Shown here: one piece after another, positions 1-60,805 of the stretch
Position numbering within the stretch: the stretch's first letter is position 1
Layout: each line of letters starts with the position of its first letter
Assembly: GCA_009841435.1 (NCBI GenBank)
Contig: VXLW01000123.1
Coordinates: 1-60,805 of the forward strand
Direction of reading: 5' to 3'
Source: Dehalococcoidia bacterium
GTDB lineage: Bacteria > Chloroflexota > Dehalococcoidia > Tepidiformales > Tepidiformaceae
DNA length: 60,805 nt
Program-made: the position numbers and the translations under genes
The notes under the pieces: generated by a model
The model's database searches: none
What the model was told of the DNA's origin: nothing
What the model saw: only the letters and a program-made list of their open reading frames with translations

Positions 1-1
1 G

Positions 2-193
2 GCAACGGCGCTCATGGCGCTGGCGGGGGCGCTGGGGGCGGAGGCGGTCACGCTGGAGGTGCGCGTCTCGAACGGGGCGGCGCGGGCGCTCTATGGCGGG
101 TGCGGGTTCGAGGAGGTGGGGGAGCGGCTTCGCTACTACGCCGACGGCGAGGACGCGGTCATCATGACGCTCGCGCTGGCTGCGGGCGGGTAG
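2..193 (+). CDS. rimI: Ribosomal-protein-alanine N-acetyltransferase, C-terminal part
   Basis: The window opens inside this gene, and only the last 63 residues are present. They read like the end of a RimI-type GNAT acetyltransferase: TLEVRVSN, then LYGGCGFEEVG, then YYADGEDAVIM. This matches the family pattern LEVR-SN--A--LY---GF---G-R--YY-D-EDA. RimI acetylates the N-terminal alanine of ribosomal protein S18. The acetyl-CoA-binding motif lies upstream of the window, so other GNAT enzymes of the RimI type cannot be fully excluded. Confidence 0.8.
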   Translation, partial: ATALMALAGALGAEAVTLEVRVSNGAARALYGGCGFEEVGERLRYYADGEDAVIMTLALAAGG

Positions 194-206
194 CGACGCT
201 CGTGGG

Positions 207-212
207 TAGAAT
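207..212 (+). promoter_or_regulatory. -10 box, leaderless start of the 220 gene
   Basis: TAGAAT is followed by 7 bases and then ATG. The transcript would start at or next to the start codon. No ribosome binding site is visible. Confidence 0.45.
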
Positions 213-219
213 CCCGCGC

Positions 220-528
220 ATGCCCGCAACCGACGCCGACCGGACCCGCATTGAGGCGCAGATCGCGCTCATCCCGCGCCTGCGCGGCACCGGCCCCAAC
301 CCGTTCGAGTACGACCAGTGGGACGCGCGCACGGTCGAGGTGCTGACGGCGGCGTTCGGGGCGGAGTCGGACGAGGTGGCGCGCTACCAGCGCGACGTGG
401 GTGAGGGAGGCCGGGTGGCGGGGGTACGCGGCAACGCGGCCAACATGACGCTCAACATCCACGGCCAGTGGGGCATCCTGGAGCGCCTGGAGCGGGCGGA
501 GTCGCTGCTACGGGAGCTGGCGGGGTAG
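220..528 (+). CDS. Conserved hypothetical small protein
   Basis: This is a soluble protein of 102 residues that I do not recognise as a named family. It has an N-terminal helix-like stretch (DRTRIEAQIALIPRL), a central FEYDQWDARTVEVL segment and a C-terminal helix (ILERLERAESLLREL). There is no signal peptide or membrane segment. The start at 220 is chosen because TAGAAT at 207-212 lies exactly 7 bases upstream. This is the leaderless layout seen at many genes here, and no Shine-Dalgarno sequence is visible. The longer in-frame reading from 100 would overlap rimI. Confidence 0.6.
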   Translation: MPATDADRTRIEAQIALIPRLRGTGPNPFEYDQWDARTVEVLTAAFGAESDEVARYQRDVGEGGRVAGVRGNAANMTLNIHGQWGILERLERAESLLRELAG

Positions 529-535
529 GGCTGGG

Positions 536-1726
536 CTACTGGAGTTCGATCGGGACTTGGGCGGTTGGCCCTTCGCCCCAGCAGACTACCCCTCCTTCTT
601 GTCGAAGGGCACAGGTTCCGCTAACAGACTGGTACCGCCCGAGCGGCGCATCTGTGGAGCCTGCCCGGTTTTCTCCCCAGCAGACAATCTCGCCTGACTC
701 CCGTACTGCGCAGGTCTGGAGCACGATGGCGCTGATAGACCGGTAACTCCCCGCGGGGACACTTCGCTGACCATCGCTGTTGTCACCCCCCCAGCAAGCG
801 ACTTCGCCCGAGTCACGCAGCACACAGGTATGGCTGGCGGCCGCACTCACCTCCCAATGCCCGTCTTCACTCAAGCCCTGCTGGCCGTAGTCCTGCCATT
901 CCGCAGCCCATGTATCGCCCTGGTTGAAGAAGGGGCCCGCACCCCAGCACCTCACCTCTCCTGACCGGCGTACCGCGCATATGTGGTTGCCTCCCACCGC
1001 CACCCATCGCCAAGCTCCCCCGTACAACGCATTTGGCAGGCCATCTGGCCAGCATGCCAATTCCCCCGACGTATGCACGCCACAGGCTTTCCACATGCCG
1101 GTGCTCAACATGAGGAAGGTGCCTTCGGGAGCCTCGGATCGGGCGTTGCGGTTGTCCCCCCAACAGACGGCCTCACCGGAATCGCGTATCGCACACGTGT
1201 GCATCCACCCGACGCTCACCATTCGGTATCTCCCGGGAGGCACTTCAAGCTGCCCGTACTCGTTGCTGCCCCAGCACAACAACTCTCCGCTGTCTCGAAG
1301 CGCGCACGCGTGCGCAGGGCCTCCACTCACCTGAACAACGGGGGCTTCCCCCAGAGAAGCGAACAGGCCCTCGTCCCGGATGCCGGCAGCCACGAGCACG
1401 GCGACCACCACCACCACTCCCAGTCCTAACGCAACGCCCGCCCACAGGAACGGACGGCCAACGGATGCCAGCACCCCCGGAACGGCGAGTCTGAGCCACC
1501 GACGACGCTCCCGGTCGGGGCGCCAGGCGGCGAGGACGTGGCGGTCGGGGAGGTCGAGCTTCCCCAGCATGTTCGAGATGTGGTATTTGACGGCGTCGGG
1601 GCTGATGCCGAGGCGCACGGCGATCTCGGCGTTCGTGCCGCCCTTTCGCAGCTCGTCGAGGACGCGCTGTTCCGCGGGCGTGAGGAGGCCGGGGTGGCGG
1701 GGCCGGCCACGCTCGCGACGGGTCAT
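536..1726 (-). CDS. Membrane-anchored LuxR-type HTH protein with extracytoplasmic seven-repeat RCC1 domain
   Basis: The protein has 396 residues in three parts. Residues about 14-66 form a LuxR/GerE helix-turn-helix (LTPAEQRVLDEL, then GISPDAVKYHISNMLGKL). Residues about 93-115 are one hydrophobic membrane segment. Residues about 130-396 contain seven repeats of the form HxCAxRxSGExxCWG, an RCC1/BLIP-II-like propeller pattern. Every repeat has two cysteines, which suits disulfides outside the membrane. The likely topology is DNA-binding domain inside and propeller outside, so it may sense an external ligand and act directly on DNA. This role is inferred. There is no phospho-receiver domain and no adjacent kinase. 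It is divergent from gyrA, and TAGGCT lies 6 bases before the ATG (leaderless layout). Confidence 0.8.
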   Translation of the reverse strand: MTRRERGRPRHPGLLTPAEQRVLDELRKGGTNAEIAVRLGISPDAVKYHISNMLGKLDLPDRHVLAAWRPDRERRRWLRLAVPGVLASVGRPFLWAGVALGLGVVVVVAVLVAAGIRDEGLFASLGEAPVVQVSGGPAHACALRDSGELLCWGSNEYGQLEVPPGRYRMVSVGWMHTCAIRDSGEAVCWGDNRNARSEAPEGTFLMLSTGMWKACGVHTSGELACWPDGLPNALYGGAWRWVAVGGNHICAVRRSGEVRCWGAGPFFNQGDTWAAEWQDYGQQGLSEDGHWEVSAAASHTCVLRDSGEVACWGGDNSDGQRSVPAGSYRSISAIVLQTCAVRESGEIVCWGENRAGSTDAPLGRYQSVSGTCALRQEGGVVCWGEGPTAQVPIELQ

Positions 1727-1732
1727 GGGGGC

Positions 1733-1738
1733 AGCCTA
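1733..1738 (-). promoter_or_regulatory. -10 box, leaderless start of the LuxR-RCC1 gene
   Basis: On the minus strand TAGGCT is followed by 6 bases and the ATG at 1726. No ribosome binding site is visible between them. Confidence 0.4.
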
Positions 1739-1808
1739 GAGGGGTGCGGCGCGATTTTCCCTACCCGGCTTCAGGGGTCGCGCCCGGGCCGCCCTGTAGG
1801 CCCGGAAT

Positions 1809-1817
1809 TGGTACAAT
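1809..1817 (+). promoter_or_regulatory. Candidate extended -10 promoter of gyrA
   Basis: TGGTACAAT matches the extended -10 form TGNTANNNT, about 45 bases upstream of the gyrA ATG. There is no good -35 hexamer at the usual distance, which is tolerated for extended -10 promoters. Confidence 0.4.
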
Positions 1818-1862
1818 TGCCTTAGCGGTTTCGACGACCGCCCCCGACCGGAGTTGCCGCGG

Positions 1863-4397
<2,535 letters not shown>

Positions 4398-4412
4398 GGC
4401 GGGGGCTCGTCG

Positions 4413-5192
4413 CTAGTCGAGCCCGAAGAGCGCATCGAGGCCGACGACGAGGCCCTCGGTCTCCCTGACCGCCTTCACGGCGGCGAGCACGCCCGGCATG
4501 AACGAGTCGCGGCCGGTGCTGTCGTGGCGCAGCGATAGGGTCTGGCCGAGCCCGCCGAGGAGCACCTCCTGGTGCGCGACGAGGCCGGGCAGGCGCACGG
4601 AGTGCAGGGTCACGCCGCCGACCTGCCCGCCGCGCGTGTCGGGCACGGTCTGGACCTCGGCCTCGACGCGCTGGAAGGGCTCGCCGCGGGCCTCGACCAT
4701 CTGCTCGGCGGTCGCCTTGGCGGTTCCGCTGGGGGCGTCGACCTTGCCGGCGTGGTGGAGCTCGATGATCTCGGCGTGGTCGAAGAAACGGGCAGCCTGT
4801 CGGGCGAAGTACATCAGGAGGACGGCGCCGATCGCGAAGTTGGGGGCGACGACGACCCCGACCTTGCGCGCGGCCGCTTCCTCGCGGAGCTCGTCGAGGA
4901 ACGCGGCGGAGAGGCCCGTCGTGCCGATGACGAGGCGGACGCCGCGTTCGAGGGCAGCGCGGGCGAGGACGGGGGTCCAGGCGGCGTTCGAGAAGTCGAC
5001 GACGACCTCGGGGCTGTGGGCGGCGAGGGCGGGGGCGGCGTCGCGGTAGAGGGGGAGGCTCTCGCAGGAATCGCCCTCGCCGAGCGCGTCGATGAAGGCG
5101 AGGGGTTCGGTGGCGGGGTCGGCGGCGGCGGCGAGGGCCACCTGCCGACCCATGTTGCCGCTTCCGGAGATGACGATCGGGATGCTGTCCAT
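4413..5192 (-). CDS. dapB: 4-hydroxy-tetrahydrodipicolinate reductase
   Basis: DapB reduces 4-hydroxy-tetrahydrodipicolinate with NAD(P)H in lysine and diaminopimelate synthesis. The protein has 259 residues. The N-terminal Rossmann motif is GSGNMGRQ (residues 10-17), where most family members have G-x-x-GRMG. The catalytic segment ELHHAGKVDAPSGTA (about 144-158) has the His-His pair, the lysine and the DAPSGTA loop. The start at 5192 places the nucleotide-binding motif at the usual distance from the N-terminus. The upstream in-frame GTG at 5237 would add a low-complexity tail. The gene converges on gyrA with a 15-base gap. Confidence 0.95.
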   Translation of the reverse strand: MDSIPIVISGSGNMGRQVALAAAADPATEPLAFIDALGEGDSCESLPLYRDAAPALAAHSPEVVVDFSNAAWTPVLARAALERGVRLVIGTTGLSAAFLDELREEAAARKVGVVVAPNFAIGAVLLMYFARQAARFFDHAEIIELHHAGKVDAPSGTAKATAEQMVEARGEPFQRVEAEVQTVPDTRGGQVGGVTLHSVRLPGLVAHQEVLLGGLGQTLSLRHDSTGRDSFMPGVLAAVKAVRETEGLVVGLDALFGLD

Positions 5193-5254
5193 GACGGGCG
5201 ATTGTACGCCCGCGGCGGCGGGGGCGGTCCGTGCCAAGAGTGCGTCAGGGGGCG

Positions 5255-5283
5255 TTGCCGCTCGCGGAGGACGGCCCTATTCT
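5255..5283 (+). promoter_or_regulatory. Promoter of the TPR gene (leaderless)
   Basis: TTGCCG at 5255-5260, a 17-base spacer, TATTCT at 5278-5283, then 7 bases to the ATG at 5291. Both hexamers and the spacing are good, and the start codon falls at the expected transcription start. Confidence 0.55.
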
Positions 5284-5290
5284 GCCGCCG

Positions 5291-6154
5291 ATGAGCGAGC
5301 TATCGGCGCAGGTGCCCGAGAGGCCCGGGGCGCGGCGGGCTGCCAACGAGCAAGCGGTGAAGCTGGCCGTGGCCGGGCGCTGGCAGGAGGCGGCAGCGCT
5401 CAACCGCGAGCTGATCGCGCGCTTCGGCGACGACGCGGAGGTCTACAACCGGCTGGGCAAGGCGTTCACGGAGCTCGGGCGCATTCGCGAGGCGCGCCTC
5501 GTGTACGAGAAGGCGCTCGAAGTCGACCCCACGAATGCGATCGCGCAGCGCAACCTCGACCGGCTCAAGCAGGTGAAGGACGAGGAGCCCGCCGCCGAGC
5601 CAGCAGCGCAGATGAGCCGGGGCCTCTTCATCGAGGAAGTGGGGAAGGCGGCGGTGGTGCGGCTGGAGGCGGGTCGGCCCGACGCCCTGGGGGGCCTGGA
5701 CGCGGGCGACCCGGTGGAGTTGGAGGTGCGGGGGAACGCGGTCAACGCGGTCACGCCAGGAGGCGTCTACCTGGGGATGGTGGAACCGCGGGTGGGGCTG
5801 CGGCTGGCGCGCCTGATGGATGGGGGAAACCGCTACTCGGCGGCGCTCGTGAGCACCGGCGAGGAGCCCCGCATCATCGTGCGGGAGGAGTACCAGGCTC
5901 CGTCGCAGGCGGGCAAGGTGAGCTTCCCCAAGTCGAGCATCAATGAAGTGCGCGCCTACACGCGGCGCAACTTCCGGCGCGAGGACGTGGAGGACCTGAC
6001 CGAGAACGAAGACGGCCCCGCCGACGAGGGGGACGCCGCGGCCGACGAGCTCCCGGAGGAAGGCTGGCAGGAGACGCGCATCGAGTACGAGACCGAGGAC
6101 GAGGCGAAAGCACGAGAGGCAGAAGACGAGGATGACGATGACGAGTTCGACTGA
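5291..6154 (+). CDS. Tetratricopeptide-repeat protein with acidic C-terminus
   Basis: The protein has 287 residues. Residues about 20-100 form two TPR-like helix pairs (WQEAAALNRELIARFGDDAEVYNRLGKAF, continuing to ALEVDPTNAIAQRNLDRL). A small all-beta segment of about 100 residues follows, with PVELEVRG and GGVYLGMVEP. The tail is very acidic and ends in DEDDDDEFD. It is probably a cytoplasmic scaffold, but the partner is unknown. The promoter and start are of the leaderless kind. The gene overlaps the start of the next gene by 23 bases, which suggests coupled translation with the methyltransferase. Confidence 0.75.
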   Translation: MSELSAQVPERPGARRAANEQAVKLAVAGRWQEAAALNRELIARFGDDAEVYNRLGKAFTELGRIREARLVYEKALEVDPTNAIAQRNLDRLKQVKDEEPAAEPAAQMSRGLFIEEVGKAAVVRLEAGRPDALGGLDAGDPVELEVRGNAVNAVTPGGVYLGMVEPRVGLRLARLMDGGNRYSAALVSTGEEPRIIVREEYQAPSQAGKVSFPKSSINEVRAYTRRNFRREDVEDLTENEDGPADEGDAAADELPEEGWQETRIEYETEDEAKAREAEDEDDDDEFD

Positions 6155-6839
6155 GCCCCACAGCGTCGTGCCCGACCCACGGGTCCGAGCCGTGCTTGAC
6201 CGGCTGCACGCAGCCGCCGAGGCGGAGATGGAGGCGTTCACGCAGGAGCCGCGGCCCGAGCCGCCGCCGGAGCCGGGGCCCTTCAACGCCGAGGGGGCGG
6301 TCGAGTTCTTCGCCGACAAGTACATCTCGCTGGAGCGGGAGCAGGGCAACCTGCTCTTCCTGCTGGCGCGATCGCTGGGGGCGCGGCGGGCGGCGGAGTT
6401 CGGCACCTCCTTCGGGGTCTCAACGATCTACCTGGCGGCGGCGATCCGGGAGAACGGTGGCGGGGTCGTCATCGGCAGCGAGATTCAGCCGTCGAAGGCG
6501 GCGGTGGCGCGGGCGAACCTGGAGGAAGCGGGGCTCTCGGAGTTCGCGGAGATACGCGTCGGGGACGCGCGCGAAACGCTGGCGGACCCGGGCGGGCCGC
6601 TCGACCTCGTGCTCATCGACGGGTTCCCCAACCTGAACCTGACGATGCTGCAGATCCTCGCGCCGCACGTGCGCGTGGGCGGCATGGTGATGGCGGACAA
6701 CGTGGGCTCGTTCCCGTTCGAGATGCAGCACTACGTGGCCTGGGCGCAGGACCCGGCCAACGGCTTCGCCTCGGCGACGCTGCCGCTACGCGGCGGCACG
6801 GAGCTCTCGCTGCGGGTGGCGCCGCCCAGCGCCGATTGA
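6132..6839 (+). CDS. SAM-dependent O-methyltransferase (family 3 type)
   Basis: This class I methyltransferase has 235 residues and resembles the catechol/caffeoyl-CoA O-methyltransferase family. The SAM motif I is AEFGTSFGVSTIYLA. Next come the acidic SEIQ after a beta strand, GDARETL, and the metal/catalytic segment LVLIDGFPN. A VGGMVMADNV strand lies near the end. The N-terminal 45 residues are Pro/Glu-rich. The start codon lies inside the end of the TPR gene, so the two are probably co-translated. The substrate is unknown. ATG at 6138 is an equally possible start. Confidence 0.82.
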   Translation: MTMTSSTEPHSVVPDPRVRAVLDRLHAAAEAEMEAFTQEPRPEPPPEPGPFNAEGAVEFFADKYISLEREQGNLLFLLARSLGARRAAEFGTSFGVSTIYLAAAIRENGGGVVIGSEIQPSKAAVARANLEEAGLSEFAEIRVGDARETLADPGGPLDLVLIDGFPNLNLTMLQILAPHVRVGGMVMADNVGSFPFEMQHYVAWAQDPANGFASATLPLRGGTELSLRVAPPSAD

Positions 6840-6865
6840 ACATAGGCCCTACGCGTTCCTACGAT
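6836..6865 (+). promoter_or_regulatory. Candidate promoter of the first ABC-2 operon
   Basis: TTGAAC at 6836-6841, an 18-base spacer and TACGAT at 6860-6865. This leaves a leader of about 45 bases before the GTG at 6917, with GGAGAGGA in front of it. Confidence 0.45.
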
Positions 6866-6916
6866 GGCGAGTCGGCTATCGCCCGACGCCGGCAATCGCC
6901 GGAGAGGACACATCCT

Positions 6917-7840
6917 GTGACATCGGCCCTCATCGAGGCGCGCGGCCTCGTGAAGCACTATGGCGACTTCGTCGCGGTCGACGACATCTCGTTCGACATC
7001 CGCGAGGGGGAGTGCTTCGGCGTGCTCGGCCCGAACGGGGCGGGGAAGACGACGACGATCCGCATGATCACGGCGACCTCGCCGGTCACGGCGGGGAACT
7101 TGCGGGTGGCGGGGCTGGACGTGGCGGAGGAGCCGCGCAAGGTGAAGGCGGTGCTGGGGGTAGTCCCGCAGGACGACAACCTCGACCCGGACCTGCTCGT
7201 GCGCCAGAACCTCGAGGTGTACGCGCGCTACTTCGGGCTGAGCCGCGACGAGGTGCGCCAGCGCATCGACGAGGCGCTCGAACTGTTCCAGCTGGACGAC
7301 CGCGCGACCTCGAACGTGGACGACCTCTCGGGCGGCATGCAGCGGCGGCTCACGATCGCGCGGGCGCTGGTGAACAACCCGCAGGTCCTGATCCTCGACG
7401 AGCCCACGACGGGGCTCGACCCGCAGGCCCGGCACCTGGTCTGGCAGCAGCTGCGGCTGCTCAAGAGCCGGGGCGTGACGATGCTGCTGACGACGCACTA
7501 CATGGAGGAGGCAACGCACCTCTGCGACCGGCTCGTGATCATGCACCGGGGGAAGATCCTGGTGGAAGGGCGCCCACACGACCTGATCGCGGAGGTGGCG
7601 GGGCCGCAGGTGCTGGAGCTGCGACTGCCCTCGCCGGAGCGCGACGCGCTCCTGGCCGAATTCCCGCAGGGCGACGGCTTCTCCGTGGAACAAGTGGAGG
7701 ACCTGACGTACGTGTTCGGTGGCGGCCCAGCCTCGGCAATGGCGGCGGAGCGCGTGGGCGACCCGCATCGCGCGCACCTGCGCCCGGGGAACATGGAGGA
7801 CGTGTTCCTCCTGCTCACGGGCCGGGGGCTGCTCGATTGA
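6917..7840 (+). CDS. ABC-2 type transporter ATP-binding protein (DrrA-like)
   Basis: This is the ATPase subunit of an exporter. It has Walker A GPNGAGKTTT, Q-loop VVPQDD, the LSGGMQRRL signature, Walker B VLILDEPTTGLDP and the H-loop in LLTTHYMEE. A C-terminal domain of about 90 residues after the ATPase core is typical of the drug/lipid exporter subfamily. The GTG at 6917 is chosen because GGAGAGGA at 6901-6908 precedes it by 8 bases and the homology begins right after it. Its stop overlaps the start of the permease, so the two form one operon. The substrate is unknown. Confidence 0.92.
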   Translation: MTSALIEARGLVKHYGDFVAVDDISFDIREGECFGVLGPNGAGKTTTIRMITATSPVTAGNLRVAGLDVAEEPRKVKAVLGVVPQDDNLDPDLLVRQNLEVYARYFGLSRDEVRQRIDEALELFQLDDRATSNVDDLSGGMQRRLTIARALVNNPQVLILDEPTTGLDPQARHLVWQQLRLLKSRGVTMLLTTHYMEEATHLCDRLVIMHRGKILVEGRPHDLIAEVAGPQVLELRLPSPERDALLAEFPQGDGFSVEQVEDLTYVFGGGPASAMAAERVGDPHRAHLRPGNMEDVFLLLTGRGLLD

Positions 7841-8631
7841 CCGCGTTCGCCCTGACCCCGGACGTCTCCTTCGGCGCGTACCGCGTCTGGCAGCGGAACC
7901 GCGACGCGACGCTGCGCAACTGGAAGACGGAGTTCCTGGGAATCGCGATCGAGCCGTTCGCGATCATCCTCGCGCTGGGGCTGGCGCTGGGACAGTTCGT
8001 TGAGCTCGACAGCGGCGAGAAGTACGTCGAGTTCCTGGCGCCGGGGCTGCTGGCGCTCTTCCCCATGTTCGCGGCCACCTTCGAGTGCGCGTGGGGAAGC
8101 TACGTGCGCCTCGAGATGCAGGGCACCTACGAGTCGATCATCGCGACGCCCATCAGCGTCGACGACGTGATCACGGGGGAGATCCTGTGGGGCACGACGC
8201 GGGCGCTCGTGAACGGCAGCTACATCCTGCTCGTGTCGTTCATCCTCAATCCGTGGCTGCACATGGTGGATTCGCCCTGGGCCATCCTGGCGGTGCCCGT
8301 GGGCGTGCTGCCCGGGCTGCTGTTCAGCTCGATCTCGATCTGCTTCGCCTCGATCGCGCGGGCGATGAGCCACTTCGCCTACTTCTTCAACCTCGTGATC
8401 AACCCGCTCTTCTGGTTCGGGGGCGCCTTCTTCCCCTTCGACGCGATGCCGCGGTGGGTGCAGATCCTGGGCTGGTTCATGCCCCTCAAGCACGTGGTCG
8501 ACATCTACCGGGGGCTGATCACGGGGAACCTGGAGTGGTCGATGCTGGGCAGCCTCGCCTGGCTGGCGGTGGTGACGGTGTTCTTCTACGTGCTGGCGGT
8601 GAAGCTGATGCGCCGGCGCCTCATTCACTGA
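7837..8631 (+). CDS. ABC-2 type transporter permease
   Basis: This membrane partner of the preceding ATPase has 264 residues and about six hydrophobic segments. The family features include an N-terminal cytoplasmic helix, the segment TYESIIATPIS after the second membrane helix, and the re-entrant region LVINPLFWFGGAFFPF before the last helices. The likely start is the TTG at 7837, which overlaps the TGA of the ATPase gene (TTGA). There is no other start before the first conserved segment. Together they would form a two-gene exporter of unknown substrate. Confidence 0.88.
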   Translation: MTAFALTPDVSFGAYRVWQRNRDATLRNWKTEFLGIAIEPFAIILALGLALGQFVELDSGEKYVEFLAPGLLALFPMFAATFECAWGSYVRLEMQGTYESIIATPISVDDVITGEILWGTTRALVNGSYILLVSFILNPWLHMVDSPWAILAVPVGVLPGLLFSSISICFASIARAMSHFAYFFNLVINPLFWFGGAFFPFDAMPRWVQILGWFMPLKHVVDIYRGLITGNLEWSMLGSLAWLAVVTVFFYVLAVKLMRRRLIH

Positions 8632-8663
8632 AGGGTCGGTGCGGAGCAGGTCCCGGCAAGGCC

Positions 8664-8692
8664 TTGACAGGCCACTCGACCGTCTATACGTT
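8664..8692 (+). promoter_or_regulatory. Promoter of the BrnT/BrnA-like pair (leaderless)
   Basis: TTGACA at 8664-8669, a 17-base spacer and TACGTT at 8687-8692, then 8 bases to the GTG at 8701. The -35 is consensus. Confidence 0.55.
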
Positions 8693-8697
8693 CGTAT
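8686..8697. promoter_or_regulatory. Inverted repeat over the -10, candidate autoregulatory operator
   Basis: ATACG-TT-CGTAT is a perfect 5+5 inverted repeat covering the -10 hexamer. Ribbon-helix-helix antitoxins of this class usually repress their own promoter through such short palindromes, so this is the natural binding site to test. Confidence 0.4.
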
Positions 8698-8700
8698 TAC

Positions 8701-8979
8701 GTGAGAATCACGGGGTTCGAGTGGGATGACGACAACGAACCGCACGTGGCCCGGCACATCGCCCCGGACGACGTTGAAGCCATCCCTCACAGCCGCTACC
8801 TGTCCCTTCGTAACAAGCGCGCAGGCAGCGGAGACTACAAGGTCATCGGTCGCGACCGAGGCGGGAGGCTAATCACCGTCGTCGTTGCGGCAACCGACTC
8901 ACCCACGACATGGCGTCCTATCACAGCAATGCAGGCCAATAGACATGAACGCACCCTTGCAGAACGGGCAGGTATCTAG
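8701..8979 (+). CDS. BrnT-like type II toxin
   Basis: The protein has 92 residues and the BrnT layout: ITGFEWDDDNEPHVARHI at the start, GRDRGGRLITVVV in the middle and RPITAMQANRHER near the end. BrnT is a small ribonuclease fold (RelE-like) inhibited by the BrnA antitoxin. The GTG start sits 8 bases after a -10 box. The next gene begins 1 base after the stop and looks like its antitoxin. The toxin activity itself is inferred from family resemblance. Confidence 0.72.
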   Translation: MRITGFEWDDDNEPHVARHIAPDDVEAIPHSRYLSLRNKRAGSGDYKVIGRDRGGRLITVVVAATDSPTTWRPITAMQANRHERTLAERAGI

Positions 8980-8980
8980 C

Positions 8981-9325
8981 ATGAGCAAGCACGACGACTG
9001 GGATTACGAAAACGCAGAGATTCACGAGCCGGAGCGGGAAGTAAAGAGCGTGTACTCACTTCGCTTCTCCGCCACCGAGATCGCAGAAATCCGCGAGGCG
9101 GCGAAGCGGGAGGGTGTGACGACGAGCGAGTTCATTCGCACGGCCGCCCGCTCGAGAGCGAAGACACAGACCATCCCCGCAGAGATTGTGAAGGCCCTGG
9201 CCCTGGCCCTCGTGAACATCTCCGAGCGCTATGAGCTCGCGGGTGTTGCCGACGGAGAAGGAGGTTCGGTCGAGGATCTCGCAGGGTGGCTGAACGAGCA
9301 CTCGTTGGACACTCGATCGGCGTAG
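8981..9325 (+). CDS. Ribbon-helix-helix antitoxin (BrnA/CopG-like)
   Basis: The protein has 114 residues. A strand-helix-helix segment starts at YSLRFSATEIAEIREAAKRE and continues through GVTTSEFIRTAARSRA, which matches the RHH fold of CopG/BrnA antitoxins. The C-terminal 50 residues are longer than in a typical BrnA and of unknown role. The start at 8981 follows the toxin stop by one base. An upstream ATG at 8945 lies inside the toxin gene. It would form a toxin-antitoxin module with the preceding gene and repress the shared promoter. Confidence 0.72.
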   Translation: MSKHDDWDYENAEIHEPEREVKSVYSLRFSATEIAEIREAAKREGVTTSEFIRTAARSRAKTQTIPAEIVKALALALVNISERYELAGVADGEGGSVEDLAGWLNEHSLDTRSA

Positions 9326-9328
9326 GCC

Positions 9329-9901
9329 TCAGGGGCAGGCGAGGAGGTCGCGGAAGACCTCCGAGCGGCCGGGTGTGCCGGCCGTCTCGGGAACCAGGCT
9401 GGCAATGCCGCGCGTCACAGCGAGAATGACGTGGCCGCCCTCGCCGCGGAAGGCGACGGTGACCGTGTGGCCCGTCGTGCCGGCGAGGGGCAGGGCGTGC
9501 TCGCCGTCTTCGCTTACCAGCGGGAGCTGGAAGCAGGCGTCGCCGCGGTAGTCCTCTGTCGAGCCGCCCGACCAGCGCGCGATCGGACCCTGGTCGTCCG
9601 AGAGCCAGAGGTCCATGACGGCGCCCGGCTCGCTCTCGATGTCGAGAAGGATGGCGAGGGCGGGGGTGCCGTTCTCGAGCTCGCCGAAGCGGGCGAGGTC
9701 GACGGTGAGGCGCCAGCCCTCGGGTGCGGGGACATCGGCGGGCGGCTCGTCCAGCGGGTCGAAGGCGAGCAGGGCGGGGGTCGTGACGCCCAGGAGCGCC
9801 TTGGCCGAGGGCGACGTGAGCCACGACTTGTCGCGCGTGCAACCGGCGAGCAGGGACAGGGCGAGGAGGATAAGCGCGACGGCGGCGAGCGCCTGAAGCA
9901 C
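9329..9901 (-). CDS. Predicted lipoprotein of unknown function
   Basis: The protein has 190 residues. The N-terminus is a lipoprotein signal peptide with lipobox LLAGC (Cys about 21). The mature part looks all-beta, with segments such as WRLTVDLARFGEL, PGAVMDLWLSDDQG and HTVTVAFRGEGGHVILAV. One cysteine pair (DACFQLP and LLACP) may form a disulfide. I know no family for it. It starts with GTG 31 bases after the leuA stop on the same strand, so it may be transcribed with leuA. Confidence 0.65.
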   Translation of the reverse strand: MLQALAAVALILLALSLLAGCTRDKSWLTSPSAKALLGVTTPALLAFDPLDEPPADVPAPEGWRLTVDLARFGELENGTPALAILLDIESEPGAVMDLWLSDDQGPIARWSGGSTEDYRGDACFQLPLVSEDGEHALPLAGTTGHTVTVAFRGEGGHVILAVTRGIASLVPETAGTPGRSEVFRDLLACP

Positions 9902-9932
9902 TCGCCGCCGATCAGCTTCCGTGGGCCGGGGG

Positions 9933-11489
<1,557 letters not shown>

Positions 11490-11575
11490 TCGGGTGGCTC
11501 CTCCGAGGGGATGCTCAGGGCCCGATCGCGCGGCTGGGGCGCGAGGCATCGGGCATCGGGATGTCAGGATCGATC

Positions 11576-11641
11576 GCGGCCCTTAACGCGAGGGCCGCGG
11601 CACTAGACGCGCCCGAGGGTGCGCCCCGGCGAGACCGGGGC
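11576..11641 (-). promoter_or_regulatory. leuA leader with two GC-rich hairpins
   Basis: Two perfect hairpins lie 87-152 bases before leuA. One spans 11576-11598 (8-bp stem, 7-base loop) and the other 11623-11641 (7-bp stem, 5-base loop). A possible 25-residue reading frame runs from 11680 down to 11603 on the same strand and ends between them. It has no run of leucine codons and there is no T-run after the hairpins, so attenuation is only a possibility. Confidence 0.25.
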
Positions 11642-11750
11642 GAGGGCGTTCTCCAGGTGGACCGCGACGTGTGCGGACATCTTCCGTCAAGTCTCGCGCG
11701 GGGGCGGCTCAGCCGCAAGCACCGGCGGCACGGGACTCGGAGGGCTGCGG

Positions 11751-11756
11751 TAGGCT
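11751..11756 (+). promoter_or_regulatory. -10 box, leaderless start of the YkgJ-like gene
   Basis: TAGGCT, 6 bases, ATG at 11763. There is no ribosome binding site. The overlapping next gene has a similar TAAGCT 7 bases before its ATG at 12368. Confidence 0.4.
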
Positions 11757-11762
11757 GCCGGC

Positions 11763-12371
11763 ATGGCGATCCGCACCGCCGAACTGGAGGCCCTCTGGGC
11801 GCGCGTCCGGGAGCGCTACGGGAGCTACCTGCTGGTGCTCCCGGGCGAGCCGAGCTTCATCTGCCAGCCGCACGAGTGCGACGCCTACTGCTGCCGCGCC
11901 TTCAACGTCTCGGTGGGCACGGGCGAAGCGGAGCGCCTGCGGGAGTCCAGCGGCCTCCCTGCCTCTCGGTTCCTGGAGAGCGAGGACGGCGAGCCGATCG
12001 CGCTACCGCTGGCGAAACCGTTCGTGCTGGGCCGGAGCGAGGGGCACTGCGTCTTCCTGGACGCCGAGCTGACCTGCGACCAGTACGAGGCGCGGCCCGA
12101 CCCCTGCCGCTCGTACCCGCACCAGGTCGTGTTCGTCGACGCCGCCAGCGGGAGGCCGGCGCAGCCGGCCCCGGAGGCCGGGCGGCGGGCGGTGGACGCG
12201 GCGGCCGCGGGGCAGGCGGCGGAGGGGGCGGTGCCGCTCCTGCTGCGGCACGACCAGTGCCCGGGGTTCACCGGCCCGGCCTCGACCGAGGGGGCGTGGG
12301 GCGACCTCCTGCGCGAGACGTACGCCCGCTCCGTGGGCGGGGCGGGCGAGGTGGTAAGCTCGCCGGCATGA
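11763..12371 (+). CDS. YkgJ-family cysteine-cluster protein
   Basis: The protein has 202 residues. The cysteine pattern is that of the YkgJ family of putative Zn/Fe-chelating proteins: CQPHECDAYCC near residue 38, CVFLDAELTCDQYEARPDPCRSYP around 95-118 and a final CPGF. The C-terminal third is alanine-rich. No reaction is established for the family. The stop overlaps the next start as ATGA, so it is translationally coupled to the M20 gene. TAGGCT at 11751-11756 lies 6 bases before the ATG, which is the leaderless layout. Confidence 0.75.
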   Translation: MAIRTAELEALWARVRERYGSYLLVLPGEPSFICQPHECDAYCCRAFNVSVGTGEAERLRESSGLPASRFLESEDGEPIALPLAKPFVLGRSEGHCVFLDAELTCDQYEARPDPCRSYPHQVVFVDAASGRPAQPAPEAGRRAVDAAAAGQAAEGAVPLLLRHDQCPGFTGPASTEGAWGDLLRETYARSVGGAGEVVSSPA

Positions 12372-13564
12372 GCCGCCGAGGGAATCTGCCGAGCGTGCGG
12401 CCGGAGGTCGAGCGCATCACCGACGACGTGATCGCGGTGCGTCGCGACCTGCACCGGCACCCCGAGCTCTCCTGGAAGGAGGAGCGCACGCAGCGCGTCA
12501 TCCTCGAGGAGCTCGCGAAACTCGACCTCGAGGACGTGCGCCCCATCGCGAACACGGGCGCGACGGCGCTCGTGAAGGGTGGGCGCAAGGGCCCCTGCGT
12601 GCTCTGGCGGGCGGACATCGACGCGCTGCCCGTGCCCGAGAAGTCGGGAGTGCCCTTCGCCTCGGAGAACGAGGGCGTGATGCACGCCTGCGGTCACGAC
12701 ACGCACGCGGCCATCGGGCTGGGGCTGGCGCAGATCGCGTCGGAGGCGCGGGGGTCGCTGGCGGGGAGCGTGCGCTTCGTGTTCCAGCCGGCGGAGGAGG
12801 CCTCGGGCGGGGCGGCGCTCTGCATTCAGGAGGGCATCCTGAAGAAGCCCAACGTCGACCGCTGCCTGGGACTGCACATCAGCGCGGACGTGCCGGTCGG
12901 CGAGATCAACTTGGCGCCGGGGCCGTTCTTCGCCTCCCCCACGAGCCTGCGCATCACGATCAAGGGCCGCGGCGGGCACGCCGCCTCGCCACACCAGTCG
13001 GTCGACTCGGTGGTGGTGGCGGCGCACGTGATAACGGCGCTGCAGACGGTCGTGAGCCGCACGCTGCCGCCGCTGGAGACAGCCGTGCTGACCATCGGGA
13101 AGCTGGAGGCGGGCTTCCGCGGGAACGTGATCGCGGAGTCGGCGGAGCTGCGGGGCACGATTCGCACGTACAGCGACCGCGTGCGCGATCGGATGGTGGC
13201 AAAGGTAGAGGAGGTGGTGAGCGGGGTCTGCGCGGCGTTCGGGGCGACGGCCGAGATCAAGCACAAGACGAGCTGTCCGCCGCTGGTGAACGACGAGGCG
13301 GTGACGGCGTTCGTGGAGGAGGAGGGGAGGCGCTACTTCGGGAAGGAGGCGCGGGTGTCGCGGGGGATGGGGGCGGAGGACATGGCGTATTTCCTGGAGG
13401 AGCGTCCGGGGTGCTACTTCTGGCTGGGCGCGCGCAACGAGGTGAACGGCGCCGCCGGCCGCCACCACGACCCGGGATTCATCATCGACGAGCGCGCCAT
13501 CCCCCTGGGGATGGAGTTCGGCATGCGGCTGATCGAGGGCTCGCTGGTCGAGCTGGCGGGCTAG
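12368..13564 (+). CDS. M20 family metallopeptidase / amidohydrolase
   Basis: The protein has 398 residues and resembles N-acyl-amino-acid amidohydrolases (hippurate hydrolase/IAA-amino-acid hydrolase group). Features in order are RRDLHRHPELSWKE, the metal-binding MHACGHDTHAAIGLG, FQPAEEASGGA, the dimerisation domain with GRGGHAASPHQSVD, and the final RHHDPGFIIDERA. It removes an acyl or aminoacyl group from an amide. The exact substrate is unknown. The start overlaps the YkgJ stop by four bases. The reading frame is open far upstream, but nothing upstream of 12368 resembles the family. Confidence 0.9.
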   Translation: MSRRGNLPSVRPEVERITDDVIAVRRDLHRHPELSWKEERTQRVILEELAKLDLEDVRPIANTGATALVKGGRKGPCVLWRADIDALPVPEKSGVPFASENEGVMHACGHDTHAAIGLGLAQIASEARGSLAGSVRFVFQPAEEASGGAALCIQEGILKKPNVDRCLGLHISADVPVGEINLAPGPFFASPTSLRITIKGRGGHAASPHQSVDSVVVAAHVITALQTVVSRTLPPLETAVLTIGKLEAGFRGNVIAESAELRGTIRTYSDRVRDRMVAKVEEVVSGVCAAFGATAEIKHKTSCPPLVNDEAVTAFVEEEGRRYFGKEARVSRGMGAEDMAYFLEERPGCYFWLGARNEVNGAAGRHHDPGFIIDERAIPLGMEFGMRLIEGSLVELAG

Positions 13565-13574
13565 CCCCCTCCCC

Positions 13575-14693
13575 CTAGATACCCCACAGCCTTGCGGCGT
13601 TGCCGCCGACGACGAGCTTCGCTTGGTCCTCGGGGAGGGCGTCGAAGAAGGACTTCACGAGGCCGCGGCTCTCGCCCAGGGTGCTCTCGGGGTGGGGATA
13701 GTCGGCCGACCAGAGGGCGTGCTCGGGACCGATGTCGTCGAGGAGCTTGATGCCGCTGGGGTCGTCCATGAAGGTGGCGTAGCACTGGCGGTACCAGTAG
13801 TAGCTCGGCATCTCGGCGAGCTGGGGCTTCATCTCGCTCTCGAACTGGCGGTAGGTCTTGTCGGCGTCGTAGAGGCAGGCGGGCACCCAGGAAATGCCGC
13901 CTTCGGTGAAGATGACGTTCATCTCGGGGTGGCGCTCCAGCGTCCCGGAGAAGGTGAGCAGCGACCAGAGGCGGCGGAAGGGCTGGAAGCCGGTGGTCAG
14001 GTAGGTGCCGAGGGCGCCGCGTCCGCGGTAGTTGGGGTTCTCGCCGATGTGGAAGGAGAGGGGGATGCCACTCTCCTCGATGGCGTCCCACATGACGTCC
14101 CACTTCGAGCCGTTGTACCAGACGCGCTCGGCGCGGGGGTAGGAGGGGATCTGCATGGCCACGTAGCCCCACGACTTCAGCTTCTGGATGTAGTCGGCGG
14201 TGCGCTCGGGGCTGTAGATCGTGGGGAGGATGCCCACGCCGTAGAGGCGTCCGGGCATGCCCGCGCAGAACTCGGCGAGGCCCTCGTTGTAGGCGTCGTA
14301 GGCAGCGATCATCAGCTCCTGGTCCTCGAGCGAGAAGAGGGCCATAGAGACCTGCGCAAAGATGAGACCGGCGTCGAGCCCCTCGGCGTCCATGTCGGGA
14401 ACGCGCTGCTCGATGTCGCCCATGCCGGGGCGCCCCTGCGTCAGGTTCAGGTTCTGGCCGACGGAATCGAGGTTGCGGCCCTCGCATTCGAGGTGCGTGC
14501 CGGTCTCGTCGCGCCAGACCTTGGGGGCCTGGTCGCGATACTTCGCGGGCATGCGGTCGACGAAGAGGTCGGGGGGTTCGAGCCAGTGGTCGTCGGCGGA
14601 GATGACGCGGGTGCCGGCGGGGGGCTGCCAGTCGAGGTCGGGGATCTCGCGGTCGACGGGCCAGGCGATGGGGGGAATGGCGATCGCGGTCAT
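13575..14693 (-). CDS. Amidohydrolase-2 family metal-dependent hydrolase
   Basis: The protein has 372 residues and is a TIM-barrel amidohydrolase of the ACMSD/decarboxylase-like group. The first metal segment is VISADDHWLEPPDLF. The histidine after a beta strand is in PLSFHIGENPNY, and the late catalytic aspartate is in ALWSADYPHPES. GNAARLWGI closes the protein, as is usual for the family. The substrate is unknown. ATG at 14693 has GGAG 7 bases upstream. It is divergent from another amidohydrolase, with a palindrome in the shared promoter region, so the two may be co-regulated. Confidence 0.85.
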   Translation of the reverse strand: MTAIAIPPIAWPVDREIPDLDWQPPAGTRVISADDHWLEPPDLFVDRMPAKYRDQAPKVWRDETGTHLECEGRNLDSVGQNLNLTQGRPGMGDIEQRVPDMDAEGLDAGLIFAQVSMALFSLEDQELMIAAYDAYNEGLAEFCAGMPGRLYGVGILPTIYSPERTADYIQKLKSWGYVAMQIPSYPRAERVWYNGSKWDVMWDAIEESGIPLSFHIGENPNYRGRGALGTYLTTGFQPFRRLWSLLTFSGTLERHPEMNVIFTEGGISWVPACLYDADKTYRQFESEMKPQLAEMPSYYWYRQCYATFMDDPSGIKLLDDIGPEHALWSADYPHPESTLGESRGLVKSFFDALPEDQAKLVVGGNAARLWGI

Positions 14694-14768
14694 GGCGCGC
14701 TCCGGGCAAGAGAACTGTGGGGGAAGGATATTCCCCGGCGAGTGGGCCTGCCACCGCAGAGGGGAATG

Positions 14769-14781
14769 CCGTAGGCTACGG
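14769..14781. promoter_or_regulatory. Palindrome between the divergent amidohydrolases
   Basis: CCGTAG-G-CTACGG is a perfect 6+1+6 palindrome midway between the two divergent starts. It contains TAGGCT on the plus strand and TAGCCT on the minus strand, both usable as -10 boxes. The outer bases (GGGAAT and ATCCC) extend it imperfectly. It is a candidate operator. Confidence 0.35.
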
Positions 14782-14854
14782 AATCCCAACGGCCACAGTT
14801 GCGCCTGCGCGTAGACTGAGCGCAACGACGATCCCTTTCCCCAGGAGAACAGCT

Positions 14855-16555
14855 ATGCCTGAATTCGATACCGTCATCAAGGGCGGAACCATCTTCGATG
14901 GTCAGCGGACACCGCGATTCACCGGCGACATCGGCATCAAGGACGGTGTCATCGCCTCGATCGGCGGCAAGATCCACACCTCCAGCGCCGGCAAGGTCAT
15001 CGACGCCAGCGGCCTGAACGTGGTGCCCGGCTTCGTCGACCTGCACACGCACTACGACTCGCAGATCTACTGGGACCCGTGGTGCTCGATCTCGGGCTGG
15101 CACGGGGTCACCTCGGTCGCCATCGGGAACTGCGGCTTCGGCTTCGCGCCGTGCAAGCCCGAGGACCAGGACCGCGCGATGATGACGATGTCGCGCAACG
15201 AGGCGGTTCCCCTGGAGTCGATGAAGGAAGGCATGCCCTGGGACTGGGAGACCTATCCCCAGTTCCTTGACAGCCTGGAGCGCACGCCCAAGGGCGTAAA
15301 CGTGCTCAGCTACATGCCCCTCAACCCGCTGATGGCGTACGTCATGGGCCTGGAGGCGGCGAAGAGCCGCCCGGCCAACGAGGCCGAGATGGCGGAGATG
15401 CACCGCCTGATGAAGGAAGGCCTGGAAGCAGGCGGCTGCGGTTGGTCGGCCCAGATCGGCGAGAACGACGTGCAGCGTGACTACGACGGCACGCTCATGA
15501 TCACGAACCTGATGACGCACGACGACCTGCTCTCCTTCGCGCGCGTGCTGCGCGAAGTCGGCCGCGGCTTCATCCAGTGCATCGGCGCCAGCCAGGACCT
15601 GACCGAGAAGCTGGCCGACGAGAGCGGCCGGCCGGTCATCTGGAACGTGCTCGCGGTCTTCACGGACCAGCACGGCATCGCCATGCCGGGGTACGAGCAG
15701 GCGATGGACTGGCTCGACGAGTGCAACGCCCGCGGCACCCGAATCTTCGGGCAGGCGCTGACGGCGGAGAACAACTTCCAGTTCACCTTCGAGGAGTGGA
15801 ACCTGTTCGACTCCAGCCCCGCCTGGCGCGAGATGACCCTCGGCACCGTCGAGGAGCGCGCCGCGAAGATGGCCGACCCCGTCCGCCGTCAGGCGATCAA
15901 GGACGAGGGCGGCGACTGGTCGGAAGGCGGCGCAGGCGTCGTCCTCAACTTCAACGACCTGATCATCGGCGAGCTGCACAAGCCCGAGCTGGACCGGTAC
16001 ACGGGCTGGACCTGTGGCGAAGTCGCGAAGGAGCGCGGCGTGCACGTCATCGATGCGATGCTCGACATCGCCCTCGAGGACGACATGAAGGCGCTCTTCG
16101 TGACGGCCCCGCAGAAGATGGACATCGAGGCCATGAAGAAGATGGCGACCTCGGCGTTCGCGCTCCCGGGCGTCTCCGACGGCGGCGCTCACACGAAGTT
16201 CATCACCCTCGGCCGCTACCCGACCGAGTACCTCGCGCTCCTGGTTCGCGACCACGAGATGATGAGCCTCGAAGAGGCTCACTGGCGGCTGAGCGCCTAC
16301 CCGGCGCTGGCGGCCGGCTTCCGCGACCGCGGCACCATCCGCGAGGGCGCTCCCGCCGACATCGTGGTCTACGACCTCGAGAACCTCGACATGGGCGAGG
16401 TGGAGCGGGCGTACGACTACCCGGCGGGCGCGTGGCGCCTGATCCGGAAGCCGCACGGCTACCGTCACATCATGGTCAACGGCGAGGAGACGTTCGTGGA
16501 CGGCGAGTGCACGGGCGCGACGAGCGGCAAGCTCCTGCGCCACGGCCAGGGCTAG
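14855..16555 (+). CDS. N-acyl-D-amino-acid deacylase family amidohydrolase
   Basis: The protein has 566 residues and belongs to the D-aminoacylase group of the amidohydrolase superfamily. It begins with the small beta domain (FDTVIKGGTIFDG) and continues with NVVPGFVDLHTHYDSQIYWDP, which holds the HxH metal motif. GNCGFGFAPC is the family's zinc-cysteine segment. SDGGAHTKFIT carries the catalytic aspartate, and GTIREGAPADIVVYD closes the second beta domain. It hydrolyses N-acyl or related amide bonds, with the substrate unknown. ATG at 14855 has AGGAG at 14843-14847. A strong hairpin follows the stop. Confidence 0.9.
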   Translation: MPEFDTVIKGGTIFDGQRTPRFTGDIGIKDGVIASIGGKIHTSSAGKVIDASGLNVVPGFVDLHTHYDSQIYWDPWCSISGWHGVTSVAIGNCGFGFAPCKPEDQDRAMMTMSRNEAVPLESMKEGMPWDWETYPQFLDSLERTPKGVNVLSYMPLNPLMAYVMGLEAAKSRPANEAEMAEMHRLMKEGLEAGGCGWSAQIGENDVQRDYDGTLMITNLMTHDDLLSFARVLREVGRGFIQCIGASQDLTEKLADESGRPVIWNVLAVFTDQHGIAMPGYEQAMDWLDECNARGTRIFGQALTAENNFQFTFEEWNLFDSSPAWREMTLGTVEERAAKMADPVRRQAIKDEGGDWSEGGAGVVLNFNDLIIGELHKPELDRYTGWTCGEVAKERGVHVIDAMLDIALEDDMKALFVTAPQKMDIEAMKKMATSAFALPGVSDGGAHTKFITLGRYPTEYLALLVRDHEMMSLEEAHWRLSAYPALAAGFRDRGTIREGAPADIVVYDLENLDMGEVERAYDYPAGAWRLIRKPHGYRHIMVNGEETFVDGECTGATSGKLLRHGQG

Positions 16556-16583
16556 CGCGAACCGTCAGCGGCAACGCACCAAC

Positions 16584-16608
16584 GCGGGGCGCCCATCGGG
16601 CGCCCCGC
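16584..16608 (+). terminator. Hairpin terminator after the D-aminoacylase-like gene
   Basis: A perfect 11-bp stem of G and C with an ATC loop is followed by TT and a pyrimidine-rich stretch. The T-run is weak. Confidence 0.6.
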
Positions 16609-16646
16609 TTCACGTCTGTCTGGCGCGAGCGTTCTCCGGCGCGCCC

Positions 16647-16652
16647 TATGCT
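16647..16652 (+). promoter_or_regulatory. -10 box, leaderless start of the 16659 gene
   Basis: TATGCT, 6 bases, GTG at 16659. No ribosome binding site is visible. Confidence 0.45.
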
Positions 16653-16658
16653 GGGCGA

Positions 16659-17846
16659 GTGACGCGAGTCTGGCGTTCCCGGATGACTGCGATCCTCGGC
16701 GTCGGGCTGGTCGCGCTGGCCCTGAGCGCATGCGGCCCCAAGGGCGAAGCGACCGCACGCACGGTTCACCTGGACTCGGGGAGGACGGTGGAGGCAGGGG
16801 TCGTGCTTTACGACGGCCTCGACGAGGGTGTGGCGGAGGAAGTTCACGCCCAGTTGGCCAGGATCATCGCCTTCTTCGACGCACGCTTCGGGGTCAGCGT
16901 GCCCGAGTTCACGGTCTACCTGGTGAAGGAGAGCGACACGCTCGAAGACGTCTTCAAGGATGTGACGGGATTCCGCCTGAGCGGAGGAACCTGCTTCGCC
17001 GGACCGGGGTCCGCGATCTTCCTCGTCGACGGTCCGTGTCGTTCCGACGGTTCACTCGTTCTCGAGCACGAGTACTTCCACCTGCTGCAGATTCACCTGG
17101 CGGGGTTCGGCGACGGCCGCGAGGGATTCCGCCGAGCCAGAGGGCCGCTCTGGCTCCTGGAGGGCATGGCCGACTACGCGGAAGCCCTCTACCGGGCGGA
17201 GGTGGGGCCCCGAACCTACGAGGAACTGCGGGACCAGAACGCGTTCGCCGTGGCATCGTGGGCCGGCACGCTCGAGGCAACGGGTGATCAGATCTTCGCG
17301 GAGAGCTACGTCCTGGGATTCTTGGCGGTCGATCTGCTTGTCCAGCGGGCAGGCGAAGAGGCCCTGCTCGACTACTACCGGAGCGTCTCAGCGGGTCTGG
17401 GTTGGAAGGAAGCATTCAGTGACGCGTTCGGCATCGGCGTGGACGAGTTCTACGAGGAGTTCGAGCGCCATCGCGCCGAGAACCGGCCGCCTTTCCACAC
17501 CATCAGCGGCTCGGTGGTGGGGCAGCGTGGCGATGGCCTGCGACGGATTGGCCTTGTGGCGGTTTCAAGCGACGGGGCGTACAGCAGCTACAGCCTGACC
17601 GTTGCGGATGGAGGCTTCGTCATCGCCGTCCCCGCGGAAGGGTATTACGCAATTGCGATCTACCCGCCGCCGACAGGCGCCTGCACCATGATCGGGTGGT
17701 ACGAGGAGGACACCGGCTTCACGGTGTCCCGGAGGGATAGGACGTACGTCGAGGTGCGCGGCGGGGACGTTGAAGGCATCAGCATTCGGCTCCCGGACGC
17801 GTGGTGGGAGCTGGAACCCATCGAGCACTGCGCCGAGGACCAGTAG
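16659..17846 (+). CDS. Lipoprotein zinc metallopeptidase (MA-like)
   Basis: The protein has 395 residues. The signal peptide ends at lipobox LSAC (Cys25), so it is likely anchored outside the membrane. Residues 137-141 are HEYFH, the HExxH zinc motif. The third ligand is probably Glu168 in LLEGMADYAE, which is the gluzincin/peptidase MA-like arrangement. From about residue 275 a separate beta-sandwich domain follows (TISGSVVGQRGDGL and YYAIAIYPPP), resembling carboxypeptidase-regulatory-like domains. Four cysteines outside the lipobox could form disulfides. The substrate is unknown. The GTG start fits the leaderless promoter; the ATG at residue 9 would still leave a usable signal peptide. Confidence 0.8.
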   Translation: MTRVWRSRMTAILGVGLVALALSACGPKGEATARTVHLDSGRTVEAGVVLYDGLDEGVAEEVHAQLARIIAFFDARFGVSVPEFTVYLVKESDTLEDVFKDVTGFRLSGGTCFAGPGSAIFLVDGPCRSDGSLVLEHEYFHLLQIHLAGFGDGREGFRRARGPLWLLEGMADYAEALYRAEVGPRTYEELRDQNAFAVASWAGTLEATGDQIFAESYVLGFLAVDLLVQRAGEEALLDYYRSVSAGLGWKEAFSDAFGIGVDEFYEEFERHRAENRPPFHTISGSVVGQRGDGLRRIGLVAVSSDGAYSSYSLTVADGGFVIAVPAEGYYAIAIYPPPTGACTMIGWYEEDTGFTVSRRDRTYVEVRGGDVEGISIRLPDAWWELEPIEHCAEDQ

Positions 17847-17855
17847 CGCTTCCGT

Positions 17856-18755
17856 CTACGCGAGGCCGCGCTCCTCGAGGAACTGGATGGCGAGAGCGGC
17901 GCATTGCTCGGGTTCCTCCAGCTGGAGGAAGTGGGTGGTGTCGGGGATGAAGTCGTAGTTCGCCTGGATGAGTTCGCTCAGGTCGACGCCGGGGAAGAAG
18001 GAGAAGGCGGTGGTCGGGTCGGAGCCGATGACCTTGATGGGGCAGCGCAGGGCGGCGAGGTCGACCTGGACGCACCAGCGGACGGCGCCGTCGTAGGCCT
18101 GGGCCTCGTACTCCTTGGGGCAGCAGAGCTCGAAGCCGGAGCCGTCGGCGGCGGGGCGGAGGACGGTCTCGGCGAGGAGGTCGGGCACGCCCGGGCGCAC
18201 GCGCTGGTACATCGGGTTGCGGCGCAAGCTCTCGGCGAGCTCCTCGCGGGATTCGAAGCGGTCGGGGCGGCGGCGTGTTCCCGACGCGCCCCGTTCGAAC
18301 CTGACCCCCATCTGTTCGGGCGTAAGGCCGGGCTTGCAGACGGGCGCGTCGAAGAGGACGAGGGCCGCGAAGGCGTCGCTCGCCTGCGCGTGAAGGAGCG
18401 CCCCCAGCGCCGAGACGGAGTGGTAGACGCCGATCGCGGGCTTCTCGCCGAAGCGCCCGGCGACGTCGGCGAGCACGCCGCCGCAGTCATCCCCGAAGGC
18501 GCCGATGTTGTGCGTCGCCTGCTCGCCGACGGGGTTCAGGCCGTGGCTGCGGAGGTCGTACACGAAGAGGTCGAAACGATCGGTGAGGTGCGACCAGAAC
18601 GGGTAGTAGCCGTCGGCCGACTGGCCGTTGCCGTGGCTGAGGACCATGCGCGGGCCGTCGGGATTGCCGTGCCGCCGAACGCGGATGACGGTGCCGTCGG
18701 CCATGGTCGCGTCGAACGCGGCGAGGGGCTCGGGCACCTCGTAATGGTCGGGCAT
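17856..18755 (-). CDS. Alpha/beta-fold hydrolase
   Basis: The protein has 299 residues. The oxyanion-hole segment is VLSHGNGQSADGYYPF, the DLRSHG strand follows, and the last histidine is in DTTHFLQLEEP. The nucleophile elbow reads VYHSVSALGA, so the usual G-x-S-x-G has Tyr and Ser in place of the glycines (serine about 113). This is tolerated in some subfamilies but unusual. The reaction is unknown. It lies 12 bases downstream of the second ABC-2 permease gene and is probably in the same operon. Confidence 0.82.
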   Translation of the reverse strand: MPDHYEVPEPLAAFDATMADGTVIRVRRHGNPDGPRMVLSHGNGQSADGYYPFWSHLTDRFDLFVYDLRSHGLNPVGEQATHNIGAFGDDCGGVLADVAGRFGEKPAIGVYHSVSALGALLHAQASDAFAALVLFDAPVCKPGLTPEQMGVRFERGASGTRRRPDRFESREELAESLRRNPMYQRVRPGVPDLLAETVLRPAADGSGFELCCPKEYEAQAYDGAVRWCVQVDLAALRCPIKVIGSDPTTAFSFFPGVDLSELIQANYDFIPDTTHFLQLEEPEQCAALAIQFLEERGLA

Positions 18756-18767
18756 GGCGGGCGGTCC

Positions 18768-19657
18768 CTACTCCGTCGTGCGGATGGCGCGGATGGCGAT
18801 GGTGAGCATGACGGCGCCGAAGACGAACACGACACCGAGCTCCTCCCACGTGCTGAGGGTGTAGCCGAACCAGTCGACGTGGGTGATCTGGAAGGGGGCG
18901 TCGGCGGGCAGCGCCTTGAGCTGCTCGGAAAGGGCGATCTCGCGGATGGGGGCAACGGCGTAGGTGACCGGGTTGAGCTTGACGATGACGTCCATCCAGG
19001 CGGGGACGTTGTTGATGGGGAAGAAGATCCCGGAGAGGAACATGGCCGGCATGATCGCGACCTGGGAGAGCATCTGGAAGCTTTCGACCGAGCGCAGGCG
19101 GCTGCCCATGGCCACCCCCAGCCCCGTGAGCATGAACGAGACGAGGGCGATGAGCCCGATGAGCTTGGCCACGATCTCGAGGGTGATGTCGATCCCGAGG
19201 ATGGGGGCCATCACGAACATGACGACGCCGTTGACGAGGGAGATGGTGGCGCCGCCTGTGATCTTCCCGATGCAGATGGCGGTGCGGCTGACCGGCGCCA
19301 CGAGGATCTCGCGGAGGAAGCCGAACTGGCGGTCGGTGACGATGGAGACCCCGGAGAAGACGGAGTTCATCAGGACGATCATGGCGACCATGCCGGGGAA
19401 GATGAACTGGCGGTAGCCGATGTCGCCGGGGAGGGTGGCGATGCTGTTCCCCAGCCCCTCGCCGAACATGACGAGCATCAGGATGGGCATGATGAAGGCG
19501 GAGATCATGCGGGGGCGGTCGCGGAAGTAGATGAGCACCTCGCGCATCCAGATCACGCGCACCACCTGCAAGAAGTTGGCGCGGCCGGTGGCGGGGCGCG
19601 GGCTGCCGGTCGCGACCTGGGCGCCGGCATCCACCGTGGCGGTGGCCTGCTCGACGG

Positions 19658-19661
<4 letters not shown>
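18768..19661 (-). CDS. ABC-2 type transporter permease
   Basis: The protein has 297 residues and about six membrane segments. The N-terminal cytoplasmic part contains VIWMREVLIYFRDRPRMI. The family segment VTDRQFGFLREILVAPVSR lies after the second helix, and IMPAMFLSGIFFPINNVP precedes the last helices. It partners the ATPase encoded immediately upstream, whose stop overlaps this start by four bases. It is probably an exporter; the substrate is unknown. Confidence 0.9.
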
Positions 19662-20692
<1,031 letters not shown>

Positions 20693-20695
20693 GGG

Positions 20696-21898
20696 CTAGC
20701 CCTCCGGCTGGAACACGTCGGTGTCGGGGAAGTAGTCGGACCAGGCGAACCAGAAGACGGCGAAGCCGTTGAGGACAGCGAGGCGGGAGCCCGCAAGCTC
20801 ACCCGAGAGCGCCTCGCCCGTGAGCACGGACCAGACGGAGCCCGTCTCGAGGTCGCGCAGCGTCTCGCCGCTGGCGTCGGGCTCATGGACCTCGAAGGTG
20901 AGGAGGCGGCCGTCGACCGTGGGGTCGTAGGCGATGGCGGCGCGTCCGACGGCGTCCCAGGCCACGAGCACGGGCTGGTTGCCGATGAGGTCGTTGACGA
21001 CGGGATGCTCGGCGAGGACGCGATGGGAGTAGGCCTTCCGCCCCTGGGGAATGACGACCCCGTGGACGAGCTCCTTGCCGAAGAGGCGGTCGTCGGGGTT
21101 GCGTTCGCCGATGACGCCCGCCTGGGGGCTGAAGTAGTAGCCGTTGTAGGCGTCCATGACGAAGCCACCCTGGTCCAGCACCTGCGTATCGGGGTGGAGC
21201 TGGCGCCAGCTCTCCCAGCTGGTGAGGACGGCGGGCACGACCTCAAGGGGCGTGCCCTTGAGCGGCCCCTCGACGGCCTCACCGAGGAACTGGCTCCAGA
21301 GGGTCTCGGTTTGCCGGTCGAACATGACGAGGGCGTTCATGATGAGCTTCCCCGACACGCCGAAGCTAAGCGTCTCTCCCTGGATGTCGCGGGCATACAC
21401 GATGCCCGTAAAGCAGAGCGGTCACCAGGTGACCGCGATGGCGCGGCCTCCCAGCGTGTCGTTCACGATTTCGTGGGCGCTGAGGAAGGCGGCTCCGTAG
21501 GCGCGGTGTTCGCCGTCGATGGAGACGCCGATGACGAGGTCGCTCAGGGCGAGCTGCCTGTCGGCCTCCTCAGCGGTGACGAAGCGGGGGTTGTCGATGG
21601 CGGGGATGGCGTCGGGCGGGAGGAGGGTGACGATCTCGAGGTCGGGGTCGCCCGGTTCGCGGGGTTCCTCCGGTGCCGCTGCCTCGGTGGCGCGGGGGGT
21701 GGAGGCTTCCGTAACCGCGGGTTCCGTGGCCGGGTCCCCGGTGGCCGTTGCAGCAGGCTCCGTGGCGGTGGCGGCGGCCTCGGTGGCAGGCGGTTCGGTG
21801 GGCGCGGAGGGAGGCTCCTCCGGGTCGGAGCCGCCGCAGGCGAGCGCCGCCAGTCCCACGACGAGCGCCGCGACGGCGGCCGCCAGCGCCCTAGCCAT
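20696..21898 (-). CDS. DUF3179 lipoprotein with in-frame TGA at the first Cys of the CPLC motif (selenoprotein candidate)
   Basis: The frame is continuous over 400 residues apart from one TGA at 21422-21424 (residue 159). Upstream are a signal peptide ending at Cys21, a linker rich in Pro, Thr, Glu and Ala, then the start of DUF3179 (AIDNPRFVTAEEADRQ and SAHEIVNDTLGGRAIAVTW). Downstream the same frame continues the domain at once: PLCFTGIVYARDIQGE, LSFGVSGKLI and DRQTETLWSQFLGEA. DUF3179 proteins, as I recall them, have W/Y-C-P-L-C here, so TGA stands exactly for the first cysteine. A hairpin fitting bacterial SECIS rules begins 13 bases later. Either the product is a selenoprotein (UPLC redox motif) or this is a TGC-to-TGA nonsense change or sequencing error. 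The gene overlaps the pheA stop by 8 bases. Confidence 0.75.
21390..21408 (-). promoter_or_regulatory. Candidate bacterial SECIS hairpin
   Basis: Read on the minus strand this is CGGGCAU-CGUGU-AUGCCCG, a perfect 7-bp stem with a 5-base loop. The stem begins 13 bases after the in-frame TGA. The second loop base is G, about 22 bases after the TGA. That meets the usual bacterial SECIS requirements: a G in the first two loop bases and an apical loop 16-37 bases downstream of UGA. Confidence 0.6.
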
Positions 21899-22712
21899 CG
21901 AACGCCCGGGGGTAGCTGCCGAACACCTTGAGCATCGTCGTCATGCCGCGGAGTCCGTCGAGGGCGGCGGCGCACTCGGGGTCGAACTCGTGGCCCTCGA
22001 AGTCGATGAGGAAGATGTACTCGCCGAAGGTGGCGCGGGTGGGGCGGCTCTCCATCTTGGTGCAGTTGATGCCGCGGCTGGAGAACTCCGTGAGGGCGGC
22101 GGTGAGGAGGCCGGCGCGGTCGCCGGCGAACTCGAAGGCGATGGAGGTGCGGTCCCGGCCCGAGGGCTCGGGCTCGTGCCGCCCAACGACGACGAAGCGG
22201 GTGGCGTTGCTGTCCTGGTCCTGGATGGCCTCGGCGAGCACGTCGGCGCGGTAGATCTCGGCGGCGCGGACCGTCGAGATGGCGGCGGCGCCCGGCTGGG
22301 CGACGGCGAGCTCGACGGCCTGCGCGGTGGAGAGCGCGGCGGCGCGCTGGGCCTCGGGGCAGTGCTGCCCGAGAAAGACGCGGCACTGTCCCAGCGCCTG
22401 CGGGTGCGAGTAGATGAGCTCGATGTCGTCGATGGCCGTGCCCGGGGCGGCGACCAAGTTGTGCACGACCGGTACGAGCACCTCGCCCTGGATCTTGAGG
22501 GCGGTCTCGTGGATGAGGATGTCGAGGGTCTCGGGGACGGAGCCGTTAAGCGAGTTCTCGATGGCCATGACGCCGGTCTCGGCCTCGCCCGCCTCGACGG
22601 CGCGGGCGACGGCGCCGTGCGTCTGGTACGGGAGCAGCTCGGAGCCGGGGAAGTGGCGCCGCGCGGCCTCCTCGCCGAAGGTGCCCGGCGGGCCCAGGAA
22701 GGCGACCTTCAC
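21891..22712 (-). CDS. pheA: Prephenate dehydratase
   Basis: This enzyme turns prephenate into phenylpyruvate in phenylalanine synthesis. The protein has 273 residues from the chosen start. The dehydratase domain shows VAFLGPPGTFGEEAA, MAIENSLNGSVPETLD, SHPQALGQC and the catalytic DSNATRFVVVG. A C-terminal ACT domain follows with RAGLLTAALTEFSSRGINCTKMESRP, including the ESRP phenylalanine-binding motif. GTG at 22712 has GGGAGGG 6 bases upstream. The longer GTG/ATG-type frame from 22745 would overlap the TrkA gene. It overlaps the DUF3179 gene. Confidence 0.94.
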   Translation of the reverse strand: MKVAFLGPPGTFGEEAARRHFPGSELLPYQTHGAVARAVEAGEAETGVMAIENSLNGSVPETLDILIHETALKIQGEVLVPVVHNLVAAPGTAIDDIELIYSHPQALGQCRVFLGQHCPEAQRAAALSTAQAVELAVAQPGAAAISTVRAAEIYRADVLAEAIQDQDSNATRFVVVGRHEPEPSGRDRTSIAFEFAGDRAGLLTAALTEFSSRGINCTKMESRPTRATFGEYIFLIDFEGHEFDPECAAALDGLRGMTTMLKVFGSYPRAFDG

Positions 22713-22728
22713 GCCGGACCCTCCCGCC

Positions 22729-23403
22729 TCAGGTGTCGAACCCATGCGCGCCCCCGATGAGCGCTTCCTGAAGCATCCCCTTGCTCTCGGCGCGGGTTAC
22801 GACGACAAGGGCGTCGCCAACGGTGAGGGTGGTATCGGCGCCGGGGACGCGGGGCACGCCGCCGGAATCGACGATGAGGGCGATAAGCGATTCGGGCGGC
22901 AGCAACACCTCGCGAGGCGTGCGTCCCACCACGGGCGAGGTCTCCGAGAGGCGCACCTCGACCAGCTCCAGCCCCTGGTGGAGCTGCATCACGGGGACCA
23001 TCGAGGTAACGGGAAGCTCCTGCTCGATCTGGGAGAGGATCGCCTCCGTGGCGGAGACGGTCGTCTCGATGCCGCGCTTCTGGAAGAGGAGCGCGTTGGT
23101 GGGATTGTTGACGCGGGCGAGGACGCGCGGCACGCCCCGGTAGCGGGCGATCTCGCAGACGACGAGGTTGTCCTCGTCGTCACCCGTGACGGCCGCGACG
23201 AGGTCGGCGCGGGCGATGCCGGCGCCGTCGAGCACGGACGCCTCGCAGGCGTCTCCCTGCTGGACGGTGCCCTCGAGCAGGTCGTTGATCTCGGCGGCGC
23301 GGGAGGCGCTGCGCTCGATGACGAGCATCTCGTGGTCGCCGCTGAGCAGCTCGCGCCCGAGGTAGTACCCGACCTTGCCGCCACCGGCGATGATGACGTA
23401 CAC
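22729..23403 (-). CDS. TrkA-type potassium uptake regulator with RCK_N and RCK_C domains
   Basis: The protein has 224 residues. An NAD-binding Rossmann motif opens it (YVIIAGGGKVGYYLG), and an acidic strand end (MLVIERS) and GDACEASVLDGAGI follow. The RCK_C part covers residues about 140-215 (LELVEVRLSETSPVVG and LTVGDALVVVT). It would gate a Trk/Ktr channel according to NAD(H) or nucleotide state. No channel gene lies in the window. It sits 3 bases after a second, shorter TrkA gene, a pairing seen in other high-GC bacteria (CeoB/CeoC type). Confidence 0.88.
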   Translation of the reverse strand: MYVIIAGGGKVGYYLGRELLSGDHEMLVIERSASRAAEINDLLEGTVQQGDACEASVLDGAGIARADLVAAVTGDDEDNLVVCEIARYRGVPRVLARVNNPTNALLFQKRGIETTVSATEAILSQIEQELPVTSMVPVMQLHQGLELVEVRLSETSPVVGRTPREVLLPPESLIALIVDSGGVPRVPGADTTLTVGDALVVVTRAESKGMLQEALIGGAHGFDT

Positions 23404-23406
23404 GGC

Positions 23407-23817
23407 TCAGGCCGGTCCCGAGTTGGGCAGCATGGCAAGGATCGCCTCCGCTCCCGCGCTGGTGGGGCTGTAGGTCTGGAGGCCGAGGTGGCCGAAAATC
23501 TCGCCGCGCTCCGGGTCCTTCGTGCGGCAGACGACGTTCTTCACGCCGAAGATCTCGCGGGCGAGCTGGCTGGCGAAGTAGTTGCGGTTATCGCCCTGGG
23601 TGACGGCGACGAAGGCGTCCGCTTCGCGGGCGCCGGCGCGCTCCAGCACCTCGGCATCCATGCCGTTGCCGACGGCCATGCGTCCGCCGAAGGAGTCGGG
23701 CAGGCGCCGGAACTGGCCGGCGTTGAGGTCGAGCACGGTGACGGAGTGGCCGTCCTGGTCGAGGCTGGCGGCGATGGCGGCGCCGGTGCGCCCGCAGCCC
23801 ATGATGACAACGTTCAC
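23407..23817 (-). CDS. TrkA-N (RCK_N only) NAD-binding protein
   Basis: The protein has 136 residues and contains only the Rossmann half. Motifs are VVIMGCGRTGAAIA, VTVLDLNAGQF, GNGMDAEVLERAGA and DAFVAVTQGDNRN. It lacks the RCK_C domain found in its downstream neighbour and probably forms a heteromeric ring with it. The start overlaps the end of the UspA gene by four bases, so uspA, this gene and the next TrkA gene form one operon. Confidence 0.86.
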   Translation of the reverse strand: MNVVIMGCGRTGAAIAASLDQDGHSVTVLDLNAGQFRRLPDSFGGRMAVGNGMDAEVLERAGAREADAFVAVTQGDNRNYFASQLAREIFGVKNVVCRTKDPERGEIFGHLGLQTYSPTSAGAEAILAMLPNSGPA

Positions 23818-24287
23818 CGGCGGACCGCGGCCTTCCCGGCGGCAGGAGCGGGCAGCTCCAGCGGCTCGCGCACAATCCAGACGTTGCAGGAGGCGTGCTT
23901 GAGGACATAGCCGGCGGTCGGGCCGACCTCGAACTGGCCGAGGAGGGGAGTCCAGCCGACGCCGAGCATGATCACGTCCACGCCGCGGGCCTCGGCCTCC
24001 TCCACGATTGCCGGGCCGGCGACGCGCGCCTGCAGGAGCTCGTCCTCGATGGTGGCGCCGTTGCCCTCGCCCTCGGCGAGCGCGCGGGCGCGGCGCAGCA
24101 GCTCCTCGCCACGCTGGGCTTCCAGGTCCAGGTCGGCGGTGACGGGCAGGCTGCGTTCGACTTCAATGACATGCAGGAGGGTGAGGGCGCCTTTCTCCTG
24201 GCGCGCCAGCGCGGCGCCCACGGCGACGGCCTCAAGGCTGGCCGAGTCATCCACCACCGGGGCCAGGATGGAACGGAACCTCGCCAT
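23814..24287 (-). CDS. Universal stress protein (UspA family)
   Basis: The protein has 157 residues: N-terminal FRSILAPVVDDSASLEA, a middle VTADLDLEAQRGEELLRRARALAE helix, DVIMLGVGWTP and YVLKHASCNVWIVRE at the end. The usual ATP-binding G-x2-G-x9-G-S/T is replaced by GVGWTPLLGQFEVGPTAG, so nucleotide binding is uncertain. It heads the operon with the two TrkA proteins, a common pairing for potassium and osmotic control. GGAGGGG lies about 13 bases before the ATG and TATTCT a little further upstream. Confidence 0.85.
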   Translation of the reverse strand: MARFRSILAPVVDDSASLEAVAVGAALARQEKGALTLLHVIEVERSLPVTADLDLEAQRGEELLRRARALAEGEGNGATIEDELLQARVAGPAIVEEAEARGVDVIMLGVGWTPLLGQFEVGPTAGYVLKHASCNVWIVREPLELPAPAAGKAAVRR

Positions 24288-24390
24288 TGCGAAACGCCCC
24301 TCCGCGACGAGCGAGAATACTGCCGCGGGGCTCCGCGCACAATGCGGCGCGCTTTACCGCCGGCGGCGCGGCACGAGGCGGGCGAGACCG

Positions 24391-24420
24391 TTGGCGCGCG
24401 GGCGTTCGGATCGCCATAAT
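24391..24420 (+). promoter_or_regulatory. Candidate promoter of the 24469 small gene
   Basis: TTGGCG at 24391-24396, an 18-base spacer and CATAAT at 24415-24420, about 48 bases before the ATG. Confidence 0.4.
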
Positions 24421-24468
24421 GGGCGCGCTCGGGCCGGAGAGCGGTCCGAACCACGAGGGAGAGCGCAA

Positions 24469-24681
24469 ATGGACAGCACGGATTTCTACCTGGCCCCGAT
24501 GACGATGAGCTACTTCTTCCTCGAGGCGCTCGAGGACAACGGCTACGCCTTCCCCAAGGGCTGGCGTTCGCACCAGCAGAACGTCGAGGCGCTGCTCGAG
24601 GACGGGAAGGTCGTCCGCATCAACGTCGACGCGACGAACAAGGTCGTGGTCGAGGACATCACGGCCGAGGTGGGCGCCTAG
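24469..24681 (+). CDS. Small conserved hypothetical protein
   Basis: The protein has 70 residues and no family I recognise. It starts MDSTDFYLAPMTMSYFFLEAL, continues with YAFPKGWRSHQQNVEALLED, and ends in two beta-like stretches (KVVRINVDATNKVVVEDI). It is likely a small cytoplasmic protein. GAGGGAG lies 7 bases before the ATG, a promoter-like pair lies upstream and a hairpin terminator lies downstream, so it appears to be its own transcription unit. Confidence 0.65.
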   Translation: MDSTDFYLAPMTMSYFFLEALEDNGYAFPKGWRSHQQNVEALLEDGKVVRINVDATNKVVVEDITAEVGA

Positions 24682-24713
24682 CTTCCGCAGCCCCCACCCG
24701 GCTCAGCACCCCC

Positions 24714-24738
24714 GCGGGAGGCATTCGCCTCCCGCTTT
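24714..24738 (+). terminator. Intrinsic terminator after the 24469 gene
   Basis: A perfect 9-bp stem (GCGGGAGGC and its complement) with an ATTC loop is followed by TTT. Confidence 0.65.
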
Positions 24739-24799
24739 GCATGCCCGCTCCGAGCGGTCCCAGGGCGTTTCCCTCCCCCCATCTCACTGGCTCTAACCC

Positions 24800-25852
<1,053 letters not shown>

Positions 25853-25868
25853 CGAGGAGGACGAACCG

Positions 25869-26246
25869 ATGCCCCGCCGCCGACCACCCGACGAGCCCCT
25901 CCGCGACGACGAGCCCTGCTACGTCATCTCGATCGCGTCGCGGCTGGTGGGACTGCACCAGCAGACGCTGCGCTACTACGAACGGGCCGGGCTCATCCGG
26001 CCGCACCGCACGAGCGGCAACATCCGCATGTACTCGAACGCCGACATTCACCGCATCCGCCAGGCCCAGCGCCTCATCGAGGAGCTGGGCGTGAACCTCG
26101 CCGGCGTGGAGGTGGTGCTGCGCATGAGCGACCAGCTGCGCACGCTCCAGGCCCAGCTCGACGAGGTGAAGGCCGAGCTCGACACGCTTCGCCGGACGCG
26201 GCTGCCGGCGCCGGCCGTCGACAGCGAGGGGCGCCCCGCCCGCTAG
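25869..26246 (+). CDS. hspR: HspR-like MerR-family heat-shock repressor
   Basis: The protein has 125 residues with a MerR winged helix-turn-helix: CYVISIASRLVGLHQQTLRYYE, then RAGLIRPHRTSGNIRMYS, then IHRIRQAQRLIEELGVNLAG. A coiled-coil helix follows (LRTLQAQLDEVKAEL). It closely follows the HspR pattern of repressors encoded between dnaJ and clp genes. HspR normally binds HAIR sites together with DnaK. AGGAGGACGAACC before the ATG at 25869 is a good ribosome binding site. It probably represses its own operon. Confidence 0.88.
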   Translation: MPRRRPPDEPLRDDEPCYVISIASRLVGLHQQTLRYYERAGLIRPHRTSGNIRMYSNADIHRIRQAQRLIEELGVNLAGVEVVLRMSDQLRTLQAQLDEVKAELDTLRRTRLPAPAVDSEGRPAR

Positions 26247-26305
26247 CCGACCCGCACCGCCACTTCGGAAGACCCCGCGCCCGCGGGGCAGGAGGAATGA
26301 CCCCG

Positions 26306-28753
26306 ATGATGCGACAGGACCGATTCACCGAGCAGGCCCAGCAGGTGCTGGCCGCCTCGCAGGAGGCGGTACGCACGCGCCGCCACAGCCAGTGGGGGGT
26401 GCCCCACGTGCTCTTCGCCCTCGCCGAGCTGGACGGCGGGCTCGCGCTGCAGGTGCTCGAACAGCTCAACGTCGACGTCGCGCGGCTGAAGGCGCGCGTC
26501 GACGAGGTGCTGAAGGAGCAGCCTCGCCTCCAGCAGGATGTCGTCCAGATTTACACGACGCCCGAGGTGGTGCGGATGATGGAAACCGCGAACGCGGAGG
26601 CGGAGCGGCTGAAGGACGACTACGTGGGCGTCGAGCACCTGCTCATCGCTATCGCCGACAACGAAGAGTCGGGCGCGGCCGGCCTGCTGGCCGAGTTCGG
26701 CGTGACCAAGGAAGGCATCTACCGCGCCCTGCGCGAGATCCGCGGGAGCGCGCGCGTGACCAGCCCCACCGCCGAGAGCAGCTACCAGAGCCTCGAGCGC
26801 TACAGCGCGGACCTCACGCAGCTCGCGCGGGAAGGCAAGCTCGACCCCGTCATCGGTCGCGACACGGAGGTGCGGCGGGTGATGCAGATCCTGAACCGGC
26901 GCACGAAGAACAACCCCGTCGTCATTGGCGAGGCGGGGGTCGGCAAGACCGCCATCGTCGAGGGGCTCGCCCAGCGTATTGCCGAGGGCGACGTGCCCGA
27001 GAACCTGCAGGACAAGTCGCTGCGGGCGCTCGACATGGGGGCGCTGCTGGCCGGGGCGAAGTTCCGGGGCGAGTTCGAGGAGCGCCTGAAGGCCGTCATG
27101 GAGGAGGTCCGCGAAAGCGACGGCGGCATCGTCCTCTTCATCGACGAGCTCCACACCGTCATGGGCGCGGGCGGGGCCGAAGGCGCCATCGACGCGAGCA
27201 ACCTGATGAAGCCCCCGCTGGCGCGGGGCGAGCTGCGCGCGATCGGTGCGACCACGCTCGACGAGTACCGGCGCATCGAGAAGGACCCCGCCCTCGAGCG
27301 GCGTTTCGCCCCTGTATACGTGGACGAGCCCTCGGAGGAGGACACGATCGCGATCCTGGAGGGCCTGCGCTCGCGCTACGAGGACCACCACAGGGTCGAG
27401 ATCGGCGACGACGCGCTCGAGGCGGCCGTGCGGCTCTCCTCGCGCTACGTAACCGAGCGGCACCTGCCCGACAAGGCGATCGACCTCATCGACGAGGCCG
27501 CCAGCAAGCATGTCATCGACGCGCAGGAGACGGCCCCGGAGGTCCGCGCCATCGCAAAGCGGCTCGACGCCCTCGGGGAGGAGGCCGACGCGGCCGTCGC
27601 GCGGGAGGACCACGAGCGCGCGGCCCACATCAAGCAGGAGGTTCTGCAGCTCCAGGAGGAGTACGCACGCCTGCGCGCCGAGGACGAGGCCGAGCGCCCA
27701 TCCGATCTGCGCGTGACCGAGGAGGACATCGCCGCGCTCGTCGGACAGATGACGGGCATCCCCGTCTCGCGGCTGGAGGAGACGGAGACCGAGAAGCTGC
27801 TGCGCATGGAGGAGACGCTGCACGAGCGCGTGGTGGGGCAGGACCGCGCCATTGAGGCGCTCAGCGACGCCGTGCGCCGGGCGCGGGCGGGGCTGAAGGA
27901 TCCAAAGCGCCCGATCGGCTCGTTCATCTTCCTGGGGCCCACGGGCGTGGGGAAGACGGAGCTGGCGAAGGCGCTGGCGCAGTGCCTATTCGACGACGAG
28001 GAGGCGATGATCCGGCTCGACATGTCGGAGTACCAGGAGCGGCACACCGTGAGCCGCATGGTGGGCGCGCCTCCGGGGTACGTCGGCTACGACGAGGCGG
28101 GCGGTCTGACCGAGCTGGTCCGGCGGCGTCCCTACCGGGTCATCCTCTTCGACGAGATCGAGAAGGCGCACCCGGACGTGTTCAACACGCTCCTGCAAAT
28201 CCTCGACGACGGCCGGCTGACCGACGGCCACGGCCGCACGGTCGACTTCCGCAACACGGTCGTCATCATGACCAGCAACCTGGGCACGGGGGCGCAGAAC
28301 CGGCTCACGCTGGGCTTCACGCAGCGCAGCGAGGAGAGCGGCACAGGCGAGCAGGTGCGCGAGTCGGTGGAGCGCGCCCTGCGGGAGCACTTCCGCCCCG
28401 AGTTCCTGAACCGCATCGACGACACGATCGTGTTCGAGCCGCTTACGAAGGCCGAACTCGCGGAGATCGTCGACCTGCTGGTCGCCGAGGTGCGCGGGCG
28501 GCTCACGGAGCGCGACATCGACATCGAGCTGACGGATGCCGCGCGCGAGGAGCTCGTGCGCGAGGGGTACGACCCCGAGCTGGGCGCGCGCCCGCTGCGG
28601 CGCACGGTCGAGCGGCGCGTCGAGAACGAGCTGGCGCGGCGCATCCTCGCGGGCGAGTTCGGCGAGGGCCAGCGCATCACGGTCGATTTCGCGGACGGCG
28701 CGTACACGTTCGCCGCCCACGCCCGCGACGGGGAGGCCGCAGTCGCGGGGTAG
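26306..28753 (+). CDS. clpC: ClpC-type AAA+ unfoldase / Clp protease ATP-binding subunit
   Basis: This HSP100 ATPase has about 815 residues. In order: Clp N-domain ([16 protein letters not shown]), AAA1 with GEAGVGKT near 210, a short middle region with a UVR-like motif ([19 protein letters not shown]) instead of the long ClpB coiled coil, AAA2 with GPTGVGKT near 547, and the ClpP-docking tripeptide LGF near 670. These features point to ClpC, feeding a ClpP protease, rather than to the ClpB disaggregase usual beside hspR. ATG at 26306 is preferred because GGAGG at 26291-26295 is 10 bases away. The ATG at 26297 almost touches it. Confidence 0.88.
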
Positions 28754-28802
28754 GGGCGCTGGCGAGCATGCTAGGATGCGGGTCGCTTGAGGGCCGTCTG
28801 AC

Positions 28803-28821
28803 AAGAGCCCATGGGGCTCTT
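28803..28821 (+). terminator. Hairpin after clpC
   Basis: AAGAGCCC-ATG-GGGCTCTT is a perfect 8-bp stem with a 3-base loop, 50 bases after the clpC stop. No T-run follows. The rest of the gap to 28894 holds a short CAA repeat and nothing else I can name. Confidence 0.5.
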
Positions 28822-28894
28822 CACTCTAGCCATGGGGGCCCAAACGCGCACAACAACAACAACCGCAGCATGTGCAACTTGAGGCCCTAGACCG

Positions 28895-31504
28895 ATGGTG
28901 GAGGTCCCCGTACACAGACCCACCCAGTCGCCGGACGTCGAGGGGGTCGTTCTCTATTGTCCTGTCCGTGGCGCTCTTCGGGCAGGCGGGCTCGCAGCTG
29001 ACGGCCTGACCCCAACGGAGGAGGCGCGCCGTGTTGATTTCCTGCACTTCCTCATCGACGAGCGCAACTACCCACCAGAACACATCCGCGTTGAAGTCGT
29101 AACGATCAGGAACCTCGGAGAGAGCGGACGCAATCAACTCCGTGCAGACGTAATCGTGTATGACCGCCCATGGGTGGAAATCCAACCGGCAGCCCGCGAG
29201 CAGCAACTCGAACACGTGATTCTCGTCGCAGAAATCAAGCGGGATTCAGCGAAGAGGCGCAAGGGCGTTGTTTATCAACTCGAACCCGCCCTGCGCGTTC
29301 TTCCGCGCCTCAGCACGTTCGGCGTCTACTGGGATGACGAGAGCCGAATCCTCTTCACCAAGTCTGTCGAAGAGAAAAAGGGATACGAAGAGGTCGTCGT
29401 AGCGTCAGATTCTATCGCCAACCTCCCCGACTATGGAACGGCATACCGACACAAGCCGATCACCGTCGACACGCTTACAAAGCCCTCCAACCTCATGGCG
29501 ACCCTAAATGGCTTTGCGAACATCATGCGTTCGCACGGGATCAATGACAGCCAGCAGCGCTACAGGGAAACCGTGAAGCTGCTTCTTGCTAGGTACGTAG
29601 ACGAGAGGACGGCAAAGGTATCGAGCACCAAGCGACTGCAGATGCAGGTTCTCGGCGACATAGACTCTGGTTTCAGGGAAAGAATCGAAAACCTTTACAC
29701 CAGTGCATCGATTCGCTATAGCCGAGTTGAGACCCTCTTTTCTCCCACACCTGGTCCGGGTGTTGATGAGGATACCCTTCGCGACCTCGTTCGAGCGATA
29801 CAGGGGTTTGACTTTTCGTCTGTCTCGAGTGACACGATGCAGCAAGTCTTCATGACCTTCGTACCTGTTGTCTTCAAGAAGGACCTAAGTCAGTACTTCA
29901 CTCCCGCATCCCTCATCGAGACGATGGTTCGCATGGTGGCACCCGGCCCTACCGAAAAGATTGCGGATCCGGCAATGGGGACGGCGGACTTCTTAGCCGC
30001 AGCTATGAACTACTGTATGCAGCGCGGTGACGACGATGCTCTCGGCCGGGTCTACGGCATTGACTCCGATGCTCAGGCCTATGACTTGGCCGTCGTCAAC
30101 ATGATTTTGCACCGCGATGGGCAAGCTAATCTCAGGCGCGAAGACTCTATCGCGAACAGTCAGCGTTGGTCCGAAGAAATGGACGTTGTGGTCTGCAATC
30201 CGCCCTTCGGGGCTGGGACCGTTGAACGTCGAACGTCGGTCCTTAGCGACTACGCCCTTGGGCACGTCTGGACTCCCGGTGAACACGCCGGCGAATGGGA
30301 GGTGACTGATGACGTTGCCAAGGGGCAGCAACTGGGCATTCTCTTTATCGAGCGCTGTTGGAAGATGCTTCGCCCAGGTGGCCGAGTCGCCATCATTCTC
30401 CCCGAAGGCTATCTCTCCACCGCGAGCTATGGTTATGTCCGTCGCTGGATTCTCGACCACTTCATCATCCGGTCCCTCGTAGAACTACCGAGGCGCATCT
30501 TCGTCAAGTCTGGGGCGGACCTTCGGTCTAACATCCTCGTAGCAGAGAAGCGAGTCGAGGGTACGCAGCTCCGCCCACATCCGATCCACGCCTCTATGGT
30601 GCGCCGCGTTGGCTATAAGCTGGGTGGCGACTTCAGCCCACTGCCGGCGCGTGACCAGACAAGCGGGGTCCCAATCCGGGATAGTGCAAATCGTTTTGTT
30701 CTGGACTCAGACTTTACAAGAGTCCTCCACGAATTCGAGAACACACCACACAAAGTTACTGCAGAGTGGCGCGGAGCGACGGTTGAGGACATCTTTTCGC
30801 ACAAAGACCTAGACATGAAGCCGCGTAGATTGTCCCCACGCGCGCTCCAGAATGTCCGTAATCTAAGATCTTCCGGTGCGGTCCCGCTGGACGACATCGC
30901 GACCGTCGTTGAGGATACTGTCGACCTCATCGATGATGTTGGATCGGAATCCTTTAGGAGAGTTGTCGAAGGTCAGGATATTAGGGCGATCGAGGGTACT
31001 GTTGTTCCGCATTCCCCAGAGAGGTGTTGGTCGATCGCTGAACGGAAGAAAAGGAAATGCTATCGCCTCTTTCGGGGTGACATCATTGTTGGTCTAGTCC
31101 GGCCAGAGAGAAGAAACATAGGCATCCTGCTGGAGTCTGGCGAGGATATTGTGGGTAGCCCAGATGGACTCTCTGTAATAAGGGTCGAACCTGAAGTGTC
31201 TGAAGACTACCCAGCGGAATGGCTATTTGCGGCGTTGCGATCAGAGCAAGTCAGGCTTCAGTTGTGGACGGAATCTGGTGGGACGAGCTACGGTAAATTG
31301 GACAATGACCACATCCGGCAAGTGCTCATTCCCACTGCAACTCTGCAGGAGCGGAAGGCAATGGCCGAATCCGTTCGTTCATGGATTTCAAGTGTTCAGG
31401 CGAACATCGCAGCATGGTCACACATAGGGACCGAAGAAGATCGGCTCCCCATCTTGAACTCTCCGTTGACCGGCTTGGTTGACGACTACGAACCGGGCTC
31501 CTAA
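28895..31504 (+). CDS. Single-chain restriction-modification enzyme (nuclease + N6-adenine methylase + specificity domain)
   Basis: The protein has 869 residues. Residues about 45-120 form a PD-(D/E)xK nuclease domain of the HsdR N-terminal kind, with Asp85 (RADVIVYD) and Glu113-x-Lys115 (VAEIKRD). A helical linker follows. The gamma-type N6-adenine methylase has QYFTP at 333, DPAMGTADFL at 358 (SAM motif) and NPPF at 435. From about 625 there is one type I S-like target-recognition domain (SPRALQNVRNLRSS and ending near NDHIRQVLIP). This is the architecture of type IIG-like or fused type I systems that cut and methylate in one chain. GC is visibly lower than in its neighbours, and AGA/AGG/ATA codons appear. 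It stands alone, which suggests recent transfer. Confidence 0.82.
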   Translation: MVEVPVHRPTQSPDVEGVVLYCPVRGALRAGGLAADGLTPTEEARRVDFLHFLIDERNYPPEHIRVEVVTIRNLGESGRNQLRADVIVYDRPWVEIQPAAREQQLEHVILVAEIKRDSAKRRKGVVYQLEPALRVLPRLSTFGVYWDDESRILFTKSVEEKKGYEEVVVASDSIANLPDYGTAYRHKPITVDTLTKPSNLMATLNGFANIMRSHGINDSQQRYRETVKLLLARYVDERTAKVSSTKRLQMQVLGDIDSGFRERIENLYTSASIRYSRVETLFSPTPGPGVDEDTLRDLVRAIQGFDFSSVSSDTMQQVFMTFVPVVFKKDLSQYFTPASLIETMVRMVAPGPTEKIADPAMGTADFLAAAMNYCMQRGDDDALGRVYGIDSDAQAYDLAVVNMILHRDGQANLRREDSIANSQRWSEEMDVVVCNPPFGAGTVERRTSVLSDYALGHVWTPGEHAGEWEVTDDVAKGQQLGILFIERCWKMLRPGGRVAIILPEGYLSTASYGYVRRWILDHFIIRSLVELPRRIFVKSGADLRSNILVAEKRVEGTQLRPHPIHASMVRRVGYKLGGDFSPLPARDQTSGVPIRDSANRFVLDSDFTRVLHEFENTPHKVTAEWRGATVEDIFSHKDLDMKPRRLSPRALQNVRNLRSSGAVPLDDIATVVEDTVDLIDDVGSESFRRVVEGQDIRAIEGTVVPHSPERCWSIAERKKRKCYRLFRGDIIVGLVRPERRNIGILLESGEDIVGSPDGLSVIRVEPEVSEDYPAEWLFAALRSEQVRLQLWTESGGTSYGKLDNDHIRQVLIPTATLQERKAMAESVRSWISSVQANIAAWSHIGTEEDRLPILNSPLTGLVDDYEPGS

Positions 31505-31520
31505 GTGCCCCCCGTTCCCG

Positions 31521-32780
31521 CTACCCCGGGGCGGCGGACGGCACCGGCTCGGGGCGGACGCGGCGTATCTGGGGGACGACCAGGGCGATCGCGGCTGAGA
31601 GCGCAAGCGTCGACCAGCCGAGAACGACGAGCACGATCGGCAACCCCGCCTGCTGGGCGACGGCGCTGATCGGGAAAGTCAGCAGCATCGCGACGCCGTT
31701 GGTGAGGGGCAGCAGGCCCATCACCCGGCCGCGCACGCCCTCCTCGACCTTCTGCTGGATGATGACGGCGGCGCTGATCGAGGAGGCGCTGAGGGCGACG
31801 CCGAGGCCGACGTTGGTCGCGGCCGTGAGCCAGATGGAACGCGAATAGGCGAACACGATCGCGCTGGCTGCGAAGGCGAGAGCGGCCAGCACGAGGGTCG
31901 AGCCGCGGCCGGCGACATCCGGGCGCTGGGCGAAGAACATCGAACCGACAACGGCGCCCCCGCCCCAGCCGAAGGCCATGAGCGCGAAGCCTCTCCCGCC
32001 GACATCGAGGATCTCGGTGGCCCAGATGATGCCGAGGTTGCCCACGCCTGGCATGCCCACGCCGTTCATGACGAAGAGGAGGCCGACCGCCGCGAGGATG
32101 ATGATGTGGCGCCACGTGTACTGGAGGCCCTCGGCGACGGCCCGGAACACCTGGCGCCCGGCCTCGCCGCGGCTGCTGTAGTTGAGCGCGGCGATGAGCG
32201 GGATGATGCCGATCCAGGTGACCAGCGAACCGCCATAGAGCACGCCCGGCCCGACAACGTCGTTGAGGACCGCCGCCAGCGGAATCGTGATCGGAATCAT
32301 GAGCTGCTGGGCGGCGGAGTTGAGGCTGATCGCGTTCCCGAGGTCGTCCATGCCAACAGCGGCGGGGATGCTGGCCTGTCGCGCGGGGTGGTCGATCGCC
32401 TGCGTGGCCGCCGCGAAGAAGGTGAGCACGAGGACGCCGAAGAATGTCGCGTCTCCGAAGGGGTTGGTCAGCATGAGGAGGGCGACGAAGGCGCTCAGGA
32501 CGAGCGTGGCCGATTCGCAACCGAGGAGCACGAGGCGGCGCTCGAAGCGGTCGGCGATGGCGCCCCCGATCAGGCTGAAGAGCAGGGTGGCGACGCCCCG
32601 GGCGCCCATGAGGAAGCCCGTATAGATGATCTGGAGGTCGGGGTAGACCTCCTGCACCCAGAAGATCTGGGTGACGAAATGGAGAGGCTGCACGAGCCCG
32701 ACGAGCACCGTCCCGGCCAGCAGGAGCCGGAAGTTCCGGTGGCGGAAGGCACGGAACACCTGGACGCGACCGTCGGGCAT
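31521..32780 (-). CDS. MFS transporter (MFS_3 / EntS-like)
   Basis: The protein has 419 residues and about twelve membrane segments. The first loop contains GGAIADRFERRLVLLGCE, the MFS signature between helices 2 and 3. The second half repeats it more weakly (KVEEGVRGRVMGLLPL). The closest recognisable group is the MFS_3 exporters (enterobactin exporter-like, drug efflux). The substrate is unknown. TAGACT lies 8 bases before the ATG, so the start is of the leaderless kind. It converges on the restriction-modification gene. Confidence 0.88.
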   Translation of the reverse strand: MPDGRVQVFRAFRHRNFRLLLAGTVLVGLVQPLHFVTQIFWVQEVYPDLQIIYTGFLMGARGVATLLFSLIGGAIADRFERRLVLLGCESATLVLSAFVALLMLTNPFGDATFFGVLVLTFFAAATQAIDHPARQASIPAAVGMDDLGNAISLNSAAQQLMIPITIPLAAVLNDVVGPGVLYGGSLVTWIGIIPLIAALNYSSRGEAGRQVFRAVAEGLQYTWRHIIILAAVGLLFVMNGVGMPGVGNLGIIWATEILDVGGRGFALMAFGWGGGAVVGSMFFAQRPDVAGRGSTLVLAALAFAASAIVFAYSRSIWLTAATNVGLGVALSASSISAAVIIQQKVEEGVRGRVMGLLPLTNGVAMLLTFPISAVAQQAGLPIVLVVLGWSTLALSAAIALVVPQIRRVRPEPVPSAAPG

Positions 32781-32788
32781 GAGCGCGG

Positions 32789-32794
32789 AGTCTA
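32789..32794 (-). promoter_or_regulatory. -10 box, leaderless start of the MFS gene
   Basis: On the minus strand TAGACT is followed by 8 bases and the ATG at 32780. No ribosome binding site lies between them. Confidence 0.4.
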
Positions 32795-32902
32795 CGCGCC
32801 GGCGTCCTCACGCCCCGCACCGGCAATACCCGCAGGCCGTGGCGGGGCGGCGCGGGATCGGCCAGAATCGGCGCGCTTCGAAGCAGGAACGGGAGGTACG
32901 TC

Positions 32903-33682
32903 ATGCTGCTTGAGGGAAAGGCCGCCGTCGTGACTGGCGGCGCGGTCGGGATCGGACGCGGGATCGCGGTGGCGCTGGCCGAGAACGGCGCGGACGTCGC
33001 CAGTCTCGACATCGACGCCGCCAACAACGCGGAGACGGCCGCGCAGGTGCGAGCCACGGGCCGCCAGGGGATCGCCATCGACTGCGACGTGGCCGACAAG
33101 GTGCAGGTGCGGCGCGCCATCAACAGCGCCCTGCAGCGCCTGGGACGCATCGACGTTCTCGTGAACAACGCCGCCATCTATGCGGACACCACGCTCACGG
33201 GCGGCAGCTACGAGTCGCAGACGCACGCGTACGAGCGCTCCATCGACATCTGCGCGATGGGCAGCTACTACTGCGCGACGGCGGCGGTGCCGGCGATGCA
33301 GGCGGCGGGCGGGGGCGAGATCCTCAACGTCATCACCGAGCACATCAAGGAAGGCCACCTGATGACGGGCGGGGCCGCCAGCGGCTACGACTGCGCCAAG
33401 TGGGTGCAGTGGCGCCAGGTGGAGACCTGGGCGATCGAGCTCGCCGAGCACAACATCCGCGTCAACGGCCTCTGCATGGGGGCGACGGACACTCCGATGC
33501 TGCGCGCCGTTTCGGTGGCGGCGGCGGAGGCGGGGATGCGCTCCTCGGACGTCGGGCAGGCGGTCATCAACATCCTCTCGCACGGGTCGGAAGGGCCCAG
33601 CGGGGAGACGTTCGTGTTCGGCACCTCGGGCACGCCGCGCGCCCAGAGCCTCGAGGAGATCGCGGCCCTCGCGCCCGCCTGA
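32903..33682 (+). CDS. SDR family oxidoreductase
   Basis: The protein has 259 residues and is a classical short-chain dehydrogenase/reductase. NAD(P)-binding is in VVTGGAVGIGRGIA with the acidic SLDID after strand 2 (NAD preference likely), followed by LVNNAAIYAD and the catalytic YDCAK. The usual catalytic serine 13 residues before the tyrosine is not obvious. The segment there reads NVITEHIKEGH, with an insertion, so activity may differ from standard members. GGGAGG precedes the ATG. It lies just upstream of the first Rieske gene on the same strand and may act on its product. Confidence 0.85.
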   Translation: MLLEGKAAVVTGGAVGIGRGIAVALAENGADVASLDIDAANNAETAAQVRATGRQGIAIDCDVADKVQVRRAINSALQRLGRIDVLVNNAAIYADTTLTGGSYESQTHAYERSIDICAMGSYYCATAAVPAMQAAGGGEILNVITEHIKEGHLMTGGAASGYDCAKWVQWRQVETWAIELAEHNIRVNGLCMGATDTPMLRAVSVAAAEAGMRSSDVGQAVINILSHGSEGPSGETFVFGTSGTPRAQSLEEIAALAPA

Positions 33683-33709
33683 AACGCCGCGAGACCGGCG
33701 GGAAAAGCG

Positions 33710-33728
33710 TTGACAGTGCGCGTAGGAT
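33710..33728 (+). promoter_or_regulatory. Shared upstream motif of the Rieske genes, copy 1
   Basis: TTGACAG is followed after a short gap by TAGGAT, a spacing of 7 between hexamers. The second Rieske gene has the same pair at 43240-43259 with a spacing of 8. The distance is too short for a standard sigma-70 promoter. The site may be an operator or belong to another sigma factor. Confidence 0.35.
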
Positions 33729-33794
33729 GGTCGCCATAGCAGCGGCGCATGTGCGCGCCGGTCTTTTCGTGACCACAGCAGAGGGAGTAGTCAC

Positions 33795-35075
33795 ATGGTC
33801 CTCGAATCCGTGTCCCAGCAAACACCGACCACGAAGGCGTCCGAGCCAGTCCTCGGCACCGACCTCATCCCCAAGGAACGCTACATCTCGAAGGAGTTCA
33901 TGGACCGCGAGTGGGAGCGCATGTGGACCAAGGTCTGGAACATCGCTGGCCGCACGCAGGACATCCCCAACGTGGGGGACTACTTCACCACCGAGCTGGG
34001 GCCGGAGTCGTTCCTGATCGTGCGCGAGGCGGAGGAGAAGGTGCGGGCGTTCTACAACGTCTGCCCCCACCGCGGGAACCAGATCCGCAACGCCGGCATG
34101 GGGCATGCGGAGTCGTTCCAGTGCGCGTACCACTTCTTCGAGTTCAACCTCGACGGCTCCAAGAAGTTCGTCCCGGACGAGGACACGTTCACCCAGGGCG
34201 TTCCCCAGGAGACGGCGCTGATCGAGGTGCCCTGCGACACGTGGGGCGGCTGGGTCTGGTTCAACATGAACCCCGACGCCGAGCCCCTGATGGAATTCCT
34301 CGGAGAGATCCCCGACCACCTCAACCCCTACCACTTCGAGAAGCAGTACTTCGTCCAGGACGTCACCATCGAGTGGGACTGCAACTGGAAGACCTCCGTG
34401 GACGCCTTCAACGAGGTGTACCACGTGCAGGGCATCCACCCGCAGATCCTCGAGAACATCGATGACATCCATGTGCAGATCGACCTGTACGAGCGCCACA
34501 ACCGCTACCTGGTGCCGTTCGGGCTCCTGAGCCCGCGCTATCCGAACCAGGAGGAGTTGACGCGCGCGCTGAAGGAGATGCTGCAAGCTGCGGGCATCGA
34601 CCCGGAGACGTTCGAGGGCGGCCCGGCGGACGTGCGGCCCGCGCTCCAGGCGCAGGTGAAGAAGCACGCCGCCGACCACGGCATCGACCTGTCAGAGCTG
34701 AACGACGACCAGCTCAGCGACGACTACCACTACTACATCTTCCCGAACATCACGCTGAACACGCACCACTCGGGCGTGATGCTCTTCCGGCAGCGGCCGC
34801 ACGCGACCGACCCGAACAAGATGTACTACGACCTGCAGAACTATGTGCGCATCCCGGAGGGCTCGGACCCGCCGCCGCGCCCGGTGCACACGACGCACAA
34901 GCACGGCGAGATCTCGCTCGGGCTGGGGCTCGACCAGGACTCGTACAACCTGCCGCGCGTGCAGAAGGGGATGAATTCGCGCTCGTTCAAGGGGTTGCTG
35001 ATCAACTACCGCGAGCGCCGCATCCGCCACATGCACAAGGTCATCGACGACTACCTGGAGGGCCCGGACCGCTAG
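33795..35075 (+). CDS. Rieske non-heme iron oxygenase, large subunit (copy 1)
   Basis: The protein has 426 residues. The Rieske 2Fe-2S site is Cys90-x-His92 (CPHRGN) with Cys110-x2-His113 (CAYHFFEF). The mononuclear iron site is in NWKTSVDAFNEVYHVQGIHP, giving His about 210 and His about 215 plus a later aspartate. The sequence after the second Rieske ligand reads HFFEF instead of the common HGW-Y. The substrate is unknown; aromatic or related hydroxylation or demethylation is typical. The ferredoxin and reductase partners are not encoded nearby. It is a close paralogue of the gene at 43295, with long identical stretches. A strong terminator follows. Confidence 0.92.
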   Translation: MVLESVSQQTPTTKASEPVLGTDLIPKERYISKEFMDREWERMWTKVWNIAGRTQDIPNVGDYFTTELGPESFLIVREAEEKVRAFYNVCPHRGNQIRNAGMGHAESFQCAYHFFEFNLDGSKKFVPDEDTFTQGVPQETALIEVPCDTWGGWVWFNMNPDAEPLMEFLGEIPDHLNPYHFEKQYFVQDVTIEWDCNWKTSVDAFNEVYHVQGIHPQILENIDDIHVQIDLYERHNRYLVPFGLLSPRYPNQEELTRALKEMLQAAGIDPETFEGGPADVRPALQAQVKKHAADHGIDLSELNDDQLSDDYHYYIFPNITLNTHHSGVMLFRQRPHATDPNKMYYDLQNYVRIPEGSDPPPRPVHTTHKHGEISLGLGLDQDSYNLPRVQKGMNSRSFKGLLINYRERRIRHMHKVIDDYLEGPDR

Positions 35076-35098
35076 GCCCGCCAGCCGCCAACCAGCGG

Positions 35099-35127
35099 GA
35101 GGCCGCGCACGGCTTGTGCGCGGCCTC
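35099..35127 (+). terminator. Intrinsic terminator after Rieske copy 1
   Basis: A perfect 12-bp stem (35099-35110 with 35116-35127) with a 5-base loop is followed by TTTGTTGT. It is the best intrinsic terminator in the window. Confidence 0.8.
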
Positions 35128-35167
35128 TTTGTTGTAGGCTGCGCCCGCCACCACGAGGAGGACGAAC

Positions 35168-36040
35168 ATGCAGGACTTCGAGGGGAAGGTCGCGGTTGTG
35201 ACGGGCGGGGCGAGCGGCATCGGACTCGCCATGGCGACGCGCTTCGCCGCCGAGGGGATGCGCCTCGTCCTCGCCGACATCGAGGAAGCGGTGCTGGAGG
35301 AGGCCGCCGCCGGCCTCCGCGAGGGCGGAGCCGAGGTCCTGACCGTCCAGACCGACTGCGGGGACGCCGCCTCCATGGACAACCTCGGGGAGCGCTCGCT
35401 TGAGCACTACGGCTCGGTCCACATCGTCTGCAACAACGCGGGCGTGGGGGCGCGGGGAACCATGTGGGAGCTGGGCGTCAACGACTGGGAGTTCGTGCTG
35501 CGCGTGAACCTGTGGGGCGTCATCCACGGGGTACGCGTGTTCGCACCGCACCTGGTCGCACAGGACGAGGGGCACATCGTGAACACGGGCTCGATGGCGG
35601 GCCTCGTGTCCGTCTCGGGGACGGGGCCGTACAACGTGAGCAAGCACGGGGTCGTGACCCTCTCGGAGACGCTCTACGGCGAGCTCCAGGACGCGGGCTC
35701 GAACGTGGGGGTATCGGTGCTCTGTCCGGGCATCATCCGCACGAACCTGCGCAACTCCGAGCGCAACCGCCCCGAGCACCTGCGCGACCTCGACCCAGGC
35801 GCGGTCAAGGCGCGCACGGAGAACACGCCCGGCTTCAGCGACACCGTGCGGCTGCAGGCGCTTCCGGCAGAGTGGGCGGCGGAGTGCGTGTTCGAGGGAA
35901 TCAAGGCGAACCGCTTCTACATCCTCACGCACGATGACCACGAGGGGCAGATCCCCCGCCGCCACGACGCCATCCAGAACGACGGCAACCCCGCGGTCGT
36001 GCGCTCGACGGTCTTCGCGGGCGGTCCGATCGAGCGTTAG
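35168..36040 (+). CDS. SDR family oxidoreductase
   Basis: The protein has 290 residues and is a classical SDR. Features are VVTGGASGIGLAMA, LADIEE after strand 2, CNNAGVGARG, the catalytic serine in NTGSMAGLVS and YNVSK 13 residues later. The C-terminal extension of about 60 residues (ending RSTVFAGGPIER) is longer than usual. AGGAGGACGAAC precedes the ATG, and TAGGCT at 35135 may be its -10. It is probably expressed separately from the Rieske gene because of the terminator between them. Confidence 0.88.
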   Translation: MQDFEGKVAVVTGGASGIGLAMATRFAAEGMRLVLADIEEAVLEEAAAGLREGGAEVLTVQTDCGDAASMDNLGERSLEHYGSVHIVCNNAGVGARGTMWELGVNDWEFVLRVNLWGVIHGVRVFAPHLVAQDEGHIVNTGSMAGLVSVSGTGPYNVSKHGVVTLSETLYGELQDAGSNVGVSVLCPGIIRTNLRNSERNRPEHLRDLDPGAVKARTENTPGFSDTVRLQALPAEWAAECVFEGIKANRFYILTHDDHEGQIPRRHDAIQNDGNPAVVRSTVFAGGPIER

Positions 36041-36042
36041 GG

Positions 36043-36744
36043 CTACGTCCGCGCCGCTTCGAGGGCGAGGGTGCGGATGACGGCGGCGACGCCGGGGTGG
36101 GTGCCGGCGGGCTCGGCGTAGCGGACGGCGCGGGCGCCGTTCGCGGCGACCTGGCCGACGTGCCAGCCCTCCGACGCGAAGTACGGCACGACTACCGCAC
36201 TCCGCTCGCCCGCGAGGTCGGGGACGGCGGCGATATTCGGATCCTGGTCGGTGAAGACGGGGGTGACCTGCGCGAAGGGTCCCGCGTCGCGCACGCGCTC
36301 GACCTGCGCCTGGACTGCGCTCGCCGAGCCCGCATTGCGCGGCGTGCCGTGGCCGAGCACGAAGAGGGCATCGTCGGATGAAGCACCGGCCTCCAGCGCC
36401 CGCTCGACGACGATGCCGGCGAGAGCGGGGTGGGCGCCGACGGGGCGCGTGCAGCGGATCGTCCGTCCCTCGCGACGGGTTACGGGGCCGTCGAGGCCCA
36501 TCTCGGCGGGGATGACCTCGCTCGTGAAGTACCCCTCCGACATGAAGACGGGCACGATCGTCACTTCGGCGGCGGAGCACCCGTCGAGGGCGCGTGAGAG
36601 GGAGGGCTCCTCCTTCCAGAAAGCGACGAGCACCTCGTCCCAGGAGTCGTCCCCGGCCAGTGTGCGGGCGTGGGCGCGGACGGCCTCGCTCGAGCGCGCG
36701 TTCAGGTGCGATCCGTGGCCGGCGAGGACGAGGGCGTGGGTCAT
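36043..36744 (-). CDS. CbiX/SirB-type chelatase with two tandem CbiX domains
   Basis: The protein has 233 residues. Each half contains a CbiX-like core. The first has LVLAGHGSHLNARSSEA and VTIVPVFMSEGYFTSEVIP. The second has LFVLGHGTPRN and SAVVVPYFASEGWHVGQV. The family inserts cobalt or iron into sirohydrochlorin. It follows the cobA-hemD fusion with a 5-base gap and GGAG 8 bases before the ATG, so a role in siroheme synthesis (or the start of cobalamin synthesis) is likely. A dehydrogenase for precorrin-2 is not in the window. Confidence 0.82.
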   Translation of the reverse strand: MTHALVLAGHGSHLNARSSEAVRAHARTLAGDDSWDEVLVAFWKEEPSLSRALDGCSAAEVTIVPVFMSEGYFTSEVIPAEMGLDGPVTRREGRTIRCTRPVGAHPALAGIVVERALEAGASSDDALFVLGHGTPRNAGSASAVQAQVERVRDAGPFAQVTPVFTDQDPNIAAVPDLAGERSAVVVPYFASEGWHVGQVAANGARAVRYAEPAGTHPGVAAVIRTLALEAART

Positions 36745-36749
36745 GCCGG

Positions 36750-38264
36750 TCACTCCAGCGCGTCGATGACGGCGCGCACGAGCTCGCCGAGGCCGGGAGA
36801 GGCGGCCTCGGCATCGACGCGGCCGAAGCACTCGCGCACGGCCGTCGACGTGCTCGGGCCGATGCTGACCAGCGCGGCGGTCAGATCGCCGGCGTCCGCG
36901 CGGAGCGCCGCGTGGAGGTTCCGCGCGGTCGAACTGCTGGTGAAGGTGATGGCGTCGGCCTCGCGGACGGCCTCCAACTGCTCCTCCGTGAGGGCCACCG
37001 GCCTGTTCTCGTAGGCGGTGACGGGGCGAACGGTCAGCCCTCGCGCCTCCAGGGCGAGGGGCAGGTCGGGGGTCGAGAGGTTGGACTGGAAGATGGTGAC
37101 GGTCTCGCCCGGTTCGGCGGGGAGCTCGGCGAGGGCGGTCGACCACGACTGCTCGGGGACGAAGTCCGGGCGCAGGCCGTAGCCAGCCAGCGCGGCGGCG
37201 GTCGCCTCGCCGACGGCGGCGATCCGGCGTCCGGCGAGGGCGCGCGAGTCGAGGCCGGCCGCGGCGAGCGTCTCCATGGCCACGTGGACGCCGTTCGCGC
37301 TGCTGAAGGCCCACCAGTCAGCGGGAGCGGCCACGGCCTCGCAGAGGTCGGGCGTGCCGCCCCGCGAAACCAGCTCGATGGCCGGCGCCTCGGTCACGAT
37401 GGCGCCCTCGGCTTCGAGGAGCGCCACCAGATCGCTCGCCTGGGCGCGGGAGCGCGTGACGGCGACGCGTCGCCCGGCGAGGGGGCCGGGGTCGAACCAG
37501 GCGAGCTCACTCGCGAGCCCGGCGACGGGCCCCACGACGGTCACGAGGGGCGCGGTCAGCCCGTCCGCGGCGACGCGCTCGGCGATGTCGCGCAGGGTGC
37601 CGGTTGCGACGCGCTGGTCGGGGCGCGTTCCCCACTGGACCGAGGCGGCAGGCGTGTCCGGAGCGCGGCCCTCGGCGACGAGGCGCTCGGCGCACTCGGC
37701 CAGGTTCTCCGCGCCCATGAGCAGCACGAGGGTGTCGACCTCGGCGGCGGCGCGCCAGCTGGTCGCACCGTCGTTCATGCTGCGGGCGTTGATAACCATG
37801 AAGGCGCCGGCGAGCCCGCGGTGGGTGACGGGGATGCCGGCGTAGGCGAAGGCGCCGATGGCGGAGGTCACGCCGGGCACGACGGTGCAGGGCACGCCCG
37901 CCTCCTTGCAGGCGCGCAGCTCCTCGGAGCCGCGCCCGAACACGAAGGGGTCGCCGCCCTTGAGGCGGACGACGCGCTTCCCCTCTTTCGCACGGGCGAG
38001 CATCAGCGCTTCGATCTCCGCCTGCGTCGCAATGTGGGCGCCGGCGCGCTTGCCCACGGCGCACAGCTCCGCGCCTTCGCGCGCCTCGCGCAGGAGCGAG
38101 CGCGGCGCGAGGGCGTCGTACAGGACGACGTCGGCGGTGCGCAGGGCCTCAAGGCCGGCGACGGTAATGAGGCCGGGGTCGCCGGGGCCCGCCCCGACGA
38201 GCGCCACCGCGCCGGTGATCGGTGGTCGGTGGTCGGTGGTCGGTGGCTCGTCCGTCGCAGGCAC
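36750..38264 (-). CDS. cobA-hemD: Uroporphyrinogen-III C-methyltransferase / uroporphyrinogen-III synthase fusion
   Basis: The protein has 504 residues in two enzymes. Residues about 19-255 are the SUMT methylase (VALVGAGPGDPGLIT, VVRLKGGDPFVFGRG, VPGVTSAIG and AGIPVTHRGLA). Residues about 265-504 are HemD (VAVTRSRAQASDLVALLE and ITFTSSSTARNL). It makes uroporphyrinogen III and methylates it to precorrin-2 for siroheme or cobalamin. The start GTG at 38264 has GGAG 8 bases upstream. The N-terminal 16 residues are encoded by a heptanucleotide repeat (PPTTDHRPP). A GTG at 38207 would skip it but lacks a ribosome binding site. Confidence 0.93.
   Translation of the reverse strand: MPATDEPPTTDHRPPITGAVALVGAGPGDPGLITVAGLEALRTADVVLYDALAPRSLLREAREGAELCAVGKRAGAHIATQAEIEALMLARAKEGKRVVRLKGGDPFVFGRGSEELRACKEAGVPCTVVPGVTSAIGAFAYAGIPVTHRGLAGAFMVINARSMNDGATSWRAAAEVDTLVLLMGAENLAECAERLVAEGRAPDTPAASVQWGTRPDQRVATGTLRDIAERVAADGLTAPLVTVVGPVAGLASELAWFDPGPLAGRRVAVTRSRAQASDLVALLEAEGAIVTEAPAIELVSRGGTPDLCEAVAAPADWWAFSSANGVHVAMETLAAAGLDSRALAGRRIAAVGEATAAALAGYGLRPDFVPEQSWSTALAELPAEPGETVTIFQSNLSTPDLPLALEARGLTVRPVTAYENRPVALTEEQLEAVREADAITFTSSSTARNLHAALRADAGDLTAALVSIGPSTSTAVRECFGRVDAEAASPGLGELVRAVIDALE
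38214..38248. repeat. Heptanucleotide tandem repeat, locus A
   Basis: Five heptamers: GGTGATC, three copies of GGTGGTC, and GGTGGCT. They lie inside the 5' end of cobA-hemD. Confidence 0.75.
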
Positions 38265-38340
38265 TCCGTTGGAACTCCGGCCTCTATTATGGGCGCGCCC
38301 AAGTCACCGGGGCTCGCGGGGAGCTACCGGCAGCGTCGAC

Positions 38341-38368
38341 CAACAGCTAATGGCCAACAGCCAACAGC
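38341..38368. repeat. Heptanucleotide tandem repeat, locus B
   Basis: Four heptamers: CAACAGC, TAATGGC, then two copies of CAACAGC. They overlap the start codon of the 38350 hydrolase gene. Confidence 0.65.
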
Positions 38369-45664: not shown

Positions 45665-46615
45665 ATGGACATCGGACTCGTCGTCGGGCCGTGGGGGGTG
45701 ACCTTCGAGGATGCCGTCTCCTCGATGCGGGTCACCGAGCAGCACGGGTTCTCGTCGTACTACCTGGGGGACCACTTCTACACGGTGAACCAGATCGACT
45801 CGCTGGAGCCATACATGCTGTTCGCGCTGGCGGCGCGCGAGACGGAGCGCATCCGCTTCGGCTCGCTGGTGACGCCGGTGATGTTCCGCCCGCCCTCGAA
45901 CGTCGGGCGGCTGGCGGCGCAGCTCGACGCCCTCAGCGGGGGGCGCTTCGTGCTCGGCCTGGGGATCGGCTGGAACGAAGGGGAGCACGCGGCCTACGGC
46001 ATCGCCTACCCGGCGCTCGGGGAGCGCTTCGACCGGCTCGACGAGTACATCCAGGTCATGCAGGCCATGTGGGGTGAGGGCCCCGCCTCGTTCGACGGGC
46101 GCTACTACCAGCTTCGCGATGCGGACGTACGGCCCAAGCCGCCCTCGGGGCGACCGTCGGTGCTCATCGCAGGCGGCGGCGAGAAGCGCACGCTACCCCT
46201 GGTGGCGAAGTACGCCGACGCCTGGAACGCGGTCGACCTGCCGCTCGACGACTACCGGCGCAAGAGCGAGATCCTGGCGACCGAGTGCGAGGCGGCCGGC
46301 CGCGATCCGGGCGAAATTCGCCACACGATGACGACGATGGGGCTCATCGGCTCGACCGAGGCGGAGGTGGAGGCGGCGACGCTGCTGCAGATGCAGCGCA
46401 TGCCCCCGCCGCCCGGCATGTCGCCCGCGGACTACCGCGAGATGCTGCGCGGGATCGGCGCGATCATGGGGACGCCCGACGAGATCGTGGACAAGCTCGG
46501 ACGGCTCGCTGAGGCGGGCATCGACGAGGTCCAGTTCACCTACTTCGACCTGTCCTCCGACAGCGTGCCCGCCTGGCTCGCGAGCGAGGTGATGCCGCAG
46601 GTCGCGGACCTGTAG
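45665..46615 (+). CDS. Luciferase-like flavin monooxygenase (LLM), tandem copy 2
   Basis: This also has 316 residues, with the same landmarks: FSSYYLGDHFYTVN, RFGSLVTPVMFRPPSNVG, VLGLGIGWNEGEH, IQVMQAMWGEGPASFDG and PSVLIAGGGEKRTLPLV. It is closer to copy 3 than to copy 1 in the middle (RYYQLRDAD). It lies 15 bases after copy 1, with GGGGCGGAGGCGG before the ATG, so it is in the same operon. Confidence 0.9.
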   Translation: MDIGLVVGPWGVTFEDAVSSMRVTEQHGFSSYYLGDHFYTVNQIDSLEPYMLFALAARETERIRFGSLVTPVMFRPPSNVGRLAAQLDALSGGRFVLGLGIGWNEGEHAAYGIAYPALGERFDRLDEYIQVMQAMWGEGPASFDGRYYQLRDADVRPKPPSGRPSVLIAGGGEKRTLPLVAKYADAWNAVDLPLDDYRRKSEILATECEAAGRDPGEIRHTMTTMGLIGSTEAEVEAATLLQMQRMPPPPGMSPADYREMLRGIGAIMGTPDEIVDKLGRLAEAGIDEVQFTYFDLSSDSVPAWLASEVMPQVADL

Positions 46616-46643
46616 GACCCGGAACCCGAGGAGGAATAGACGG

Positions 46644-47594
46644 ATGGATGTCGCGCTCGTCATAGGCCCGTGGGACCTCACGTTCGAGGAGGCGACCGCC
46701 TCGATGCGGACGACGGAGGAGCGCGGCTTCGCCTCGTGGTACCTCGGCGACCACTTCTTCTCGGTGAACCAGATCGTCTCGCTGGAGCCGTACATCCTCT
46801 TCGCGCTGGCGGCGCGGGAGACGGAGCGCGTTCGCATCGGCCCGCTGGTGACGCCGGTCATGTTCCGGCCACCCTCGAACGTGGGGCGGCTGGCGGCGCA
46901 GCTCGACCTGCTCAGCGGCGGGCGCTTCGTGATGGGGCTGGGGGTCGGCTGGCACGAGGGCGAGCACCGCACCTACGGCGTCGACTACCCCTCGATCAGG
47001 GAGCGCTCCGAGCGGCTCGACGAGTACATCCAGGTAATGCAGGCGATGTGGGGCGAGGGCCCCGCCTCGTTCGACGGGCGCTACTACCAGCTTCGCGAGG
47101 CGGACATGCGGCCCAAGCCGGCGCCGGGCCGGCCGACGGTGCTCATCGCGGGCGGGGGCGAGCGACGCACCCTGCCGCTAGTGGCGAAGCACGCGCACGA
47201 GTGGAACAGCGTCGACCTCTCGCCGGAGGTCTACCAGCGCAAGTGCGAGCAGCTCGCGGGCTACTGCGACGAGATCGGGCGCGACCCGGGCGAGATCCGG
47301 CACACCATGATGACGATGGGCCTGATCGGGGCGACCGACGCGGAGCTCGAGGCGGAGGCGGCGCTGCAGATGCTGCGGCGGGCCCCGCCCAGCCCCATGT
47401 CGCCGCCGGACTACATCGCCTCCCTGCGGCAGCGGGGCGCGATCATGGGATCACCGGACCAGATCGTGGACCGCATCGGCCAACTCGCGGAGTCGGGCGT
47501 CGACGAGGTGGTGTTCATCTGGTTCAACCTGTCGTCGAACGCCGTGCCCGACTGGCTCGCGAAGAACGTGTTGCCGCAGGTGGCGAAGCTGTAG
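46644..47594 (+). CDS. Luciferase-like flavin monooxygenase (LLM), tandem copy 3
   Basis: The third copy also has 316 residues. Landmarks are FASWYLGDHFFSVN, RIGPLVTPVMFRPPSNVG, VMGLGVGWHEGEH and PTVLIAGGGERRTLPLV. Variation among the three is highest in residues about 215-270, which is where substrate-binding loops lie in this fold. GGAGGAATAGACGG precedes the ATG, a strong ribosome binding site. Confidence 0.9.
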   Translation: MDVALVIGPWDLTFEEATASMRTTEERGFASWYLGDHFFSVNQIVSLEPYILFALAARETERVRIGPLVTPVMFRPPSNVGRLAAQLDLLSGGRFVMGLGVGWHEGEHRTYGVDYPSIRERSERLDEYIQVMQAMWGEGPASFDGRYYQLREADMRPKPAPGRPTVLIAGGGERRTLPLVAKHAHEWNSVDLSPEVYQRKCEQLAGYCDEIGRDPGEIRHTMMTMGLIGATDAELEAEAALQMLRRAPPSPMSPPDYIASLRQRGAIMGSPDQIVDRIGQLAESGVDEVVFIWFNLSSNAVPDWLAKNVLPQVAKL

Positions 47595-47609
47595 CCGGGA
47601 GCTACGGGG

Positions 47610-48041
47610 TCAGGGCTGGTTGACCGTCCGCTGGCTGCCCGCGCGCACGAGCTCGTGGCGCTTGATGCGCCACTGGCCGTCGTCGCCCCGGACCATGTCG
47701 TCCACGTAGGTGGCCCAGAGGGTCATGATCGCGTCGGGGTCTTCCTTCAGGACATGCGTGGCCTGGACGTCGGTCCGCGTGTGAGCGGTGTCGCCGTCGA
47801 TCTCGGCGACCTGGTTACCCATCATGTGCTGCGTGGCGGGGAAGTTCTCGAGGGCGGTGATGACGTAGTCGAGGTAGGCATCGGCGCCCTCGATGTTCTC
47901 GGGGCCGTAGCCCACGACGAGCACGTCGTCGGTGAAGCAGGAGCGGTAGCGGTCCATCTCGCGGGCGTCAACGGCGGTGCCGTACTTGACCAGGACGTCC
48001 ATGAGGGCGATGCGGTCGGCGAGGTACTGGGCGTCGGACAT
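47610..48041 (-). CDS. SnoaL-like / NTF2-fold protein
   Basis: The protein has 143 residues. It has the cone-shaped alpha+beta pattern of the SnoaL_4 family: ALMDVLVKYGTAVDAREMDRYRSCFTDD, then ATQHMMGNQVAEIDGDTAHTRTDV, then LWATYVDDMVRGDDGQWRIKRHEL. Members act as isomerases, dehydratases or small non-catalytic subunits. The position at the end of the monooxygenase cluster suggests a role in the same chemistry, but it is on the other strand. TAGAAT and GGGAGC lie upstream on the minus strand. Confidence 0.82.
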   Translation of the reverse strand: MSDAQYLADRIALMDVLVKYGTAVDAREMDRYRSCFTDDVLVVGYGPENIEGADAYLDYVITALENFPATQHMMGNQVAEIDGDTAHTRTDVQATHVLKEDPDAIMTLWATYVDDMVRGDDGQWRIKRHELVRAGSQRTVNQP

Positions 48042-48072
48042 GTGAGTGCTCCCTTCAGCTTGGGGCGCGATT

Positions 48073-48297
48073 CTACCGCGAGCCGGGGGGGCCGCCGCCC
48101 CGCAACCCGCTGATCCAGCCGCGGTCCATGGCCTCGAGGAAGATCAGGAGCGCGACGAAGACGGCGGTGATGGGCACGTCGCTCCACTGGGCACGGACGA
48201 TCTGCATGATGAGCAGCACGCCGAGGACGACGATGAGCACCATCCGCAGGTAGCGCCAGAAGCCTGCGAATCTCGATCGGCCTTCTTGCTGGGTCAC
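48073..48297 (-). CDS. Small two-helix membrane protein
   Basis: The protein has 74 residues with two hydrophobic segments (LIVVLGVLLIMQIV and ITAVFVALLIFLEAM). A basic N-terminus and a Gly/Pro/Arg C-terminus flank them. No family is recognised. The GTG start has TACACT 6 bases upstream on the minus strand (leaderless layout). Confidence 0.6.
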   Translation of the reverse strand: MTQQEGRSRFAGFWRYLRMVLIVVLGVLLIMQIVRAQWSDVPITAVFVALLIFLEAMDRGWISGLRGGGPPGSR

Positions 48298-48303
48298 GAG
48301 GCG

Positions 48304-48309
48304 AGTGTA
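48304..48309 (-). promoter_or_regulatory. -10 box, leaderless start of the small membrane gene
   Basis: On the minus strand TACACT is followed by 6 bases and the GTG at 48297. Confidence 0.4.
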
Positions 48310-48335
48310 GCCGTTCGCGCAAGGGAACGATCTGC

Positions 48336-48341
48336 CAGAAT
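48336..48341 (+). promoter_or_regulatory. -10-like box before the Nudix gene
   Basis: CAGAAT is followed by 6 bases and the ATG at 48348. The first T of the consensus is missing. Confidence 0.3.
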
Positions 48342-48347
48342 CATCAC

Positions 48348-48770
48348 ATGATGGAAAAGGCGTACGGATTCGTGGTTCGCGAGGGCGAGGAGGGGCGCGA
48401 GTTGCTCGTGTTCGAGCACGCGGGCGTGCCCGAGGCGGGCCTGCAGGTGCCAGGCGGGACGGTCAAGGTGGACGCCGGCGAGACGCCACTGCAGGCGGTC
48501 GCGCGGGAAGTGCTGGAGGAGAGCGGCTTGCCGCTCGGGGGGTGGGAGGGGGCAGCGGCCTTCGAGGCGAACGGCCAGAAGTGGCACTGCTTCGTCACGA
48601 CGCCGGCCCTCGTCCTGCCCGATACGTGGCGCTGCGAGCCCCTGGGGCCGGAGCGCGTGCAGGGGCTGCGCTTCGAGTATCGCTGGACACCCTTGGAGGG
48701 CGGGGACGAGCTCGCCGGGACGCAGGAGAAGGCGCGGCAGGCGGTGGCAGGGTTCGTCGCCCAGGGTTGA
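48348..48770 (+). CDS. Nudix hydrolase
   Basis: The protein has 140 residues. The Nudix box is present as GETPLQAVAREVLEESGL, with the REVLEESG core intact. The preceding glycine is two residues further away than in the standard G-x5-E because of a small insertion (VKVDA). The family hydrolyses nucleoside diphosphates linked to another moiety; the substrate here is unknown. The gene has its own promoter-like box just before the ATG, and ATG at 48351 is an equal alternative. Confidence 0.85.
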   Translation: MMEKAYGFVVREGEEGRELLVFEHAGVPEAGLQVPGGTVKVDAGETPLQAVAREVLEESGLPLGGWEGAAAFEANGQKWHCFVTTPALVLPDTWRCEPLGPERVQGLRFEYRWTPLEGGDELAGTQEKARQAVAGFVAQG

Positions 48771-48777
48771 GGCGGGG

Positions 48778-49068
48778 CTAGGCGGCCAGCGGCAGCTGCT
48801 CGACCGACCGGTTCGTGTGCGCCGGGTCGCCGATCTCGTAGTCGACGCCGTGGGAGTCCATGAACTCGGCAAGAGCCACGAGTCCCAGCCGCTTGACCCG
48901 CCGCACCAGGAGGATGTGGGCCTCGCCGTTCCGCGCTTCGGCCTCGTCCCGCGTGGCGCCCGGGGTCACGATTCCCGTCTCCAGGGCTTTCGTCGTCCAG
49001 TAGCCCTCGTGCTCGACGCTTCGCACGGTCACCTTGAAGTGAACCACCGCCTCGATCGCCTCGCTCAT
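48778..49068 (-). CDS. HicB-like protein (antitoxin fold)
   Basis: The protein has 96 residues. The pattern FKVTVRSVEHEGYWTTKALE, followed by GIVTPGATRDEAEARNGEAH, resembles the partial RNase H fold of HicB antitoxins (the GYWA-x-G-T-GDT-EEA pattern). No HicA toxin gene is next to it and it lacks an obvious C-terminal DNA-binding domain, so it may be an orphan or a DUF1902-type regulator. ATG at 49068 has AGGAGG 6 bases upstream. An AT-rich intergenic region lies beyond it. Confidence 0.6.
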   Translation of the reverse strand: MSEAIEAVVHFKVTVRSVEHEGYWTTKALETGIVTPGATRDEAEARNGEAHILLVRRVKRLGLVALAEFMDSHGVDYEIGDPAHTNRSVEQLPLAA

Positions 49069-49176
49069 GAGCGACCTCCTCACCCCGTCACTGAAAACTG
49101 TACACCTTTCATATCCATAAGGCAGATAGATTCGGTTAAGCAGACGGCGTCTTCACGCGGCGATCGACGGCTCTCC

Positions 49177-49182
49177 TATACT
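49177..49182 (+). promoter_or_regulatory. -10 box of htpX
   Basis: TATACT lies about 34 bases before the ATG, with GGAGGA between. TTCACG lies 19 bases upstream as a weak -35. The flanking region 49085-49140 is AT-rich and holds no other feature I can identify. Confidence 0.4.
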
Positions 49183-49215
49183 GGATCGTGGACTCACGGA
49201 GGAATCCCCACACCC

Positions 49216-50037
49216 ATGAACGGTATCAAGACCGGCTTCCTGCTCGCGGCCCTGACGGCGCTGCTCCTCTTCATCGGCTACGTGCTGGGCGGCACCGGCG
49301 GGCTCATCGTCTTCCTCATCATCGCGGCGGTCATGAACTTCTCCGCCTTCTGGTGGAGCGACAAGTTCGCCCTGCGCATGGCGGGCGCGCGCGAGGTGTC
49401 GGCGGACGAAGCGCCCGGGCTTCACGCGATGGTGGAGGAGGTCGCCTACCGCGCCTCCATGCCGATGCCGAAGGTCTGCATCATCGAGAGCGCCACCCCG
49501 AACGCCTTCGCCACGGGCCGCAGCCCGGAGAAGGGCGTCGTGGCCGTCACGACGGGCATCGTGCAGCTGCTCAACGAGCACGAGCTGCGCGCCGTGATCG
49601 GGCACGAGATGGCGCACGTGAAGAACCGGGACACGCTCACGAGCTCGATCGTGGCGACGATCGCGGGGGCGATCTCGATGATCTCGTTCATGCTGATCTT
49701 CTTCGGGGGTCAGCGGAACGCCTTCGCCGCGATCGCGATCATGGTCCTGGCGCCGATCGCGGCCTCCATCATCCAGTTCGCCATCAGCCGCACGCGCGAG
49801 TTCGCCGCCGACGAGACGGGCGCGCGCATCGTGCGCGACCCGCACGCGCTCGCGAGCGCGCTGCAGAAGCTGCACCAGGGCGTCGAGTTCGCGCCGATGC
49901 AGGAGACGCCCCAGCAGGAAGCGGTGGCGGCGCTCTACATCGTCCACCCCTTCCGGGGAGGCGGCATGGGGAAGCTGTTCAGCACGCATCCGCCGCTGGA
50001 GGAGCGCATCGAGCGGCTGCGGACGATGTCGCTGTAG
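49216..50037 (+). CDS. htpX: Membrane zinc protease HtpX
   Basis: The protein has 273 residues. Two N-terminal membrane helices (about 7-44) precede the protease domain with His130-Glu131-x2-His134 (GHEMAHVKNRD). A further hydrophobic pair follows, then SRTREFAADETGA with the third zinc ligand Glu, and FSTHPPLEERI near the end. HtpX degrades misfolded membrane proteins and is usually stress-induced. GGAGGAATCC precedes the ATG. It fits the family length and topology well. Confidence 0.94.
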   Translation: MNGIKTGFLLAALTALLLFIGYVLGGTGGLIVFLIIAAVMNFSAFWWSDKFALRMAGAREVSADEAPGLHAMVEEVAYRASMPMPKVCIIESATPNAFATGRSPEKGVVAVTTGIVQLLNEHELRAVIGHEMAHVKNRDTLTSSIVATIAGAISMISFMLIFFGGQRNAFAAIAIMVLAPIAASIIQFAISRTREFAADETGARIVRDPHALASALQKLHQGVEFAPMQETPQQEAVAALYIVHPFRGGGMGKLFSTHPPLEERIERLRTMSL

Positions 50038-50110
50038 CCGCCCGCTCCCATCTCCGCCGTTCCCCTGCACCCCCTGCTTCGTGCGGGACTGCCATCCGGC
50101 TGGTGACGCT

Positions 50111-50128
50111 ATAGAACAATAGTTCTAT
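50111..50128. promoter_or_regulatory. LexA-type (Cheo-like) box upstream of the HTH-ruvB genes
   Basis: ATAGAAC-AATA-GTTCTAT is a perfect 7+4+7 inverted repeat containing GAAC-N4-GTTC, the core of Gram-positive/actinobacterial LexA boxes. TATTCT at 50126-50131 may be the overlapped -10. ruvB downstream makes SOS control plausible. The alternative is autoregulation by the adjacent HTH protein. Confidence 0.5.
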
Positions 50129-50159
50129 TCTGCCTCCTCCCCACAGGAGGTGGAGCCCC

Positions 50160-50465
50160 TTGGACGAGAGCCCGATCCGCCGGCCCCGCATGGACGCACT
50201 GCCCGAGAACACCCGCTACCGCGATACCGGCTGCGACCTCTACCCATCCTGCCTGCGCTGTCCGTTGCCTCGCTGCCGCTACGAGGAGCCGGGCGGGGCG
50301 CCGGCGATGCTGCGCACGGGTCGCGACGCCACGATCGTGCGGCTCTCGCGGGAGCAGGGGCTGTCGGTCGACGAGCTGGCGGCGCGCTTCGGGCTCTCGC
50401 GGCGCACCATCTTCCGGGTGCTGCGCGCGGTCCGGCAGCGGGAAGAGCTGCAGGCGACGGGCTAG
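50160..50465 (+). CDS. Cys-rich helix-turn-helix protein
   Basis: The protein has 101 residues. The N-terminal half has GCDLYPSCLRCPLPRCRYEE, a four-cysteine cluster likely to bind zinc or an Fe-S centre. The C-terminal half is a helix-turn-helix (GLSVDELAARFGLSRRTIFRVLRAV). Similar Cys-cluster/HTH proteins occur in Chloroflexi and phage, to my recollection. The start TTG at 50160 has AGGAGG 9 bases upstream; ATG at 50190 is the alternative. It may regulate itself or ruvB through the inverted repeat upstream. Confidence 0.7.
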   Translation: MDESPIRRPRMDALPENTRYRDTGCDLYPSCLRCPLPRCRYEEPGGAPAMLRTGRDATIVRLSREQGLSVDELAARFGLSRRTIFRVLRAVRQREELQATG

Positions 50466-50491
50466 CGCTCGAACATCCGTTCCTGTCCGGG

Positions 50492-50497
50492 TAGACT
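50492..50497 (+). promoter_or_regulatory. -10 box, leaderless start of ruvB
   Basis: TAGACT is followed by 6 bases and the ATG at 50504. There is no ribosome binding site. It would let ruvB be transcribed independently of the HTH gene. Confidence 0.4.
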
Positions 50498-50503
50498 TGC
50501 GGC

Positions 50504-51607
50504 ATGGCCGCCGAGGAACGCGCGATCGACGGGGCCCTACAGGACGATGAGGAGCTCCAGGCGGAGCAGACCCTGCGGCCACAGCGGCTCGGCGACTTCC
50601 CCGGCCAGGAGCGCGTCAAGGAAGTCCTCGTGATCGCCATCGAGGCGGCGAAGAAGCGGGGCGAGCCGCTCGACCACCACCTCTTCTACGGACCGCCGGG
50701 GCTGGGCAAGACGACCCTGGCACACATCCTCGCGGCGGAGATGACCGCCCCCATCCGCACCACCAGCGGCCCCGCCATCGAGCGCCCCGGCGACCTCGCC
50801 GCCATCCTCACCAACCTGAAGGAAGGCGAGGTCCTGTTCATCGACGAGATCCACCGGCTGGCGCGGGCGGTCGAGGAGATCCTCTACCCGGCGATGGAGG
50901 ACTTCGCCATCGACCTCGTCATCGGCAAGGGACCGGGGGCGCGCTCCATCCGGCTGCAGCTCCCGAACTTCACCGTCATCGGGGCGACGACGCGCTACGC
51001 CATGATCAGCGCACCCCTGCGCGACCGCTTCGGCTCCGTCTACCGCCTGGACTTTTACGACGTGGAGGCGCTCACGACGATCGTGCGGCGCTCGGCGGGC
51101 CTGCTCGGGGTCGATCTCGCGAGTGAGGCCGCGGGCGAGATTGCGAGCCGCGCGCGGGGCACGCCCCGTGTCGCGAATCGCATCCTGCGGCGCGTACGCG
51201 ACTACGTGGAGGTGCGGGCGGGCGGGGTCGCGACGCTGGAGGCGACTCGCGAAGCAATCGACCTGCTGGAGGTGGACGCGCTCGGGCTCGACGTGAATGA
51301 CCGCCGCCTCCTGCGCGCCCTCGTCGAGCAGTTCGAGGGCGGGCCCGTGGGGCTGGAGACGATCGCGGCGGCCATCAGCGAGGAGTCGGACACGGTCTTC
51401 GACGTGTACGAGCCGTTCCTGCTGAAGCGCGGGCTGTTGAAGCGCACGCCGCGGGGCCGGATGGCCACGGCGGCCGCCTGGCGGCACCTCGGGATCGACC
51501 CGCCGGCGACGCCCGGGGCCAGCTCGCAGGGTGAGCTGTGGGGCGAGCCTGACGTAGACGAGAGGTTGTCCCTGAACACCCCCGCCGCCCATGATGAGCG
51601 CCGCTAG
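50504..51607 (+). CDS. ruvB: Holliday junction branch migration helicase RuvB
   Basis: RuvB is the hexameric AAA+ motor that drives branch migration with RuvA. The protein has 367 residues. Walker A is GPPGLGKT (63-70), Walker B FIDEIHRL (112-119), sensor 1 is in [12 protein letters not shown], the arginine finger in APLRDRFG, and the C-terminal winged helix contains [13 protein letters not shown]. RuvA and RuvC are not in the window. It follows the HTH gene by 38 bases. Confidence 0.97.
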
Positions 51608-52889
51608 ACGGCAGGCGAGGGAAACAGACGACGTGTTCCAGCGAACGGTGCTGCCCAACGGGCTGCGGATCATCACGAGCGAGATGCCGCAGACGCGGTC
51701 GGCCACGGTCAGCGTGTACGTGGGCGCGGGCAGCCGCTACGAGGTGGACGCGGAGGCGGGCCTCTCGCACTTCCTCGAGCACATGCTCTTCAAGGGCGCC
51801 TCGCGCCGGCCGACCGCCCAGGAGATCGCGGAGGCGATCGAGTCGGTCGGCGGCCTGCACAACGCCGCCACCGACCGCGAGCTGACGGTCTACTACGCGA
51901 AGACCCCCGACTTCGCCGCCCTCGAGACGATCGACATCCTCTCCGACATGGTGACAGCCCCGGAGATGGACCCGGTCGAGCTCGAGAAGGAGCGCATGGT
52001 CATCCTCGAAGAGCTGTCCAGCGTGGAGGACAACCCCGGCGAGCTGGCCGCCATCCTCGCCGACGAGACGCTCTGGCCCGACCAGCCGCTCGGGCGCAAC
52101 ATCGGCGGCGCGATGGAGACGGCGCGGTCGCTGCCGCTCTCCGCGGTCGAGCGCTACTTCCGCGCGCAGTACGTGCCCTCGAACATGGTCCTGTCGGTGG
52201 CGGGGAACATCACGCACGAGGCGGTGGTGGAGGCGGCCTCGCGCTGGCTCGGGCCCGCTCCCGAGGGCGAGGCCCACGCCTGGCACCCGGTCGAGCCGCG
52301 CGGCGAGTCCCCCCGCGTGGGCATCCGCACGAAGGCGACGGAGCAGGCGCACCTCTGCCTGACCTACCCCGCTCTGCCCCTCGGCCACGAGGACCAGTAC
52401 GCCGCCGGGCTGGTGAGCGCGCTGCTGGGCGAAGGCATGTCGAGCCGCCTCTTTTTGGAGCTGCGCGAGGAACGCGCGCTCGTCTACGACGTGCACTCCT
52501 ACATGAGCGAGTACCGCGACGCGGGCGCGTTCACCGTCTACGCGGGCTGCGACCCCTCGAACGCGCGCCTCACGCTGGAAGTCGCGCGAGAGGAGATCGA
52601 ACGCTTCCTCTGCGATGCCGGCGACGAGGAACTGGAGAAGGGCAAGCGCATGGTGGCGGGACGCATTCAGCTGCGCATGGAGGACACGCGCTCGGTGGCC
52701 GCCTGGCTGGGCGGCCAGGAGCTCGTCCTCGACGAGGTGCTCACGGTCGACGAGGTGGTGGCGATGGTCGAGGGGGTCACGCTCGACGACCTCCGACGCG
52801 TGGGCGGCGACCTCCTGCGGCCGGAGGCGGCGACGATCGCCGCCGTGGGGCCGTTCGAGGACGACTCGGTCTTCGCCGGCGTCATCTGA
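51591..52889 (+). CDS. M16 family zinc peptidase (processing-peptidase-like)
   Basis: The protein has 432 residues. The inverted zinc motif is HFLEH (His60, Glu63, His64) with a downstream glutamate in [13 protein letters not shown]. The second inactive domain contains [22 protein letters not shown], the conserved R/Y segment. Members cleave short peptides outside or inside the cell; this one has no signal peptide. The start is uncertain. ATG at 51591 overlaps ruvB by 17 bases, while GTG at 51633 would begin right before the first strand (TVLPNGLRI) with GAGGG upstream. Confidence 0.9.
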
Positions 52890-53314
52890 TGGCCGGCGGC
52901 GTCCTGCTCTCGGTGCACGTCGTGCCCGTGCTGGAGGGCCGCATCGTCGCCTTCGTCCTGGACCCGCCCGGACCGAAGGGGCGCTGGCTCCCCTGGACCG
53001 TGCTCGAGCAAGGCGCGAACCCGTACGAGATCGCCTCGACGATCATCGACGAGTGGTGCGACGGCGCCATGTCGGACCTGCGCCTCGCCGACGTCATCTC
53101 GCGGGAGGGCGAGGATGGCTGGGAGCTGGCGATCGTGTTCCGCGCCGAGCTGACGGCCCTGCCGGGCCACGAGCGGGGCGCCCCCCGCATCTGCGACGCG
53201 CAGGACCTCGCCGCCGTGCAGGGCTTCGAGGCGGTCGACCTCGAGCGCTGGCTGGGGGGTGGAAGCGCCGCCACCCCGGCAACGGAGGGGGACTCCCCGA
53301 AGCTCGTCTTCTAG
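52889..53314 (+). CDS. Conserved hypothetical protein
   Basis: The protein has 141 residues and probably a single alpha/beta domain: VLLSVHVVPVLEGRIVAFVLD, WLPWTVLEQGANPYEIASTIID and WELAIVFRAELTA. The strand pattern vaguely recalls a Nudix-like fold, but no Nudix box is present. It overlaps the M16 stop by one base (TGATG), so it is translated with the peptidase gene. The stop codon lies at the first unit of a heptamer repeat. Confidence 0.65.
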   Translation: MAGGVLLSVHVVPVLEGRIVAFVLDPPGPKGRWLPWTVLEQGANPYEIASTIIDEWCDGAMSDLRLADVISREGEDGWELAIVFRAELTALPGHERGAPRICDAQDLAAVQGFEAVDLERWLGGGSAATPATEGDSPKLVF

Positions 53315-53353
53315 TGGCTAGTGAATAGTGGCTGGTGGCTGGTGGCTGGTCCC
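53312..53353. repeat. Heptanucleotide tandem repeat, locus D
   Basis: Six heptamers: TAGTGGC, TAGTGAA, TAGTGGC, TGGTGGC twice, and TGGTCCC. The first TAG is the stop codon of the preceding gene. The unit is the reverse complement of that at locus C. Confidence 0.75.
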
Positions 53354-53462
53354 CTCCACCCCCACGCAGCCGAGCGCCCTCCCCACCCTTGGCGAGGCTC
53401 CTGTACCCTTAGCGGTCCGCGGGCGCTGCCCGCCACCAACGACCAATTCCCAGGAGAGAGCC

Positions 53463-54326
53463 ATGTCCGATATCGCCAGCCGGGGGTACTCCAACCCCGA
53501 TGTCCTCGTCAGCACCGACTGGGTCGCCGACAACCTCGATGCCGCCGGAATCCGCATCGTCGAGTCCAACGAAGACCAGCTCCTCTACCCCGCCGGGCAC
53601 ATCCCCGGGGCGGTGCAGGTCGACTGGGCGGCAGACCTGAACGACCAGCTTCGCCGCGACTACCTGAACCGCGAGGGCTTCGAGGCGCTCATGTCGCGCA
53701 GCGGCATCGCGCAGGACACGACCGTCATCTTCTACGGCGACCGTAACAACTGGTGGGCCTGCTACGCCTACTGGGTGTTCCAGCTGTTCGGCCACAGCAA
53801 CGCGAAGGTGATGGACGGCGGCCGCCAGAAGTGGGAGCAGGAGGGCCGAGACCTCGTGCGCGAGGTGCCCACCTACGACGCGACCGACTACTCTGCCCCC
53901 GAGCGTAACGACGCCCCCGTCCGCGCTTTCCGCGAGGACGTGCTCGCGCACCTCGATGCGGGCGGCCAGCTCGTGGACGTTCGCAGCCCGCAGGAGTACT
54001 CCGGCGAGCGCCTGCACATGCCCGACTTCCCCAACGAGGGCGCCCTGCGCGGCGGCCACATCCCCACCGCCAGGAGCATCCCCTGGGCGCGCGCGGCCAA
54101 CCCCGAGGACGGCACCTTCAAGACCGCCGCCGAGCTTCAAGAGATCTACCTGAACGAGCAGGGGCTCTCGCCCGACGGAGACACGATCGCCTACTGCCGC
54201 ATCGGTGAGCGCAGCAGCCACACGTGGTTCGTGCTCACGCACCTGCTCGGCTTCGGGAACGTCCGCAACTACGACGGCTCCTGGACCGAATGGGGCAACC
54301 TGGTGAACGTGCCCATCGAGAAGTGA
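53463..54326 (+). CDS. Thiosulfate / 3-mercaptopyruvate sulfurtransferase (two rhodanese domains)
   Basis: The protein has 287 residues. The first rhodanese domain (residues 15-130) lacks a cysteine in its loop (YGDRNNWWA). The second carries the active-site Cys245 in AYCRIGERS, the thiosulfate-sulfurtransferase loop. [12 protein letters not shown] follows, as in mycobacterial CysA/SseA-type enzymes. It moves sulfane sulfur to an acceptor. The stop overlaps the start of sufE by four bases, so sulfur may be handed to SufE. AGGAGAG precedes the ATG. Confidence 0.93.
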
Positions 54327-54775
54327 CCCACGAGGGCATCCCCCAGCCGCTCGCGGAGCTGCTCGACGAGTTCTCCTTCCTGGAGCGCGGCGAACGCGTC
54401 GACTACCTGATCGAGTACGCCGACCAGTTCGAGCCAGTTCCCGAGCGTGTGGCCGTGCGCCCCTTCCCCGAGGAGCGACGCGTGAAGCGCTGCGAGTCGC
54501 AGGCGTACGTGTGGGCCGAGGACACGGACAACGGCGCGCAGAAGTACTGGTTCGCCGTCGAGAACCCGCAGGGCATCTCCGCCATGTCCTTCTGCGCCAT
54601 CCTCGACGACACCATCTCGGGGGCGTCGCTCGACGAGGTGCTGCGCATCCCGGGCGACGTCGTCTTCGATATCTACGGGCGGGAGGTCTCGATGGGCAAG
54701 GGAGAAGGGCTGCTCGGGATCCTCACGTCGGTGCAGGCCTTTGCCCGCGAGGCGGCCGGCCGCGAGGGCGCCTGA
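54323..54775 (+). CDS. sufE: SufE-family sulfur acceptor
   Basis: The protein has 150 residues. The SufE pattern is clear: [22 protein letters not shown], then [13 protein letters not shown] with the sulfur-accepting Cys57, then [26 protein letters not shown]. It relays persulfide sulfur for Fe-S cluster assembly. GTG at 54323 overlaps the sulfurtransferase stop (GTGA), implying coupling. The suf operon proper is not in the window. Confidence 0.9.
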
Positions 54776-54779
54776 CCCG

Positions 54780-55616
54780 ATGCCCGAAATCCCCGACCTC
54801 GAGGCGATTCGCGGCTTCCTGAACGAGCGGCTGCCCGGCCAGACCGTTGACTCGGTCGAGGTCAAGATTCCCCACGTCGTGCGGACGGGCGCGACCGCAC
54901 TCGCGGAGTCGCTCCCAGGCGACGCCTTCGGGGAGACGGAGCGGCACGGGAAGTTCCTGCTGTTCACGCTCGCCTCGGGGCGGGTGCTGGCCATCAACCC
55001 GATGCTCACGGGCCGCTTCCAGTACGCCTCGCCCGACGCCAAGCGGCAGGGCCGGACGTGCCTGCGCCTGTCGCTCTCGGGCGGCATGGAGCTGCGCTAC
55101 GCGGACTTCCGCGTCATGGGACGCATCTATCTGCTGCCGCTGGAGGAGATCGAGGCGATCCCGAACTGGACCGCCGGCGGCCCCGACCTCCTCGACCCCG
55201 CCCTCACGGAGGAGGTGTGGCTGGAGCGCATCCGCAAGTACCGGGGGCGCATCAAGAACATCCTCACGAAGGCCGAGTTCGTGCAGGGCGTCGGCAACGC
55301 CTACAGCGACGAGATCCTGTGGGAGGCGCGCATCAACCCCTTTACCGCCCGGAAGGACCTCGACGAGGAGGACCTGCGCCGCCTGTTCGCCTGCGCGCGC
55401 GAGGTGATGGCGTGGGCCACGCCCCTCGCCCGCGAGCGCATGGTGAAGGGCGACTCGCTCGACTACCGCGAACGGCGCGACTTCTTCCGCGTCCACCGGC
55501 TGGGCGGCGACGCCCTCTGCCCGCGCGACGGTGCGAAGATCACGGACATCGACGCGAGCAAGAAGGTGACGAGCTTCTGCCGCACCTGCCAGCCGGGCGG
55601 CCCCGCCTTCTCCTGA
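54780..55616 (+). CDS. mutM: Fpg/Nei-family DNA glycosylase with an altered zinc finger
   Basis: The protein has 278 residues and excises oxidised bases. Pro2 and Glu3, the catalytic residues, are in MPEIPDLEAI. INPMLTGRF, YADFRVMGRIYLLP and the helix-two-turn-helix VQGVGNAYSDEILWEA follow. The C-terminal finger should have four cysteines (CxxC...CxxC) but reads CPRDG and later FCRTCQPGG, so the second ligand is Asp. Whether it still binds zinc is open. The start is four bases after the sufE stop. It could be a divergent subfamily and not true MutM. Confidence 0.88.
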   Translation: MPEIPDLEAIRGFLNERLPGQTVDSVEVKIPHVVRTGATALAESLPGDAFGETERHGKFLLFTLASGRVLAINPMLTGRFQYASPDAKRQGRTCLRLSLSGGMELRYADFRVMGRIYLLPLEEIEAIPNWTAGGPDLLDPALTEEVWLERIRKYRGRIKNILTKAEFVQGVGNAYSDEILWEARINPFTARKDLDEEDLRRLFACAREVMAWATPLARERMVKGDSLDYRERRDFFRVHRLGGDALCPRDGAKITDIDASKKVTSFCRTCQPGGPAFS

Positions 55617-55644
55617 CCGCCCACCCCATAAGGGCGGAGGCCAC

Positions 55645-55650
55645 TACACT
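55645..55650 (+). promoter_or_regulatory. -10 box before the 55661 hydrolase
   Basis: TACACT is followed by 10 bases and the ATG at 55661, leaving a leader of at most a few bases. Confidence 0.35.
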
Positions 55651-55660
55651 GCCGCACGCC

Positions 55661-56521
55661 ATGGAACCAGAATCCCGCTACGTCACCTCGCAACGGGTGC
55701 AGCTGCACTACGTGGTCTGGGGAGAGGCGGACAAGCCACCGCTGATCCTGCTGCACGGGGGGCGCGACCACGCCCGTTCGTGGGACCGCACGGCCCTCGC
55801 GCTCATCGACCGCTACCAGGTGTTCGCGGTCGACCTGCGCGGCCACGGCGACTCCGACTGGGCGCTCGGCGGGAACTACTCGATCATCGACTACGCGCTC
55901 GACCTGCACGCCGTCGTAGGGGAGATCGGGCGGACGCCGGTGACGCTCGTGGCGCACTCGCTCGGGGGCAGCATCGCCTTGCAGTACGCGGGCACGGTGC
56001 CCGAGAACGTCCAGGCCGTGGTCAGCATCGAGGGGCTGGGCCGGCTGCCGTGGACGGGGGAGCAGCACCGCCCCGCGCACGAGCGCATGCGCGAGTGGCT
56101 GGCCGACATGCGCGAGCTGGCCGGTCGCGAGCCGCGCATCTACGCGACCTTCGATGACGCTGAAGCGCGCATGCGTGAGGCGAACTCGCACCTCTCGCCG
56201 GAGCTGGCCCACCACCTGACCGTGCACGGGGTGCGGGAGGTGGAGGGCGGCTATGTGTGGAAGTTCGACAACCACGTGCGCTCGCGCTCGCCCTACGAGT
56301 TCAACATGGAGGACGCGCGCGACATCTGGAACCAGATCCGGGCGCCCATCCTCTTCATCCAGGGGGCGGAGAGCTGGGGCAAGCAGGACGCAGCCGACTA
56401 CAGCGCCTTCCACAACTTCCGCGCCGAGACGGTCGAGGACGCAGGTCACTGGGTCCACCACGACCAGTTCGACCGGTTCCTGGATCTGGTCGAGAACTTC
56501 CTCGCGGAGACGGGGGGCTAG
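55661..56521 (+). CDS. Alpha/beta-fold hydrolase (copy 2 of two related)
   Basis: The protein has 286 residues. The oxyanion segment is LILLHGGRDHARSWDR, then DLRGHGDSDW, the nucleophile elbow VAHSLGGS and the catalytic histidine in DAGHWVHHDQF. It is a paralogue of the 38350 gene, 17 kb away. The cap domain (about 140-215) is the least alike, so the substrates may differ. No ribosome binding site is seen; the -10 box is 10 bases from the ATG. Confidence 0.87.
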   Translation: MEPESRYVTSQRVQLHYVVWGEADKPPLILLHGGRDHARSWDRTALALIDRYQVFAVDLRGHGDSDWALGGNYSIIDYALDLHAVVGEIGRTPVTLVAHSLGGSIALQYAGTVPENVQAVVSIEGLGRLPWTGEQHRPAHERMREWLADMRELAGREPRIYATFDDAEARMREANSHLSPELAHHLTVHGVREVEGGYVWKFDNHVRSRSPYEFNMEDARDIWNQIRAPILFIQGAESWGKQDAADYSAFHNFRAETVEDAGHWVHHDQFDRFLDLVENFLAETGG

Positions 56522-56593
56522 TCGCGGGGGACAACGGCTCAGGCCCCGCTTGGGGGACAGCGAAGCACGCGATGCCCGTAGCGCGCCCTTTGC

Positions 56594-56599
56594 TATCCT
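56594..56599 (+). promoter_or_regulatory. -10 box, leaderless start of the DsbA-like gene
   Basis: TATCCT is followed by 7 bases and the ATG at 56607. No ribosome binding site is present. Confidence 0.45.
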
Positions 56600-56606
56600 C
56601 GACGCG

Positions 56607-57527
56607 ATGTCCAACCGGCAGGCGCGACGCGAGCAGAGCCGCCAGGCACGCAGACAGGCGACCTCCTACCGGGGCGGCGGGCGTTCGCGGGGCTCGTCGC
56701 AGGGGGGCGGAGATAGCGGCAGCAGCGGTGGTGGCGGCGGCGGGCGCGGCGCGAATTTCCTGAGCTGGCCCTTCCTCGTCGGCGTGAGCCTCCTCGCCGC
56801 CGTCCTTCTGGCGCTCGTGATCGTGCTCGCCCTTCGCAACGGTGGCGACGATGGTGACGCCGCCGTCGAGCTCTCCATCATCGACCGGGCGCTGGCCGAC
56901 CTGCCCATCGAGATGCAGAACGGCAACAAGCTGGGTAGCGACGACGCACCCGTGAAGCTGATCCAGTTCGAGGACTTCCAGTGCCCCCACTGCCTCACCT
57001 ACACGCTGAACATCGAGCCGTTCCTGGTCGAGGAGTTCGTGAAGGCCGGCCTGCTGCAGATCGAATTCCGGCACTACCCCGTGGTTGGGATACGTGAGTC
57101 GGTCACGGCGGCCGTGGGCGCTGAGTGCGCAGCCGAGCAGAACCGCATGTTCGAGTACGCGAACCGCCTCTTCGCGAAGCAGGCCGAGGACGGCTTCTAT
57201 CCGGACGAGGGCGTGTTCTCGGAAGAGAGCCTAGTCGAGATCGCGGGGGAACTGGGGCTAGACACTGATGAGTTCGCCGCCTGCCAGGCGGGTCCCGATG
57301 CGTTCAGCCGCGTCGCCAGGGGCCAGTCGGCAGCGCAGGCGTACGGATTCCGGGGCACGCCCAACTTCGTCATCAACGACCTGCCCGTCCAGGCTCCGCC
57401 CCAGACGATCGAGGCCTGGCGCGAGATGATCGAGGACGCCATCGCAGCCGTGACAGCCGAGGACGAGGCGGAACCGGAGGGCGCCGGCGAGGATGAGCCG
57501 GACGCCGGGGACGATGACGGCAGCTGA
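56607..57527 (+). CDS. Membrane-anchored DsbA-like thioredoxin-fold protein
   Basis: The protein has 306 residues. Residues 1-50 are a basic, Gly/Ser-rich cytoplasmic tail. About 54-77 is a membrane helix. The thioredoxin fold with CPHC (126-129) follows, then GFRGTPNFVIND with the cis-proline loop, and an acidic C-terminal tail. It belongs to the DsbA-like (thioredoxin_4) group that forms or shuffles disulfides outside the membrane. Its end overlaps the next gene, which encodes another anchored extracytoplasmic protein, so they are probably partners. Confidence 0.88.
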   Translation: MSNRQARREQSRQARRQATSYRGGGRSRGSSQGGGDSGSSGGGGGGRGANFLSWPFLVGVSLLAAVLLALVIVLALRNGGDDGDAAVELSIIDRALADLPIEMQNGNKLGSDDAPVKLIQFEDFQCPHCLTYTLNIEPFLVEEFVKAGLLQIEFRHYPVVGIRESVTAAVGAECAAEQNRMFEYANRLFAKQAEDGFYPDEGVFSEESLVEIAGELGLDTDEFAACQAGPDAFSRVARGQSAAQAYGFRGTPNFVINDLPVQAPPQTIEAWREMIEDAIAAVTAEDEAEPEGAGEDEPDAGDDDGS

Positions 57528-58182
57528 TCCATCCCCGCCGTCGAAGGGCGCGCTCGCTCCGCGAATCTGGCTACCCATCGTTACGCTTCTCGTGGCGGCA
57601 GTCGTGGCGTTGGCCGTTCTGCTCATCCTCAACGACGGCGAGGACGGCCCCGTGACGGTCGTCTGCGAACCGGGAACGCCGGGCTGCGAGCTGCGCCAGT
57701 CGGTGCACTGGCACGCCGACTTCGCCCTCTACATCCGCGGGGTGCGCTACGACTTCAACCACGAACGGTTCTTCTCGACCGTGGAGGTCGAGCTCAGCGA
57801 GAACGTGCACATCCACGAGCCCTTCCACGACATCGTCCACGTCCACCGGGAGGGGACCACGTGGCGGGAGTTCTTCCACTCCCTCGGCTTCGAGCTGACC
57901 GACGAGTGCCTCACCCTCCCTGAGGGGGAGCAGCTCTGCAACTCCGAGAGGGAGCGGCTCTCCTTCATCGTGAACGGAGTACGGGTCGATGGCGTCGCGT
58001 TCCAGGACATCACGGACATCGACCGCGCGCTCATCTCCTTCGGTGACGAGAGCGACGAGGAGCTGATGCAGCAGTACGCCGGAGTGAAGGACGAGGCGTG
58101 CATCCTCTCGCGGCTCTGCGAGGAGCGCATCCCCGAGGAGGGACTGCCGCCCGAGGCCTGCGGCGGCTACGAGTGCAACTAG
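57493..58182 (+). CDS. Membrane-anchored histidine-rich extracytoplasmic protein
   Basis: The protein has 229 residues. One membrane helix (about 25-46) is followed by an outer domain. This has paired cysteines (VCEPGTPGCEL) and a histidine-rich core: HWH at 72-74, HIHEPFH at 106-112 and HVH at 116-118, then FHSLGF. A second set of cysteines lies near the end (CILSRLCEE and CGGYECN). It looks like a metal-binding domain of a type seen in some archaea and Chloroflexi near disulfide-forming genes, to my recollection. The function is unknown. The start may instead be ATG at 57514. Both overlap the DsbA-like gene. Confidence 0.75.
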   Translation: MSRTPGTMTAADPSPPSKGALAPRIWLPIVTLLVAAVVALAVLLILNDGEDGPVTVVCEPGTPGCELRQSVHWHADFALYIRGVRYDFNHERFFSTVEVELSENVHIHEPFHDIVHVHREGTTWREFFHSLGFELTDECLTLPEGEQLCNSERERLSFIVNGVRVDGVAFQDITDIDRALISFGDESDEELMQQYAGVKDEACILSRLCEERIPEEGLPPEACGGYECN

Positions 58183-58203
58183 GCGTGGCGGACGGCTAAG
58201 CCG

Positions 58204-59373
58204 CTACTGGCCCCCGCTGAGGAAGCCGTAGAGGAACCCGGAGTTGTAGCACTCGATGACGCTGTTGGCCGCCTGGCCGAACCGGTTGGCGACGTTCATC
58301 GGAAGACCCGGCATCCCGATCCCGCCTCCCAGCAGTTGCTGGAAGCGGGCCAGCTGCTCACCGGAGACCTCGCGACCGGCATCGAGCGCTTCCATGATGC
58401 CGTCGAGGACCACCACCATCTCCCCGAAACGGGCGGTGGCGGCGTCGTGGTACTCCGCGATGTCCGACGGCGGGGAGATGCCCTCCATGTTCTCAGCGAG
58501 ACCCCGCAGCGCCTCCCGGAACACCATCGCGAACACCTCCGGATCGCTCTCGTCCAGCTCTGCGTCGGGACCCATGCCGACGATCGCCTCCTGGATGGCG
58601 GCATCGTAGTCGTCGCCGGCGAGGCAGATCTGGCGGACGTAGTCCTCGGCCTCGGGATCGGCCTCGCCCGTCTGCCCGCCTTCCGAGGGCGATCCGGCGT
58701 CGACCTCGCCCGTGTCAACCTGCCCGAGGAACGCGGGCAGGAAGATCGAGCCTTCGCACTCGGGAATGCCCTCGGAAACCCCGGCAAGCCGGTCAAGGGC
58801 CGCCTCGGGGATGACCGGGATCTCTTCTGCAGCCCCCAGCATCCCGCCAAGGAGCTCGAAGGGGTCTCCTTCCATCTCCTCGCCTTCCTGGATGGAGGCG
58901 AAGAGGTTGACCAGCGCCTCGTACTGGGCCAGTGCCGCCGTGTGGTAATCCGCCACGTCGTCGGGCGGCGTGACATCGCGCATGACCTCGAGGAAGCCTG
59001 CCAGCGGCTCGACGAACAGCTCGCCGAAGGCCTCGGGGTCCTCGGGGTCAATGCCCTCGGTCTCCATCCGGATCGCCGCGGTGAACATGGCGGTCTGCAA
59101 GTCGTTACCGGCCACGCAGAGCGCGAGGAGGTACTGCCTGTCGACGGACACGGTCTCGTCGACCGGCTCGGGAGCCTCGGTGGCGGGCGGCTCGGTGGCC
59201 GCGGGCGCTTCGGTCGGAGGCTCCGTCGCCTCCGTAGCCGGAGCCTCCGTGGCAGCGGCCGGTTCGTCCGGCGACTCGTCGCCGCCACCGCAGGCGACCG
59301 CAATGACGACAATGACGCTGAGGACCAGCAGGAGGAAAGGCACGCGCAGGGGGTGGCTCGACGCAGGAAGCAT
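58204..59373 (-). CDS. Lipoprotein with an internally duplicated helical domain
   Basis: The protein has 389 residues. A signal peptide ends at lipobox VACGGG, and a linker of repeated ATEAP/TEPP follows. Two homologous halves come next. The first contains LCVAGNDLQTAMFTAA and VTPPDDVADYHTAALAQYEAL. The second contains ICLAGDDYDAAIQEAI and ISPPSDIAEYHDAATARFGEM. Each half looks all-helical with one or two cysteines. I know no name for the domain. ATG at 59373 has GAGGG 7 bases upstream. It is the last gene before nusG on the same strand. Confidence 0.75.
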   Translation of the reverse strand: MLPASSHPLRVPFLLLVLSVIVVIAVACGGGDESPDEPAAATEAPATEATEPPTEAPAATEPPATEAPEPVDETVSVDRQYLLALCVAGNDLQTAMFTAAIRMETEGIDPEDPEAFGELFVEPLAGFLEVMRDVTPPDDVADYHTAALAQYEALVNLFASIQEGEEMEGDPFELLGGMLGAAEEIPVIPEAALDRLAGVSEGIPECEGSIFLPAFLGQVDTGEVDAGSPSEGGQTGEADPEAEDYVRQICLAGDDYDAAIQEAIVGMGPDAELDESDPEVFAMVFREALRGLAENMEGISPPSDIAEYHDAATARFGEMVVVLDGIMEALDAGREVSGEQLARFQQLLGGGIGMPGLPMNVANRFGQAANSVIECYNSGFLYGFLSGGQ

Positions 59374-59470
59374 GGGTCCACCCTCGCAGAGCCGTCCGCG
59401 CCGCACAAGCCAGCCGGCGCGGATCTTCACGCGTGGCTTACGACAGGAAAACCGGGGGCGGTCGCCGCTG

Positions 59471-60199
59471 CTAGAGCTTCTCCACCTGGAGGAAGTCGAG
59501 CTCGACCGGCGTCTCGCGCCCGAGCATGCTCACAAGGACGCGCACCTTGCCCTTCTCCGTGTTGATCTCGTCGACGGAGCCCACGAGGTCCTCGAAGGGG
59601 CCGGAGGCGATGCGCACGCTCTCTCCCACCTGGAAGCCGACGCGCACGCGCGGCTGCTCCATGCGCATGGCGCGCAGGATGTTGTTGACCTCGTCCTGGG
59701 TGAGGGCGACGGGCTTGGGCGTGCCGCCCGACAGCTCGGAGCCGGCGCTGACGAAGCCGGTGACGCCGCTGGTGTTGCGAATCATGTGCCACAGGTTGTC
59801 GGACTCGGGGTCGCCCTCCTGCAGCGTGATCGTCTGCACCAGCACGTAGCCGGGGTAGAGCTTTCGCTTGACGGTGCGGCGCTGGCCCTCGCGAATCTCG
59901 ATCTCGTCCTCGGTCGGGACGATCACGTGGAAGACACGGTCGCCGGCGTCCATCTGGTCGATGGTCGCCTTGATGGCATGGCGCACCTTGTACTCGTGCC
60001 CGCTGTACGTGTTGACGAAGTACCAGGAGCGGCCGGAGGCGCTGATCTCCTCGTCGCTGATCTGGTCCTGCTCCTCGTGCTCCTCGCGGCGGGCGCGGCG
60101 GCGGGGGGGCTGCAGCCCAACCTCCTCGGGCCCGGCCTCGGGCAGCGACTCGTGGCTGGTAGTGTCGGTGTCCTGGACTTCCACGTTGTCCTCACTCAT
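59471..60199 (-). CDS. nusG: Transcription termination/antitermination factor NusG
   Basis: The protein has 242 residues. An acidic/basic N-terminal extension of about 55 residues precedes the NGN domain (WYFVNTYSGHEYKVRHAI, VKRKLYPGYVLVQ and HMIRNTSGVTGFV). The C-terminal KOW domain (SVRIASGPFEDLVGSVDEIN) completes the family layout. It binds RNA polymerase and links it to Rho or ribosomal S10. The start is 2 bases after the secE stop, and the order tuf-rpmG-secE-nusG is the conserved bacterial one. Confidence 0.96.
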   Translation of the reverse strand: MSEDNVEVQDTDTTSHESLPEAGPEEVGLQPPRRRARREEHEEQDQISDEEISASGRSWYFVNTYSGHEYKVRHAIKATIDQMDAGDRVFHVIVPTEDEIEIREGQRRTVKRKLYPGYVLVQTITLQEGDPESDNLWHMIRNTSGVTGFVSAGSELSGGTPKPVALTQDEVNNILRAMRMEQPRVRVGFQVGESVRIASGPFEDLVGSVDEINTEKGKVRVLVSMLGRETPVELDFLQVEKL

Positions 60200-60201
60200 G
60201 G

Positions 60202-60558
60202 CTACGTAAAGAAGAGCTGCTCGATGATCCAGCCGAACAGCAGGTCGAACCCGCCGAGGATCAGGCCGACGATGATGGCGACGACGGCTACGACGAAGGT
60301 GAGATAGCGCGTCTCGGCGAACGTTGGCCACGTCACCTTGCGCAGCTCGGAAATGACGTCGGCAACGGCGCGGGGCTGGAGCCGCTTGAGGAACCCAAGC
60401 GGGTTCCAGCGGCCTCGCCGCGGCTGAAGGCGCGGGGTGGCGACCGTCGCGACGACGTCACCGCCGCCTTCGGTCACCTCCTCGGAGCCGCCGGCTGCAC
60501 GGCGCTCGCGGGCAGCGCGGCGACCGCGCGAACCACGGCGGCGTTGGGCGCGTGCCAT
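60202..60558 (-). CDS. secE: Preprotein translocase subunit SecE
   Basis: The protein has 118 residues. A basic N-terminal stretch of about 50 residues, unusually long for SecE, leads into the conserved core (PRAVADVISELRKVTWPTFAET). One membrane helix follows (YLTFVVAVVAIIVGLILGGFD). SecE clamps SecY in the translocon. ATG at 60558 lies 4 bases after the rpmG stop at 60563. The frame remains open upstream only over rpmG. Confidence 0.93.
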   Translation of the reverse strand: MARAQRRRGSRGRRAARERRAAGGSEEVTEGGGDVVATVATPRLQPRRGRWNPLGFLKRLQPRAVADVISELRKVTWPTFAETRYLTFVVAVVAIIVGLILGGFDLLFGWIIEQLFFT

Positions 60559-60562
60559 TTCG

Positions 60563-60730
60563 CTACCTTGTCTCCCTGTACAGCTTGTGTTCCCGGCAGC
60601 GGGGGCAGAACTTTCGGAGCTCGAGCCGGTCCGGATCGTTGCGCCGGTTCTTCGAACTAGTATAGGTGCGCTCGCGGCACTCAGTGCAGCCGAGCGTGAC
60701 AATCAGCCGGTCGCCTTTTCCCTTGGCCAT
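60563..60730 (-). CDS. rpmG: 50S ribosomal protein L33
   Basis: The protein has 55 residues. [18 protein letters not shown] and [20 protein letters not shown] give the two CxxC pairs of the zinc-binding form of L33. The position between tuf and secE is the usual one. The start ATG at 60730 is 10 bases after the tuf stop, with GGAGG in between. Confidence 0.95.
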
Positions 60731-60740
60731 CGGGCGCCTC

Positions 60741-60805
60741 CTACTCGAGCACCTTGGTGACGACGCCGGCGCCCACCGTGCGCCCGCCCTCGCGTATCGC
60801 AAAAC
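60741..60805 (-). CDS. tuf: Elongation factor Tu, C-terminal end
   Basis: Only the last 21 codons lie in the window. They read [20 protein letters not shown], the almost invariant end of bacterial EF-Tu. The rest of the gene continues beyond the right edge. Confidence 0.95.

Follow-up and report, generated by a model that had tools for sequence, protein, structure and literature searches.

A 60,805 bp stretch of DNA from a Dehalococcoidia bacterium (assembly GCA_009841435.1, contig VXLW01000123.1; hereafter the window) contains a DUF3179 gene whose reading frame is interrupted by a single TGA codon, which raises the question of whether translation ends at this codon in a decaying gene, passes through it under an altered genetic code, or continues by insertion of selenocysteine (Sec). 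A reading made from the sequence alone had favoured selenocysteine, and the conserved TGA, the presence of the sel genes, a fitting bacterial SECIS (bSECIS) hairpin and covariation within that hairpin support this interpretation. We regard it as very highly probable, from comparative sequence evidence, that selenocysteine is inserted at UGA codon 159.

The interrupted gene and its surroundings

The gene is on the minus strand, a detail absent from the sequence-only reading, and re-translation confirms the proposed 400-codon frame with its sole in-frame TGA at the first Cys position of a C-P-L-C motif (Table 1). A Pfam DUF3179 match (PF11376) runs across the TGA, from residue 96 to residue 393 and over model positions 2-292 of 292, with a score of 293.6 bits (cut-off 27). 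Translation table 11 splits the gene into open reading frames of 158 aa (21898-21422) and 234 aa (21400-20696), and no NCBIfam model recognised the protein. A putative signal sequence, read by eye, ends in ALAC at residues 18-21, Cys21 is present in all six rows of the genus alignment that cover the region, and the product is probably exported as a membrane-anchored lipoprotein.

Table 1. Coordinates of the DUF3179 gene, its elements and its neighbours in the window.
Feature	Position	Strand	Basis
Predicted DUF3179 selenoprotein gene; 400 codons counting UGA as Sec, TAG stop	20696..21898	-	Frame translation and Pfam
UGA codon, predicted Sec159, first position of U-P-L-C	21422..21424	-	Translation, homologue alignment, TGA in 8/8 genus orthologues
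Putative N-terminal signal sequence with lipobox-like ALAC end and putative lipidated Cys21	21836..21898	-	Read by eye
Candidate SECIS hairpin CGGGCAU-CGUGU-AUGCCCG, nt 14-32 after UGA; loop G at nt 22 (window 21400)	21390..21408	-	Fold, covariation
Repeat 1, about residues 112-244, with H142, E143, Sec159 and Cys162	21167..21565	-	hhalign against repeat 2
Repeat 2, about residues 268-399; U/C-P-L-C and H-E not conserved	20702..21097	-	hhalign, homologue alignment, model
Upstream neighbour, prephenate dehydratase	21891..22745	-	Context only
Downstream neighbour, ABC transporter ATPase	19658..20692	-	Context only
ABC-2 permease, after the ABC ATPase	18768-19661		Context only

The 3' end of the prephenate dehydratase gene overlaps the DUF3179 start by 8 bases, and the two genes are likely co-transcribed. 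Neither the neighbours of the window gene nor 10 mechanically picked open reading frames round eight related loci give a clue to function; among these eight, just two similar loci (L139 and L144) have a common neighbour, a phosphoribosyltransferase gene. A scan of viral contigs returned 36 pattern matches and no relative.

Among the other genes in the window we note three consecutive 316-aa luciferase-like monooxygenase genes (PF00296; 44699-47594, plus strand). Identity to the first gene is 68% for the second and 62% for the third, indicating a tandem triplication. Rieske-domain genes are located at 33936-34187 and 43436-43687 (both plus strand), and matches to PF00355 number 22 in this genome and 15-23 in the genus, whereas the other 11 genomes searched have 1-6. 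An 869-aa N6 DNA methylase with a restriction-type N terminus (28895-31504, plus strand; PF02384, PF13588) is likely a restriction-modification protein. The stop codons of 25 hand-picked window open reading frames, not all of which are proven genes, lean to TAG (18 TAG, 5 TGA and 2 TAA).

Conservation of the UGA codon and the selenocysteine machinery

One explanation for the TGA is a pseudogene, in which mutation has turned a Cys codon into a stop and the sequence beyond it is decaying; a single base change makes TGA from TGC or TGT, and table 11 shows two fragments. However, TGA occupies codon 159 in all eight genus members that have an orthologue (this genome and G001-G007; another member, G008, is without one), and in all eight the aligned region reaches the expected protein end. 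No other stop interrupts it, further stops being what the sequence-only reading had named as a sign of decay. Selection is purifying and similar on either side of the TGA: over the 28 pairs of these orthologues the median dN/dS is 0.346 upstream (range 0.051-0.757) and 0.354 downstream (range 0.028-0.496). TGA is also found at the same position in many genera of several phyla, and the hairpin that follows it covaries (see below), all of which makes the pseudogene explanation extremely improbable.

Sixty genomes, this one among them, were searched and 31 yielded a match, in some cases just a weak one in the signal and linker region, and a class-wide search finds DUF3179 in at least 143 of 393 genomes. 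Homologues, one of which (L126) is 78% identical to the window protein, carry Cys or TGA at exactly the codon-159 column, as had been anticipated. A reported TGA led to the fetching of 24 loci, and in 23 of them it falls on the first motif Cys when the variants U-T-L-C (L104 and L106) and U-P-I-C (L109) are included; these variants indicate that the motif does not depend strictly on its Pro and Leu. Locus L099 (genome G365) has an intact CPLC and an in-frame TGA at an invariant Trp (W356 of the window protein), reflecting an error, decay or something else. Extra stops seen in genomes G004 and G020 (TGA) and G032 (TAG) are at protein ends and not at the CPLC site, where the codon in G020 and G032 is TGC. 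Two further loci each have a pair of Sec-type DUF3179 motifs close together (L127, at 5178 and 5962; L152, at 2719 and 4038), which suggests neighbouring selenoprotein genes or pieces of them.

The machinery for selenocysteine insertion, which the sequence-only reading proposed looking for, is present in this 2.7 Mb genome (89.8% complete). A tRNA-Sec scores 71.1 bits (cut-off 47) and is called as tRNA-SeC with a tca anticodon by ARAGORN, selB scores 296.9 bits (cut-off 242.25), and selA scores 478.8 bits (cut-off 267.9) with its sequence split across two contig ends; selD, at 344 bits (cut-off 125), itself carries one in-frame TGA. These genes bear on a second explanation, in which TGA is reassigned in this genome, for example to Trp or Cys, or is read by an ordinary suppressor. 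TGA is the rarer stop in the window, ending 5 of the 25 hand-picked frames, but it does terminate the Pfam-supported ABC ATPase, Usp and M16 peptidase genes, and the earlier statement that it is an ordinary stop elsewhere in the window thus holds. Moreover, TGA occurs in frame where Sec would be expected, in selD and at the Cys position of CPLC, and tRNA-Sec(tca) is accompanied by SelA, SelB and SelD; we give reassignment or suppression next to no credence.

Across the class, tRNA-Sec exceeds the cut-off in 317 of 393 genomes in a lossy scan limited to 10 scored candidates per genome, including this genome and all eight genus relatives (1e-14 to 3e-14). Fuller scoring of 13 genomes with a Sec-type DUF3179 gene places 10 above the cut-off and finds no tRNA-Sec above it in G062, G040 and G046 (96, 80 and 69% complete) despite their Sec-type genes, that of the nearly complete G062 being L088. 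Of these three, selD is over its cut-off in G040 and not in G046, with G062 outside that search.

A covarying hairpin downstream of the UGA

Directly after the UGA there is a hairpin as described in the sequence-only reading, with 13 nt of spacing, a 7 bp stem from nt 14, a loop from nt 21 and a loop G at nt 22 (Table 1). The bSECIS model, as given in section 5 of PMC13188914, has a loop of 3-9 nt, a stem of 4-16 bp, a G in the first two loop positions, 16-37 nt spacing and an energy of -7.5 kcal/mol or lower, and the window hairpin falls within each of these ranges, with a 5 nt loop that has G in its second position, a 7 bp stem, 20 nt of spacing and an energy of -9.9 kcal/mol.

For comparison across the family, a motif script applied to 206 records yielded, after deduplication, 60 distinct UxxC and 95 distinct CxxC genes. 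This set is non-random, in that a TGA was the reason for fetching many of its members and the contig scan kept the best 80 of 566 relatives, and it omits seven loci in which TGA at the site was seen separately (L104, L105, L106, L108, L109, L129 and L149). The full 7 bp stem at fixed positions 14-20/26-32 is formed by 47 of the 60 Sec genes, leaving 13 without it, and by none of the 95 Cys genes; fixed-position pairing in the Sec genes amounts to 379 of 420 cells, compared with a mean of 313.6 and a maximum of 331 after shuffling. A strict scan for a hairpin at or below -7.5 kcal/mol accepts 42 of 60 Sec genes (18 fail) and also 22 of 95 Cys genes, and hairpin energy alone is therefore weakly specific.

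Covariation was assessed in an alignment of 60 rows (58 distinct) against 500 shuffles that are blind to relatedness. Paired cells make up 90.9% (75.7% shuffled), the covariation score is 0.365 (0.105 shuffled) and 45 cells are changed on both sides (8.8 shuffled), none of the 500 shuffles reaching as high for any of the three. Pairs with changes on both sides number five, a count that 54 of the 500 shuffles reach as well. Stem registers slid from this one pair at most 50.2% of cells, and the consensus fold recovers this helix, with six pairs. In all 60 Sec genes the loop position 22 nt after the UGA is G, and at sites of invariant amino acid the codons are identical at 10 of 11 positions in the 12 codons following the UGA, compared with 82 of 173 elsewhere.

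Six exceptions (L085, L022, L093, L094, L096 and L153), inspected by eye, look able to form a variant with the outer six pairs, an eight-base loop and the G third in the loop. One Cys-type gene, L201, groups with a Sec-type gene and retains the CGUGU loop together with six of the seven pairs, the pattern expected of a fossil SECIS. However, two Cys-type genes from the Cys-rich side of the tree (L181 and L111) also have six of seven pairs, with other loops.

Very probably, when the ribosome reaches the UGA at codon 159, SelB together with Sec-tRNA(Sec) recognises the hairpin just downstream, and selenocysteine is inserted in place of termination.

Family context, duplicated domain and possible function

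The novelty implied for a DUF3179 selenoprotein does not stand, as a 'DUF3179 domain-containing protein' with the motif UxxC/T is catalogued as a selenoprotein family in the available part of a 2022 compilation (PMC9312934) and again in that of a 2026 catalogue (PMC13188914). The former credits it to Zhang and Gladyshev 2007, and PMC9230427, in the portion available, enters a DUF3179 gene in a table. The window gene is a well-supported new example of this already listed family. The credited study, going by its title, reportedly concerned the deltaproteobacterial symbiont of Olavius algarvensis. The window protein shares with the catalogued proteins the Pfam family (PF11376) and the U-x-x-C motif (here U-P-L-C); the available catalogue text gives one example accession each and the credited study is deltaproteobacterial, whereas the window gene is from Chloroflexota. 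What is added here is a spread over several phyla, nine Sec/Cys changes and a tandem duplication with U-P-L-C only in the first repeat. A limited literature search, in the text available to it, found neither the duplication, the Rieske resemblance described below nor the Chloroflexota distribution of DUF3179 in print, and a search for papers on selenoproteins of Chloroflexi SAR202 returned none.

In a quick tree built from 149 proteins (Sec in 55, Cys in 94; midpoint root, long branches flagged), 48 Sec and 7 Cys proteins, the window protein among them, lie on one side and 87 Cys and 7 Sec proteins on the other. Nine Sec/Cys changes are needed, eight of them forced by well-supported branches, compared with 44.6 in shuffles. 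Sec-type rows on the Sec-rich side come from metagenome-assembled genomes assigned by their record titles to Chloroflexota, Acidobacteriota, NC10, Verrucomicrobiota, Nitrospinota, Planctomycetota and Myxococcota. Cys-type proteins have the same duplicated domain as the window protein but Cys at the Sec column, encoded by TGC or TGT, and the full stem at the SECIS position is found in 0 of 95 of their genes. This genome has three further DUF3179 genes, on contigs or loci denoted C3 (CPLC), C43 (CTLC) and C117.

The profiles of the two halves of the domain align with each other in hhalign (probability 99.9, E 1.5e-34, 30-31% identity), and DUF3179 is thus a tandem duplication of one beta domain. 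Across 48 aligned homologues, all selected by the C/U-P-L-C motif, repeat 1 has invariant Cys/Sec159, Pro160, Leu161, Cys162, Glu143 and Asn146, with His142 in 45; at the equivalent positions of repeat 2 the commonest residue is found in 29 of 48 at one (Asn302) and in at most 21 of 48 at the others. The active site, with Sec159-Pro-Leu-Cys162 and the conserved His142-Glu143, thus appears confined to repeat 1. AlphaFold models are confident over the domain, and the predicted antiparallel strands 144-149 and 152-159 would put His142 opposite Sec159. We give even chances to the DUF3179 selenoprotein being an extracytoplasmic thiol/selenol oxidoreductase, which would cycle between the selenol/thiol form and a Sec-Cys selenylsulfide.

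Structural comparison gives a weak resemblance to Rieske domains. Foldseek searches with the whole model and with repeat 1 returned no match at E of 0.001 or lower and no E below 0.01 for Rieske domains. Among the best 50 of 375 and of 245 matches, those whose probability exceeds 0.3 belong to Rieske oxygenases, Rieske ferredoxins and the small subunits of nitrite reductase, the last of these being Rieske-type as well. For Rieske [2Fe-2S] ferredoxin domains (PDB 4nbc, 3gce and 5cxm) the local probability reaches 0.99 with the whole model; with repeat 1 Rieske probabilities are 0.44-0.84, and the TM-score by target of Rieske matches is up to 0.62. Sequence searches identified no solved relative, giving four weak matches from the single protein sequence (the best, 5joq, at E 0.017 over residues 8-101, before the motif) and one from the profile (E 1.3). 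Against two Rieske alignments the repeat 2 profile scores above all 100 column shuffles with either, and that of repeat 1 is not clearly above them (6 and 2 of 100 as high), with HH probabilities of 0.8-9% for both repeats; sequence kinship with Rieske proteins is thus weakly suggested for repeat 2 only.

An H-x16-(U/C) spacing is found in all 149 motif-selected DUF3179 proteins, and x16 is the commonest ligand-motif spacing in Rieske sequences (19 of 28). The C-x-H...C-x-x-H ligands of Rieske proteins are, however, absent from DUF3179: the first Cys position is S, T, I or others and never Cys in the 149 proteins, and the last Rieske His is Cys. No ordinary Rieske cluster is predicted, as the full ligand set is missing. 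Three registers were considered: hhalign sets U-P-L-C on the first Rieske motif, in a repeat 1 alignment that is non-significant; the better-scoring repeat 2 alignment puts U-P-L-C in the preceding hairpin turn; and a third comes from the H-x16 coincidence, with no profile alignment backing it. These disagree, and we therefore claim none.

It is conceivable that DUF3179 proteins are tandem Rieske-derived beta domains that lost the iron-sulfur cluster, the ligand site of the first copy having turned into a redox site, to give a post-Rieske extracytoplasmic selenol oxidoreductase with repeated Sec/Cys switching; C-x-H-x16-C-P-x-H would then have become (S/T/I)-x-H-x16-(Sec/Cys)-P-L-Cys. Because the three registers disagree we hold this derivation to be doubtful. 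The main rival to an oxidoreductase role is metal handling, in which residues 159 (as Sec) and 162, together with His142, would bind or transfer metal and would not carry out thiol/selenol redox catalysis. The invariant Cys162 and Glu143 and near-invariant His142, in repeat 1 only, and the weak resemblance to metal-binding Rieske domains are compatible with such a role; however, the full Rieske ligand set is not conserved, and selenoproteins of known function are mostly redox proteins across the catalogue (PMC9312934, in the part available). A metal role seems to us decidedly unlikely, and the redox role is preferred.

The split of this gene under table 11, together with the lack of an NCBIfam match, indicates that exported selenoproteins of this sort are readily overlooked in uncultured Chloroflexota and in other phyla. 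The covarying SECIS, the repeated switches between Sec and Cys and the active site on one side of a duplicated domain make the function of this uncharacterised family testable.
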